The notes under the pieces: model-generated
What the model saw: the letters and a program-made list of their open reading frames with translations, nothing else
Databases searched by the model: none
Told to the model about the DNA's origin: nothing
Position numbers and translations under genes: made by a program
Shown: piece by piece, positions 1 to 64,000 of the stretch
Numbering within the stretch: the stretch's first letter is position 1
Layout: every line of letters begins with the position of its first letter
Assembly: GCA_019775845.1 (NCBI GenBank)
Contig: JADQAV010000002.1
Coordinates: 1,054,001 to 1,118,000, forward strand
DNA from: Myrmaecium sp. VS I D KN 1
Lineage: Eukaryota; Ascomycota; Dothideomycetes; Valsariales; Valsariaceae
Length of the DNA: 64,000 bases
Direction: 5' to 3'

Positions 1-990
1 TTTCTTAGCAATATGTGTAGTCGCGGAGCCTATCGCCATCAGCCTGCCTGAAGCACGTAATCCGTGGCTTCACACGCACATACAAAGCACCTGCTGGTGG
101 TGCGTTGGAAAACACATAATCTGTTAAGGTATGGGAAAGAGCTCTCTACGTGCTATAAGGTAGGAAGTACTACCTTAGGCGGTTCTTGCTTCATCGCTTG
201 TAGGTGAGTATATTACCTAGGTACTATAGTATCTGACAGTAAGCCCAAAATCATGTGATGTACCTTCAAAAATTTGAGAATGTGCTTTGTGCTGCAAGCC
301 CTGGTGGCAGATCGACGGACATACATCAGATACTTCAGCCTTGCAGACCATATTCGGGAGCTACGGAAGTCTGTTTAGTAACTTCAAACGATCTACAACA
401 GAGCAACCGTCATAGCTCTCGCAATTTGCCAAGTGGAAATTCAACCACATTAGCCACTCTTTGAATCCTTTTACTTTCTCAGATGAAGACCGAATAATGT
501 TAAGTCCACGCGTCTCGTTTTTCCCCCGTGCATGGCGAGATGATAATGGCGGGCATGCAGGGAAGATGAAGGAGCGCCCGTTCGGTCTTTTCGAGGGCAT
601 GCACAACGGGTATCTTAAGAAGGTAAGACAAGAAGGTGGTCGTGGATTGGTTATTAGAGGCCCTAAAGCAGGTACTTTACTATCGGCCACCTGATACTTC
701 AGAGCAAATGGACCGGGCTAAACAAAGTCACGTCCGGTTGATCACGGAAAACAAGTGTTTTCTGAGACGGAGGAAAAGTCGAAGTTTCATAGATGCAAGA
801 TCCGTTCGTCCACTTAGCGCCGGGAACTTACTCCATGTTCAAAAAAAGGTATCCCCACTGAAAAGAAAAAAAAATCCACGCCCGGCAAAAGAAGTCGTTT
901 GGGTTAAGAGTTGGAAATAAAGGAAATGAGGTCTCCAGAAGCGTCTTCCTGAGCCATGTACTGGTGTGTTCGGGATAACACGGCGCAGCT
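1..990. other. Left-end intergenic stretch, no gene supported
   Basis: Only short overlapping ORFs on both strands occur here, none with a recognisable domain or codon pattern. The stretch holds several copies of a TAGGTAC/GTACCTA-like word near positions 160-230 that recurs in other intergenic regions of the window. The right end should contain the 3' UTR of the cdc42 gene. The left edge could also hold the end of a gene lying outside the window. Confidence 0.5.
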
Positions 991-1833
991 TCACAAGATA
1001 ACGCAATTGCCCTTCTTCTTCGACATCTTCTTGTTTGGCGGCGGCTCCAGTGCCGCAACGATGGCCTTTTCAGCTAAGTCAGTGGTGTTCTTAGTGTATA
1101 GAAGCGGCGTGATTGGCTTACCTCGTCGAAGACGTCCTTCAGCTTGTACTGAGTTAGAGCTGAACATTCCACGTACTTGACAGCTCCCAGGTCCCTAGCC
1201 ATGCGTTCGCCATCTTCTCGCCTGACTGGCGCCATCCTCTGCTTTGCCAGTTTTTCTTTGACAGAAGGGTCGTCCCTGAGATCCACCTGGGTCCCCACGA
1301 TGAGGCACGGTACGCCCGGGCAATGGTGATGAACTTCGGGGAACCATTTTTCCCGAACGTTCTCAAATGAAGCCGGCGAGGTCACCGAGAAGCAAACAAG
1401 GAAAACGTCCGTCTGTGGGTAAGAGAGGGGACGGAGGCGGTCGTAATCTTCTTGTCCGGCGGTATCAAACAGTCCGAGAGTGTAGGGCTCGTCTCCGATC
1501 CTGTTAGACGTGTTAGCTTGACGTACGGTTCGCAGAGGAGAGCAGCAAAGACGATCGCAATAACCGTCGTCTTGGCTAGATCTGTATTGTTGCACGAGGG
1601 GTTCATACATGACAGTAACCGCATAGTTGTCGAAGACGGTTGGGACGTATTCCGAGGGGAACTTATTCGTGGTGTACGAGATCAGAAGGCATGTCTTGCC
1701 GACTGCACCGTCACCGACGACGACACACCTAGACGACGCGAACCCTGTCAGTAAGAGACGACACTGAGTGCACGAAAGATATTGTTTGTCGAGTAACGCG
1801 GAGGCAAACGTACTTGATAGTTGCAACAACCAT
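991..1833 (-). CDS. cdc42: Cdc42 Rho-family small GTPase
   Basis: Four exons joined in phase: 1833-1814, 1728-1609, 1500-1122, 1065-991, giving 197 aa. The protein starts [19 protein letters not shown] (P-loop), then has the effector loop [14 protein letters not shown], switch [15 protein letters not shown], and the Cdc42-typical stretch [20 protein letters not shown] with GTQVDLRDD and ECSALTQ. The HHHC segment separates Cdc42 from Rac and Rho. The last exon gives [19 protein letters not shown] and ends in the CAAX box CVIL, predicted to be geranylgeranylated next to a polybasic patch. In fungi Cdc42 sits on the plasma membrane and sets polarity through PAK kinases and formins. The first coding exon is only 20 nt. 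Introns are 85, 108 and 56 nt with good donors (GTACGT, GTATGA, GTAAGC). Identity is firm; the exact last acceptor was chosen because it restores the family's [12 protein letters not shown]. Confidence 0.95.
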
Positions 1834-2792
1834 GTTGTACGAAAGACTTCAGAGCACGACGATTCCTGACTGCTGGGTGTACGGAAGACGAGGTGGAGAT
1901 AGCGCGGTCTATCTAAGCAAGCTGCGATTCGCGCCAATGAAGATACGCCGAGTGGGAAGGTTTGGGTTACTGGTCGTGAGGACGTGACGGTGTGGTGGTT
2001 GAAGGCGGGGAAACAAGTAGTAGTGGATGGTTGTTGGCTCGGTATCCAAACGAAATCAAGGGTCTAGAGCGGTGCGGGCCTGCCGCCAGTCGGGCGTATC
2101 AGTATGGACAGTCGGGTCGTTTGGAAAGCAGCATGAAAGTCTTCTCACGTACAGCCAAGCTAGACTCAGGACGACGAGAGGCGCGTGCAATGCAGACGGA
2201 CGCGTCCCTGAAACTTCAAACGTATGACGGATGGGTCACTCCGTGCCGCCCTGAAAGATCTCCGGCGAGTAGCTTGAAACAGATCAGGACTACGAGCGCT
2301 GCTGTCGTGTTGGGCTGGGAGTCTATGGCTGGGTGCCAATCGGCCAGGGAAGCAGGCGCCGAGGGCAAAGGGGGATACTCCCGCGAGAGATGGGGGCCAA
2401 CGGTAGAACAGGAGGACCTTGAGGTATGGGGACGAGGGCTTGTTGGTCCGAGTTGTAGAGGAGCTGGAGACGGACGTTTGCTTTGGGTTTGTCTTGGCGT
2501 CCTTGTGGCGGTGCGCCTCTTGAAGCCTGGGCTGCACGGAGCAGGAGTATGGCGGAGTGTTGTTACTGGTAGCCTCACAACCTGGTATTCGCTTCTTACA
2601 CCACCTAATTCCTCGTCGTTAGGGCGGGAGAACTGTGTGCTGGCACCTGAGAATTGTCGAACACCGCGGATTCTGCATGAGCTTGGCATCGTTCCTGCGC
2701 TGGAAGAGATCTGCGACTACGAACCGTTCAGATACCGCTGTGCTGTGTGACGTTCTTCCATCATTTCATGTCATCTACAGTATGGTGCAACC
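1834..2792. other. cdc42 upstream region
   Basis: This should contain the cdc42 promoter and 5' leader. A 252-codon open frame crosses it on the + strand (1992-2750), but it starts on GTG, has no recognisable domain and an unremarkable composition, so I treat it as chance. Confidence 0.5.
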
Positions 2793-3323
2793 TTACTGAT
2801 TGCTCTCGATTAATTGGATACCCGAGGACTGCTGCGTAGCGGCAGCAAGCTCAACTACTAGCGTAGAGTTCTGGTCTACACTGGAAACGTACTTTGGAGA
2901 AAGATGTCTTCTCCTAGGAGTAAGTATGTAGGCGTTCTTGGGGACCTCAGATAATGTCATATCCACCATCTGGCAATTCCCACACTCGTACTCATCCACG
3001 GTGAGATATGTGCTCGGCTGGAGTTTCCCAGCCGAATGCTGTGGCGCGTACGGTGAGTTCTCCCAGCCGAGCATTTCGAAGCGATGCAGGTGCGCCACCA
3101 GCTCACAGAGGCCTGACTCTCCTTTCTCCATCGTTTTGCTTTCTGTCGATGTTATGGATAAAATCGTTTGCCAAGCAGGCAGCAGAACCTCGCCTTGTTT
3201 TAGTCCAGCGTTGCGTTGAAGTTTCTGATCCCGTCGAAAGGGGTTTCTCTGGTAGGCCCTCTGTATGGCTTGTGTCCGTACCCAGGATGCAAGTATATCT
3301 TCGCTGATGCTTTTCAATCTCAT
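2793..3323 (-). CDS. Doubtful hypothetical protein, 176 aa, single exon
   Basis: An ATG-initiated frame with no intron needed. I do not recognise a family. It has one CxxC pair (ECGNCQ) near residue 117, an Arg/Gln-rich N-terminus (residues 15-40), and no signal peptide or membrane segment. Two similar sub-segments around residues 80-102 correspond to a DNA inverted/direct repeat at 3014-3070. It lies between the cdc42 promoter and the 5' side of the beta-glucosidase gene. The composition is more protein-like than the other ORFs in the gap, but shorter ORFs overlap it on the other strand. It could be a real small gene, a fragment of a decayed gene, or chance. Confidence 0.3.
   Translation of the reverse strand: MRLKSISEDILASWVRTQAIQRAYQRNPFRRDQKLQRNAGLKQGEVLLPAWQTILSITSTESKTMEKGESGLCELVAHLHRFEMLGWENSPYAPQHSAGKLQPSTYLTVDEYECGNCQMVDMTLSEVPKNAYILTPRRRHLSPKYVSSVDQNSTLVVELAAATQQSSGIQLIESNQ
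3014..3035. repeat. Perfect 8-bp inverted repeat (hairpin), right arm repeated downstream
   Basis: TCGGCTGG at 3014-3021 pairs with CCAGCCGA at 3028-3035 across a 6-nt loop. The right arm with one more base (CCCAGCCGA) recurs at 3062-3070. It lies inside the doubtful 2793-3323 ORF. Confidence 0.7.
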
Positions 3324-4198
3324 TCTGCCACGCGTGAAAGGGTATCTTGAAGCAAAGTGTTTCCCACCGGAGTACTGATGCCTATCACAAGCAGCACGTC
3401 TACCATTTTATCACACTCTAGCGAATATATGTCTCACCGCTACTCAGCACGAGCCAGAGCAGTACACATTGGCGGTGGCCGTGCCTTGCCAGGTGTTGAG
3501 GCATTCGAGAGCTTGAGCCTGAGGATTCTCCTGACTACTTCCAAACTGCAGCCCGCCAGCCACCTCTAGCAGTCAATTCAGGCATTCAATGAGGGTCGAG
3601 CGCATGGGATTCATTTGGATTCTGCGGCTAATATCCTAAAGGCAGCGTCACGGTGTCTACACCTATCCCGATCGACAGTTCCATAAGTACGGAATGATTC
3701 ATTTTGTTAATCGTCACTGTGTGCTTCTCCAGTCAGTCTCTCAATGAGCGCATGCTACCTCTATTTCTCTTTGCTATTTCCCTGCGTTCATTTCGAGAAA
3801 ACGATCTACTGTCAGGGCTTGTTTTTCCTCTGCCAATGCTGCGAGCGGGGTTACTTGACTAGGGACATGGACGGACATTTGATTACTTTATTCTACGGCT
3901 CATGGAACGCCGGGCCGCCATTACATTGCACTAAATGGTCCATTGGCTCTACGACTACCAATGTCGACTGTCGCATATAATTTGCTTCCAGTGGTTGCTC
4001 CATGTTCCTGAACTGCTTCATTTTCGGGTTGCCCTGCCGCTATCCCGGCCAGGCAGCATTTTAGACGGCTAGATCGCGGCAGTCATTGAGGTCCGCTATT
4101 TGAGTGATGGCCGTAGGATTGTTTCCTTGGCTATAAGTTTGAGCTTACGCCTCGATGAAGAATTATCTGATGTACGACGACTGCTTCAGATCCCAGAG
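3324..4198. other. Intergenic, beta-glucosidase upstream region
   Basis: No gene is supported. This is probably the promoter and 5' leader of the CBM1-GH3 gene that starts at 4199. I see no recognisable operator that I would defend. Confidence 0.5.
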
Positions 4199-6990
4199 AT
4201 GAAAGGCTTACTTGCGTTACTCCTAATAGCTGTCCACGCTGCGAACGCTCAGATTCCCGCATGGGGACAATGTATGTCTGGCAAGTGCAACTTCCAACAT
4301 ATGCCTAACATTTCCTAGGCGGCGGCACTGGGTACACTGGATCGACAACATGTGCAGCCGGATACATTTGCACGAAGTTAAACGACTACTACTCACAGTG
4401 TACCCCTGGCACAGGTTTGTTCGCTGATACCAGCAGTTCAAGTATGTACTCACCTTTCACAGTAACATCAACCAACCAAGCTGAACCATGTACGTTGCCA
4501 GTCACAATCATTCTGGCATTTAGAGCTGACCACAAAAGCAACTACAACGTCTTCTCTGGCACCAGGGGAGTCCGGTGGGGCTCCGGGTAGTAGTCCTGAA
4601 CCCGTATCCGGCATTGGAGACTGGGTAGACGCATATAAAAAAGCTAACGCGGCGTTGGCAAAGCTCTCTCAGTCTGAGAAGATAAGCATTGTCACCGGGG
4701 TCGGATGGAGCAAAGGGCCTTGTGTGGGTCATTCATCAGGATTGTGGCCGTTATCGACCCCCAGTTACTGACTGACGTCTCTCGTTCCACAGGTCGGCAA
4801 CACTGGTTCAGCAAGCTCCATCGGCTATCCTTCACTATGCCTACAGGATGGTCCCTTGGGAATCAGGTATGCAAAAGGCATAACAGCCTTTCCAGCCGGA
4901 ATACAGGGCGGTTCCACCTGGGACGTCAAGCTCATTAATCAGAGAGGCGCTGCACTTGGGGCTGAAGCAAAAGGCCTCGGAATCAATGTTCAGCTGGGTC
5001 CTGTGGCAGGCCCTCTTGGGAAGATACCTGAGGGTGGGCGCAACTGGGAAGGCTTCTCTGTGGATCCCTACTTGGCCGGCATAGCGATGCAGGAGACAAT
5101 AAGCGGCATGCAGGCGTCTGGCGTCCAAGCGTGCGCGAAGCATTACATCGGAAACGAGCAAGAGAATAACCGGGGCTCCATAAGTGCAGTTATTGACGAT
5201 CGGACGATGCACGAGTTATACCTCTGGCCTTTTGCGGACTCCGTGAAAGCCAATGTTGCCTCTGTGATGTGCAGGTAAGTATTATCTGGTTGTCCTTTGG
5301 ATCGATTATTATAGGACCTGACAGTTGTCCCAGCTACAACAAATTGAACGGAACATATTCCTGTGAAAATGAGGGCATTCTGAGTGGCCTTCTAAAGGAT
5401 GAGCTGGGGTTCCAGGGATACATAATGTCAGATTGGGACGCGCAGCATACTACAGCCGGAAGTGCGAATGCCGGGTTGGACATGACGATGCCTGGAAGCG
5501 ACTACAGTATGCATGCCTTCCAGGGATTGTTTCAGCAATGACTGATCTCTTATAGATGGTGGCACCATCCTTTGGGGACCGCAGCTTCAAGCCGCCATCG
5601 ACAGTGGCTCAGTGGCACAATCTCGGGTGGACGACATGGTTCGGAGGATCCTATCCTCGTGGTATCTCGTGGGTCAAGACAGCGGGTACCCGGCGGTCAC
5701 GTTCGACTCGTGGAATGGTGGTCAAGGTGGACCGGATGTACAGGATGATCACAAGAACGTGTCGCGAGCTATCGCACGAGATGGGATCGTACTCCTCAAG
5801 AACAGCAACAATGCCTTGCCCCTGAAGAAGCCAGCATCGCTAGCCATCATCGGTCAAGATGCCATAGTCAACCCTGCTGGAGCTAATGCCTGCACTGATC
5901 GTGACTGCGATACAGGCACGCTGGCGATGGGTTGGGGTTCTGGAACTGCGGACTTTCCGGTATGTTCTTAACCCATGTGGCACCTCCAAACCCCTTCAAG
6001 CACCCTTACTTACCATGCCTGCAGTACCTGATCGCCCCGTTAGATGCCATTACCACACAAGCCTCTGCGGATGGCACCAAACTCAGCACTTCTACCACCG
6101 ACGACACAAGCGCAGCTGCAGTTGCCGCATCAGCCGCCGCCACGGCTATTGTGTTCATCAATTCTGATTCCGGGGAAGGATATCTCACCGTGGAAGGCAA
6201 TGCAGGCGATCGAAATAACTTAGATCCATGGCACAACGGCAACCAGCTTGTCGAGGCCGTTGCGAAGGTCAACAAGAACACTATCGTCGTGATCCACAGC
6301 GTCGGCCCGCTCATCCTGGAGCAAATCTTGGCTCAACCCAATGTTGTCGCTGTCGTTTGGGCCGGTATCCCAGGGCAAGAGAGCGGAAATGGGCTGGTCG
6401 ATGTTCTATACGGCTCCACCTCGCCGAGTGGAAAACTACCATATACCATTGCCAAATCTTCGAGCGACTATGGTACCAGCATCGTAAGCGGAGACGACTA
6501 TTTCCCGGAAGGATTGTACATCGACTACCGTCACTTTGACAAAGCAGGCATCGAGCCGCGGTATGAATTCGGGTTCGGGTTGTCATACACTACGTTCTCT
6601 TACTCCGCCCTCGATATCAACAGCAGCGCCACGTCCGGCCCGGCTACCGGTGACATAGTTCCGGGGGGACCTGCAGACCTCTACGACATCGTCGCTACTG
6701 TCACGGCCACAATCACCAACAACGGCACGGTGGCTGGCTCGGAGGTAGCCCAGCTTTACATCGGCCTGCCATCTTCTGCGCCAGCCTCGCCGTTGAAGCA
6801 GCTGAGGGGATTTGACAAGCTGGCATTGCAGCCGGGAGCAAGTGCGGCAGCGGTGTTCAACCTGAGACGGAAAGACTTGAGCTATTGGGATACAGGAAAG
6901 CAGCAGTGGGTGCTTCCCACGGGGACTTCTATGGTGTCTGTGGGAGCAAGTTCTAGAGACGTGAGGTTATCGGGCGAGCTGACGGTGTAG
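4199..6990 (+). CDS. Secreted beta-glucosidase, GH3 with N-terminal CBM1
   Basis: Seven exons keep phase: 4199-4271, 4319-4489, 4539-4723, 4793-5274, 5334-5506, 5556-5959, 6025-6990, giving 817 aa. Residues 1-17 are a signal peptide ([17 protein letters not shown]). A family 1 cellulose-binding module follows ([15 protein letters not shown] ... YYSQC), with its first Cys codon split by intron 1. Then come a Ser/Thr/Pro-rich linker and the GH3 catalytic core: [15 protein letters not shown], and the nucleophile motif IMSDWDAQH with Asp near residue 337. The GH3 C-terminal domain and a fibronectin III-like domain follow ([12 protein letters not shown], then [12 protein letters not shown]). The enzyme should release glucose from cellobiose and short beta-glucans outside the cell. 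The end of exon 2 is the least certain splice: a donor at about 4423 also keeps phase and would shorten the linker. The start is the first in-frame ATG and directly opens the signal peptide. Confidence 0.93.
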
Positions 6991-7899
6991 TTGGACGGTG
7001 GTCAATGAGTCTACGAAGTAAAGCAGAGATGATGGCTGAGGTGAGAGATGAGGCATTTTGGACAGCATACAGATCAACATTGGCAAGAGCTGAATGGATT
7101 GTGCTATGACGTTTGGGGTTCATGAAGTCCGATAGGACTCCAATGTCCCTTCTGTCTCTTCTCCTCTCCCAATCCCGCTGACGATTCCAACCGTCTTGAT
7201 CAGCTGTACTCTACTCTATACACTGCTTCCAGAGTATAAAGCTATACATTCATTCAAAGCCGTAAAACCAGAACTCGGCAGGCGGATGCTCTTTATGAAT
7301 GATGTAGGTAGATTCGTCCTTCGTTCCACCACGGCCGCTTGGTTACCAGATATGTGTACGTACATGTTAGCAAACCAATAGCGGACAGGGCATTTATCGG
7401 TGGGTCAAAGCTGGCCGTATCGTGGAGTCCATCGCATCGGCGGGCCAGTCATCGGACGTGGAGGGCAAGGCGAAGGGCGTGCGATGGACTGTGTGTCCGG
7501 AGTACGGTGGGGTGGATCTCCGTGGCCCAGTGCAAAATACCGGTGGCCAGGAGCGTTGGGGGCAGCGATATCGCACTCGGAAAAGGTTCGCACGTTCGCG
7601 CAGATGGTGGGTGGCTGACCACGCTCGAACGGGCGAATGAGCGGTCATTGAAGACGTCAGCGCACGGCCATTTTCCCTTCGGCGCCGCCCAGAGATAAGT
7701 GCCGCAGACCCTCTTTGCTCGCCCGCCCACACAACCTTATAACCTCTTGTACTTCCTCTCGTCTTCAACACAGTCACCGTCATCCCAGACAACACCTCTC
7801 TACTCCTGCCACTCGACCACGCCCTTCGATCACTCTCTCAAGAGCATCAGCTCTCCCCCTCAAAACCCCCCTTGAAGTCGGACTGAGCAAATCGTGCTT
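6991..7899. other. Intergenic, CPA1 promoter and 5' leader
   Basis: The 3' UTR of the beta-glucosidase and the promoter of CPA1 lie here. A TATA-like CTTATAAC sits near 7736, about 160 bp before the attenuator uORF, followed by a C/T-rich stretch (7741-7870) typical of fungal core promoters. Several overlapping ORFs at 7339-7800 occur on both strands and none is convincing. Confidence 0.5.
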
Positions 7900-8250
7900 A
7901 TGCGTGCTGCCCCGACCCTCTTCACCTCCCAGGTACGATGACTCTTCCCCTCAGACTTTTTCTTTACTCTTTCCCCAATGCCTGCAATTCTGCGGCGCAT
8001 TCGCCCTTCAGATGCGCAAAAGGCTACGAGCAGGCACGGTATCTCTGCCCCTCAAGGTCTCGTCACTTCTAGCAAACACCCCCACCGCTATCGACATTCC
8101 CTTTGACCTTGAATGAAATGACTGTCGGCTAACGGACGTTATAATAGGACTACATCTCAGGTATGGCAGCCGTTGTCCACTACACCATGTCGCTCGCATC
8201 ACTAATCTTATCCATCCGAAGACCACTTGTGGAAGGCCTCAGTGAATTGA
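7900..8250 (+). CDS. Arginine attenuator peptide (AAP) uORF, three exons
   Basis: Exons 7900-7932, 8148-8160 and 8222-8250 join in phase to give a 24-codon peptide that starts MRAAPTLFTSQ, continues DYISDHLWKA and ends SVN-stop. The core FTSQDYxSDHLW is the hallmark of the fungal AAP, which stalls the ribosome at its stop codon when arginine is plentiful and so lowers translation of the CPA1/arg-2 frame downstream. Length and register match Neurospora (24 codons), and Asp12, needed for stalling there, is present. The start codon has C at -3, a weak context that suits leaky scanning. The uORF stop is 58 nt before the CPA1 ATG and no other ATG lies between. Introns are 215 nt (7933-8147, GTACGA..TAG, GGCTAAC branch-like) and 61 nt (8161-8221, GTATGG..AAG, ACTAAT). 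The peptide match crosses both junctions, so the splicing is well supported although inferred. Confidence 0.93.
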
Positions 8251-8308
8251 AAAGCCTTTCTCCAACAAATCGAATCTCAAACCACCCCGCCAACCGCAAC
8301 CTGTCAAG

Positions 8309-9803
8309 ATGTTGAACCTGTTCTTCAAGCAGTCAATGCTGAAGCAAGCCGGTGTCCTGGGAAGGGCTTCTACCCAGACACGATTCATGGCCACTGTCCA
8401 AAACAGTGCAGCCAGCGCCGGCAGGCGTCGTGTCGCCCCTACCGCATCCGAGCGAGCTACATTCACTATCAAGGTATGTTGGATTCGTTACAAGCTGGAG
8501 GCATGAATGCTCATCGTCATTCCAGAACGGACCTATCTTCTCTGGAAAGTCCTTTGGTGCCAAGACCAACATTTCCGGTGAAGCTGTCTTCACTACCTCG
8601 CTCGTGGGCTACCCCGAGTCTATGACGGACCCATCCTACCGTGGCCAAATCCTAGTCTTTACCCAGCCTTTGATCGGCAACTATGGCGTGCCTTCTTCCG
8701 CCAGGGACGAGCACGGGCTCTTGCGTTACTTCGAGTCCCCCAATATCCAGGCTGCTGGTATCGTCGTCGGAGACGTAGCTGAGCAACCGAGCCACTGGAC
8801 TGCCGTGGAAAGCTTGGCCGAGTGGTGCCAACGGGAGGGTATCCCTGCCATTAGTGGCGTCGACACCCGTGCCATTGTCACCTACCTCCGTGAGCAAGGC
8901 TCTTCCCTCGCCCGCATCACCATCGGAGAAGAATACGATGCCGACGAGGATGAAGCGTACATTGACCCTGAAGGCATCAACTTGGTCAGGCGTGTTTCTA
9001 CCAAGGCGCCGTTCCATGTCAACTCCTTGCTGGGCGACTTGCATGTTGCTCTTATCGACTGTGGTGTCAAGGAGAACATCCTTCGCTCGCTGGTGAGCCG
9101 TGGAGCCAGCGTGACCGCGTTCCCCTACGACTACCCGATCCACAAGGTTGCTCATCATTTTGACGGTGTCTTCATCTCCAACGGACCTGGCGACCCGACC
9201 CACTGTATGGAGACCGTCTACAACCTCAGGAAGTTGATTGAGACATCTCAGGTCCCTATCATGGGCATTTGCATGGGTCACCAGCTCTTGGCTCTCGCTG
9301 CTGGTGCCAGGACCATCAAGCTCAAGTACGGCAACCGTGCCCACAACATCCCGGCTTTGGACTTGACCACCGGTCGCTGCCACATCACATCCCAAAACCA
9401 CGGCTATGCGATCGATCCCAAGTCGCTTCCCGAGGAGTGGAAGGAATACTTCGTCAACCTCAACGACTCCTCTAACGAGGGCATGATCCATAAGACCCGC
9501 CCGATCTTTTCCGCACAGTTCCATCCCGAAGCTAAGGGTGGTCCGCTTGACTCTGGCTACCTGTTCGATAAGTACGTCGACAGCGTCAGGAAGTACAGGG
9601 ACGCTCAGACCAGCCTCATGCCCAACCGGAGCAGCAAGCCTTCCCCTCTCCTCGTGGACCTGCTTCCAAAGGAACGCGTTGGAGTTGAGCCTGGTCTGAA
9701 GGAGTACGCCCGCCAACCACGTATGGGCACACCGCCTCCTGCCGGCGCACAGCCTGGTGGTGTTGCCCCCCAGGCGGCCACTCCTGTCGCCGCTGCTGCG
9801 TAA
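8309..9803 (+). CDS. cpa1: Carbamoyl-phosphate synthase, arginine-specific small (glutaminase) subunit, mitochondrial
   Basis: Two exons (8309-8473, 8526-9803) give 480 aa. The Arg/Ser/Ala-rich N-terminus (about residues 1-45, no acids) is a likely mitochondrial presequence. The small-subunit domain follows ([36 protein letters not shown]), then a class I glutamine amidotransferase domain with [13 protein letters not shown], nucleophile motif GICMGHQ (Cys about 304) and FHPEA (His about 388, Glu about 390). The enzyme splits glutamine and passes ammonia to the large subunit to make carbamoyl phosphate for citrulline and arginine. The Ala/Pro/Gly-rich tail after about residue 450 is low-complexity. 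The arginine attenuator uORF just upstream confirms the arginine-specific form and predicts translational repression by arginine. The ATG has A at -3, better than the uORF start. Confidence 0.97.
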
Positions 9804-10622
9804 ATGGGAATACTTTGGAGTTTAGTGGTAGAAAGGGTTCATTGGGGGCGACAATTTGATCTGTCATGCCGGAGTTAAGGAGGTCTTGAAAATTGTTTAG
9901 TAGTCTAGTAATTCAGTTGAAAGTTATCTTCTCGGAAGTATGCCTGCGAAACCTTTATCATCCACGCAACGTTGATGTTCCCAGTACAATGGATCTGCGC
10001 TCCATACCACGTGCCGCCCACCTCTCGCTTGACCGAACCTGACGCGGATGGGCCCAAACGCGACTGCCTCTTACAGACACAGATGCCACCGTCCCCAGAG
10101 AGCCCAATATCAGTACAATAGATTATGTCATCGCTATCTTCTTTCGACCTCGCCGTCCGCCTCAACCTCAACCGGAGCGCTCTGATCACCTATTCTTCCC
10201 CGACCTGCTCGTCAAGGCCTTCGCTCTGACCTTCCCCTACCACCGTTCATGTTCTCAGCCTGCCTTCTCTTCAGGATTCGACGATAGCCATTGCTTGATG
10301 ATTGAATGCATTCCCCAATCGCAACGTGGTGGAGGTTCATCTGTCTACTGGGCTAGTGCTGCACGCTGTAAGCAGCGAGAATTTTATCTCCTTCTGGCTG
10401 CAACTGGGATGACTGAAGGCTTACCTTGAAAGTAGACCGAGGCTAGCAACCTAACCGAAGCCTTTCCACTCTCGCGCGGCTGGAGCAATCGCCAGAACAT
10501 TGGCTTCACTTCGCCAGCACTCGCTACCATTATCACTATTGCTCTTCGGACGCAACCTAGTGGAAACAGGAAGTGCGCACTATCAGCCAGCTCACTAGAG
10601 CTGCTGTATGAGAAGCCTCAAG
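9804..10622. other. Intergenic between CPA1 and the next + strand gene
   Basis: The 3' UTR of CPA1 and the upstream region of the 10623 gene lie here. The second half (10090-10560) is C/T-rich like a 5' leader, and could hide a non-coding first exon. I see no gene. Confidence 0.4.
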
Positions 10623-11948
10623 ATGTGCCGTCTCATAGCGCACCGCCACACTTGTGACCACGTCGTCGTTCACCGTACCTCGACCTGTCTGGCGAATAAA
10701 ACACGCCCGAAATGGTCCTCCGCCGCTACGTTCTCTAAACTCCCTGGCTCCCCAACTGTCCGCCACATACCATTCTGTACGGGCACCGACCGGGATCCTA
10801 TGGTCACCCTGACGCTATCCACCCCGTGTGGTGTCTGCCTCCATGCGGCCTTCCAGCAGAGCTTTGAAGTCCGAATCAACCGCCTGCGTTCTGAGCTAGA
10901 GAAGGAGAGGGGATGCGGCTGGCTCATTGACCTGCAGAGAACAGCGAACCTGGAAAAGGAACTGAAAGAACTCAAGCAAGAGTACGCCAATGAGGCGCGA
11001 AAACGGGAGCGTGAATGGCCTGCGCGGGGCAAAGGGACACTGAAGTACGGTCGACCGACGTCAAGGCCGAGGGACCGGTGTCAGAGTGGGCTGGTGCACG
11101 AGAGGAATCGCGAGGACTCGGTCGCGAACACACCGCAAGAGAAGGTATATGCAACATACAAGTCTGCCGCTGGACCGGATAGGCCAGGAGAGTATGGCAA
11201 TTTCATGGAATTTTTTCAAGATTTATATGGAGCTGGCGGGCCAGATTTGACAGGCCGTAAGGAAGAAAGACACGAGAGGGTGGGTGACGAGAAAGAAGGG
11301 CAAGAAAGAGCTGCCGAACTTCAATTGAGCAGAGAGGATAATGACGATCTAGAAGAATGGTCCCATTACGTGGACGTCCTAGGGAGAGAGAGGGTCAAAG
11401 AGCTTATAGAGGAGACCAAGAGAAAGGTTGTGAGAGACGTCTTGGATTCTATTACACAGGTAAGCGGAACAGCTTCTGAAGAAGGCAAGGGCGACTCGAA
11501 GGTTGCACGTATTTCCGAAGGCATTTGCGGCTCGGGAAATACAAAAGATGCGTCGGACAGGAGGACTGAAACTCTACCCGTCACGCCATATCATCACTCA
11601 ATAGCCAAGTCCGCAGCCGTTTCTCAAACCGACGGGACTTCTAAATTAGCGGAGAAGAAGAGAAAGGAGGAATCCCGCCATCACCACCACGAGACTCCAC
11701 TACCATCGGACCTGAACACGAAGAAGAAGCCGTGTACGGCTGCTACCACCAGCAGACGTCAGCAGCACTTCATTCCCGCTCCGAAGCCGTTCGGTAACAT
11801 GGAACGGTACCTGGGGAAAACGTTCCCGGTCTTCCACAAATCCAGGGGAGTAGTAGCGGGGAGCTCTCCAGCCCCGACGCTGCGTCGTGTGGCGACACCG
11901 GCGACGGCTGCTCGTGCTGGGAGTGAAGGCGTCAGTTTGCGGGCTTGA
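10623..11948 (+). CDS. Hypothetical protein with Cys/His-rich N-terminus and charged coiled coil
   Basis: One open exon of 441 codons if the second in-frame ATG (10623) is used; the first ATG at 10608 would add five residues. I do not recognise a named family. The start MCRLIAHRHTCDH, followed by a Cys near residue 23 and further His/Cys with CGVC near residues 79-82, resembles fungal hypothetical proteins beginning MCxxx...C.H, and could bind a metal. Residues about 90-135 are a Glu/Lys/Arg coiled coil (ELEKERGCG, LEKELKELKQEYA). The rest is charged and disordered, with a short conserved-looking patch EYGNFMEFFQDLYG near residue 195. A good donor (ACAG/GTAAGC) sits near 11459 inside the open frame, so an intron cannot be excluded. 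No signal peptide or membrane segment is visible. Confidence 0.6.
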   Translation: MCRLIAHRHTCDHVVVHRTSTCLANKTRPKWSSAATFSKLPGSPTVRHIPFCTGTDRDPMVTLTLSTPCGVCLHAAFQQSFEVRINRLRSELEKERGCGWLIDLQRTANLEKELKELKQEYANEARKREREWPARGKGTLKYGRPTSRPRDRCQSGLVHERNREDSVANTPQEKVYATYKSAAGPDRPGEYGNFMEFFQDLYGAGGPDLTGRKEERHERVGDEKEGQERAAELQLSREDNDDLEEWSHYVDVLGRERVKELIEETKRKVVRDVLDSITQVSGTASEEGKGDSKVARISEGICGSGNTKDASDRRTETLPVTPYHHSIAKSAAVSQTDGTSKLAEKKRKEESRHHHHETPLPSDLNTKKKPCTAATTSRRQQHFIPAPKPFGNMERYLGKTFPVFHKSRGVVAGSSPAPTLRRVATPATAARAGSEGVSLRA

Positions 11949-12425
11949 GCGTCCCCATCTCTGCTCTTTCGGGATTCAGTCAACTAGGGCATTCTGGCCT
12001 TTGAGTTCGCTTCTAGCGATTTCTTTTCCTTATCCTTTGGCGTTTTTCTTGCTTTTTACACTGCGTTCTCGAAGCTCTCCGTATCATGAAGATCGTCTTC
12101 TTTTTTACTTATCTACAGAACCGTTGCATTATTTCATATCCCGACAGAGGACGGTGGGAGATTATGCTGCAAGATCAGGGAGAGCAGAAGGCTTAAAGAG
12201 GGAAGCGATTTTACAGAAGACATGGCTGCGTGATCTTTGCTTTCTTGTGATTTATTAGCGAGATGGTGAGATTATCACCATCTACTGCTTAGCAATACAT
12301 TAGATCCATCGATCCATTAAGTCTGCTTATCCATTTTCTTCCCATAAACCTGTTCGACCTGTAAGAAAGAGTTGACGGAATCTCGACTGACACATGAAGA
12401 CTTGCACAAGCTACACACCACCAAG
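11949..12425. other. Convergent intergenic region (3' UTRs)
   Basis: Two genes end here towards each other. The stretch is A/T- and C/T-rich with no ORF of interest. Confidence 0.5.
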
Positions 12426-14477
12426 CTACACACCACCCTCCTTCTCCTTCTCCTTCTCCTTTTCGCTCTCCCTCCCCAACCGATCTTCTCTCTCTCCCGC
12501 CGCAGCCACGCTCACCCTCTCCTCTTGTTCTTCCTCCACTACCTCCCCCTCCCTCCCACCATCCCCATCCTTCTCGGCATCCCTCTCAGCATCCCTCCTC
12601 GGCTCCCCCCGCCGCCTATCCCGCCGCTTCCGCGCCCCCTCCTTCAGCTCCTCCCACTTATCACGATAGCGCGCCACGACCTCGGCCAGCCGCCGATTCT
12701 GCCGCTCCAAGCGATCGCGGTCGCGAGCCGCGGCGGCGGCCGCCGCGTCCCGCTCGCGCAGCGCCTGCTCCAGGGCGCGGACGCGGGCGTGGACGTCCCC
12801 GGCGTCCGCGTCCTCGGGGGTTGAGGGAGGGGGAAGGTCTTGGGGTGGTTGGGATTGAGGTGGACGAGCGCCGACGGCCCGGAAGGATTGCCGGAGGGCC
12901 ATGGATTGGGATTGGCTGGCGGCCTCCCACATCTGGAGGCGGCGGGACTGCTGGTCGAGGAGCTGGCGGAGCGTCGCGTTCTCGAGTTCGAGCTCCTCGG
13001 GGGTTTTGCGGGGGCGGGTGGGCACCGCCGCCGCGGTGGTGGTGGCGGTAGAGCGGCTGTTGCTGGATCTTTTGGTGGTGGTGGTGGTCGGGTCGTGGGT
13101 GTTGCTTCGGAGGGAGCGCGGGGAGGTGGGCGAGGGCGGGAAGGGGTTCTCGTAGGCGTCGACGAACTCCTCGGCGGAGGCGGAATTGGCTGGGTTGACG
13201 GGCGCATGCTCGTTGTCGTCGTCGAGGAGGCGGTCGGCGGGTCCGGTGGGTGGGTTGGACAGCATGCCGGCGTAGGAGAGGGTGCCGCCGGTGGTGGGCA
13301 CGACGTAGAAGGATTCGGCCTGGGCGGCGAAGGGGCCGTGGGGGCCCGCCTCGTCGCGGAGCGCCCGCATGGCCGGGCGGGAGATGAGCGCGTTCAGGTC
13401 GAGGTCGGCGGGGTGCGGCGGGGAGGTCTGGCGGTCCTTTTCGCGCGGCGGGGGCGGGGTGGTCGCGGGCGTGGTGTCGGTAGCCGGCGGGCCCGGGTCC
13501 AGCGGCAGGCTGGCGAAGGCGAGGGGGGCGGAGATGGCGGAAAACAGGTTCTCGAAGCGGGAGAAGAAGCGATTGAAGGGCTCGTCGGACTTGGTGGGCG
13601 AGAGGCGGGAGCGGCCATCATCGGCGGGTTGGAGGCTCTGCTGGGACGGTCCCTGGCCCGGTCGGGTAGCGGTCGTAGCGGGAGCATGCTTGGAGAGCTC
13701 GTTCAGTCGCTGGGTCTGCCGCTGGATGGCATCTCGTGCCGTCGATGGGGACAGTTGCGCGTCCAATCGACCTTGCCTCTCCGCGCGGCCGGGCAAGCTT
13801 GCCAGCGCACTCGTCGCCGACGACAAAGGCGTTCCCCGACTGTGAGGCGACTTGATCCCCCGCGCGGTGGCCAAGCTGTTCGCAATCGAGCTCGTCGATT
13901 CGCGGGGGGTTTTGCGACGCGGCGGCGCCTTCGCGGGGGAGGTGGACGACGGCCGCGTGGGAGATGCCAGGTGAGGTGCGCCAGCGTCAGCACCAGCATC
14001 AGCACCAGCAGCAGGACTGCCGGGCGCCTTTTCGGATGCGGCGATGGGGGTTTCTTCACCCTCCGTACCGGTCTCAGTTTTCACATCATCCTCCTCGTTG
14101 GGGGCCTCAGTAATCGTCGTCACCGCGCTGGAGCGTCTCGTCGGGGCTTTACACAGCTCGGCCAGGCGGCGATGCTGGTCTTCGAGGAGGTGGAGGATGC
14201 GCAGAGCCTAAGGTACACGGGCACACGGATGCGCAATCGCGAGAGGCACTTGTCAGTCCCCGATGGTCAGGCAAGGTGCAGCTTTTCCGGCCCGGTGCGG
14301 ACGGAGAAGCGGCCGGACATCGCTCACCTCGGGATCGGTCGTGGTGCGGGCGGCGTTGGCGAACTCTTGGGCGGCCAGCTCGTGCTCGCTGCCGGCGGCG
14401 CTGGAGTTGGGACTCCACGCCTCGGCGGCCGCCTTGGTGACGTGGGCGTGGGCCAGGGTGAGTGGTGCGGTCTCCAT
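12426..14477 (-). CDS. MIT-domain protein with C-terminal coiled coil
   Basis: Exon 14477-14328 (50 codons) and exon 14207-12426 join in phase to give 643 aa. Residues 1 to about 72 fit an MIT three-helix bundle split by the intron: LTLAHAHVTKAAAEAW, then ELAAQEFANAARTTTDPE | ALRILHLLEDQHRRLAEL. MIT domains dock on ESCRT-III tails and related partners. The long middle is Pro/Ser/Thr/Ala-rich and disordered, with a conserved-looking FNRFFSRFENLFSAISAP near residue 230. A predicted coiled coil follows (ELELENATLRQLLDQQSRR; later VRALEQALRERDA and RDRLERQNRRLAEVVARYR). The tail is Arg/Glu-rich with short KE repeats. A role in vesicle or autophagy traffic is inference from the MIT domain alone. 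The coding strand is very GC-rich, which opens a 564-codon shadow frame opposite it. Confidence 0.8.
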
Positions 14478-15663
14478 GATGAGGAGGTGGAGGAGGTGGA
14501 GGAGGATGTTGTTGTTATGGTGGTGGTTGGGTGAGGGTTGGAGGGGATCACAGGATGCAGGATGACTGATTACATATGCAGAAGTATGTACCTAAGGTAC
14601 GAAAGGCTCATATGAACAGATGCAGAGTATTCAGGCAGGTATTCTATGTAGCACTGCAACATGTCCATATGCACTCCGCAGTACCTCTGTATCTCCATGT
14701 CTCCGCCCGATCGGTACAAGATACTGTAACTACTCCTAGAGTGATATATTACTATAGTAGTAGTCTGTACAATTCACCCTCGAGAACTACTTAAGTCGCC
14801 CTGTACCTCCCAGGTACATACCTTACTGTACCTGTACCGTACCTGGGCTATGTACGCTTTGTACCTTTCACCTACCCCGGCAAGGAACAGGTGTTGGGGG
14901 AGCCGGTGACCTCATCAACCGCCAATGGCTACTAGTCGCCATGGATGTTCCCTGCCCTCGGCCTTGCCTGCCCGAACAGGATCACAACTTTATATTGTAT
15001 ATTTACTAGTAGTACTTACCTGTATTTATAGATAGTAGTATTTAAGCCGAGGCAGTGAATATAAGCCGGATTCCTTTTCTGGACGGCAAATTCGACCGAC
15101 ACTCTCGTCACGATCAAGTACTAACGTACTAAACTCACTGTTCTCTACCTTACCTGTTCACACTGCGATCACCTTCACTTCATCCTCTCTCTCTCTCTAT
15201 TAACCGCCGTCGCATCATCTCTTTCCTCTTTCCCGTTCACGATAACCAACTGCCGCCCCACTTCCAACGCTGCCGTGCACAGCCACCGAGCCGAGCGCAC
15301 GCGTGGAATCGTGCGCCTACTCCCGTACTCGTACCTGACGCTATCTGCCCTGGTGATTGATGAATGCGCCGTCTTGTGCTGAACGACATTCACCATTTCT
15401 CCTGATTCCTCTTCTTGGCCCTTTACAAGGAGCAATTGGTCCAGTGGAATCGAGGGCTCAAGCGCGTGCATCTATATGCGTACAACTCGCACAGTACCTA
15501 GTGAACTGACCGTCTCTGCACCGGGCCAGCGATGCCTGCATGAGTGAGTGGCCGGCCATCCACTGAATCCGCAGCGAGATTCAATCAATCAACCAAGCAA
15601 TCAATCCTCGCCGCGCAGGACACACTCTGGCCAATCGCCCTGCACCAGAGGACCGCTCCCACC
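14478..15663. other. Divergent promoter region of the MIT and LAM genes
   Basis: The two flanking genes are transcribed away from each other. An AT-rich core (14575-15060) holds many GTACCT/AGGTAC words. A CT run (15184-15204) and long C/T-rich leader precede the LAM gene. Two tiny uORFs lie just upstream of its ATG: 15532-15543 (MPA) and 15540-15566 (MSEWPAIH). Confidence 0.5.
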
Positions 15664-18600
15664 ATGGCCTCAGGCACTGACGCTGAAGCGCTCGACTCGG
15701 AGACGGCCAGCAGTTCGACCGGCCGTTCCGGGTTCTCGAAGGTGTTCAGGCGGGTCAAACCGAAACCGACGCAGCGGAGCAGAAGGTCGTCCATCACCCC
15801 CTCGGTGACGAGCAGCGACACCGCCGCGGTGGATGGCGGTTCCGGCTTGCGCGTGTCCCTTATCGACAACGCCCTGGACCGGCTGCGGTCGCATTCCAGC
15901 GCGGAGGACCGCCGGACGAGCGTGGATTCGAGGCGGCGACGCCTGTCCATTCGCAACTCGCTCCACAAGCGACGAAGCCGCGGTCAGGACGAGGTGGCTG
16001 TGGGGGACGACGCCGGCGGCTTGCTTGGCCTGGGCGACGTCAACGCCAGCGAGGATTCTTTGGCGCTGCATCGGAGTGAGTCGAGTAGCATGATCACCGA
16101 GGACGAGGAGGACATGGTTCAGTGAGTGTGATCCTTTTTTCTTTTTTCCGTTGTTATTTTCCCTCCCTTGGCTACGGTGATTGATGGACGTGAGAAACAT
16201 TCTTCTCCTTCCATCGCTCCTTTCTATCCATCCGTCCACCCCTCCGCCCTTCATTTCATTCGCCGTCGGCCGGGCTGCCGAACGCAGGGCGCGTGCAGGC
16301 CGCATGGCGGTGCTGTCGGCGGAGCTCACCTGTTCCCGGACCCGGTCCCTGTCTCTTCGCCGTACTCGTAAAGGCACGAATGGTGGAAGGTCGGGCGGTC
16401 TGGAGGGGCGGGATCGGCAACCTCGGCGTTCCTCGCCCTCCCCCAGCGCCGATGGCTTGCGGACGGGACCAAGCAAGGGGACCCTCCGGGGAAAGCTGGA
16501 CGACCACGACGACCACCTGCACATACCTTAGCACCTTTCTTCCCTTCCCCCCTCCTCCCATCCTTCGTCTTCCTACTTCCTCTTCAACCTCCCCTCCCCC
16601 CAAATCGAACGCATAACTATACTCTTGATACCGCTGGCGGTTCCTTCCATTGCGCTTTGCACGCTGCGCCTCTCCTGCGCACGTCCGCCGTATTCGCTTC
16701 CTTCGTCCTTCAATCACCCTTTTTCATCTCAGCTTCGCCTCACCGCCAATACCCTCGCTCACCCCCCTCTAGGAAGCCCGTCCGTCCCTCTATATCCCCT
16801 CACCAGTCCCACGCCGGCTATCTCACCCTCTCCTCGCCTCTGATCGCCTCCGGATCGGTCGTCCCTGCCGACCCCTCGTCCGCCTTCCCCGCCAATATCA
16901 ATACCCCTTCCGCCAGCACCACCACTACCACCGACACACTGGCGCCTCGACACGCCAAGACCCTCGACGTCAGCTCTACCACGCGGACGCGTAGTCCGTC
17001 TCCAGTCGGGAAGCTCAAGGAAGCTTTCGCCCCGACGAGGAAAGCGAACGCGTCTAAGCCTGCAGGCGACGACGAATCGACCAAGTCCTCCGGCAGCGGT
17101 GGGGGTGGCTTGGGAGGATTCTTCGGCGGATCGGGAAAGAAGAGCGACGCTTCGTCGCGCAGGGGTTCCAACACTGAGGAAAGGTCGGAGGAGCAGAACA
17201 CTCAAGAAAAGGGCAATACGACCCCCAAACGCGGTGTCACTCCGGTGAGGACTGTCGCAAGCGCGCCTGCAACCCCTCCTAACGCTGCCGATGCTCCATC
17301 TACTCTCATAACGCCTCCGACTCCGCCAGGCGTCCGTCACATTCCGCCGTCCGTACAAGTCTCTAGCGCAGAATCAGATTCTTCTCCCGGGAGCGTTGCA
17401 CCGAATCCCGCGCAGTCGGACCCCAGCATAGTTACGTCCCCTTCGGGGAACATGATATCGCACCGTCGTGTGAGATCAGCAACGAATCCGCCCAGCAAAC
17501 TTTCGAACTCCACCGTTCCCCCCCTGACTCCGACCCTCGAAGAAACGAGAACGCCCGGTGGCTCTTTCACCAGCCCAACCCCCGGCACCGGCTTCTTCTC
17601 TTCCGTCTTTTCTGCGGCCCAAAACGCCGCCAACAACTTGTCGAACAGCATCAACACATCAATTAGTCCCGGTCAGCGCAACCGCAGCGGAACGATCCCG
17701 ATCGCACTCGAGCAGGACAAGGATAGTCGTGCCGGTGGCGAAGAGGTCATTGGACCGGCACTCAGGAACGGCGCATCGTCCGAAAATCTCAGCGAGAAAC
17801 GCCAGCTCGCAGTGGAGACGCTGGGATCAGGGAATCTCAGCTTGAGTCATCTGGGGATTACAGAGACGAGCGCCGAACCGAGCCCGATGGCTTCTGCGAT
17901 CAGCTTGCCCGAGCAAATCGGCTACAACGGCCGAGTCGAAGACGGCGCGGCCGCACAAGCCGTCTCCGCTGCTTACGCCGGTGACAAGGTAGCTGCGGCA
18001 GGTCAACCAGGGGATCGGCCCAAGTCACTGAAGAGTACGAACGGGGCAACAAGCCCTTCCCGAGATGACGCATCCGTTTCCGGCGTCCAAAGGAGCAACA
18101 GCATCCGAAGCCGTCTAAGCGGCGGAAGAAGGAGACGGCACCGAGGCAGTTCCGCGACAACAAGCAATACGATCGCCACCACCCTTGACCGTGCCAACAC
18201 GACGCTTCCCAATCCTGTACAACCCAGCGCCCCTCGATTGACCGGCTTCGCGGTCGCGAGCAGCAAGCGAAATCGAGATTTCCACCAGCTTTTCCGAAGC
18301 GTGCCTGAGGATGACTATCTGATCGAGGATTACAGCGCCGCCCTGCAGAGAGATATCCTCCTCCAGGGACGCCTGTATGTGTCCGAGGGCCATATTTGCT
18401 TTTCTAGTAACATTCTTGGCTGGGTGACGAATCTTGTGATTAGTTTTGACGAGGTGGTGTCAGTCGAAAAGAAGAGCACCGCCGTCATCTTTCCCAACGC
18501 CATTGTCATCCAGACTCTACATGCCAGAAATGTTTTTGCCAGTCTCGTCACGAGAGATGCGACCTACGACCTGCTCATCGGGATCTGGAAGATCAGCCAT

Positions 18601-20197
18601 CCAAACCTCAAGAGCTCCCTCAACGGCGTCACCCTGGACGGCGCCGCCGGAACGGGTGATAAGACCGAGAAGGCGGAGTCGATTGTGTCAGAAGAGCAGT
18701 CCGACGAAGGTTCTGATGAGGAAATATACGACGAAGACGCGGAAGACGAAGGTGCCAGCTTCGAAGATGCCGGGGACGGCAGCATTGGCGATAGTGAACT
18801 TGGGGACAAGACCTTAAGTCGGAAAGCTTCTGCAGCAGCTGTGGGCGCCCCCATTGCTGGCGGTTCAACCCGGGCAGTCGACAATGCGGAGGCGGTGGTT
18901 GCTGGTGCGACTACCTCCCAGGATTTCCCCGGTCCCGCCCAGCATCCGCCTACCGAATGCGGGGATGAGGCCAACCATTATGAGAAGCTTCTCACAGATA
19001 CTACCATTCTCGCCCCGCTTGGGAAGATTTATTCTCTCATGTTTGGTCCGGCATCTAGCACGTTCATGCGCAAATGGCTCGTGGACGATCAGAAGTCCCT
19101 CGACCTGCAGATGGAAGAAGACAAGCAAGGGCTGGGCGAGAACAAGAAGCAAATGACTTACTCGTACATAAAGCCGCTGAACGGCTCGATTGGACCGAAA
19201 CAAACGAAATGTATCATCACCCTGACCCTCGAGCAGTTCGATCTCGACAAAGCGGTCACGGTGGTGTGCTCTACCCAGACCCCCGACGTGCCGAACGGAA
19301 ACATCTTCGTGGTGAAGACGAGGTATTGCTTGATGTGGGGGCCGAACAATTCGACGCGCATGATCATGAGCTGCACGATTGAATGGAGTGGAAAGAGTTG
19401 GTTGAAAGGTATGCGTCGTGCTCACCCTATCTTGCGATTCCTATGGGAGACTCATCGATGATACAGGTCCAATCGAAAAAGGCGCCAATGACGGCCAAAC
19501 CCAGTACGCCAAAGATATCGTGGGCGCCCTGCGTGCGGCCGTCGTCCCAAAGCCCGTGACGAACGGAAAGGGCAGATCGGGCAAGGGTGGCAAATCGCGC
19601 CGTCTCAAGGAAGAGCGTGACGAGAAGGTGCCCGACGCCGTGCCGGAACCTAGCAAGCAGGCACAGGCGGATGCCTCCTGGGGCGTGCTGCAGCCCCTCA
19701 AGCAGGTGGTGGATCTATTGGGCGGGGTGCAAGGCTGCGCCATCGCCATCCTGGCCATCATGGTCCTGTGGCTTTGGTTGACGCGAAGCAGCGGGAACGC
19801 GATGACGGTGGGCGGACCGCCGGGCATCCCGAGCGCGCAGCGGATCGCGGCGTACGAGGAGCTGTGGGCACGCGAAGAGGGGGAGTTGTGGCGGTGGTTG
19901 GAGGACCGGGTTGGCGGGGAGGGCGGAGTCAACCTGGTCGGTCACCCGGCGGGCGTGGTCGGCGGTCGACCGGAGAAGGGCTGGACGACGCGGCGACGGC
20001 TGCGCGGCTTGCGGGAGCGGCTGAGAAATGGCGAGATGGGCGAGCGCGAAGTGGACGAGGCTATCCGGGTGACCGGAGAGCGATTGGAGGTGCTGAAGGA
20101 GGCGGTCGAGCGGGGGAAGCGGGAGAAGGAGAGGGCGAGGGGGAAGGAGAGGAAGGAGAAGGAGAAGGAGAAGGAGAAAGAGAAGAAGGACTTGTAG
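15664..20197 (+). CDS. LAM-type sterol-transfer protein (GRAM + VASt + C-terminal TM)
   Basis: Three exons (15664-16121, 16773-19408, 19467-20197) give 1274 aa. The start has an ideal context (CCACCATGG). A disordered Ser/Arg-rich N-terminus is followed by a GRAM domain at about residues 644-760 (FHQLFRSVPEDDYLIEDYS, GRLYVSEGHICFSSNILGW), an acidic linker, and a VASt/StART-like domain at about 886-1031 (NHYEKLLTDTTILAPLGKIY, IIMSC-type core MIMSCTIEWSGKSWLK). One membrane segment lies near 1120-1138 (GCAIAILAIMVLWLWLTRS), then a charged tail ending in KE repeats. This is the order of yeast Lam/Ysp proteins, ER-anchored at plasma-membrane contact sites, where VASt moves sterol between membranes. 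Intron 1 is 651 nt, far longer than its neighbours; the acceptor CTCTAG/GAAG was chosen because it keeps phase and leads into SHAGYLTLSSPLI. A small exon inside it cannot be excluded. Confidence 0.9.
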
Positions 20198-20909
20198 TCA
20201 CATTCCTCTTCTCTTCTCTGGTCTTCTCTTATATCGTCGTCGTTGTTCCGTCATTTTGTTTTTTGTGCCCTTTGCACACGTTTGGAAAACTCCCACCCAT
20301 CTCTTATATCTGGATTTCTGTTAGTTCTCTTTCCACTGCATTTCTACATTTTTTTCTTGTTTTCCTATCTTTCCTTTCCCTTACTGGTCTTCTCTCTCTT
20401 CCTCTTACTCTCTTACTTTCTTTTTGTCCTTTCCTTTCCCGCTTCCTTCTGGACTGGGCTTGCACCGTTGTTGATTCCTTTTCCCGTTCTCTCTTTTCTG
20501 TATATCTTCTTCCTTTCTTCTACTTTTTACCCGTCTCGTTTGTCGTTTTGGTGTGCATGGACGGAGGATCCGTGAGCGAAGAAAAAACATCTCTCTTATA
20601 TAAATACATATTTGATCCACCATCCGAACGACTAGGTAGTACACTCTCTCTATCCCATCAACACCTTGCTTTTTATTTTCGAAAAAAAACGATGAGGTAT
20701 TCGTTTCAGCTAGTAAGATACATTTATAAGAGAGACAGAGAGAGGCGGAGAAGAGAGTAAGCAGTAAGAATAAGTCGGAGTCGGCAGCAGTCTATCAACC
20801 ACGACGACCACCATAAATAGGTAATAATAAATCAACCACCCGCGCTAAGTCATAGCAACCAACAGCTAGCCTTTTACACCTCCTACACCTCTTACACCAT
20901 CAAGCACCC
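20198..20909. other. Convergent intergenic region, T/C-rich
   Basis: 3' UTRs of the LAM and RING genes meet here. Positions 20200-20560 form a strongly pyrimidine-biased tract on the + strand, open in one frame as a Phe/Leu/Ser-rich shadow. No gene is supported. Confidence 0.5.
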
Positions 20910-23900
20910 CTACCTCCTCTCCCTCTCTCGTTCCCTCTCCCTCTCCCTCTCCTCCCCCTCAAACTCATACTCATACCGCACCCCACCCCTCCTCCTCTTC
21001 CTCTTCTCCCCATCGCCCTCTCTATCCCTCTCCCGTTCCCTCTCCCTCTCCCGCCCCCGCTTACTACCCACACCACTGCTGCTGCTACCTCCCACATCCC
21101 CATCCGCGCCCCCACCACCCCCGCCGCCGCCGTGCAGACTCGCCCGCCGCTGCTGCTCCTTCAGCAAGCGCTCGCGGTTGCGCGCCTCGCGCTCCGCGGC
21201 GATGGGGTCGAGGGGCGGGGCGGACGCAGAGGAGGTGGTGGTGGTGGTGGAATTGCGCCGCCCCTCGCGATCGCGGCTGGAGCGGGGCGTGGAGGAAGAG
21301 GAGGAGGAGGATGACGGCTGTTGCTGCTGCTGTTGCTGCTTGTCGGTGCTAACTGCGTTCTTACCGGGGGGTTGGAAGAGCGCGCGGTCGGGCCGGGAGG
21401 AGGCTGGGGCGGAGGGCGGGGGCATTTTCGATGCGGCGGATATGGCGGCCGCGTCCGCGCGCGCTTTGGATCGCCCTTTGACGGCGAAGTCGGTTTCGGT
21501 GGGGGCGGAGGGGGCTGCGGAGGAGGATGAGGGAGGGGCGTTCCGGTCGCGGTCCCGGTCGCGGTCGCGGTGTCGGGTGCTGCGTTCGCGATCGCTTTCG
21601 CGGTCTCGGTCGCGGTCTCGGTCTCGATCTCGGTCGCGTTCTCGCTCACGGTCTTTGCGGCTGCGGCGGGAAGAGCGGTCCTCCTCGGGGGTTCGCGAGC
21701 GGTCGCGACGGGAGCGCCGGCTTTCGCGGTCTCGGTCCCGGTCTCGATCCCGGTCTCGCTCTCTTTCTCGATCCTTACGGTCACGTTCGCGATCGCGATC
21801 CCGATCACGCTCTCGCTCACGCTCCCGCTGTCGGGAGTAATCACGCCGTGATCGATCCCGATCCTTCTCCCTCTCCCGCTCCCGCTCCCGCTCCCGATCA
21901 CCACCGCGGTCCTTCCGCCGGCTCATCGACTCGCTCCGGCTCTCACCCGCCCCGGCGGCAGCAGCGGCGTCCGTCTCCTCGTGCCCGTCCTCACCATCCC
22001 GACCAGGCGAGCGGGTGCGCGAGCGATGGCGGTGCCGCGGACGATGCTCGCGACTGCGGTCCCGGTGCGAGCGGGACGACTTGTGCGACGACCGCTCCTT
22101 GTCCCGGTCGTGGAGACGGTGGTGGCGGGACTCGACAGACGTCGCGCGCGATTCCGCCCCGCGCGTCTTTGGCTCCCGCTCCTGCTGCTGCGGCTCCTCG
22201 CCCCTGGCCACGTCGTCCTGGTCGCCCTCCCGCCGAGACCGGTGGTGGCGTCCTTCCCGTCGACGATCACGGGCCTCTGTCTCCGTCGCCACGCTCGGCG
22301 AGCGACGACGCGTATCGCTCGAGCGCTCCCGCTGAGCACGCGAACGGTTGGGAGACTTAGACCGCGACCGCGACCTCGCTTTCGACTCGTCTCCCGCACG
22401 AGATGGCTGGCGAGACCGATCCGGCGATCGGCTCTTGCCGTGGGACTGCGAGCCCGTCACCGATCCCTCCGGCGCCGCGCTGCCTCTCTGCGCGAGTCGG
22501 GCTTGCATGATGGCCCGGCTGCTCCAGCCGGTGTTGGGCAAGCCTTCGCGCATGGCCTTGGGTCCCGTCGGCGCCCCCTCGACCCCCTTGCCCATCGGCT
22601 CGTGCGGCGTGACGACTTTGACCGTGTCGTCCATCATCGGGTTGGAGTTGTGGAAGCCGCGGCCGCGGCCGCCGCCCACGAAGCCACCACCACCGCCGTT
22701 GTTGAAGTCGCCGTACCCGCCGCGGCCGAACCCGCCGCCACGCATGCCCCGACCCCGGGGCGCTGCGAAGGCCGGGGGCATGTGGTGGCCGAACGGCGGC
22801 ATCGGGCCCGGCATGTGCGGCATCCCCCCCATGCCGTTCATCTGCATGTACGGATCCCCGCCGACCATCGGTGGCATCCCCCCCATGAACGGCCCCGCCA
22901 TCGCCGGATGCCCCTGGCCGTCGTCGTAGGGTTGCGGATGCTGCGCCTGCATGCCGTCCGGACCTGCGCCTCCAGGGACCTGGGCTATCTCGTCCGGTTT
23001 CGCGTCGACGGCATCCGGTTCTGCGGCATGGTCAGTAGTAGCGCCGCCATCAGCCCCGTCCTTGCTCCCGTTGACTTCGGCGGCGGGTAACGCGTCCTCC
23101 GCCTGTCCCGACCCCTCTACTGCTTGCGTTTCTGCCCCTGGCTCGGTCGTTCCGGCTTCACCCTCTACAGGTTTCGTACGCTCCGCCGAAGCCTGCTGGT
23201 TCGGAGGCCTAGAAGGAAGTTGATGGAAGAACGCATCATCTTCCGGTGATGCCTTCTGATCAGGCCCACCGTGGCCTCCGGTCGCCCCAGCTCCGTTCAC
23301 GGATCCCTGTCCCGGAGCTCCCGGGTTTCCCTGACCTTGACCGCCCATCCCTCCTTGCTGCTGAAACGAGCCCTGACCATGGAAACGGTTTTGGTTCTGG
23401 AGATTATTCTTGTGCTGGTGCTGATGATGCATCTGAGGGAATTGACCCTGCTGGTGTGATTGATTATATCCACCTTCGGGATAAAAGCCACCAGCATTTG
23501 CGCCAACAAAGTCACCGCCACTCATCTCTTGCCCGTTCCATCCATTGCCATAGCCTCCATTGTAGCCCATGCCCATGTTCATGCCCATCCCGTTCATGCC
23601 CATGCCTTGTCCTCCATATCCGCCACCGTAGCCCATGCCCATGCTCATGGGGTCCATGCCAGGCATTCCTGATTGATGTCAGTTTTTTTTCCGTAGACTC
23701 CCAGATTCACGTGGTGTGCACATACCCATCATGTTAGGGAAGCCATTCCAATTCCCGGCCATGCCATTCTGCATTTGCATCATCGGGTTGAAGCCCGGGC
23801 CGTTCCAGTTCATGCCATTGAAGGCTCCTTGGCTGGGATCAAAACCGTATTCACCTCCGAACATCTGGCCTTGACTTTGGTTCATGCCCCACATAGCATT

Positions 23901-24733
23901 CTCGGCGTGGTTCTCCTCAGCTTGGATGCTCTCTTGCGTGGCTTCGGCTTTGTTTTCGGACTCGGTCGCAGGGGCTTCTTCTGGATGTCCATCTGTAGAT
24001 GGGTTTACGAGGGCATCTTGTGAATCGTGGGCGGCCTTGAACAGATTTAGTCAAGTCCCTCAAGGTTTCCGGAGCGATACGTACTTCATCAGCGCCAGCG
24101 GAAGTATGGCGCGCAGCGCTATTTTCTGGTCCTGTCGTCTCGCTGCCTCCAGTAGGGCCAGTCCCCGGACCAGCTTGTTGGTCGACGCCGGATGCGCTCT
24201 CGACCGCGCCCACAGGCTGCACGGCATTGTCCGACGGGTTCTCGATGGAGGGTATCGCGGTGTTCGGGGTGGCCGTCGGTGTCGCGTCACGCGTGGTCTG
24301 CGGAGGGGCATTGCCCGCCTTATCTTTTTCGCGTTTGCGTTCTTCCGCCTTCAGGAAGGCTTTGACCGTTAAGCGCAGCGACTTGTTCGGTTTGCAGTCG
24401 TCTGCGGATAGCGGAGAGTGCTCACAGACGGGGCAGGTGTCGGGAAGGGATTGCTGGCCTGAAAAGGTTGTGTCAGCTTCGTCGTGCTTATCTCCACCCA
24501 GGAAACTAGGAAGGCGCGCTCACATGGCTCGCAGATGGACTGATCGCAGCACGGAAGACGGAACGCATTAATGGAGAGCCGGTTGCACACGGCGCATCTA
24601 AGCTTGATGGGGATTTCATCTTGCGAAAGAGAACTTTGGGGGGGTATGAGTAACAATCTGCGATTCGTGTGGAGAGCTGCTGAACTGACTTCGCAAGATC
24701 CAGCGCCGCCTGCGGTGTCTGCACAGCGGCCAT
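20910..24733 (-). CDS. RING-type (RBBP6/Mpe1-like) protein with Met/Gly-rich and RS/RE/RD low-complexity regions
   Basis: Five exons join in phase: 24733-24690, 24633-24524, 24458-24085, 24035-23726, 23668-20910, giving 1198 aa. The ATG has an excellent context (GCCACCATGG). Residues 28-63 hold C-x2-C-x11-CC-x4-C-x2-C-x7-C-x2-C (CAVCNRL, LPCCDQSICEPC, CPVC), the C4C4-like RING of the RBBP6/Mpe1 type, known as an E3 ligase and 3'-end processing factor. The DWNN domain and zinc knuckle of true Mpe1 are not seen, so this is an Mpe1-like RING on another scaffold. A Met/Gly/Asn-rich prion-like block follows (from about residue 275), an Arg/Gly patch (GGGFGRGGYGDF), a conserved-looking GLPNTGWSSRAIMQARLAQR, then several hundred residues of Arg alternating with Ser, Asp and Glu, as in splicing factors. 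Nuclear RNA processing is a reasonable inference. Confidence in the RING and exon joins is high, in the function moderate. Confidence 0.88.
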
Positions 24734-25381
24734 GGTGGCTGAGGTTGAAGAGTAGGGATTGGAATGGAAGTAATAGAAGGATGCGCGGGAAGCCAATTAC
24801 GACATGTCGCAGAGGAGCTTCTCCCGCATGCAGAAGTTGGTGAGGGCGTGGTTGGCGTCGGGATATGCGGCTTGGTGAGAGGTGGTTGGAGATTATCTGG
24901 AGGTGAAGTTTGCAGGGCCAGTGCAAGTGCAGCTCGTCGGCAAAATGTCGCGGCAGGCAGGCAGGCAGGGTCACGGCAGATATCGATTCCTCCACGTGCT
25001 CAGGCATCGAGGCATGAATCCATCGAGGCACCAAGGCGTCGAACCCATCGCGGCGCCACCCAGCTGCGCCTTATCTCATGGCGAACATCATCCCATCTCC
25101 ATCAATCCACAGCCTTGATCGCAGCCTGACCGCTGAGGTGGCAGTGACTAATACCATGTGTCGTGACTGAGCGCAGCGTTCGTCTTCATTTTGCTCGATA
25201 TCAATATCAATTCCATAGCCCTTCTGATATGGCCTTTTTTCGGGTTTAACCCGCTGCCTGTGTCGTCGTCATGCATCTCAATCGATAAATAGTCCACCGA
25301 ATTCAACGAAGAAACATCTGTCCTTTTTGCTCCCTAAATGTACTCAATCAACAGTTCCGTTCCATCAGACGGCTAGCAAAG
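24734..25381. other. Divergent promoter region of the RING and hydrolase genes
   Basis: The flanking genes diverge. A GGCAGGCAGGCAGG run lies near 24953-24967 and a direct GAGGCATGAATCCATCGAGGC segment follows. No gene is supported. Confidence 0.5.
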
Positions 25382-26742
25382 ATGATCCTCGGCCAGATTA
25401 GCTACATCGACTGCATCGTCTTTCTCATCTTCCTCACTCCGCAACTCCTCATCCACGTCGGCTTCTTTGAGACAGCCTTCTGGGTTCTGCAGGCGCTACC
25501 ATTCCTGGGTATATCCATACATATATTCAATCCAGCCCCTCTCTGACCTTTTCTGTCCTCCAGCCCTCCAAATCCCCTTCCAATTCATCCACGTGCGATT
25601 CCTGACCCCGCGGCATCGCCGGTCGCCCTTCGCCCAACGAGCGACGCACTTCCAAGACTTCGTGATCCGCTATGTTCGGTACGCCTTCGCGTGTCTGCCG
25701 CCGAAGATCGGCCGGGTCTTCTTCTCCAAGGCTGTGGCCCTCCCCTTCCTGCGCTTCCGGATGCTGCGTCATGGGTACCTGCGCTCTCCGATTGCGTGGC
25801 GGGAGATCGACGGGGTATGTGCAGGTACTTCCTAGTTTCTGGATCCCTCAAGATCTAATTGAATCACCTTCAGGATGGCTTTAAGGGCATATGGGTTACA
25901 GCCGATGCGAACCGCAAGCCGGATATCGTCATCTACTACTGTCATGGTAACGTGGTAGCCGTTCAGCAGGCGGCAGCGTGTCGCCATAGGCTAACAGTAG
26001 TCCAATCAATCCAGGCGGTGGTTTCTCCATGGGATCAAGCTACTTCTACATGGAGTTCCTGCTCGCATGGGTATCGCTGCTCAAAGACGCCGGCTGCACC
26101 AACCCAGCCCTCTTCGCATTAGAATACACGCTCGTCCCCGACGCCGTCTACCCAACACAGCTACACCAAGCCTTCAAAGGCTACGAACACATCCTGTCCA
26201 TTGCGAGAGGCGAGCCATCCCGCATCTGCGTCGCCGGCGACTCCGCCGGCGCCACCCTCATCCTCAGCCTGCTCCTCTCGATCGGCGACCACCCCGCCTT
26301 CCAGCACCGGCTGCCCGCCCTCGCCGTCCTGATCTCCCCCTGGGTCACCCTCGTCTCCGCGCGAAACCGCAACACGCCCAGCGACTTCCTGAACGCCGAC
26401 AGCCTCCACCGGTACGGCGCGCAGTACGCCGGCCCGACCGCCTCGCTGGACGACCCGCTGGTGTCGCCCGGCCGCTGTCGCGACGTTGCGCGGTGGGCGC
26501 GCGCGAGTCCGACGCGTGGGTGGGCGTTCTTTTTCGGTGCGGAGGAGGTGCTGGGCCCGGAGACGCGGGGTCTTGTTGGTTTGTTGGGGAAGGCGGGGGC
26601 GAAGGTCGAGGTGGAGGAGGAGCAGGGCTCGATCCATGCGTGGCCCGTGGCGACCCTTTACTTGGGTGAGAGTGTGGCGGAGAGACTGAAGGGCTTGCGG
26701 GAGATTGTGGGTGTGGTTTGCAGACGGGTTGGTAAGTTATGA
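25382..26742 (+). CDS. Alpha/beta hydrolase fold-3 (HSL-like) esterase, membrane-anchored
   Basis: Four exons (25382-25508, 25564-25814, 25874-25946, 26015-26742) give 392 aa. The N-terminus is hydrophobic (YIDCIVFLIFLTPQLLIHV, then FFETAFWVLQALPFL), likely a signal anchor. The oxyanion loop HGGGF is rebuilt exactly across intron 3 (CATG/GCGGTGG). The nucleophile elbow is GDSAG (Ser near residue 220), with IVIYYCHG before it and WVTLVSARNRNT after. The catalytic acid is probably Glu in FFGAEEVLGPE, and the His is in GSIHAWPVA. This is the hormone-sensitive-lipase type; substrates could be short acyl esters, sterol esters or a secondary metabolite. No biosynthetic genes flank it, so I give no substrate. 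Confidence 0.9.
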
Positions 26743-27240
26743 TTTGTTGCGTGAAAAGGCGTAATGGTAGACGTGTTGAGCGGACGGAAAGGGCTTGGCT
26801 GTAGATATTTATTCATGCTGGTACTGGCTGTGGATGTTTTTCGTCGTGTTATACGGGGGATTAGCAACACTTTCATCTCTCAAGGAAAGGAGTTCAGACT
26901 TGATTAGGAAGAAAGAAAAGGGGCTCAGACCAAGAACTCGACGTGTATCATAGGAATACCTTCGGATGGGATCATCGTGCATTTTGTTTCTTTCTATATT
27001 CGTAGATCGCAGTCCTGCCAGAAGGGGGTTTTCTTTCTTGCTACGACGATTACCAGGGAGACATATGTATACCTCGTACAAATCAAGGTTTAAGAAGGTG
27101 AAGGTCAGTCACATTGTTAATTAGAAAATAGGCGCGATAGTAGTCTACATAACCATGACGAACGGTTTATACTGTGCCAAACTCAGGTTCAAGCTCTTTC
27201 TTGCTTGGCCCTTCGTGTTCACGCAAAATGCTGTGTCCTG

Positions 27241-27436
27241 CAATACAAAAAAGGACGAGGTATAAGGAAAAGAAAAAAAAAGACGACGAATAAGGAAAAG
27301 CAAGAAAAGAAGAGGTATAAGAAAAACGAAAGAAAAGAAGAGAAATTAGAAAGGAAAGAAAATAGAAAAACAGAGAGAGAAAAGGAAGAAAAAATATGAA
27401 GAGAAAAGAAGGAAAAGAAAAGAAGGGAAAGACCAG
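27241..27436 (+). repeat. Polypurine tract, about 195 nt
   Basis: The + strand is almost only A and G here, built of variants of AAGAAAAG and AGGTATAAG. It is low-complexity DNA, not a coding gene, though it leaves frames open on both strands. Confidence 0.75.
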
Positions 27437-28662
27437 ATAGGAGCTGAATATCTCCAACACAAACATGAGGTTGGGCAGGTTGGGGAAAGCCAGAATGATA
27501 CCTGATTTCATACCATCCAGCTGGCTTTTGGCGGCGGACAAGACGGCCTAACTATCATGCATGGACGGCCGATATGTAGTTGAAGCTAGTCAAGTATCGT
27601 AAGGAGAGAAGCGAAGGAGGCGATGTACCAACTTCGTTAGAGTTTGGGTGACTCGACAGTCGAACCGCTGTTCTTGAGAATCTGCAGGAGCGTCAGGCTG
27701 AGAGTTTTCCGCCGGTTGAGTGACTGTATGATCATGGACGAACGTCCGTCAAACGACAAGAGTTAGGTTAACTCGAATAACGAAAGGGAGAGCGAAGGTG
27801 CGGTCCTTAAAATCTCTCTAACTGCCGGCCTTTATAGCAGATCAAGCCCGTATACATACAGATCAGAGACGAGAGTGCTAACACAAGTCTCTCGAGTAAC
27901 AAAAACAATTCCTTAAACGATGGAGCGTAGATTATCTACTGTACAGGCGTCATCACACACAAACACACCATGGCAGACCGCTGACAACAACGTGGCATTC
28001 GGCGGCACAATGACTGTACGTGTAACGTCCAAAGCCTGCCCAACGGCGCCTTGGTTTCCTCAGATCTGGGGGAAGCGCGAGAAAGGGCCCCAGATTGTCC
28101 GAGCAAACAAGCAAGCAAACAACAAACAAGTAAACCAACAATTAGAGAGCAACGCAATGCTGTAGCCCCGGTCACACGTGCTGGGGATCTGTCATTGGGT
28201 AAAGGTACACCGCATATGAACCCCAAGGAATCAAGCATTCCTCCTCTTTCTTTCTTTCCTTCCCTCCTTTTGCTGTTCGGCCACACATATAAGATAATCT
28301 CACCCACCCGAGCCTGCAGGAAATCTGCAGGCAATCTGCAAGGCACACATGGCAGCCTCATTTCGCCGGGATGAGCCTTCTTCCTCGGCCCAATGGCACG
28401 CGCTGAAACGCCGTGTTTCCACAGCTAGCCAGCAGCCTCGGTGCCCGGTGAGAGCACAGTCATGGAGAACCACCTCCCCCTCCCCCCTCCCCCCTCTCTC
28501 TCCTTGCACTCCATTCACGGCAGAGCGTCCCCCGACGAGTCTGAGAAGACTGATTGGTCAGACGATGTATGTATGTATCTGCAAAGCCCACCCGGGACCA
28601 CCTTCCAGGTTCACACAGCAGCACCGGCATCGACGTGCTGCCCCAACCTGGAACCCCAGCCC

Positions 28663-28697
28663 CAGCACCAGCACCAGCACCAGCACCAGCACCAGCA
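28663..28697 (+). repeat. (CAGCAC)n hexamer microsatellite, about 5.8 copies
   Basis: Perfect tandem copies of CAGCAC run from 28663 to 28697. The repeat has no spacers, so it is not a CRISPR array. Confidence 0.9.
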
Positions 28698-31261
28698 AGC
28701 TGCAGGCTGCATCAGCCGAGGCAGATCCTATATAAGGAAAGAGAGGTCATGAAGAGGGAAAGAAGAGATAAGGAAACAAAGAAGATGTGACATGATGGAG
28801 GGTAGGTAGGTGGCAATGTCAGCCTTGTTTCCACACCGAGAGGTGCCGTGCCTCATGACTCCAGGCTTTTCCGATCGCGCCGCCAACTTCGGCCCTCTGA
28901 GATGGCTGTCTATCCATCCATCCATGTCTTCTCAGCCTTGTCGCCATCTGGCTCGGTTGAGATGTGGCTTGAGGGAAAGCAGAGGTGGACCGGGGTGAGC
29001 TGTGGGTCCAACGAACAAGGTGCTCCTGGGGAGTGTGCTCGTTGCTTGCCTTGCCTTGCCCTGCCTTCCCTGTAGCTGACCCTCTCGTTTCAGACGCTTG
29101 CATTGCCGTGCCCGCCGTCTCTTGTGGAGAGGAAATGGATGAGGAGGAGAAGGAGGACGACGGCCACGGTGACGAGGCCTCCCTGACTCTTCGTTCCGTC
29201 TGCACGCCCTACTACATACACCGTCTCCACCACTCGACCTCGACGTAGCCCCCAAAAACCAAGGACTCGGGATGCAAGAACGGCAGCGCGGCGAGAGATG
29301 ACGGGTAGTTTGATGGGCGTTGAACGTTCGCTTTTGGCGCAGACCGGTCCAGACCACGTTCACCCTCGCCCACATTCACCCTCGACTATGCACCGTACGC
29401 CAGTCCCCCGAAAAAAATGAGGTAGGATGTCGAAGGCCCGTCTGCTATCATCGAGATGAACATTCTCTGCGTTTGCTAGCTGCAGCCTCGTGCGAAAGGG
29501 AAGAGGCGTTGCAGGTTGGCGTACGTGCCATTCCAGACCCCACGGTGCATTCGAGCACGTTCGACACTGAAGAAGCCGTGATATCCGGGCAACATAAAGT
29601 GCTTTGCCTACGATGAGTTGTTTTCGATCTCAATAGACAGTGTCTACGCTTGACGCAAGCCGAAAGACAAACAGACTCAGTGAACGGATACTCAACGCCA
29701 CGCGTATCCGGGGGCGGCCTCGGAGACAGAGGCAGAGAGAGAGGTGACAATGACTATTTCCCTGCACGAAGGACTGTAGAAGAGCACTTGATTCCAGCAC
29801 TCTCACCGCCATCGAAGCATTCTCCGAGAAAAAGCGGGTGTTCAATGAAGGAAGGAGGGCAATAACGCGGCCGTAGACAATCATTTCCCCGTTTTCCGTC
29901 CTCGCGAATGCAGCCCTCAGCACACGCACACCGATCAGGACCGAGAAGGAGCTCCACGCACCGGAAATTACCAGCCATCCATCTATCCATTACACTCCCC
30001 ACCGCAAAGCACAACTCACCGTCTCATCCAGCCATTCCGATCCCCGATCCCCAATCCCCCTCGGGTGAAAGTGAAAAGAGAGAAGAGGACGGAAAAGGTG
30101 AAGTGCACACGAGCGAAAAGGGAAAGCCGCCTGCATAACAAGGAACAGCAGGGGTTCAGGAAGCCTCACTCACAAACGCCGCAGACCGGTCTAGACCCCG
30201 TCGCCGTCGTCGTCGTTCTCACGGGTAGGGGTGGAAGGGCAGGGGGGAAAAGGCATGCCATTGAGGACGCAAGCCATGCCAACCAGCAAGCAAGTCGTCT
30301 GTCTTCCTTCTTCCCTCTCCCGCATAGAAAACAAAAACCCGATAAAGAAAATAGAAAAAAAATCACAAGGCAATTGGGGGAGGAACCGAGATCCCTCTCA
30401 CACAAGAGCCAAGCTAACATCACGATGCAAAAGGGAGGGGGAAAGAAAAAAAAAAAACAACAGCTGCGAGGCCATCCCAGTTCCTGTGAATCCCGCACTC
30501 CCGATTCGGACGAACGACAAGGCTGTCGTTTGGGCCCAGCCAGTCAGCCCCGGTCAGCCCGCAGGATAATTAGGTAAGGTACCCTCGATTTAACCGCGGC
30601 TTAGCGCCCGCTCTTAGCGTGATTTAGCGTGCCCGCCCGGCTCCCATGAACCCCGCCCGCGCTAAATAGGTAAGTATTTCACGCCAGCCGAAATCGTATG
30701 CTGAGTAGGTACCTAGCTTGGTCGTGCAGACGGACATCGGGGGGTAGGTAAGTACCAGGGGGTCAGGGAGAGGGATTGATTGCGGGATGCGTGAGGTGGG
30801 TATGTACTAAATGATTTCTAATAAACTCATGTTGCAGATGCTGATGGGAACCGCTTGGAATTGATCACAGAGAAGAGCCAACATTTTCTTCTCTAAAGTC
30901 AAATCTTTCTCGATGTAGTATGTATGTACGGTAAGTATGTAACCTGGTAAGCTAACGAACTACGCTGTCTCAACCAAACCTGCTACGCCGATCCAGAGAG
31001 CGGAAAAGGCGTGCAGCGGGAAACGGCCAAAAAAGGGGAAAACCAAAAGAAGAAATATATGAGCGCTCTCCGCAGAAAAAGAAAGAAAAGGAAGGGGAAA
31101 AGAAGGGCCCGCTGCAGAGATATATGTTCTTGGATCAAACAACGATCGTCAATCGAGGTGCTGAAACGGGAGAGCCCCAACACGAAGAAGGAACAAGATA
31201 AGCAAGGGCCTAGCATGTGTATGTATAAAGACCGGGACCGTCATCAGCCAAGATCATGCCC

Positions 31262-31669
31262 TCACCGATGTGTCCCATTGCTCCGCGCCGACTGCTGCTG
31301 CTGCTGCTCCGTCGGACGCGATAAAGCGGCGATTCGATCCTCTTCGATCGACTTGAGGAAGCGGTCCATGGGCATGTCGCCCGTGGCGGTGGCCGCCAGC
31401 GCCGCGGTGTGTGTGTCCACGTTCCGCCGCGTAAGGGGGGGCTGACCGTTGCCGTTGGCCGTTTGGGCGTGCTGATGGTAGGCAGCTTGCTGACTGCTAC
31501 CGTATCAGCCAAGGTCGCCAGTCACCCAGGAAGTCACATCCAACGAATATATTGCCCCAGAATCGTAGGTATCGACGGTTTGGGATGCTCGTAGGGGCGG
31601 GGAAGGATAAAAACCAAACTGATTCACTTACCCTGCCTGGGCGTTGGCACCGTTTTGCTGGGAGGCCAT
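31262..31669 (-). CDS. Small two-exon protein, 90 aa, unrecognised
   Basis: Exon 31669-31632 and exon 31496-31262 join in phase through a 135-nt intron (GTAAGT donor, GGCTGATACGGTAG end). The single-frame ORFs over the same bases do not show this protein. It starts MASQQNGANAQAG, has a Gln/His/Asn-rich first third, then QPPLTRRNVDTHTAALAATA, the most structured-looking patch GDMPMDRFLKSIEEDRIAAL (about residues 52-71, amphipathic helix), and a poly-Q tail (QQQQQ). There is no signal peptide or membrane segment. TATA-like sequences lie about 85 and 230 bp upstream. I do not recognise a family and give no function. The frame reads as genuine because the helix and the canonical splice signals coincide. 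A donor-like GGTGAGG overlaps the stop, so a longer alternative isoform is possible. Confidence 0.65.
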
Positions 31670-33773
31670 TGCTCCTATTTTCGAGAGGTGTTTCTTGACG
31701 TTGTTCAAGTGTGATGGAGCGCGATGCCACTCTTTCCAAGGTAAAAAAGGCTTTATATTGAGTGTCCAGGACGAGGGAGTCACAGCGGAATAGCGGTGAG
31801 ATATAGGGAGAAGTATGTCGCTGGGTTGCTTGGCTGCTTGGTTGGGGTATCTTGATTTCTTCCAGCGGGGTCGAAGAAAGACGGGCAGCTGGGCTCCTTT
31901 TATACGTTATCGACCAGGCCCCAGTGAGGAAATCGCCAGGGTCACGATAGCCCTGGGAGGTGTCGCTCGTCAGGCTCGAATGCGCTCTCACCTCGATTCT
32001 TCTACTGGGATCACGAGACCTCCGGTGTCTGCAATGCGCCAAGGGAGACTGGGAGCCTTTCGTAGGCAACGCAGGAAGTGCACCCGGATCCCTTGAGGGC
32101 GCTTCTCGTTCACGATGTGCGACCCCAATCTCTCTTCCTGTCAGATGGGCATGACCTAAAATTGACCCGAGACCTCCACGCTAATCTATGTAGCGTCCGA
32201 GCGGACAACGTCCCGGGCGATGGTGAGGCACGGCGGGAAAGGCTGTTCAAACTTCACGGCGGCGGAGGACTGCCGTTGCGAGGCTGCTCTGCAGGCTCGG
32301 TGACTTCCCATTGGAACGGTGAAAATGCAAGCAGCCGACCGGTTCTGATTCCGAGGAAGCCTGGCGGAATTTTTTGAATGGTCAGTCCCGGTTGTCCAAC
32401 CGAGACAGATTCGTATCGGATCGCTTATTGGATGGGGAAGCGGACGAACGCGTATGGGGTCGCACGGCAGATCTTAACGTTAGTGGGCCGCTGATGGATG
32501 TCAGGTTCATGGAGATCGATGCGTCACCGAGGGAGGGATTGCTGCTCCTCACCAGGGGCGGGGAAAATCTACCGAGCTCCTCTTGCTGGCCTTGCAGCGG
32601 TCGGGCACGAACTGGTCGCTCGCTGGACGCAGATCAACCAGGTGGATGCACGAGGCCCGCTCCCCGTCCGGGCGGAAGAGCGGTACATGCTTCCGCCGCG
32701 GTAGGCTCATCTGACGAGCGTGTCGCGGTAGACTGGGAATCCGCTGCGAACACTTGAGGGTTGGCCGGGCTTGCTGGCCTTGCCTACCATGCCCACTCAC
32801 TTCCTCACAATCACACCCGCGATGGACGGCAGCCCACCCGTGACGGAGCAACAACACATCGCAGCACAGACGACTCTCAGGCCGTCAATGAGATGCGGTG
32901 GAATGATACGGATGCAATGCTGCCGGTTGGAGGTGGTGGACCGACCGAATCGAGCGGTGACAGGTCCCTGACGGGCCTGGGAAGGTTGGCGAGCACGACC
33001 TCATGCATCCCATTGGGGGGAAAATGAGTTGCTGGGTGGTGTCGAGGGCAGCGAACCCAGCGCTGCCCAAGGAGATGCGGTTAGTCATCGAGGTGCTCGC
33101 TATTCACAGCGTCCCATGTGATGCTTCCGAGGGAGGTTGAGCAACATCCTCGATAATGACAGCTTCGTATAGGGTGAGACAGAGCATGACGCCTTTGCCG
33201 TCCAATAATAACGGAGGCGCAATAGAGGTGGTTTGGGCGACCAGGTCCTCTAAACAGTTAGGCTGTGGAGGAGAGTGAGATGGGGGGTTTGGAAACAAAG
33301 AACGCCGCGATTTGTCGGTGGCGGTGATGGTGGTGGTGGTGGTAATAGTGGTACTAGTCGGTAATCCAGATGCAAGGGCGAAAGCCATTGATCGTGAAGC
33401 TGTCGAGATACGGATATTACGATAGAGGCAGATTCTCACATACTACTGTACTCATGTCTGCCGCTCGGAAACCTGAGGCCAATAAATCGGATGGTCACCA
33501 GCCACTATCAGATAGGTATTGATTGATTGATATGTGGCGGTGCATCTCCAGCTGAGTCACCGGTCGTCATCTCGTCAGTTGGTCCGAGCTCCCAAACACG
33601 CGACGGCCGGCGATCGCTCCTTTGAGGTGAAGCTTCAACAACATCCTTACCTTTCACACATTCACACATTCACACATTCACCAACTCTATCCACCTCTCC
33701 CGATACAACACTGTACGTACATGGTGCGCGACCCGCTGCATCACCACCTTTCTTACTCCCACCACGAGCCCTC
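31670..33773. other. Divergent intergenic region, 2.1 kb
   Basis: The region separates the divergent 90-aa gene and Acinus-like gene. It holds TATA-like elements for the former at 31751-31757 and 31897-31904, and repeated CACATTCA words near 33656-33680 just before the Acinus start. ORFs at 32374-32757 and 33104-33439 have no recognisable content. Confidence 0.45.
31897..31904 (-). promoter_or_regulatory. TATA box candidate for the 90-aa gene
   Basis: The - strand reads TATAAAAG, a full TATA consensus, about 230 bp before the ATG at 31669. A weaker TATAAAG lies at 31757-31751. Which one is used cannot be told from sequence. Confidence 0.45.
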
Positions 33774-35579
33774 ATGGCGGACTACAACAAGCAAACCGTA
33801 GCACAGCTCCGCAACGAGCTCAAGGAGCGTGGCATCCCTTCGACCGGCCTGACGCGAAAGGCGCAAATAATCCAGAGGTTGGAGGAACACGACAAAGAGA
33901 ACAACAATGACGACCCCGAGAAGGAGGAGGCAGAGGAAACAGTGCCCCCACCATCGGAGAACGCGCCAGCTACACTGACGGAGGATGCGCCTGCCGCACC
34001 AAGTCAGGAGACGGAGACTCGAAAGCCTGATGATAACACGCCAGCCAAACAAGAGCCACAAAGCATTTCTACGGAGGGAACAGAAAATGGAGGTAATGAG
34101 GTGGAAATATCACAATTGGATGGTGCTGCCAATCCGGCAGCGGTGGCGGAGGAGCCTGCGACCCAGGAACCACTACCTCCGGCACCGCAGTCCACTGAAC
34201 CAGGTCGCGATACCAGTACTGTCGCAAAGTCAGAAGATCCCGCTGCGGAAGCCTCTGTCACCGCTTCTGCGCAGCCTGAAGAGCGTACCATATCTCCTTC
34301 GGCATCGGCCAGGGAGGAAGCATCCATGTCAGCGGAACCGTCTCGGTTGAACAGCGAGGAACTCGCTGAAGAGCGCCGAAAGAGAAAGCGAAGGAGCGCC
34401 ACGCCACCGGTCAGCGCTGAGGAGGTGGCTAGGAAGAAGCAGAAGCAAGTCGACGAGCTCGCACCGACGGTCCGTCTGCAGGAGGATGACGACTATCCCA
34501 TGAAGGATGCTACAGAGGGTGTTGTTTCTAAGACGGTGCTCCCAATGGGTTCAAGCGATGATGTTGTAGACGCCACGGCGGCCGCGCAGAGGAGCCTAGT
34601 GAATGGGGGCGCGCCAGTCCCGCTGCAGACAGATGTCAAAGAAGTCTTTGAAACGCCGCAAATCGAGGAGCAACCGCAGGAAACAAAGGATCAGGAAGAT
34701 ACTGGCTCGCCCGAGTTTCTAGCGCGGCAAGAAATCGCGTCCAACGATTATGCCGAGCCGCGTGAAGGGGCATCAGATACCCGCGCGTCAGCCACCAAAC
34801 CACTGAAAGACAACCGCTACAAATCGCTCCTGAACCCCACCGAGACTGCTTCACCTTCTAACGGCCCCACCCTCGAAGACGAGGAGGACGACGCCCCGGT
34901 CTCGCCGGCCTACCATCCTGCCACCCCGGCCCTTTACATTCGTAACCTCATGCGACCTCTGCAGCCGCAAGCCCTCCGCAACCACCTCATCGCCCTCGCC
35001 TCGCCACCCAACGCCGCCCCGGACCCCGCCGTCCTCACTCTCTTCCACCTCGACCCCATCCGCACCCACGCCTTCGCCCTCTTCAGTTCCACGACCGCCG
35101 CCGCCCGCGCGCGCAACAAGCTCCATCAGGCCATCTGGCCGCCGGAGCGCGACCGCAAGCCGCTCTTCGCCGACTTCGTCCCGGACGAGCAGGTCGGGCG
35201 GTGGATCGAGGCCGAGAACGACGCCGCCACCGCCGGGCCCCGCGCGCTCGCCCCGCGCTTCGAGGTCGTGTACGAGACCGGGCCGGACGGCGAGGTGGCC
35301 GCGATCCACCAGCGCGTCGGCGCCGCTCGTCCGCCACCCGGGGGCCGCGATCTGGGCCGCGACATCAGCGGCGCGCCCAAGGGCCCGCGGGGCGCGGCGA
35401 CCTCCCCTCCTCCTACCACCACCACCACCACTCCGACGGAGGGCGGTCCTCCCATCCATCCCTCCCGCGCTGGCCTCGTGCGAGACCACCTCCCCGACAG
35501 CACTCGCGCTCCTCCCTCCGGGCCCCGGCCACTGCCGACAGCGAGTCGAGACGCGATCAGTCGAACAGCCGCCACCCCC

Positions 35580-35610
<31 letters not shown>

Positions 35611-36029
35611 ACATGTCAACGGACGCGGCCAACGCCCCGCTCAAGACGCTCGACGAGCTCTTCCGCTCCACGACCGCGAAGCCGAAGCTGTACTACCTCC
35701 CCGCGGCCCCCGCGCTGCAGGAGGCGCGCCTGCACGCCCTCGCCCAGGCCACGAGTCGGGGTTGGCGTCGTGGTGGTGGTGATGCCCAGCAGCCGCAGCA
35801 GCATCCTCCGCCGCCTGGTGACCGGAGCCACGAGGATGCGCTCCGTCGGTTTGGCTTCGAGGACGGCGCGACGCTGGTCGATCGCGGGGAGCATTGGGAG
35901 AAGGGGGAGTGGAAGCGCCGACGGGAGCGGGAGAGGGGATTTGGGAGGGCGCGGGAGAGGGAGAGGGAGAGGGACCGCGGTTGGGAGAGGGATCGGATGA
36001 GGGGTTTTGCTGCGGGTGGGAGGAGATAG
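33774..36029 (+). CDS. Acinus-like protein (SAP, RRM-like, RSB motif)
   Basis: A single exon of 751 codons starting MADYNKQTVAQL. A SAP DNA/RNA-binding motif lies at about residues 8-42 (VAQLRNELKERGIPSTGLTR). A long acidic, Pro/Glu/Ser/Thr-rich disordered part contains a basic patch (EERRKRKRR) that may act in nuclear import. An RRM-like fold follows at about 384-480 (ALYIRNLMRPLQPQALRNHL, HAFALFSSTTAAARARN). Near 622-644 is LKTLDELFRSTTAKPKLYYL, matching the RNPS1-SAP18-binding (RSB) motif of Acinus (LDxLFRKTxAxPxIYWLP). The tail is Arg/Glu-rich. SAP-RRM-RSB in this order is the Acinus layout, the scaffold of the ASAP complex linked to the exon-junction complex. The ORF extends upstream in frame, but this ATG opens the SAP motif. 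His/Thr codon runs encode TTTTTTTTTT near residue 605. Confidence 0.88.
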
Positions 36030-36885
36030 GTGGTTTGGTTGTTGTTGTTGTTGCCTGGCGTAGTGGCTGGTTGCAGGTGGAGGGTTTTGTTTTCGTCTCT
36101 CTCTGACCATTCGAGAAGGGCGCCGTGCGTCCGCATTCTCTTCTTCTTTCCAAAAGTATAGATGTAAATCAAAACCCAAGAAAGGAACTGGGTTTCGGAA
36201 CACTTCGAGACTAGGTAGAATCTATGCACCGTCCGCGCTCTCTTCGCCGTTTCTGTCTCTCTCCGTGGGACTTACTCACCAGGATCAACGAACACGATGT
36301 TATACGATAAGAGAATATGATATGAAAAGCAGATAAGCCAGAAAATATACTTGAAGAATATCCAGGACAGTATAATAATATATAGTAGTTCTACGTAAAC
36401 TCTAACCAAGTAATAGTAGTACCGCAGATCAAAGCATGACCAGAAGACAAAGGACATCAGGTACAAGGTACGTATCTAGAAAAGGGACGGAAACAAAAGA
36501 TATCCCCGAATGGATCAATCTCTCAAAAATAGGTAATATAGACCCGGGAGAAAAGCAGAAGAAGATGAGAAAAAGAAGCAAGGACCCAAAAAAAAACACC
36601 CCGGTAGTAAAGACACAAAATCCCCAACCCCTCCAAAGGTCCAGTCAAATACCCATGATTCATCCCAATCGATTTTCCCGTTCGGTATGTGTTCCCGTGT
36701 CTCGCATGTGCGTCGTATATCAGGCGTGTATCGTTTGTTTGTGTGTTTGTAATGTAAGATGAACGTTGCCTCCTCTTCATCATCTTTTATCTTCGTAGAA
36801 AATTTCGGAAACCGTAAGTCAGTCGTTGGCGATGTCCCATTCCATTCCATCCTCCGTCCCCTTCTCCGCGTCGTCATCTCCATCA
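36030..36885. other. Convergent intergenic region
   Basis: 3' UTRs of the Acinus-like and kinase genes meet here. The middle (36290-36420) is AT-rich with an ATATAGTAG-type stretch. No gene is supported. Confidence 0.5.
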
Positions 36886-39195
36886 TCACCAAATCACTCC
36901 CAACCCATCCGTCTCGTCTCCGTTGTCACCGTGCACGCCGTCGGCTATGTCGGTAGGCATCCGCAGTCCGCCCTCGACCTGCACGCCCTCGCGCACCCAC
37001 TCCATCGCCGCCACCTCGGGCAACTTCTTGCGACCCCGGCTGACCTTCTTCAGCAGCCCCTCGACCACCTCCCGGGCGCCCTCCCAGCCCTGGCCCTTCT
37101 TCGGATCCCACTCGCCGTCCTCGTCCCCGCACCGCCACCATCCCCATTCGCATCGCGCCACCCGGTGCGCCGCGCGGGAACGGCTCGCCCTGGCGCCCTT
37201 GCCCGGGTTTGGCGGCGGATCGAACGGCAGGCGACCCTCGACCAGCGCGTACAGCAGCACGCCGAGGGCCCACGCATCCGTCAACCGCCCGTCGTACGGC
37301 TGGCCGAGCAGGATCTCCGGCGCCGCGTAGTCCTCGCTGCCGCACCGCGTGCTCAGCATCTCGACGCCTCCGCTCCCATCCGACGCCTCCTGCAACCGTC
37401 TCCCCAAGCCAAGGTCCGTCAGCGTCACTAAGGGGCTTGGATACTTCTGCGGGGTCGAGATGGTTCCGATCGCGTCAAGGTCGAGGTTGACCAGAACGTT
37501 TTCCAGTTTGATGTCCCGATGCACGATTTTCTGCTCGTGCAGGTAGAGAACCGCGCTGACGAGCTCGGAGAAGATACGTTGGACAAGGGCCGGAGTGAGC
37601 AGGGTGCGGGCGGACGGGCGAGAGGCGAGGTCGAAGAGGTCGCCGCCGGGGCAGTAAGGCAGAACGAGAAGAGCGGGGTTCGGATCGTTTGTGAACTGGC
37701 TGAGGGCCGGGGAGAGGGTGGAAGTTGAGAAGATGGGTGCGGGCGGTTCGAGGCGGTCATTGGCGCTGCTGTTGGCTTGCGTCTCACTTGCGCTCTGCGT
37801 GACGATGTGATCGCGGTCGTGATCAACTTCGTGTTGAGGATAGGGGGACAGATTCGGCGAGCTGGGCGCAGCCGGCTGATAGAGAGCCAGCAGGCGAATG
37901 AGCGATGGATGGTGGCATGCGCGCAGAAGATCGATCTCGCGGCGCAAGCTCAGTGAGATTCGGGAGCTTGAGGCGTTGCCTGCAGGCCCGCTGTTGATGA
38001 CCTTGATGGCGACAAGCGAGGCAGAAGGAAGAAGCTTCTCGGACTCCGAGAGAGGGACGCCGGGAGGCGGGTGGGTAGTCGTCGCAAGGATGACTTTGCT
38101 GAAGGTGCCTCGACCAAGCTCGCGGATGGGGATGTAATGTTTCGGGGCTCGCGAAGGCCCGGTGGGAATGGTCAAGCAGGTGTTATGAGAAGTCGGTTCT
38201 TCCTCGTCGGCGTCGGCTTCCGAGGAGCTGCGGTTGCTCGGAGGAGGGGTAGGAAGTGCACCGGAAGGAGCAAGCCGAGGCGTGGGCGCGATGCCGCGTT
38301 GACTCGCCAGGTACTCCTCGCGCTGCATCGGTCTTTCTTGCGTGAGATCGGCGACCTGCTCAGGCGGCGCAGCGTTCGAGATCGTGACGTTCCGAGGCCT
38401 GGAGTTGTGCAGAGGGTCCGGCTGGTACTCGCTCACACTCCTGTTGCGAGCGTGGCTCTTTTTCCGTTCCTCTTCCCGAATGACGCCCTGTTCGACGGCT
38501 GCGGCAACGAGTCCTTTATAGTTCTTCTTGCTCACGGAGGGAGAGGATGACAGATAGGCCTCTTCGCGCAGACTTCCAGTATGCGAGCCTCTGGAGCTGG
38601 GCCGTTTGGACAGGGTGTTGCGCCTCCACGAGGGTGGGGAGTCCGTGGCGACCATTGGAGACGGCAGAGGGGTGATGTCCGGCAGGGCGTTCAAGGCGGG
38701 CGAGGAAAGGGCAGAAGCGGGAGAAAGCGAGCTGGCTATGCTCGCCGTTGACCACGCACTGCGCAGACCGGTGCTCGCCTGGATTGGGATCGCGTTCGCG
38801 TGGAAGGCTTGGGCCTGCCCGCCAATCTTGTTCTCGATTATGGTCGGGGTGTTCGGAGAGCCGGTGGGAGGCCGACTCGAGGCAGAGCTGAAGTCGGTTT
38901 GGAGGTGCAGGCCAACTTCCGAGGGATGTCGAATGTGGGGATGGTTCCCAACGACGGCGAGGTTGTGGGAGGGGGAATTGCTGCGCGTGGAGTCGGCAGA
39001 GATGGGGACGGTACGATGGTAAGAGAAGGCGGCCGCGTTGCCGGAGCGGGAGGTATCTGTAGGCGAGGGAGAGCGGTCCCTCATCCAGACGTCCTCGTGT
39101 TGGTTCGGGTGGTGGTGAAGTGAATGGGACGGTTGATCGGGCGGCTGGCCTGAAGAGCGCCCGGTACGCGCGGGGGAGCTGGTGGGCTCGCCCAT
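36886..39195 (-). CDS. Serine/threonine protein kinase with DLG in place of DFG
   Basis: A single exon of 769 codons from the first ATG (MGEPTSSPARTG); the frame stays open 141 codons further upstream without an ATG. About 350 N-terminal residues are Ser/Pro-rich and disordered. The kinase domain begins near 353: YIPIRELGRGTFSKV (Gly loop), LVAIKVI (Lys), then REIDLLRACHHPSLIRLL, hinge LVLPYCPGGDLFDL, catalytic loop HRDIKLEN (near 557), metal-binding TDLGLGRRL (near 593), RCGSEDYAAPEILLGQPYDG and DAWALGVLLYALVEGRLPFD. Lys, HRD Asp, Asn and metal-binding Asp are all present, so it should be active. The C-lobe carries a loop (PPNPGKGARASRSRAAHRVA) after the PFD motif. It looks CAMK/AMPK-like; I cannot name the orthologue. 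No transmembrane segment or known regulatory domain is seen. Confidence 0.88.
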   Translation of the reverse strand: MGEPTSSPARTGRSSGQPPDQPSHSLHHHPNQHEDVWMRDRSPSPTDTSRSGNAAAFSYHRTVPISADSTRSNSPSHNLAVVGNHPHIRHPSEVGLHLQTDFSSASSRPPTGSPNTPTIIENKIGGQAQAFHANAIPIQASTGLRSAWSTASIASSLSPASALSSPALNALPDITPLPSPMVATDSPPSWRRNTLSKRPSSRGSHTGSLREEAYLSSSPSVSKKNYKGLVAAAVEQGVIREEERKKSHARNRSVSEYQPDPLHNSRPRNVTISNAAPPEQVADLTQERPMQREEYLASQRGIAPTPRLAPSGALPTPPPSNRSSSEADADEEEPTSHNTCLTIPTGPSRAPKHYIPIRELGRGTFSKVILATTTHPPPGVPLSESEKLLPSASLVAIKVINSGPAGNASSSRISLSLRREIDLLRACHHPSLIRLLALYQPAAPSSPNLSPYPQHEVDHDRDHIVTQSASETQANSSANDRLEPPAPIFSTSTLSPALSQFTNDPNPALLVLPYCPGGDLFDLASRPSARTLLTPALVQRIFSELVSAVLYLHEQKIVHRDIKLENVLVNLDLDAIGTISTPQKYPSPLVTLTDLGLGRRLQEASDGSGGVEMLSTRCGSEDYAAPEILLGQPYDGRLTDAWALGVLLYALVEGRLPFDPPPNPGKGARASRSRAAHRVARCEWGWWRCGDEDGEWDPKKGQGWEGAREVVEGLLKKVSRGRKKLPEVAAMEWVREGVQVEGGLRMPTDIADGVHGDNGDETDGLGVIW

Positions 39196-39311
39196 GGTAC
39201 GGCGGGCGGTTGCAGGACGTCCGGGGAGAGGTGGTCTGTCCTCGTTCGCGACGAGTGCGGGCGGAGTGCACGCTGCGGAGTACGGACAAGGTGCAACGCG
39301 GAGTACGGGCG

Positions 39312-39370
39312 GCGGATGTGAATGCGGATGCGGATGCGGGTGCGGGTGCGGGTGCAGATGCAGATGCGGT
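39312..39370 (+). repeat. Imperfect 6-bp tandem repeat (GCGGAT/GCGGGT/GCAGAT)
   Basis: About nine units of six bases differ by single changes. On the kinase strand they would read His-Pro/His-Leu if translated, but they lie upstream of the first ATG, so this is probably leader or promoter DNA. Confidence 0.8.
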
Positions 39371-39973
39371 TGTTCAGGCGGCGACGGCAGGAAGCAGCAC
39401 GGAGTGACACACGGGCTGCAGTCGTGCCCAAGCGAAACGGTGAGGATGCGCGGTGGTGGTGTTTGTGTGGTGATGGTGGGAGGCGGAGGGAGGAGGAAGG
39501 TGGAGGGGAAGAAGGAAGAGGTTGGATGTGAGTGGGCGAGAAAGGATGGGGGAGTGGGTGGGGGATGGACGAGATGACTACTCCCTAGGATAGTAAACTC
39601 CCTAGTACTATTTAGCACAGCATCAACATCAGCATGTGGTGGTACCTTGCCTTGTGATTAGGCTGTGCTTAGGTATGCTTGGTCCTTTTTCCTTACTCCT
39701 ACTATAGTAGTGTATATTTACACCCACGCACCCACGCAAAACGAAAATCCACAGGTAAAGAAGTATCCGTAATCAAGGGACGGGCGGGAACGGGGGTGGA
39801 TGGGCGGATGAGGGTGGGTGGGCGCCACCGAGGTGCTTGCGTACCTGAGCGGGGCCAACCCGGCCGACCAGCGCCACCAACGCGGGCCAATCTCAAAACA
39901 CCAACTTCACCGGGGCTGGACTGGGACGGCCGTCGCTGACTCAGCCCGATGTGAACGCCGTGGCTTATATCGA

Positions 39974-40078
39974 GGAAGAGAAGAAGAAGAAAAAAAAAAA
40001 AAAATTAGAAAAAAAAGAGACACGAACCGGCGACTACTAGGAGTACTGCAAAAAAAAAAAAAAAGAGGGAAAAAAAAA
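39974..40078 (+). repeat. A-rich/purine low-complexity segment
   Basis: Three A runs (about 15, 8 and 16 long) are broken by short GA units and a 25-nt mixed spacer. The length of such runs is often wrong in assemblies. Confidence 0.75.
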
Positions 40079-40523
40079 CCTTCTAGCAAGCCAACTGGAA
40101 AGAAGGTTGAGATCCGAGTCCGAGTCTTTTCTGTATGTATGTGTCTCTCTCTTCCTCCGAATTCATCCTTAGATTCAGATACTTACACATGACCGATGCA
40201 AAGTAAAAAGAACAAAACGTCCCAGCTCCCCCAATTATATATGTATGTAATCTGTATGTCTCTCTCTCCTTTTCTTTCCTTTCTTCTTTCCCTTTGTATC
40301 TTCTCTTCCTCTTTCTTCCTCTAATAAATACCTCATATTAAAATGAAAAAGAAATAGAGCAAAAACTACAACGATGTGTACGTGAACATGTGTAAAGGAA
40401 CCACTCTTCCTCTGCAATGAGAACAAACTCCAGCCCCCTGCCCCAGCCTTCGGTCTTCCATACCTGATATGCTTAGGAATGGTAAAGAAACAGGAAATCA
40501 GGAGATGATTTCAACTCTCCCAC

Positions 40524-42638
40524 TCACAGGTCCAGACTGCCCACCACATCCTCTTCGTCCTCATTTCCCTGTCGCGCCAGCTCCTCCCGCCGGCTACCTC
40601 GCTTCTCCCGGCCCATCCGCTCCTTCATGCTCCCGCCCGTCGGCATGCTCATGCTCATCCCCCCTCGCTGCGACCCCGCCGCCCCCGGGCCCGTCGTCGA
40701 GTGACTGCCTGAACTGTGCCGAACCTTCCAAAACCGCTCCATGTAGCTGGCACCAAGACTGCTCGGGTATCCCAGACTCGCCGCATCGGCGTCGTCCAGC
40801 CCGCTGCCGCCCAGTCCGCCGACGTAGCTACTCGTCGGCAACCCATCCTCCCGGTCCAACGCCCGAGCCGCTTTGGTGGCCTCTTGCCGGGCATTGATGT
40901 CTTCCAGGAACTCAGGGCCGGAGTCTGACGCCGAGGCGTCATCGTTTTCGTCCGCTCCAGGGGCAAAGACGTCACCTTCCAAAGAAGCATCCGAGGGAGG
41001 CTCCCGCGCCGATTCTGGCCGATTGTGCGTGCCGCGAGTCGGGGTGGAGATGCTCTGAGACGGATGTGCAGGTGCGTGTTCAAGATGTTCCGCTCGGAGA
41101 TCCTGCGGCATCGTGCTGATCGAGGGCGGCTGTTGGTTACGGAGCGTGGACAGAGAGCTGCTGGAGGACGTGTTCGTCAGTGAGGACGATGACGTGGAGT
41201 CGTGGTGGAGATGATGCGGGTTAGTGCCAAGCTTTTTCTTCGGGGAACCTGTCGAGGTCGCCCCAGTAGAAGCGTTGCTACTGCCACCGTGAGCAAGGGT
41301 CAGAGATGGCGGAAGGGCGGATGTGGTGGTAAACGGGAGAGGTAGAGGCGATTTCGGGAACTGGGACGAGGACGGGGTGTTGAGCGTCGGCGGAGAGGAG
41401 GTGGCTGGAGATGGAGCCTCCGACGACACAGGTGACGGCGATTGAGGGACCTGATGAGGCAGAATGGACGGGTGTTTTGCTTTTCCCTTGTCCTTTGCGC
41501 TGCCAGAGCGTCCAAACATCAAGTGCTGCGACGATGCCGCGAAAGGTCCAGTCCCAGATATAATCGACGAAAGAGCGTTCGCAGCAGTGCTTCTGGAGCC
41601 CGGCCGTGAGGCCAAGCTGTGACTCTTTGCACTGGTCCGATCATCCGAAGCTAATAATCCTGACTGAGCCGTTGGATCGCGGGACGGCAGCATGGTACCA
41701 CCGAAAGAAGCCACATGTTGCCGTGCTTCTTGTTCGGTGTGATGGCCTTGCAATTTCTGCAGATTAGCAATCTCTGCTATGGACTGTTCCGCAGGCGATT
41801 CCCAAATGGTCGAGTCCGGAGACGTCGCTCTGCTATCAGCTTCGCTCGCGCTCCAGCTTCTTCGCGGTGGGCGCGGTGTTCGATGAGAATCCGGACTCTC
41901 TGAAGGCCGCACGATATGGTCATCTATGACGAGCGAGACGCGCTTCCTGTGCGATGGGTTGCTGCTGTTTGGCGAACGCAGGGCAGACTTCCTAGCAGCC
42001 AGTGACGGCTTCACCATAGGTTCCGTAGCGGATCGCTTGTAGCTCTGACGTAGAGCAGGCTTGCGAGGCTTTTCCACTCCCTCCTCTGTCCTGGATGGCA
42101 CTGAACTGCTTCGCCTCTCGCCGGACCCTTCACGGCCTTCAAGGAGTGGCAGGAAGCTGGGAGTGAACAAACCGCGGAGCTCCTCGTCAGGCTTGGTGTC
42201 AAATCCAGGCGAAGACTGCGGGGCCTCAACCTGTCCAACCCCAAGATGGGTATCCACCGGTTCCGGGCGTTTCAATTTCCTGCCGCGCTCCTTGGTAGGC
42301 GAGACTTCGCGGGTCGTCACTCCTGCGGCGGGCGAAAGCAATTTCTCATTTTCCTTTGCAGCCTTCTCTTTCTGTGAGTCCGGCACAATGCTCGCTAGTT
42401 TTTCCTCGAATGAATCATATTCCTTCTGCCTCTTCGCAATGTACTTCATAATACGTTCGTCCAATTCCTTTCTCTTCTTTTCCATGGCCTCGACTAAGGC
42501 CTCCGCCTCTTCCTCATTATATCTGCTAAAATCGATTATTCCCTTCTCCTTGATGAAGTGATGCTGTTTATGTGCCTTTTTGCAGACCGGTCGCTCGGGC
42601 AAGTGGTCCGCCCCGACCTGGGAATTGTCGGACTCCAT
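40524..42638 (-). CDS. Conserved-looking hypothetical protein, 704 aa
   Basis: A single exon starting MESDNSQVGADHLPERPVC; the frame extends 14 codons upstream but without an ATG. I do not recognise a named family. Residues about 25-80 form a charged helix (RYNEEEAEALVEAMEKKRKE, LDERIMKYIAKRQKEYDSFE), a likely coiled coil. A short patch RKRVSLVIDDHIVRPSESP near 230 looks conserved. The rest is Ser/Pro-rich and disordered, with an acidic patch (ADENDDASASDSGPEFLEDI) and a structured-looking end (SLGYPSSLGASYMERFWKVR). No signal peptide or membrane segment is seen. Many Ser-Pro sites suggest phosphorylation. It lies in the same direction as the kinase, 1.3 kb apart, with no evidence of joint function. 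Confidence 0.75.
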   Translation of the reverse strand: MESDNSQVGADHLPERPVCKKAHKQHHFIKEKGIIDFSRYNEEEAEALVEAMEKKRKELDERIMKYIAKRQKEYDSFEEKLASIVPDSQKEKAAKENEKLLSPAAGVTTREVSPTKERGRKLKRPEPVDTHLGVGQVEAPQSSPGFDTKPDEELRGLFTPSFLPLLEGREGSGERRSSSVPSRTEEGVEKPRKPALRQSYKRSATEPMVKPSLAARKSALRSPNSSNPSHRKRVSLVIDDHIVRPSESPDSHRTPRPPRRSWSASEADSRATSPDSTIWESPAEQSIAEIANLQKLQGHHTEQEARQHVASFGGTMLPSRDPTAQSGLLASDDRTSAKSHSLASRPGSRSTAANALSSIISGTGPFAASSQHLMFGRSGSAKDKGKAKHPSILPHQVPQSPSPVSSEAPSPATSSPPTLNTPSSSQFPKSPLPLPFTTTSALPPSLTLAHGGSSNASTGATSTGSPKKKLGTNPHHLHHDSTSSSSLTNTSSSSSLSTLRNQQPPSISTMPQDLRAEHLEHAPAHPSQSISTPTRGTHNRPESAREPPSDASLEGDVFAPGADENDDASASDSGPEFLEDINARQEATKAARALDREDGLPTSSYVGGLGGSGLDDADAASLGYPSSLGASYMERFWKVRHSSGSHSTTGPGAAGSQRGGMSMSMPTGGSMKERMGREKRGSRREELARQGNEDEEDVVGSLDL

Positions 42639-45600
42639 GATATGGTTCGAGCGTCCTTTGGGGAAAAATGAATCCAACACAATAGCCTTCTAAGATACTC
42701 GAAGGATTCCGGCAAATAATCCACTTTCAGGTGACGTCTGCAAGTTTCCCGGATATTGGCCCAGATGGTCAGATTGGGTATTGTTCCAGTCGTACAAAAG
42801 ACCACAAGACCACGATGACCCGAAAACGGCTCTACCAACGGCTTGAGAAGTTGCAATTACCTTATTGCGACGGCCAACAGAGCCTTCCCGACGAGCGCGG
42901 AAATGCGACACGTAAACGGTACTCAGCCTCCTTGGGGGATCAGCTTCACGTGATTCCTATGTTTGCCGTCTATCTTCCTGAGCTAGGTCGGTATCGCATA
43001 CGCAATCCATGGGCTAGAAAACGGGCCTCTTCTTGAGTGTTCCACGTGCAGCGTGCAGGTGGCCAGCCAAAGTCCTAGGAAGTTTTAAGGATGCAGTTAT
43101 GAAGAGAGTGACACCAGGTTCTCCAATATGTGAAGCCGTCTACTCCGGACGGAAGGACTGTGCGGTGACCCCAGCCTTGCAGAGGTTTGTGACAGTCCCG
43201 GGGACACCGGCGGATGGATAGCGAGGGTAATACGCGTACGGGTGTCACCTTCAACTCACCACGCGACAATGCGGTAGGGATGAGTCTCCGGAGGCGGTGG
43301 GGGATGCAGAGTGCAGCCTGACGGCCGGATGGAGGCACAGTTGAGCGTTCGAGAGGACAAGGGACGGGATGTTGCAGTGATAAGTGGGGATTGCAGCAGT
43401 GAACGGAACCGGGCAGGCGAGCCTTCCTTCTATAGACTGGGCCGAAGTAGAGTGATCAGCAGGGCAATTGGGACAGACGGATGCTGTGTAGATTTCCGTT
43501 GGGGGCTGGACGACGGCAGTTTGGTATGAGGGAGGACTCACGATTCGGAATCGCCGTCCGCTGGGGTGAGTAGTCGTAGGACGGTCGAGTCGAGGACAGG
43601 GACAGGGACAGAGTGCGGACGAACGTGGCCAGAGGTTTCCGAAAAGCGCGGTTTGGCAGTGCGCACAGAGCAACCTTCGTCGGAGCGGCGGCGAGGAGAG
43701 AGTGAAGGGTCAGCAAAGGAGACGGATTGCGCAGAGCAGGGGCAATTGGCGAAGTGGATCTGGGAAAAGGTTGGTGTAGTAGCTGGGCGCAATCGGGATT
43801 CTGCCGACGCATGTGCGCTGTGCTAGAGGCCGGGTGGACTAGGCTGATCGCACTCCGGTTAGTGTCGGGACCTCTCCTTGGCGGCGTGTGGAGGCTCCCC
43901 GAGCTTGGCCGTCCGGTTCAGGTTGGGAAATCGAGTATCATCAGGAGGGTGATCGCGATGTGATGCTGCATCGCTCTCTGCACGGCGCAACAAGGACAAA
44001 CATGAGGGGGTGAGAGGACGTCGGGTGTCCAGGGCAGTGGTCGTCCACAGGAGACGATGTTGTCACAATCCTGTCACTGCCGCCCTCCACACAATCAATG
44101 GGAGCCCGCATCCGGGACGTCAACTCCTCCCGTACGCTTATTTAACTCACCATCACCATCCATCGGCACTCTGCACCATCTCTATATATAGGTACATACA
44201 GTATGTACAGGTACTGTATACAATATTGATATATCACAGTGGAAGCATACGTAAGTGCGAACGAAACGAACCGGATTGGTTAAAGAGCGATATGATACGA
44301 CTCGATCTCCTCGCCTTATATACACCAGTCCCAGACCCTCCCTTAACCCAACCTTCCTCTCCTCCCTTTCCTCTTCCTTGGTAATACAAGGCAGCAGTCT
44401 CTCACAAGTCACCAACGATCTGGCAAGGCAAAATCTCGCTATCGGGATCCCCGGAATTACCACCCCCATCGCGGGCGAGTGACTTGGCTTCCTCACCCTT
44501 GTGCTTGGTCTGACTCGAAGCAAAACGGGCAGTTCTAGGCTCGAACATGATCTGTCCATGGGTTGTTGATCCGGGGGGTTTGGTGGTGTGGGTGTGGTGT
44601 GCGCGCGCGCATGTGGAGATCTTCAGCGCAACCCCCTCCTCTCCTCCCCTCACCCCGCCCACCGAATCACCGGGCGCATAAATACAACTAATAAAGAATC
44701 AGGCACCCAAGCAGCAAAGAAAGCCTCCAGAGTGTCTGTGTTCCAACATAAATGAACCAACTTGGGAAAAGGTGGCACTCTGGAAGACACGCATGTACAC
44801 GTTTTACCGGTTCCAGCCCGAGTCCGAGAAATCGGCGACGGTGGTGGTGGCAAGGAGAGGAAGGGCAAGTGCTTTATTAATCCACCTTCTCCCTCGTATT
44901 TCGTGAGTCACACATAGAAGACGGTGGTCCTCGCCACTGAAAGAATGGGAAGAAGTGAAGAAGAAGAAGCCACCGTGTACACATGTCAGAAAGATCCTCA
45001 TGCTTTTCCCGTCCCTGCCGCGTGGCAGTCAGACTCGTGAGGCTACAATGAAGAAGCCGCTAAGCGTATTTCACTGATCTTCTAGCGCCTCTCCATGTAC
45101 AAGTGAATAGTATGTTTACTTCGTTGTGAACGACGGATAAAAAATGATTATTATTCCTTTAAATAATCCCACTATAGTACTTTTATGGAGCTAGTCTATA
45201 TTGGTTGAGGAAGCTTCTTGAAGGCAGAAAGTACTCTAGTCTGCCTGTTCGCTTGCATCCTTCGTGTCTTTTCCGTTGCGAGCGAGAAGGAACCTCGTAC
45301 GAGCATCGTGCTGCAGATACATACCAGGGCAGGCTATATGTCTATATAAATTTTCCACCTCTCGCAGCTCGTCATCTCTGTTATTACGATGATACAGGTG
45401 TATCCTAGCTGAGGTTTGCCTGGCTTCCGCATGTTTGAGGGTGTATGGCGGAGTACTTAGTGTCGACAGAAGTATGTACACTTGATTTGATGGGCTTTCA
45501 TGTATATGAGCACCCATCCGATGCTCTCCGGACAGCGTTGAAAGTGGAATATCTGTCGACAATGTCCCACTCCCTCCCTCCCTTTCCCCGAATCTGATCT

Positions 45601-46117
45601 AATAGTATGGATTTTTATGAACAAAGGAGGGTATATGCGCCAATGTCTGCCAATCGACAGTGTGATACAGTGTGATATTTCGCCTGCTAGATCAGAAAGG
45701 AACAAGGAGGAGTATGTTCCTTAGAGTATTTAGTCCGCATGTTGGGAAAGCGATGCACGCTAAAACCAACGATCTTATAATCCCTGACGCCTGCAGATGC
45801 TTCCAATCCTTCCCTCCCTCCCAAACCTCGAACCTTCTACCCGTCGTCAAGGCTGTCGTCCTGCGAAAAAGTGCAGATCACTGGTGTCCCTCCGAGTTCC
45901 TCGAGTGGGGAAAAAGCGACGGAAGATTAAAGACAGAGCGGGGAGTACAGTACCAGGATAAACAGACAAAAACCACCACTTACCCACTCACTATATCGTC
46001 ACCGGTTTGCGCGCCCTCGCACTTCCTCACACATTACTCCACCTTTCCTTGACCACTGCTTTTATAAGATTTGTACAGTATCATTAACCCTCATATCATT
46101 AACCCTCACATATCCAA
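42639..46117. other. Gene-poor 3.5-kb stretch
   Basis: Only short ORFs. A 140-codon minus frame (43251-43673) opens with Cys-x2-Cys but starts on TTG, leads nowhere and has no splice chain. Near 44175-44250 there is an AT-rich segment with ATATATAGGTACATACAGTATGTAC-like inverted words. The region probably holds the upstream part of the 40524 gene and the 3' side of the transcription factor gene. Confidence 0.45.
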
Positions 46118-48868
46118 TCATCCAGCAATCCCTTCCACCTCGGAAAAGAGCTGCCGAAGCAGCTCCCAACTCCATTTTGCAATCCCCTCCACTTGGCTCA
46201 TGTCTTTCATCCACCCAAGCAGCAGCACGACCGTGTCTTGAACCTCAGCGGGGTCCAATGACTCTCGAGCGATCTGATCCAGCATGGGCGTAATCGTGAT
46301 CATGCGTAGTATGAGGAGGATGCCGAGAAAGTTCGAGGTCCACGCGAAGAGGACCGGCAGGACACGCTTCTGATCGCGGCACGGAGACATGGCGATAGGC
46401 CATAAGAGGCTGCTCCGAAGGCATCGGGCCGCCAGTTGCTTGTCCTCGAGCGTCATGCTCTCGGGAAAATGCAGCGCTTTGAAGACGAAAGGTCGGAAGA
46501 TCATGAAATGCGCATAGTAATACCGTGATCGAAGGTGCGCCGTAAGGACATTGTAATCAGGCTGGTAGTGCAAAGGCTGCCGGGCAGAGCTCGAGAAGAG
46601 AGGGACGGATGTGCGGCGTTCCGAGGTTTGAGCCTGCATTGCAGATTGATGACCGAGGGAGAATCTATCGTTGTCGTCCCATTGAAGGGCCGCTGGTAAC
46701 AGCTCGCGCCATGATTGCAGCTGGCGAGCAAGCTCAGAAATGACTGCTATGGACGGGCCGCTGTGATCGTCCGGAGAGGGAGCTTCGGCATTGGGACTGT
46801 TCGCTATGCAGATGTCAGTTTTCGGTCTGGCTGAGTTGGAGGTACTACCAGAGGCGCCTGATAAGGTACTAAAACCTCCAGGGCTCTTCCCAAGACCGGA
46901 TCTGCGGTCCGGAGTAAACCCCGAGGCAAGATTAGGCGAGGCTTAACACCTCAACCTGGAACCTCAGGGGAGCCGGGCAAACTCGCCGAAACACTCCACA
47001 ACACCGCAGACACAGTCCAAGAACGACTCACCTTCGAATATCACCTTGTGTATTCGAGTTATCAGTTGACACAAGGACACGATGGCTGCGAAATGTGTGA
47101 AAATCCGATGATTTTCCGATGCAGCGCCGACCACGTTGGCTCCTGGCAATGGCACTGCGTCCTCGAAGTCGAAGATTCCTGTGCGCGGAAGATCGAGGTC
47201 GATATGGTACCAACTAAGGGTGCCATCAGCAATGGATTCTCACACACATCCCATCTGATGCCGCGAGAACGTATCAAGACCTCTGACACTTACTTCTCGA
47301 TCAAGTTACACGTCCAGTATACACGTTTCATCTGTTCACCACGCGGTGATTGCCAGTCGATCGGTTCACTACTCGATCGTGGTACTGTATAAGCATCGAC
47401 CAGGTTTCGCACAAAGCCTATGTTTCGAACATACCACTTCAGTAATACCTGACAGGCCATCGAAGCGCTGACCATGAGCCGCCAGAAATCCTATTGATCA
47501 ACTTCAGCAACGTTCATCCACAGACATCGAGTATTGGCACCCCACCACATGTCTTGCGCTTGCTTCGTAATAGAGACTGGTCGACTAGTGTCAGTAAACA
47601 GTGAAGACTGTGCGTAACAGGTCAACACTCACGCGGTCAAAAGAAGACACTGTATGTTCTCAACGCTGACTTGGGTCATGATAAATCCAAGACGACGTCT
47701 AGCTTCATTGAATATCTCCAGGCCCGGGGGCCTTTTCGCTGTCCCGCCTCGGATACCGCTCTGTTGACCGTCAATCGGCGCGCCTGATACGCCCTCAAGG
47801 GCCGACTTGCCCAAAGCAAACACCAGCAAAGCTAGAATAGACCGAGAATCGCCCTCTGCAAAACCGTCCACCGTGATGGTACGCAAAATGTCGATGTTGA
47901 AGGCTTCCCGATCCAGGATTGGCCAGAGCATATTGAACGAATCGAAGTACCGGTGCGAGTATTCCGACATGAGGTCAACCGGAAGATCCGGGAACGTAAC
48001 GCGACGCCCTGCCGTCGCTTCTGGGGATGTTTCAGGCACGGCAAGACCTCTCATCATCACATCACACGGCAAGATATCGTTGTCCTGCTTCAGCTCGTGG
48101 CGAAGCAACCAGGGCGTACCTTCAAGCATCAGCTGGTTGATCTCCTCGGCGCTGTTTCCGCGGACAGCGAGTTGCTGCATGTAGATGGCCGGCCAGAGCA
48201 AGACTTTGTGGGGGGTGGTGATGTGCTTGTAAGTGTAGCTTGAATCGGAAGCCTGGAGACCATCAAAAGGACTATGTTTCGCGCCGCTGTCTCTTACCGG
48301 AGGCGAAGTGAGGTTGCTAGTCGATGAGGAAGAGGAATGGCTCAGCGGGCCGAAGGTTGTCGAGTTGGGGCTTACATGTCGTCCGATGATGTCGACCTTG
48401 TTCTCCAACCTCGTCATGGTGTCGAGGATGTAGACCATGGTCTTGTCTTTCCTGCAAAGCCGTGGGTCAACCACCAAGAAGCAAAAGCCGGGAGCATCCA
48501 GAGATGGGCGTGGGAAGCGGGTTCAGAAGGCGCGGACAGTCTGGCAACGGAACAGGCTCTATTCGAGCCTGACCATTGCACAGCGATGAAGATGCCCTGC
48601 GACCGCTCTGTTTGTCAAAGAGGGGAGGGTGCGTCAGGGGAACTTACTTGGTAGGTTGCGGCTCTCGATATGTGCACTCGACGTTGAGACGCCGACAGAG
48701 GCCGCATTTCGGCCGCTGTTCGTCACACTTTGACTTTCTCGTTCGACACGTCTCGCACGCCTGAGTCGCTATTGCAGCTCTCTCCCTGCGGGTGAGGTGC
48801 GAGGATTCCCCTTGCCCGGGAAGCGCCTGACAGGCTTGGGGGTGGCCAGCGGGGTCGGAGGAGTGCAT
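46118..48868 (-). CDS. Zn(II)2Cys6 fungal transcription factor
   Basis: Seven exons keep phase: 48868-48648, 48451-47633, 47576-47549, 47490-47435, 47371-47294, 47213-47032, 46857-46118, giving 707 aa. The binuclear zinc cluster [18 protein letters not shown] is followed by [10 protein letters not shown] (about residues 38-66), then a linker and short coiled coil ([10 protein letters not shown]). The fungal-specific middle homology region follows: [54 protein letters not shown], then [56 protein letters not shown]. The last exon has [14 protein letters not shown] and [20 protein letters not shown]. Exons 3-5 are small (28, 56 and 78 nt); their joints were fixed by the motif order and are the least certain. 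Target genes are unknown; no cluster lies beside it. Confidence 0.88.
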
Positions 48869-51800
48869 GTTGGAGCGCAAAGGAGGAGATGATCGGCTGG
48901 GCGGAAAGGGGGATCAAATTGCAGTTTATTTCTTGCTTTTCTTTCAGTTTGTTTGCTGGCCTTGGCCCCCAGTGCTGGCCAGGCAGTTCAGTCGGGTTGA
49001 TGTTGGAGAGTGAACAGCATGCGATAGGTAGGTCTCCACCGCGCCAAGGATAACAATGGAGAGGCAGGGCGGAGGAAGGCAGGCAAGTCGAGGACACCGA
49101 TTTTCTCCACGCGCACGCTGCGCAGCCAAAACGATTGTTGCCACAGCCAAGTGCGGAGATGCAAGCTGTCCACAACGGATTATGATGGATTTGAGGGGAC
49201 GGGCAAAAAAACCTCAAGGGAGAAAATTTTATGGTGTTGAGTTGCGTCAGGCATACACCCGAAAGCAGGCAGGTGTGGCAAAGGTGATCAAGAGGGGAGA
49301 AATTGGCGGGAGCTCTCGCGCGCGCCCGGGTTTCAAGGGTTCGGGGGGCAGTTTGGCCCATCGAATTTTGCACCGTCCGCCGATATGGATTTTAAACAAT
49401 GCCATGTCGAGCCAAGCGAATTTCCGTCTCAGGCCGGGGCCACTCCTCGCGCTGGCCTTTAACTCGTTCGGGCCGAGGAGATGGCCCCGGTGGCAGCGCA
49501 GCGAGAAAAAGGGAGTGGGGGTGGGAGTGGGAGTGGGAGGGAGAGGGAGAGGGAGAGGCTGGGTGTGCTGTGCTGCGTGCTGTGGTGCTCCGGTGGTACC
49601 TACAGCAATAACGAGGTATTCGACCTGGTCCTGACCGAGGCACAGGAGCCGTAACTCAGTACCTATCAGCCTCCAAGACCGTACCGATACTCGAGTCCCT
49701 CCATCCACTCGTGTGCCTAGGTTATGACCCTGGCTCAGGGAAGGGAGGGGATTGCCCGCAAAAATCACCGCAAAGAGCAAACGCGATACGACCCCCCGCT
49801 GCGAGATGGAGAATCCACCCAATGGCGTGCCGCTAATCTAGTTCACTTTCGACCGGGCTAGTCGGTCGTCGTCCAATGATGGCTCTCGAAAGTACCTAGA
49901 CCGGACGGGGAGAGGCGCCTCGGGGCCCCTGACGGCGCTCGTACTGCGGAATTAGCTCCGGACGTAGGGAGACTTCTCGGCTCTTTGTTCTAGCTGTGAA
50001 AGTTTAAAAGGGAGTGGAAGGGAGAAGGAGAGGAAGGGGAAGAAGGAAGAGCAAGAGGAGAAGAGGGTTAGACAAAGCCCAGATGAGGCCCGAAGGGAGA
50101 GAAGCGAGAGGGCATGGAGAGAGGGAGATGCGGTATTAGTAACGTCGCTGGTCTTTCTCCCTGGGGGGTTTCTGTCGTACTCGAGTGCCTTCTCGAATAT
50201 GAAGCGGGGGGTCCCGATGTGACTGCGGGAACGCGGTAAGCAGTAATAATATGGAGGATTATGATATATTACGGCTATCTAACCGGTCTAGAGGTCTAGA
50301 CGGATCGGTCCGCTCCTCCACCCCGCGTACCAAATACTGCAGAATGGGTATGAGCAAGTTTATTACTAAGATGCAGTCTTGTATTGTAAAATGGGCCCAC
50401 ATCACTAGTAACATATGTCCCCCCACGATCACCGCATCACTAAGCTAATTATCTAAGCAGCTCAAGACTACGGTTCACGGGCCCGACCCGAAATAACTGG
50501 ATCTACCTATGAGCCGCCGGCTATGATATGCGGCAAACGTCTCCAATGTACCTGGGATGGAAGATTCCGCTGTGATTCACGGCTCGTCTTTCCTATCGTA
50601 AAGGATTGATTAATTCATATTTTCTTGGTTGTTTGCATGTTCTTCTTCTTCTCGGTCCATTCCTCTGTACACTCTTAGGACACTCTTGGTTTTTTTTCTG
50701 GAGGTGTTCGGATTTCGGATTCGACCCGGGGAATTACAAGTGGTGTTGTATCGTCTGGTCGTTGATCTCTCTGTTTCCTTCACTATCAAGCTGTTCGGGG
50801 AAACTGCTTTAGAATAGCTGATTTAACTTTTTCCTTAGGGCTTTCCTCCGATCTCTATCAAACCACCTTCCATACACCCTTCTCGACGGGTGGGATAAAG
50901 AAACCAGATCACCGTAGAGTCAGGTACGTGGTACTCATGTACTCGACCTAATCAAAGAGGACGCTACCTATACCACCTACCCCATACGGCAATACACCAG
51001 TCCAAGGCTGCCTTCGTATCTTAGGTAGCATGTAGGTAGTTACCTTACTTATTCACCATCCTAACCTAGGTACTACTAGTACCTCAGGGTGCGTCGTCGG
51101 TAACAGAAGCCGAAACCCCTGCATCATCCACCTCCCTTAAGCGAGAAGACAACCATGGATGATGACACACCATCACCCGCTTCACACTCACCATCGGACG
51201 GGGGGGACATGGTTACGACCAGCTTTGTAGGTAGTTAGTACCTTCCTCCCGCCCGCTCGCGGCGACGAGCTCTAAGGAAGCGAGCACTAAGTTATCTACC
51301 TTACCTACTTGCTGGACTGGTGAACCACGGCTGGGCTTACCCGGAGCCTTAGGGAGATTGGGTGGTCTGAGGCAACGGAACCCTGAACCTCTCTCATTCT
51401 CTGTCTCTACCGGTCCATAAGTAGACAAGAGGGATAACTTATGTGTGACCGCCCCACTGCCTAAGGTGAAAGCGCCACTACCGGCCTCACTGATGTTTGT
51501 ACATCGACCGCAGATATATGTGCATGTCAATTGACCATCAGTTATCTCATCAAGAGGCAGCAGCGGAGCAACGGCAGACGCTCACTGGAGAGAACTTGCG
51601 AATGGAACACAGTGAGGAACAGACATGGTAGTTAGGTGAAGTAAGATATAGACAGCCTTGGAACGATCGCAAAGAAATGAAATGGCTCGCCGTGACCCAA
51701 CCCAGAAAGAAACAGAAACGCCGTCGCCATGGTTTGATGGGAATACACAAAGAGAAAAGAAAAATGCGATGGAAGCCATATCCTTGACTGCGAGAAGAAA

Positions 51801-51900
51801 GGGAGAAGAGAATGAGGAGAGAAATATAAATGTGAATGTAGAGGTGGACAAAACCCCTCGTGGCAAGAGAGTGCTCTCATCGCCGTTCAGAAGAAGCCGA
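48869..51900. other. Gene-poor 3-kb stretch
   Basis: The transcription factor promoter lies at the left. A 191-codon minus frame (49247-49822) has no domain and depends on a Pro/Thr repeat from a GT/GA tract. Purine tracts lie at 49503-49558 and 49985-50075. A cluster of TAGGTA/GTACCT words fills 50930-51310. No RNA gene was recognised. Confidence 0.45.
49503..49558 (+). repeat. GGGAGTGGGAGAGG-type purine-rich tract
   Basis: Imperfect repeats of GGGAGT and GGGAGA. G-runs spaced every three bases could form a G-quadruplex in single-stranded DNA; that is inference. Confidence 0.7.
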
Positions 51901-53367
51901 TCAGAAAAGGATGCCGTTACAGTTCTCCGACTCCTGAGCCGCCCAGCTCTCGAACCGGTCCCGCAGCCAGCCGCTCTTCCAGGCGCGGATCCGGTCGCCG
52001 TGCCGGCCGCCGGCCACCTCGGGCGTCCGCCGCTCGCCGAGGGCGAAGGCCTGGCTGAGGTGGCAGTGCGTCTCCTCGTTCGCGTTGAAGTTCGGCGCCG
52101 TCACGTTGCTCCAACTCCACATCATGCACGCCTCATTCCGGATGCACGCCTCCACGCACGCGCTCTCCGACGCATCCGCATCCGCCTCCGCCTCCGCTCC
52201 GTCTTCCGCCGTCTTCCACTCGATGTTGTACCGGCGGGTGTCGAACGCGCTCGCGCCGTTGTCCCAATCCGCCCGGGTGGCGTCCAGCTGGGCCGGGGCG
52301 ACGAAGCGCTGGTAGAGGTCCTTGAAGGTGACGCCGCGGTCCCCCTGGTCGATCTCGAACCGCCAGACCTCGCTCGCCTCCTCCGGCCGGACGTGGTGCA
52401 TCCCCACGACGGGCGCGCACCACGTCTCCTTGGCGAACGGCATCGTCGCCGGCTTCAGCCCGCTCAGCAGCGGCCACGCGTTCGTCAGCTCCACGCCCGT
52501 CTCCTCCTTGATCGCCGCCGCCAGCACGTAGTCGCCGAACCACATGTCCTGCGCCCGCTCGTCCCACCGGGCCGCCCAGTCGCCCGTGCTCATCAGCTGC
52601 TCGACCAGGCCCCGGCTGAGCACGAAGCCGCTCCCGCCGTGGGCGAAGGGGTACGTCTCCCCCTCCGGCGCGCGCGGGTTCCCCGTCGGCTTGCCCAGGT
52701 ACAGCGGCGTGGCCGGATCCATCTTGCCCAGCCAGGCGAGCAGGTTGCCGCGGAGCAGGTGCGTGTCCGGCTCGGCGAAGACGTACCAGTCCCGCGCCGG
52801 CCGCCGCCGCCACGCGTCCTCGACCATGTGGCAGAACTTGTACTTGTCCAGCGCCCAGCCGGCGCCGTGCCCGCCCGTCCGCCAGTCCGGCCGCGGGTCC
52901 GGCCAGGCAGCCAGCTCGCGCACGTCCTGCCCCAGCTCGGCGTACCGCCGCAGCTCGTGGTAGACGGCGAAGTCCGGGTTGGTCTGCTTGAGCGTCTCGT
53001 TGTAGTCCGCCAGCACGTCGAAGAGGTCGAAGCCGCCCATGCCCTGGTCCAGGTCGGAGTAGAGGAGCAGGTTGGGGTAGATCTCCGGGTGGAGGAGGAG
53101 CAGCACGCCCGGCAGCTTGTCGAACGCCTCGATCGCGCCCGTCTTGATGCTCAGCACGACCTGGTCCTGCTGAGCCGGCGCGGCGGGAGCCCCGAGCGTG
53201 TCCTTGCCGTCCTTGTTGGTGCCATCTGCCTCGGCGTCGAGCTCAGCTTCTTCGTCCCCGGGGAAGGGCGTCCGGGGGAACTGTTTGACCCAGAGGATCC
53301 CGTTGAAGATGAGGAAGAGGACGGCGACGCGGAGGAGGGCGGTGAAGGAGCGTATGGGGGAGAGCAT
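51901..53367 (-). CDS. Type II membrane glycosyltransferase, GT31/Fringe-like
   Basis: A single exon of 488 codons from the first ATG (MLSPIRSFTALLRV). Residues about 5-28 are a signal anchor, so it is probably a Golgi lumenal enzyme. The core has fungal GT31 features: LLLHPEIYPNLLLYSDLDQ, ALDKYKFCHMVEDAW, then RDWYVFAEPDTHLLRGNLLA, PLYLGKPTG, FAHGGSGFVLSRGLVEQLM, and AQDMWFGDYVLAAAI. Classical members have a DDD/DxD metal motif where this one has EPD, so catalysis may differ although Asp remains. Near the C-terminus ACVEACIRNEACMMWSW and a later Cys look like a PAN/apple-type disulfide patch. Sugar donor and acceptor cannot be told. The coding region is very GC-rich and opens a 584-codon shadow frame on the other strand. 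Confidence 0.85.
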   Translation of the reverse strand: MLSPIRSFTALLRVAVLFLIFNGILWVKQFPRTPFPGDEEAELDAEADGTNKDGKDTLGAPAAPAQQDQVVLSIKTGAIEAFDKLPGVLLLLHPEIYPNLLLYSDLDQGMGGFDLFDVLADYNETLKQTNPDFAVYHELRRYAELGQDVRELAAWPDPRPDWRTGGHGAGWALDKYKFCHMVEDAWRRRPARDWYVFAEPDTHLLRGNLLAWLGKMDPATPLYLGKPTGNPRAPEGETYPFAHGGSGFVLSRGLVEQLMSTGDWAARWDERAQDMWFGDYVLAAAIKEETGVELTNAWPLLSGLKPATMPFAKETWCAPVVGMHHVRPEEASEVWRFEIDQGDRGVTFKDLYQRFVAPAQLDATRADWDNGASAFDTRRYNIEWKTAEDGAEAEADADASESACVEACIRNEACMMWSWSNVTAPNFNANEETHCHLSQAFALGERRTPEVAGGRHGDRIRAWKSGWLRDRFESWAAQESENCNGILF

Positions 53368-54860
53368 GATCGTCAATCGGTTCTGCGGCTGGTAATAGAT
53401 GAGGATGTCTGAGAGGGAGAGCTCCGGGAGCTATGGCCCAGAGGAGGGGAAGAAACGTGGGGGCGCGGGAAGGAAGGAAGGAATAAAGTTATGAAGCGAA
53501 CGGACGGAGGAAGGCGGGAGGTTCAGGGTGAATGGTGGAGGGAAGTCGAATCAAGCACGGAAAGCTACACAAGCGGGAAACGTCGAGGGCAAAGCTCGGT
53601 GCACCATCGATTTGAAAGAGAGAGAATGAATTAGAAAGGATGAAAGAAGGAGATCGGTGAGTGAGGAGGAACCATCAAGATGATGGCAAAATGCGTATGA
53701 AAGGGGGAAGATGGGAGGAGAGGGAAAGAAAGAGAGAGACACGGCCAAAGGAAGATCGGAAAGGGAACGGAAGCGAGCCGCCAGGATGCTATTCTTGGAG
53801 CAGACGCGGGATGGCTAACCACCGTGGGGAGGGAGGGGGGGGGGGGGGGGAANNNNNNNNNNNNNNNNNNNNGAGTACCAATGGGTGGACCATGTGCTGG
53901 TGCTTGGTGCTTGCCATGGCCCTCCCTCCCTTTTCCCGACGCGCGTGTTTCCTGGGATTGATAAACAAACTCGGACGTTGTTTGGCGGGGGGGAAAAGGG
54001 TTCAGGGGTAAGAGGAGTAACACGCGGATCCCGGGTTTCAGGGGGTGGGGAATAGGGGATACCCCGGCGCTTTGATGTGATGGGGCGGCGGGCTGGCGCT
54101 AGCTGCAGGTTCACTAGTGAACCCCCTCCCTTGTGGATATGGCGGGCGGGTAGGACTGATCGCGAGTTGAGCGACAAGGTTAATCATCCTTCGATGCCCT
54201 CCAAAATACTAACCCATGCCTGAAGTATCTGACATTTCCCTGGCCTTGCGATGCAATCGAAGACCATCGCGACGGTGAACGCAACGTCACACCTGCAGAC
54301 ATCAGCACTTCCGCTGCAAGCCGCAATGCCGAGCATCCAAGCCACGCCCTGCCTCCGCGGGTCTCAAAGCAAATCCTATCACGTTAATTTCTGGGGAAAA
54401 GAAAGCGAGGAGAAACACTTCTTGGATCAGTTGGCCGCGGGACCAACATATTCAATTGCTTCGTCGTACTATCAAATCCGGCTGCGCCAAGGGCAACAAC
54501 CGGGCAGGAGTAAAACGCTCCTCTTATAATTCCACCGTTCCTCCCCCTCGTTCTGCTCCAGATTGCCGACGGCAGGCTACCTCTGGATATCGTGCAGTGT
54601 AATGTAGAGTAGCAGTGTAGCGACTTACGTTATGAATCCAGCTTTCGGCTGCTCATGACTCCGCTACACAATGGGGGAATAAAGGAAAGGGAAGAGAAAG
54701 GCATAGATGCGCTAGCCGGCAGAGAAAACCTGCCAGCCAGTGCAAGAAGGAAAATGAAGATCGTTCAAACTCCGCCGACCACGTAGTAGCCATCGTCGAG
54801 ACCTGTGAAGGAAAAATCCACTGCGGAGGACGTCAGTAACCGATAGGTCCAATGAATCTT
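53368..54860. other. Intergenic with an assembly gap
   Basis: The glycosyltransferase upstream region, a G run plus gap, and the 3' UTR of the coiled-coil gene lie here. Purine-rich stretches occupy 53640-53780. The ORF at 54251-54529 has no recognisable content. Confidence 0.5.
53835..53872. other. G16 run followed by a 20-N assembly gap
   Basis: Sixteen consecutive G at 53835-53850, two A, then 20 N at 53853-53872. The round number suggests a gap placeholder of unknown length, caused by the homopolymer. Confidence 0.95.
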
Positions 54861-57800
54861 TTAATAGAAGGCATTCTGGGGTTCAGAACCGGAATCTTGG
54901 GTGGCAGAATGCTGTCCGTTCTGCCCTTGGCCTGACGTGCCCTGTTGGCCCTGCTGTCCCTGGTGACCTTGCTGCTGCACGTGGGGAGTGTGGCCGCCAG
55001 CGTTACCGGCAGGGACAGCATAAGGATGACCGGAATATCCGCCAAAGCCGCTGTATCCGAACACGTCACCGTAGGCAAACTGTCCGGCAGGTGGAGCCGC
55101 AGCACGGTAAGCCGGGTGCTGCGCTGCAGACGCCATGACGGTCGGATCTGCCGCGATGATGCGGCCCGGCTCCGCGAAGAAGGCGCGACGGTCAGGGCCC
55201 TTGACCGCTGGAGGCATGTGCATCTGGTACCCGCGGATATTATCAGGATTGTAGTTCATCGAGGTAGGAATCGCTGCGCCACTGTTATCGCGCCAGAATG
55301 GGCCGTTGCCAGGAGATGGCGAAGCATTGCCTCTCTTAGTCGCGTTCTGAGCTGCAACTGCTTGTTGCTGCTGCTGCTGTTGCTGCAACTTCTGCTGTTC
55401 CTGTTGTTGGGACTTCATCAGGGCCTCAAGCTTGTCAAATTTCTTGTGCAGATCGTCGTGCTTCTGGCGAAGATCCCCAACCTCCTTTGTCAAGCCATTG
55501 TTGTCCGCAAGAAGCTTCCTGAAAGGCTCAGTAAGCTCCTTCTGGATGACGCTGAACAACTGGCCTGACTTAGTACGCAAATTTTCGATTTCACTTTCAG
55601 CTCGGTTGCAGTTTTCGCTGATAGACTGAACTTCGCGAAGAAGACCCTCCACATGTGCATTCAGAAGATTGACTTGCTCCTCATGATGTTTGTCCATGCG
55701 TTCCGCGCTTTGCAAGCGAGCTTCTTCAATGGCGGAAAGGAACTTTTCAGCGACCATGTCCATGTGGTGATTGACAACTCCAAAGTGAGTGAGCATATCG
55801 CTACCATCAGGCAGGCCTATCTGATCGCCCTGGGCATATAACGGACTCTGGATCCGTGCGAAAGGGTTGAGTGGAGGAGGAACGGCGCTGGGAAAATCCG
55901 GGGTGAACGGTGGATGGAACGCGCGGGGCGTTTCGTGAGGCTTATCGTTCAACAGCGGTTTGTTGCGTGTGGGAGTTGCGGTGACATCGGCCTTATCCGC
56001 GTTCTGCAACGGAGCTTCGCCCACGGGGCTGTTCTGCAGCTCCGGCTTCTTCGGCATTGTGACAAAGTCGTTGCGAACAGCGCCGTTCCTGCTTCGCACA
56101 GGCGAGTCAAATTCGCCTAGTCTCATGGCGTTGTTAGAGACGTTGCGAACTGGACTGCAGAAAGTGTTTGAGTTATCAACGGGAAGATGAATAGGTGTGT
56201 CTTGGTTATGGTTGTCCTCAACTTGAAGCGAATGCCCCGTGTGGATGTCGAGCGAATTCGTCGCTTCGGCAAAGGTGACGTGGGGATGAGATCTCACCTC
56301 AGAGACGTTGCCTTGGAAAGTGACTGGAATTGTTTGGGAGGTGATGGAACATTCGTCGATTATTGGCTTCTGATCTGGATGCACGTTCGGTGGCGCTCTC
56401 ACCGTGAATAGATTGTAGCTCGGCTGCACGAGAGTTAGCAGACGCGCGCAATCATGTGTGGGTGGAGTTGAGTTGAGGCTGGGAAGGTGCAGGTGTGAAG
56501 CTAGGCGAAGGCGAAGGCGGAGAAGTGGGAAGGCACTGTGAATGGTGAGGCTTGGCATGCAGGAGGGTAGCGACGGTAGGTAGTAGCGAACAAACGGAAA
56601 GTAGGACGTGGCAAGTTAAGTGTTTGTAACTTGGAAATACTCACGTTGCTTACGTTACGGGCCGCCGCGAAGGGCGTCGAGTAAACCGAGGGTGAGTAGA
56701 CGGTCGGAGGCAGTCGCGCCCCAGCCAGAAGACCTTGGCGCGCTCGACGCTGCTGGGGATCAGGTCGTTCACTGTCACGAAATGGGAGCGCCGGGTCATA
56801 GTAGGCCGTGTTCTGACTCGCTTGGGAGAGTTCGTTGACCAGCTCGCCGCGCATCGAATAGTTGCTGGGGGATTTGTGAATCAGGTCAATGTAGTCCACC
56901 GCGCCCACCTTTCCAGGTCGCATGAAGTCCTCTGTGAGCGAGACTTCAGGTGTACTGTTATTGCGCTTATGGCGAAGGTGTGCCATGCCGGATACTTTTG
57001 GAGCCGCCAGCGTGGGACGGCCATGTTCGTCTTTGACCGTTCCCGCCCGGGAGAGCTTTGGCTGCGGCGGCGTGTCTTTCGTTGGAGGAGTAGGAGGGGC
57101 CCTATCGTTGTAATAGTGAAGCGCTTTCGGATCTGCCACTGCGGCTATGGGCGGGTCACCCGCTATGAACGAATTTGCTGATTGTGACTGGTAAATCGAG
57201 TCAGGTGGTCGACAAGTCGGGGAATTCCTGCAAATAACTTACTCGAGAGCGCGATGCACCGCCTATAGTTGATTCAGAGGATTTGACGGAGGCAGTTGCT
57301 TTGGCTGACGACTGACCCGCAGCCTTTAGGCGGGTCTCAGCCTTCAACTTTTGAGGAAGGGATTGCGTGGTTGTGGACCGCGGCTGCATCGACCTCTGTG
57401 TTGTTTTTGACTTGGTCTGGTCAGCAAAGGGTGGTCCAAGGACCTTCCCAGCCTTTAGAGGGACAGCCGTTGGCGCATCAGCTGGAGGTGTAGCATTGTT
57501 CTCCTTAGCTACAAATTGGGTCGCGGCGCTGCTACGGAAAGACGGTATACTCCAGCCCAAGAACTTCTTTTTCGGGCTCTTGGGATAAAGGTCTCGTGAT
57601 GGGCTCACTGGTCTGAAATCGTTCACCTGTATGACAGGCGCCTTGTCCGATTCACTGTCGGCGAAGCCTGGCATCTCTGGTGTTAGCGAAACCCGCTGGC
57701 CTAGCATCCTCTGTAGCGTCTTTTCGGTGCGATCCTCGATCCTGGCTCTCTCAGTAGGCTTGCTCTCGGTCTTGTAATTATCCGGAACCAGCTTGAGCTC

Positions 57801-58319
57801 ATTGTTCGAAGGCCTGCCGGCGGAAGGTCGGGGCTCTGGCGGAGGCGAGGCTGCCGCTTCGATAAACTGCGTCATGGTGGTGACCTGGGTGGCGTCATCA
57901 TAGCTAGTATGTTTAACCTTCCCCTCGAAGGAACCGTCAATGCGCCTCAGCCGTCTGTACCCCTCCGTTTCTTTCTGGCCATGGGAGCGAAGATGGTGCT
58001 CAGAGCTCACCCGCTTCGGCGAGCGTTGGGATTTCACGGGAGTGGGCGGCTTGGGACGTGCGGACTTGCTGCGCTCCACCTGCCTTGCCTTCGTCGGGGA
58101 ACTAGCATAGAACGCGTTGGTCATGGCCTGGTACGTTGTTGGGTTCCTGTCGCGGAAGGCATTCAGTTTGATAGCCGAGTCCTTGCCAGCATCAAAACGA
58201 AGCTGATCGATGTCTTTGATGTCTTCATCGGTCAGTTTTGCCTGGGTATCAGGACCTGGGTCTGCAGGGTGGAATCTCTTCCGTGCTGCATCCCCTCTAG
58301 GGTTAGCCGGTGGTGGCAT
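54861..58319 (-). CDS. Large coiled-coil, Gln-rich protein, unrecognised
   Basis: Three exons (58319-57243, 57187-56645, 56423-54861) keep phase and give 1060 aa. Introns are 55 nt (GTAAGT..CCAG) and 221 nt (GTGAGT..GTGCAG with a CTGCTAAC branch). The first exon starts MPPPANPRGDAARKRF and has a helical patch LTDEDIKDIDQLRFDAGKDS and a conserved-looking KKKFLGWSIPSFRS. Exon 2 begins SQSANSFIAGDPP and holds VDYIDLIHKSPSNYSMRGEL. Exon 3 has NPFARIQSPLYAQGDQ, then a coiled coil at about 754-890 (MDMVAEKFLSAIEEARLQSA, ENCNRAESEIENLRTKSGQL, LRQKHDDLHKKFDKLEALMK), a poly-Q run (CAG/CAA) and a prion-like Gly/Gln tail. I know no named family. A role in the cytoskeleton or cell tips is only a guess. 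A donor-like GAG/GTGAGA near 56305 could shorten exon 3. One gene rather than three is supported by the two phase-preserving introns. Confidence 0.75.
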
Positions 58320-59681
58320 TTCTAAACGTCAACTGCGTGAGAGCGATCAATTGTACGAAGGTAAGCAATCCGATCACTCAAGGCGGCCGATGAAGACTGA
58401 GGTGAGGCAACGGGTCCGAATTCTCACGAAATGACGGACAGAAAAAGTAAACAAACACAGAAACGGAACGGAACAAGTGGACGGCGCCGAGCCATTTCAG
58501 TACCGGGCGTCCACGGGTGGACATCTACCGGTCCCGTGGCCTTACGCACCGGAACGGTTTCCCGCCCAGTGCCCACAGGCTCGCATGGAGAACCAGCCCG
58601 AACCGGATGATCACTATAAGTAGGACCACCACCTCTTGCAGCCAAATCATATTATCGGAGGAAATACGTTCTTCCTGCTTCTCGGGAAATGGACTGACGG
58701 CGACGCGGCTGTCCTCAATCGCGCAAGAAGCTTTGCCAGTCAAGAAGAAAAAGAAGAGCAATAGGATGACCTGCAAAATTGAGATTTCTTAAGATCACCG
58801 TGAAGAGAAAATGAGTCGGTCCGAGGAGGAAAAACGGATTGAAGGACGTAAAGCAAGCAATTCGACTGAAATAAAAGGACTGCTACTAGATCGGAAACCC
58901 GAGCGATTCAACGCAGAAGGAGAGCGACATATATCCATAGCTTGCCCGCCCACCTGTTCCCCCCTTTCATCCCCCATTAGAGGCACGAGGGGAACGAAAA
59001 AGTAGATGAAGAATGCAAACCTACATCAACCTTACCGTGTCTCCTCTCTTATTGCAGAGGACCGTGGCAGACAAGCGTGAGGTAGAGAAGAGTGAAACAG
59101 CCGATCAGACGGCTCCCAGCGCGGGTCCAACACATCGACCACCGCTGGAAGGGACGGGGATTGATCGCGCCCGGCATTTTCTACACGGTGAGGTCGAATT
59201 GCCTTTGTCGGGGAATGGGTGATGCGGAAGTAGAAGTTCGTTGAAGTTCGTTGCGGTCGTCGCGAAGAATGAAGAGAGACACTTGGCGCGGATCGATCCT
59301 CTCCAATCGTGCGGGATTCAGGTCAGGCATCAACTTACTCCGTAAGGTTGCGACAACTCGCCCTCTAGGTAACAACCTACAAAACCCGGAACATTTTATT
59401 AAACGAATATGTAAAGACCTCGAAACTCTTGCCATCAGACAATTTATGGCGAGAACAACCCAAGAGCTCCGTGTCGATTAAGCCAATCCTCAAGCCGAAA
59501 AACCAAGACCCTATATCTAGTGACATCGGATACTCGTTTAATTCCTAATATCCTCCTTTCATTCACTCTAGATCACCGGTGAACTAATGCTTGCGCGAGC
59601 AAGGAAAGCATTGGCACTACAGTAAAACGTGCGCGACGGCCACGAGGCAGCTATGTGATGATAATCTCATCACAAATGAAC
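58320..59681. other. Intergenic region
   Basis: The upstream region of the coiled-coil gene and the 3' UTR of the FAD gene lie here. Short frames such as 58525-58776 (-), which is hydrophobic, and 59181-59435 (-) have no recognisable content. Confidence 0.45.
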
Positions 59682-61582
59682 TCATTCGTCCTCGCTCTCT
59701 CCGCTCACCCTCAGAGCATCAAACATGCCGCCTTTGCCTACCAAGTATTTGAGTTCTCCTGCGTCTTCTTTGTCTTCTGTTTCATCCCCTTTGTCCGTCC
59801 TGAACCAATCATCAACTCCCCATCCCACTCTCTCTGCACCCTGCCTCGCGCCAACAAGATTTGGTGCTCCTGGTCCAAGCCTTAACTGGGCAAACCTACC
59901 TGTGACGAACAACGGCACATCGTCTTTCCACATCAGCTCGTGGGTCAGGCAGGGCATGCCCGCTACTGTGTCGATCGGATACTCTTCCAGCATGTGCTGC
60001 ATGTAAGGGAGAGTATTAATAGAGGATTGGATACCCGTACAAAAGTATATGTAGTCAATAGTCACCGGCGGAGGTGATGGCGTATCGTTGTCTCTTCCCT
60101 CATCGACTTCGGACTCAGAAGAGACCGAATCTTCGTGTGCACTATCAGCCCTTTCCTCACCACTTTTCTCTTCCACAAAGCTAGACAGCCCTGGGATAAC
60201 CGGGTTGAATTGTAAACCCTTCCAATTACTGGTCTTTGCGTCAAACGCACTGGGCTCAAAGTTGACCAATTTTGTGTGAGTGAACATAGCCAACTTGCCA
60301 GAGGCAATGTGAGGCTTGAGTCTCTTCATGTATGCCGGGGTAATGCTACCTCCGTCTCGAGCTTCCTGGATGATATCGGCACGTTCTTCATCGGTGTCCG
60401 CACTCCAGAAAATTGCATGTTCGACATTGCGAAACTTGGCGACCCAGTGAAGAGGTATGTCAAAGTGTTTGACTAATAAACATGATTAGGTCAGTTTCTG
60501 CTGGAAAAGATTAAGAGTCAGGGGTTGAAAATATCCCACGAAGGACTTACGTTTCAGCTCGCCACGCATTATGTGCCAGACTTTCGTGACACCACGACGA
60601 ATTGCCAGGTCTGATATCTGTGCTGATGTCAAGCCGCCTCCAACGACGAGAACATTTGTTTCCTTTCCAGCCTTGATCTTCGCCATAACAGAAGGATCCA
60701 GGAACTGCTGGATCTGCAGGGCGTGGCAAGCTCCCGGAACACGGTCATGTGGGCGCAGTCCTGGAATAGTAGGCGCATTGCCGGGACCCACAGCAAGAAT
60801 GACGGCTCTCGCGTGGTGGATACCCTTGTCCGTCTTGATGGTGAATATTTTCGTGCTTGAGTCTGGAAATGCTTCATGAGGTGTGTAGTGGATGTCCTCG
60901 ACGGTCTCTTTTCGTATCAGCTCTTGCCGCAAGCCGTATCGATTGACGACACATTCACAGTGGGATGCGAAAAGGGAGGTGGAAGGCCTATAGTAGTCCT
61001 TGCGGTCGCGTTCGTCTATCTCAAGGTGGGAGTGGGATTGACTAGTAGGAAATGTAAGAGAAGGACAAGTTGCTGATGTGAGTTGGACATGACTAACCTT
61101 GGTTTTCGTTTGCTGACTTTCTGCTTCCGTTGATGTTTACTGATTTCCTTGCCTACGCACTCTTTCACCTCCTCTAGCTCACTGGTCCGCTCAGTTTCAT
61201 GTGTGTAAGCCAACAACCCATCTCTGTCGCCAGGATCCACATGGAAGAACATGGGACTCCGTAAATGAGTGATGTTGAAGGTCTTGAACAGTCTGTTCCA
61301 GCGAGACATCCACTGGTCCCCCTCAGCATCTAGGACCAGCGTAGAGTACTTCCTGCCCAACTGAGGGATCCTGGGGGCGGTGACAGAGCCGGTTTTCTTG
61401 TTTTTGATGCTCATCTGAGCAGCATGTTTACGAACCCAGTGATACCGACGATGCTCCTCGTCAGTGAAGAGAGCAGAAGGAGTGTGTTCACAAAGCCGCG
61501 CGGCAGCAGCAAGGCCGGCTGGCCCAGCTCCTATGATGAGGACGTCGTAGATCTCGTCAATCTCGGTGGTAGAGGGATCCAT
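59682..61582 (-). CDS. FAD/NAD(P)-binding monooxygenase-like protein, reading frame interrupted
   Basis: Exons 61582-61098, 61041-60551 and 60473-59682 join by phase and by family motifs. The FAD motif IIGAGPAGLAAAARL follows MDPSTTEIDEIYDVL. Next come HLRSPMFFHVDPGDRDGLLA, DERDRKDYYRPSTSLF (just after intron 1), LAVGPGNAP and the NAD(P) motif VVGGGLTSAQISDLAIRR. KHFDIPLHWVAKFRN lies just after intron 2, then FWSADTDEERADIIQEA and YIYFCTGI. This layout matches fungal proteins related to L-ornithine N-monooxygenases and OSGIN. The frame changes between RNVE and HAIFWSAD: one base too many lies in the AAA/TTT run near 60419-60423, so the frame that enters exon 3 stops early while the rest continues in the next frame. 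Either the base is a sequencing error or the gene is damaged in this strain. An acidic insert (DSVSSESEVDEGRDND) and an acidic tail are present. Confidence 0.82.
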
Positions 61583-62744
61583 GATAGCGACTTGGCAGAG
61601 AATGTAAGGTAAGGAATACAACACGTAGTCGAGAGACAGACCGAAGATGAAGCTCTTTTTTTTTTTTCACTTAAAGACTGCTTCTTGCATCGATTTAGGG
61701 TTGAGGGAGAACGAGCCATGATGCCTGTTTCGGAAGGTACCTTGTTGGCCTACCAGCAAGGTGCCTACCCTGAGCATTTGCGGGCCAAGGTACTGTTGTT
61801 GGTCTGCACTGTATCTGACGAACCTTGCATCCCGTAAAGACGTAGTGACTGTACTGTTCGTTGTCTCAAATTCAAGTAAGGTCTCAAATCTCTCCGATAC
61901 TTATTACTAGTATGTAGTAGTGATTCGGGCGTCGAAATCTTTATCCCCGGCCGGAACAGATCTGTAAAGACTAGACTCTTCTGATGAAGAGGTAATATTT
62001 GTGGACTGCATTTGATGACCCGAATAGCTGATAATCTGGAATGGACACATCTTTGCTCGGTATACTTAAGAGTACTAGTATGAAAGAGTGGTATGTAGAT
62101 CCCGGCTTGAGGCAGAAGAGATGGGATACTGGTAGGGCTGAAGATGATTAGGTAATGTTGGAGGTAGCGACCATTTGTTCATGCCTTAGGCACTGACGCT
62201 AGGTGTACATAAATGTCCTGCCCATGCCCGAAGCGATCTTCTCATCCCGCAATGCAATTGGCGGCCGGCCAGGCAGCCCCGACCCGGGCATTCCGTTGCC
62301 CCTGAGCTAGTCCACTCCAGACCGGTGGCGTGCGGTGGCTGACATCGTCAAACCCCGGACAGGCCGTGCTCCCTCTAGGCAGAAAGCTGGATGGATGGAT
62401 GTAATCATTCACCTGCCGGTTAACGGTGGCATCCGCCTGCCGGTGAAGTGACTTTCTCGTATTCTCGTTCTCGCCTGAGGGCGCCTCCGCCCCTCTCAGC
62501 TGCACGGACTGGAATCCTGTATAAAATGTACATTCTCTCCCCTTCTCTCTTGGTTTTTCTCTCTTTCTGTCTCCCTTAGCTTTCTCACCAAAGGCCCAAC
62601 TTCAAGTCACTCGCTTTCAGACTTCTTCCGGACATCCTTACATCTCGACCTCATTGTTCGAGATACCACTCTCTTTATTCCAACATCAGATTATTCCAAC
62701 ATCAGAGACCAGTCCAGTCGTTGATCATCCATCCCACCTTCACA
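61583..62744. other. Divergent region between the FAD and GPI-protein genes
   Basis: Contains promoters of both neighbours. A T13 run lies near 61656-61668, TAGGTAC-like words near 61735-61770, and a TATA box with C/T tract serves the right-hand gene. No gene is supported. Confidence 0.5.
62520..62580 (+). promoter_or_regulatory. Core promoter candidate: TATA box plus C/T tract
   Basis: TATAAAA at 62520-62526 lies about 220 bp before the ATG of the GPI-protein gene. A C/T-rich tract at 62534-62580 follows, the usual arrangement of strongly expressed fungal genes, with the transcript start expected within or just after it. Confidence 0.6.
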
Positions 62745-63497
62745 ATGCTGTCCTTCATTTCTCTCTTGGCCCTGCCCCTTCTCGTGGCCGCCAAAACTGA
62801 CATCGGAGGCTGCACTTCCACCCGAACCACCGACGCCTACGGCGACGCCAGCATGCTCTACTACGTCCCTGGCACCGGCGAGATCTGCGAGTTCCTCGAC
62901 TGCGGCGGTGGCCGGGCTCCGCCCAAGACCACCGTGCCGGGCTGCCCGCTCTACAGCGGCACCGCTACATACTCTCCCTCCTACCTCCCCGGCTTCCAGG
63001 CTCAGGAGACCAGCTCTTCCGCTGTCGCGAGCGCCTCTGCCACCGCGGCCGCGGTCTCCGACGCCAGCAGCGCCTTGGCCAGTGCCACCAGTAGCGAGAG
63101 CATCTCCCAAGCCGCTGCCACTACTGCTGCCGCCGCGTCCAGCGACGTGCTCATCACCATGACCGGCACCAGCAGCCAGACATCCGCCGCGACCGCTTCT
63201 GCCTCCGCCTCCGCCTCTGCCAGCGAGGACCTGACCACCATCACCGGAACCAACGACCGCACCGCCATCTCTACCGTCCCTAAGGCGGTCACCACGTTCG
63301 TCGGCACCATCTCGGGCTCCGCCTTCACCAGCGTCTTCACCCAGGCCGCTACCTCGGGCCACAGCGGTAACTTCAGCAGCAATGCGACCGCGTCCGCGAC
63401 CATCATCTCCGAGGGCAAGGCTGCCGCTCCTACGTCCTTCGTCGCTGCGGCCGGCCTCGGCCTCGCTGTCGGCTTGGTCGGTCTCGTTGGCTTGTGA
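62745..63497 (+). CDS. Secreted, probably GPI-anchored Ser/Ala/Thr-rich protein
   Basis: A single exon of 250 codons. Residues 1-16 are a signal peptide (MLSFISLLALPLLVAA). The N-terminal domain carries four Cys: CTSTRTTDAYGDASMLYYV, PGTGEICEFLDCGGG, then RAPPKTTVPGCPLYSGTATY. Similar fungal proteins with PGTGEIC...CGGGRAPPKTTVPGC are often labelled 'siderophore biosynthesis' in databases; I know of no solid basis for that label and do not adopt it. A long Ser/Ala/Thr-rich stalk suitable for O-glycosylation follows, then a C-terminal hydrophobic segment (SFVAAAGLGLAVGLVGLVGL) with no charged tail, the pattern of a GPI signal. It probably sits in the cell wall or on the plasma membrane. Strong codon bias and the TATA box suggest high expression. 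Confidence 0.88.
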   Translation: MLSFISLLALPLLVAAKTDIGGCTSTRTTDAYGDASMLYYVPGTGEICEFLDCGGGRAPPKTTVPGCPLYSGTATYSPSYLPGFQAQETSSSAVASASATAAAVSDASSALASATSSESISQAAATTAAAASSDVLITMTGTSSQTSAATASASASASASEDLTTITGTNDRTAISTVPKAVTTFVGTISGSAFTSVFTQAATSGHSGNFSSNATASATIISEGKAAAPTSFVAAAGLGLAVGLVGLVGL

Positions 63498-64000
63498 GAG
63501 AGAGAACGTTGTTGTTACATACAAGCATGGTTTGGGGAAAGGGGGGGAGGAGAGGGTCCGCTCGCGCAAGGTCTATAATGGTATATAGCATCCTTTTCCC
63601 CTTCACCCTTTCCCCAAGCCTTTTCTGAAGCGTTAGGTTATTGCGTCCCTTTGCTCTTCGATAATTCCGCACGATACCGCACGCTACGGCGCAACGTCCT
63701 TCTATGTTGTTCTGCATTGCCACGCGGGACGTCTTAGTCATGCTAGTCTTTTCTTCTCTTCATACCTTTTTGCCATGAGCGTTCTTGAAATACATGCATC
63801 GTTAAAAGAAGTTCGGTAGAAACAAAGTCCCAATGTCCAGATATTCTTGAGTGTGCGTGTGTGGAGTTCGATCACGCTGTCGACATGCTGATACGCTTAA
63901 AATTAAGGCTGTTCGAAAAGGGCAGGAAGAGGGGCGGGCGTGGGGGGTTCAGGGGTTGTGGCACGAGCCAGGCAGAAAGGCCTCACGCTCCTTGCAAAAA
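63498..64000. other. Right-end region, 3' UTR of the GPI-protein gene
   Basis: No gene is supported before the window ends. Confidence 0.5.

Follow-up and report, generated by a model that had tools for sequence, protein, structure and literature searches.

Among the metabolite-sensing nascent peptides of fungi, the arginine attenuator peptide (AAP) is the textbook case. The locus described here raises the question of whether an AAP upstream open reading frame (uORF) can be carried in three separate pieces of a CPA1 leader, and whether arginine control of CPA1 would then depend on nuclear splicing of the sensor itself. We addressed this question in the window, that is, the whole stretch of 64,000 nucleotides analyzed from the genome of Myrmaecium sp., and in searches of the genome and of related sequences.

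A three-piece reading frame ahead of CPA1

The first-pass annotation of this DNA had proposed that three pieces of 33, 13, and 29 nt give a 24-codon peptide once both intervening introns are removed. This was confirmed with exact coordinates (Table 1), and the joined exons translate to MRAAPTLFTSQDYISDHLWKASVN, followed by a stop codon. Asp12, Tyr13, Ile14, and Ser15 are encoded by the middle exon. Read without splicing, the uORF frame runs into a stop after 13 codons, and no unspliced, intron-retained, or exon-skipped reading yields the AAP peptide, in agreement with the earlier statement that the peptide appears only in the spliced form. The splicing of the three pieces is itself predicted from the DNA.

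Table 1. Features of the uORF and of CPA1, in window coordinates
Feature	Position	Strand	Length (nt)	Remarks
uORF exon 1	7900..7932	+	33	ATG; codons 1-11, MRAAPTLFTSQ
uORF intron 1	7933..8147	+	215	GTACGA...TAATAG; phase 0, between codons 11 and 12; 5 ATGs
uORF exon 2	8148..8160	+	13	microexon; codons 12-15 (DYIS) and first base of codon 16
uORF intron 2	8161..8221	+	61	GTATGG...CGAAG; phase 1, after first base of codon 16; 2 ATGs
uORF exon 3	8222..8250	+	29	remainder of codon 16 to codon 24 (DHLWKASVN); TGA at 8248-8250
Spacer, uORF stop to CPA1 start	8251..8308	+	58	
CPA1 coding exon 1	8309..8473	+		start context GTCAAG ATG, A at -3
CPA1 intron	8474..8525	+	52	junction 223 nt past the uORF stop in spliced RNA
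CPA1 coding exon 2	8526..9803	+		CPSase_sm_chain and GATase domains

The spliced peptide belongs to the Pfam family Leader_CPA1 (PF08252), with a score of 44.7 bits against a curated cut-off of 18.5. When the PDB was searched with the peptide, one sequence was matched, the arginine attenuator peptide 2xl1 (E 2.8e-7), which we take to be that of Neurospora crassa arg-2, and 14 of the 21 aligned residues were identical. The conserved core residues Asp12, Tyr13, Ser15, Asp16, His17, Leu18, and Trp19 all align with 2xl1, and residues 22-24 (SVN) lie outside the aligned stretch. In the passages drawn from PMC8370653, the AAP is said to depend critically on the aspartate for its function. The Leader_CPA1 profile, the match to 2xl1, and the position before the CPA1 ORF uphold the earlier identification of the frame as the AAP uORF of CPA1, and the sensor itself is of a known kind.

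The CPA1 ORF (8309-9803) lies on the same strand as the uORF, encodes 480 amino acids, and contains a single intron. By eye, the N-terminus of the protein looks like a mitochondrial leader. The 120 matches listed, of 7991 found in the CPA1 protein search, showed 73-87% identity over 82-100% of the query, and the best named ones among them were from Macrophomina, Saccharata, and Coniosporium, which belong to the Dothideomycetes and point to a source in that class. Many CPA1-like models among the listed matches carried the name 'Multifunctional pyrimidine synthesis protein CAD'. The other PF00988 matches of the genome are located on contig C66 and presumably represent the pyrimidine CPS.

Several further features of the region were recorded. 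TGACTC occurs at 7939, within intron 1, and TGAGTC at 7006, some 900 bases ahead of the uORF; we take both to be half-matches to the general amino-acid control site. No RNA family was found in the window by Rfam at gathering thresholds, nor any tRNA by the tRNA scan, and no tandem repeats were present in 6500-10500. The unspliced RNA of 8148-8250 gave a fold less stable than its shuffles (z 1.98), with no sign of structure. Elsewhere in the window, the frame 5905-6990 (+) has glycosyl hydrolase family 3 C-terminal and Fn3-like domains, and the frame 1074-2063 (-) has a Ras-family domain. In addition, two open frames overlap on opposite strands, 12825-14534 (+) and 12426-14207 (-), spanning 569 and 593 aa from stop to stop, and neither has a Pfam match at E 0.01.

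Chance controls and splice signals

Since the pieces are short (33, 13, and 29 nt), the spliced frame might resemble an AAP by chance, and two-intron readings of the window were scored against the core FTSQDYLSDHLWRA, whose letters come from the 2xl1 match. The settings allowed GT-AG introns of 40-260 nt around a middle exon 6-30 nt long; no more than one mismatch was tolerated in that exon and no more than two to its left. A single placement on the plus strand reached 12 of 14 identities, and its runner-up reached 9. None of the 23 controls (minus strand, reversed window, complemented window, and 20 Markov shuffles) had 10 or more identities or gave anything comparable: the maximum was 8 or fewer in the minus-strand, reversed, and complemented window, and 9 in the Markov shuffles, found in one shuffle. 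Against a chance resemblance therefore stand the 12 of 14 identities here versus at most 9 of 14 in the controls, the location of the uORF directly before CPA1, and the Pfam score far over its cut-off. The Pfam score and the 23 controls refute such a resemblance in practice, and its probability is negligible. The assembly of the window contains 20 N within 53000-54000.

Both uORF introns are GT-AG introns with a branch site near the acceptor, as is characteristic of spliceosomal introns. Intron 1 combines a GTACGA donor and a TAG acceptor with a CTAAC whose branch A lies 15 nt before the acceptor G; intron 2 combines a GTATGG donor and an AAG acceptor with a CTAAT whose branch A lies 16 nt before the acceptor G. 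On the plus strand of the window, CTAAY is found 10-25 nt before 49 of 4146 AGs (1.2%), and the donor form GTANG, which both uORF introns share, accounts for 204 of 3604 GTs. Because the undisputed intron of the CPA1 coding region lacks CTAAY, this motif is regarded as supportive here, not obligatory. The splice signals are independent of the peptide evidence. The middle exon, with its 13 nt, is very short, and this counts against the spliced-uORF reading.

Predicted dependence of the arginine sensor on splicing

Nine ATGs are present from 7700 through the CPA1 start, namely that of the uORF, that of CPA1, and seven others. All seven of the others lie inside introns (five in intron 1 and two in intron 2), and the leader spliced from 7700 onward keeps the starts of the uORF and CPA1 as its only ATGs. 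If intron 1 is retained, the uORF stops after 13 codons and five further short uORFs are exposed. If intron 2 is retained, the uORF extends to 66 codons and runs past the CPA1 ATG, and two exposed starts have frames ending at 8313, across the CPA1 ATG. If exon 2 is skipped, a stop follows after 18 codons and the core is absent. Because all seven other ATGs are intronic, keeping either intron in the RNA would abolish the sensor and bring in additional uORFs. The spliceosome is accordingly expected both to make the sensor and to clear the stretch from 7700 to CPA1 of competing starts.

The genome (25,660,682 bases in 66 contigs) was also searched without regard to introns. A degenerate DNA pattern for the AAP had no match in it, as expected because the frame is split, and the six-frame, intron-blind search with the short PF08252 profile returned nothing over the cut-off of 18.5, with one candidate scored. 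This candidate, SDYISQHIPKTS, reached 15.2 bits on the minus strand of locus L084 (1501-1536; G000:C10:2831391-2831426), lacks the core tryptophan and the second core aspartate, and is probably a chance match. By eye, another frame on the same strand resembles part of a fungal transcription factor, and no AAP-like motifs were found in the six frames of this locus.

Granted that the uORF is the sensor, these results support the earlier claim that arginine control of CPA1 needs splicing, given that only the fully spliced reading yields the peptide and that the intron-blind genome search stayed below the cut-off. The claim has to be refined: retention would not simply free CPA1 of arginine control, since the introns carry further ATGs. 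Intron-retained forms would probably be repressed or decayed at any arginine level. For this reason, a switch of the simple type, with unspliced RNA evading control by arginine, is disfavoured.

Very probably, the locus carries the 24-codon AAP uORF of a filamentous-ascomycete CPA1, assembled by the removal of two ordinary spliceosomal introns and acting by the ordinary stalling mechanism. The uORF ATG stands in a weak context (GTGCTT ATG C, C at -3), whereas the CPA1 ATG is better placed, with A at -3, a difference that fits leaky scanning at low arginine. Once both introns were removed, a fraction of scanning ribosomes would start at the weakly placed uORF AUG. At high arginine, the growing peptide, which contains the Asp12 core, would arrest the ribosome at the stop codon of the uORF (8248), so that scanning to CPA1 would be blocked and the mRNA would probably be exposed to nonsense-mediated decay (NMD). 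At low arginine, leaky scanning would reach the CPA1 start at 8309. A junction complex at the CPA1 intron, if present, might cause the stalled termination to be read as premature and thereby lead to decay. Most likely, the splicing is constitutive, making the sensor and removing seven ATGs that would hamper CPA1 translation. The actual splicing, stalling, arginine response, and mRNA decay are what we infer for this locus. As far as the excerpts of two reviews (PMC11550727, PMC6492140) go, the CPA1 uORF is governed by leaky scanning at low arginine and by stalling at the stop codon at high arginine. According to the passages of PMC7049704, NMD acts on CPA1 mRNA in both yeast and Neurospora, and the Cryptococcus mRNA increases 5-fold without UPF1.

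A gene model of a relative bears on whether intron 1 is peculiar to this species. A Coniosporium apollinis gene model (P0017) has the AAP part fused ahead of CPA1 (...FHKNLN-DYISDHLWKA-SERATF). Leader_CPA1 aligns with its residues 145-155 (DYISDHLWKAS), at model positions 12-22 only. Since this match starts at Asp12, the predictor behind the gene model apparently placed an acceptor right before this residue, where intron 1 of the window ends. This single machine-made protein model suggests that intron 1 is common to at least one relative. In a Pseudogymnoascus model (P0122), the complete AAP is joined to the front of CPA1, which has no bearing on introns within the AAP. Both fusions are evidently annotation errors. 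PF08252 was found in two of the 120 listed (of 360) matches of a region search around the P0017 fusion, namely P0017 and P0122, and in one of the 120 listed (of 7991) matches of the CPA1 search, P0017. An AAP-like pattern requiring Q, K, R, or E before Asp12 had no match in 121 proteins; P0017, with N at this place, escaped the pattern, which was drawn too narrowly. When a fusion of the AAP and CPA1 served as the query of a region search, no candidate came up, yet P0017 shares seven of the 5-residue words of that query, and this search was uninformative. The best 80 of 123 matches in a genome contig scan for fungal relatives all bore bacterial or archaeal titles, and in a viral contig scan five stretches matched a pattern, none of them encoding a relative.

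Two other readings differ from constitutive splicing of a working sensor. The fully spliced share of the transcripts could vary with arginine, growth, or stress and so set the level of sensor-bearing CPA1 mRNA, an improbable arrangement in our judgment. Expressed as a choice made by the cell in the nucleus, between CPA1 mRNAs able to sense arginine and others silenced at any arginine level, this would make inclusion of the 13-nt core exon or removal of its flanking introns condition-dependent, and we consider it just as unlikely. Such regulation could draw on the fact that every single departure from full splicing (retention of intron 1 or of intron 2, or skipping of exon 2) destroys the sensor. 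It also has parallels: in the excerpts of PMC11121469, a 20-nt microexon of Trichoderma Xlr2 is glucose-regulated, and in those of PMC7049704, two other translationally repressed Cryptococcus genes have conserved uORFs and 5' introns with alternative splicing or intronic non-coding RNAs. However, the splice signals here are good, the alternative forms would be expected to yield repressed or decaying RNA instead of useful CPA1, and the length of 13 nt is not divisible by three, as that of most switch-like microexons is according to the passages of PMC11121469. The intron-1 boundary is apparently not peculiar to this species either, judging by the gene model of one relative. Regulated splicing is possible but unsupported.

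The AAP pieces could also be a relic that is no longer translated, if CPA1 transcripts start downstream of 7900 or if the leader is spliced otherwise. A transcript start ahead of the uORF is a prediction from the DNA, which leaves room for this reading. Yet the core of the peptide, its start and stop, and the two intron boundaries are intact all at once, whereas in a relic some of these should have decayed. A TATAA (7738) also precedes the uORF. We regard a relic as very improbable, less likely still than regulated splicing. Constitutive removal of two introns to form a working AAP sensor is the reading we prefer.

Novelty and comparison with known systems

A comparative study of the AAP uORF by Hood, Spevak and Sachs (2007) may already discuss or report introns in it. 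Introns inside the AAP uORF are not mentioned in the passages drawn from papers that treat both the AAP and introns, nor in those from PMC5640933, PMC11550727, and PMC11121469. A 2024 paper (PMC11121469) states in its abstract that its 20-nt case was the first functional microexon to be described in filamentous fungi. A 13-nt exon carrying the heart of a regulatory peptide would be notable if confirmed. If the AAP code needs three exons, uORF scans of unspliced 5' flanks will miss the AAP; the six-frame Leader_CPA1 search of this unspliced genome found nothing over the cut-off. If true, the translational sensor would thereby be tied to correct nuclear splicing, and the locus would be a natural setting in which to ask whether NMD is strengthened by introns that lie within a stalling uORF and behind it.

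The CPA1 uORF of Saccharomyces cerevisiae is, to our knowledge, uninterrupted. For its leader peptide, the excerpts of PMC11550727, PMC2075485, and PMC6492140 describe stalling that depends on arginine, together with leaky scanning and decay of the mRNA by NMD. The Cryptococcus CPA1 uORF (CND01050) likewise encodes an AAP; it is strongly occupied by ribosomes and sensitive to NMD, and the passages of PMC7049704 contain no statement on introns interrupting it. In the same passages, leader introns of Cryptococcus average 118 nt and coding introns 63 nt; because leader introns there usually exceed coding ones, the length of intron 1 is not odd in kind. For the relative Coniosporium apollinis, the likeness is that, in the machine-made protein model, the AAP match begins exactly at the point where intron 1 ends here. 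Trichoderma Xlr2 likewise has a very short exon (20 nt) in a gene of a filamentous ascomycete, which, by the excerpts of PMC11121469, encodes part of a transcription factor, is glucose-regulated, and does not belong to a uORF. A further close counterpart is the AAP of N. crassa arg-2 (2xl1), which is likewise 24 residues long and has the same FTSQDY-SDHLW core, and whose 24-residue peptide stalls with free arginine according to the passages of PMC10501990. In the present locus, the frame is split by two introns around a middle exon of 13 nt, which may set it apart from the Neurospora frame.
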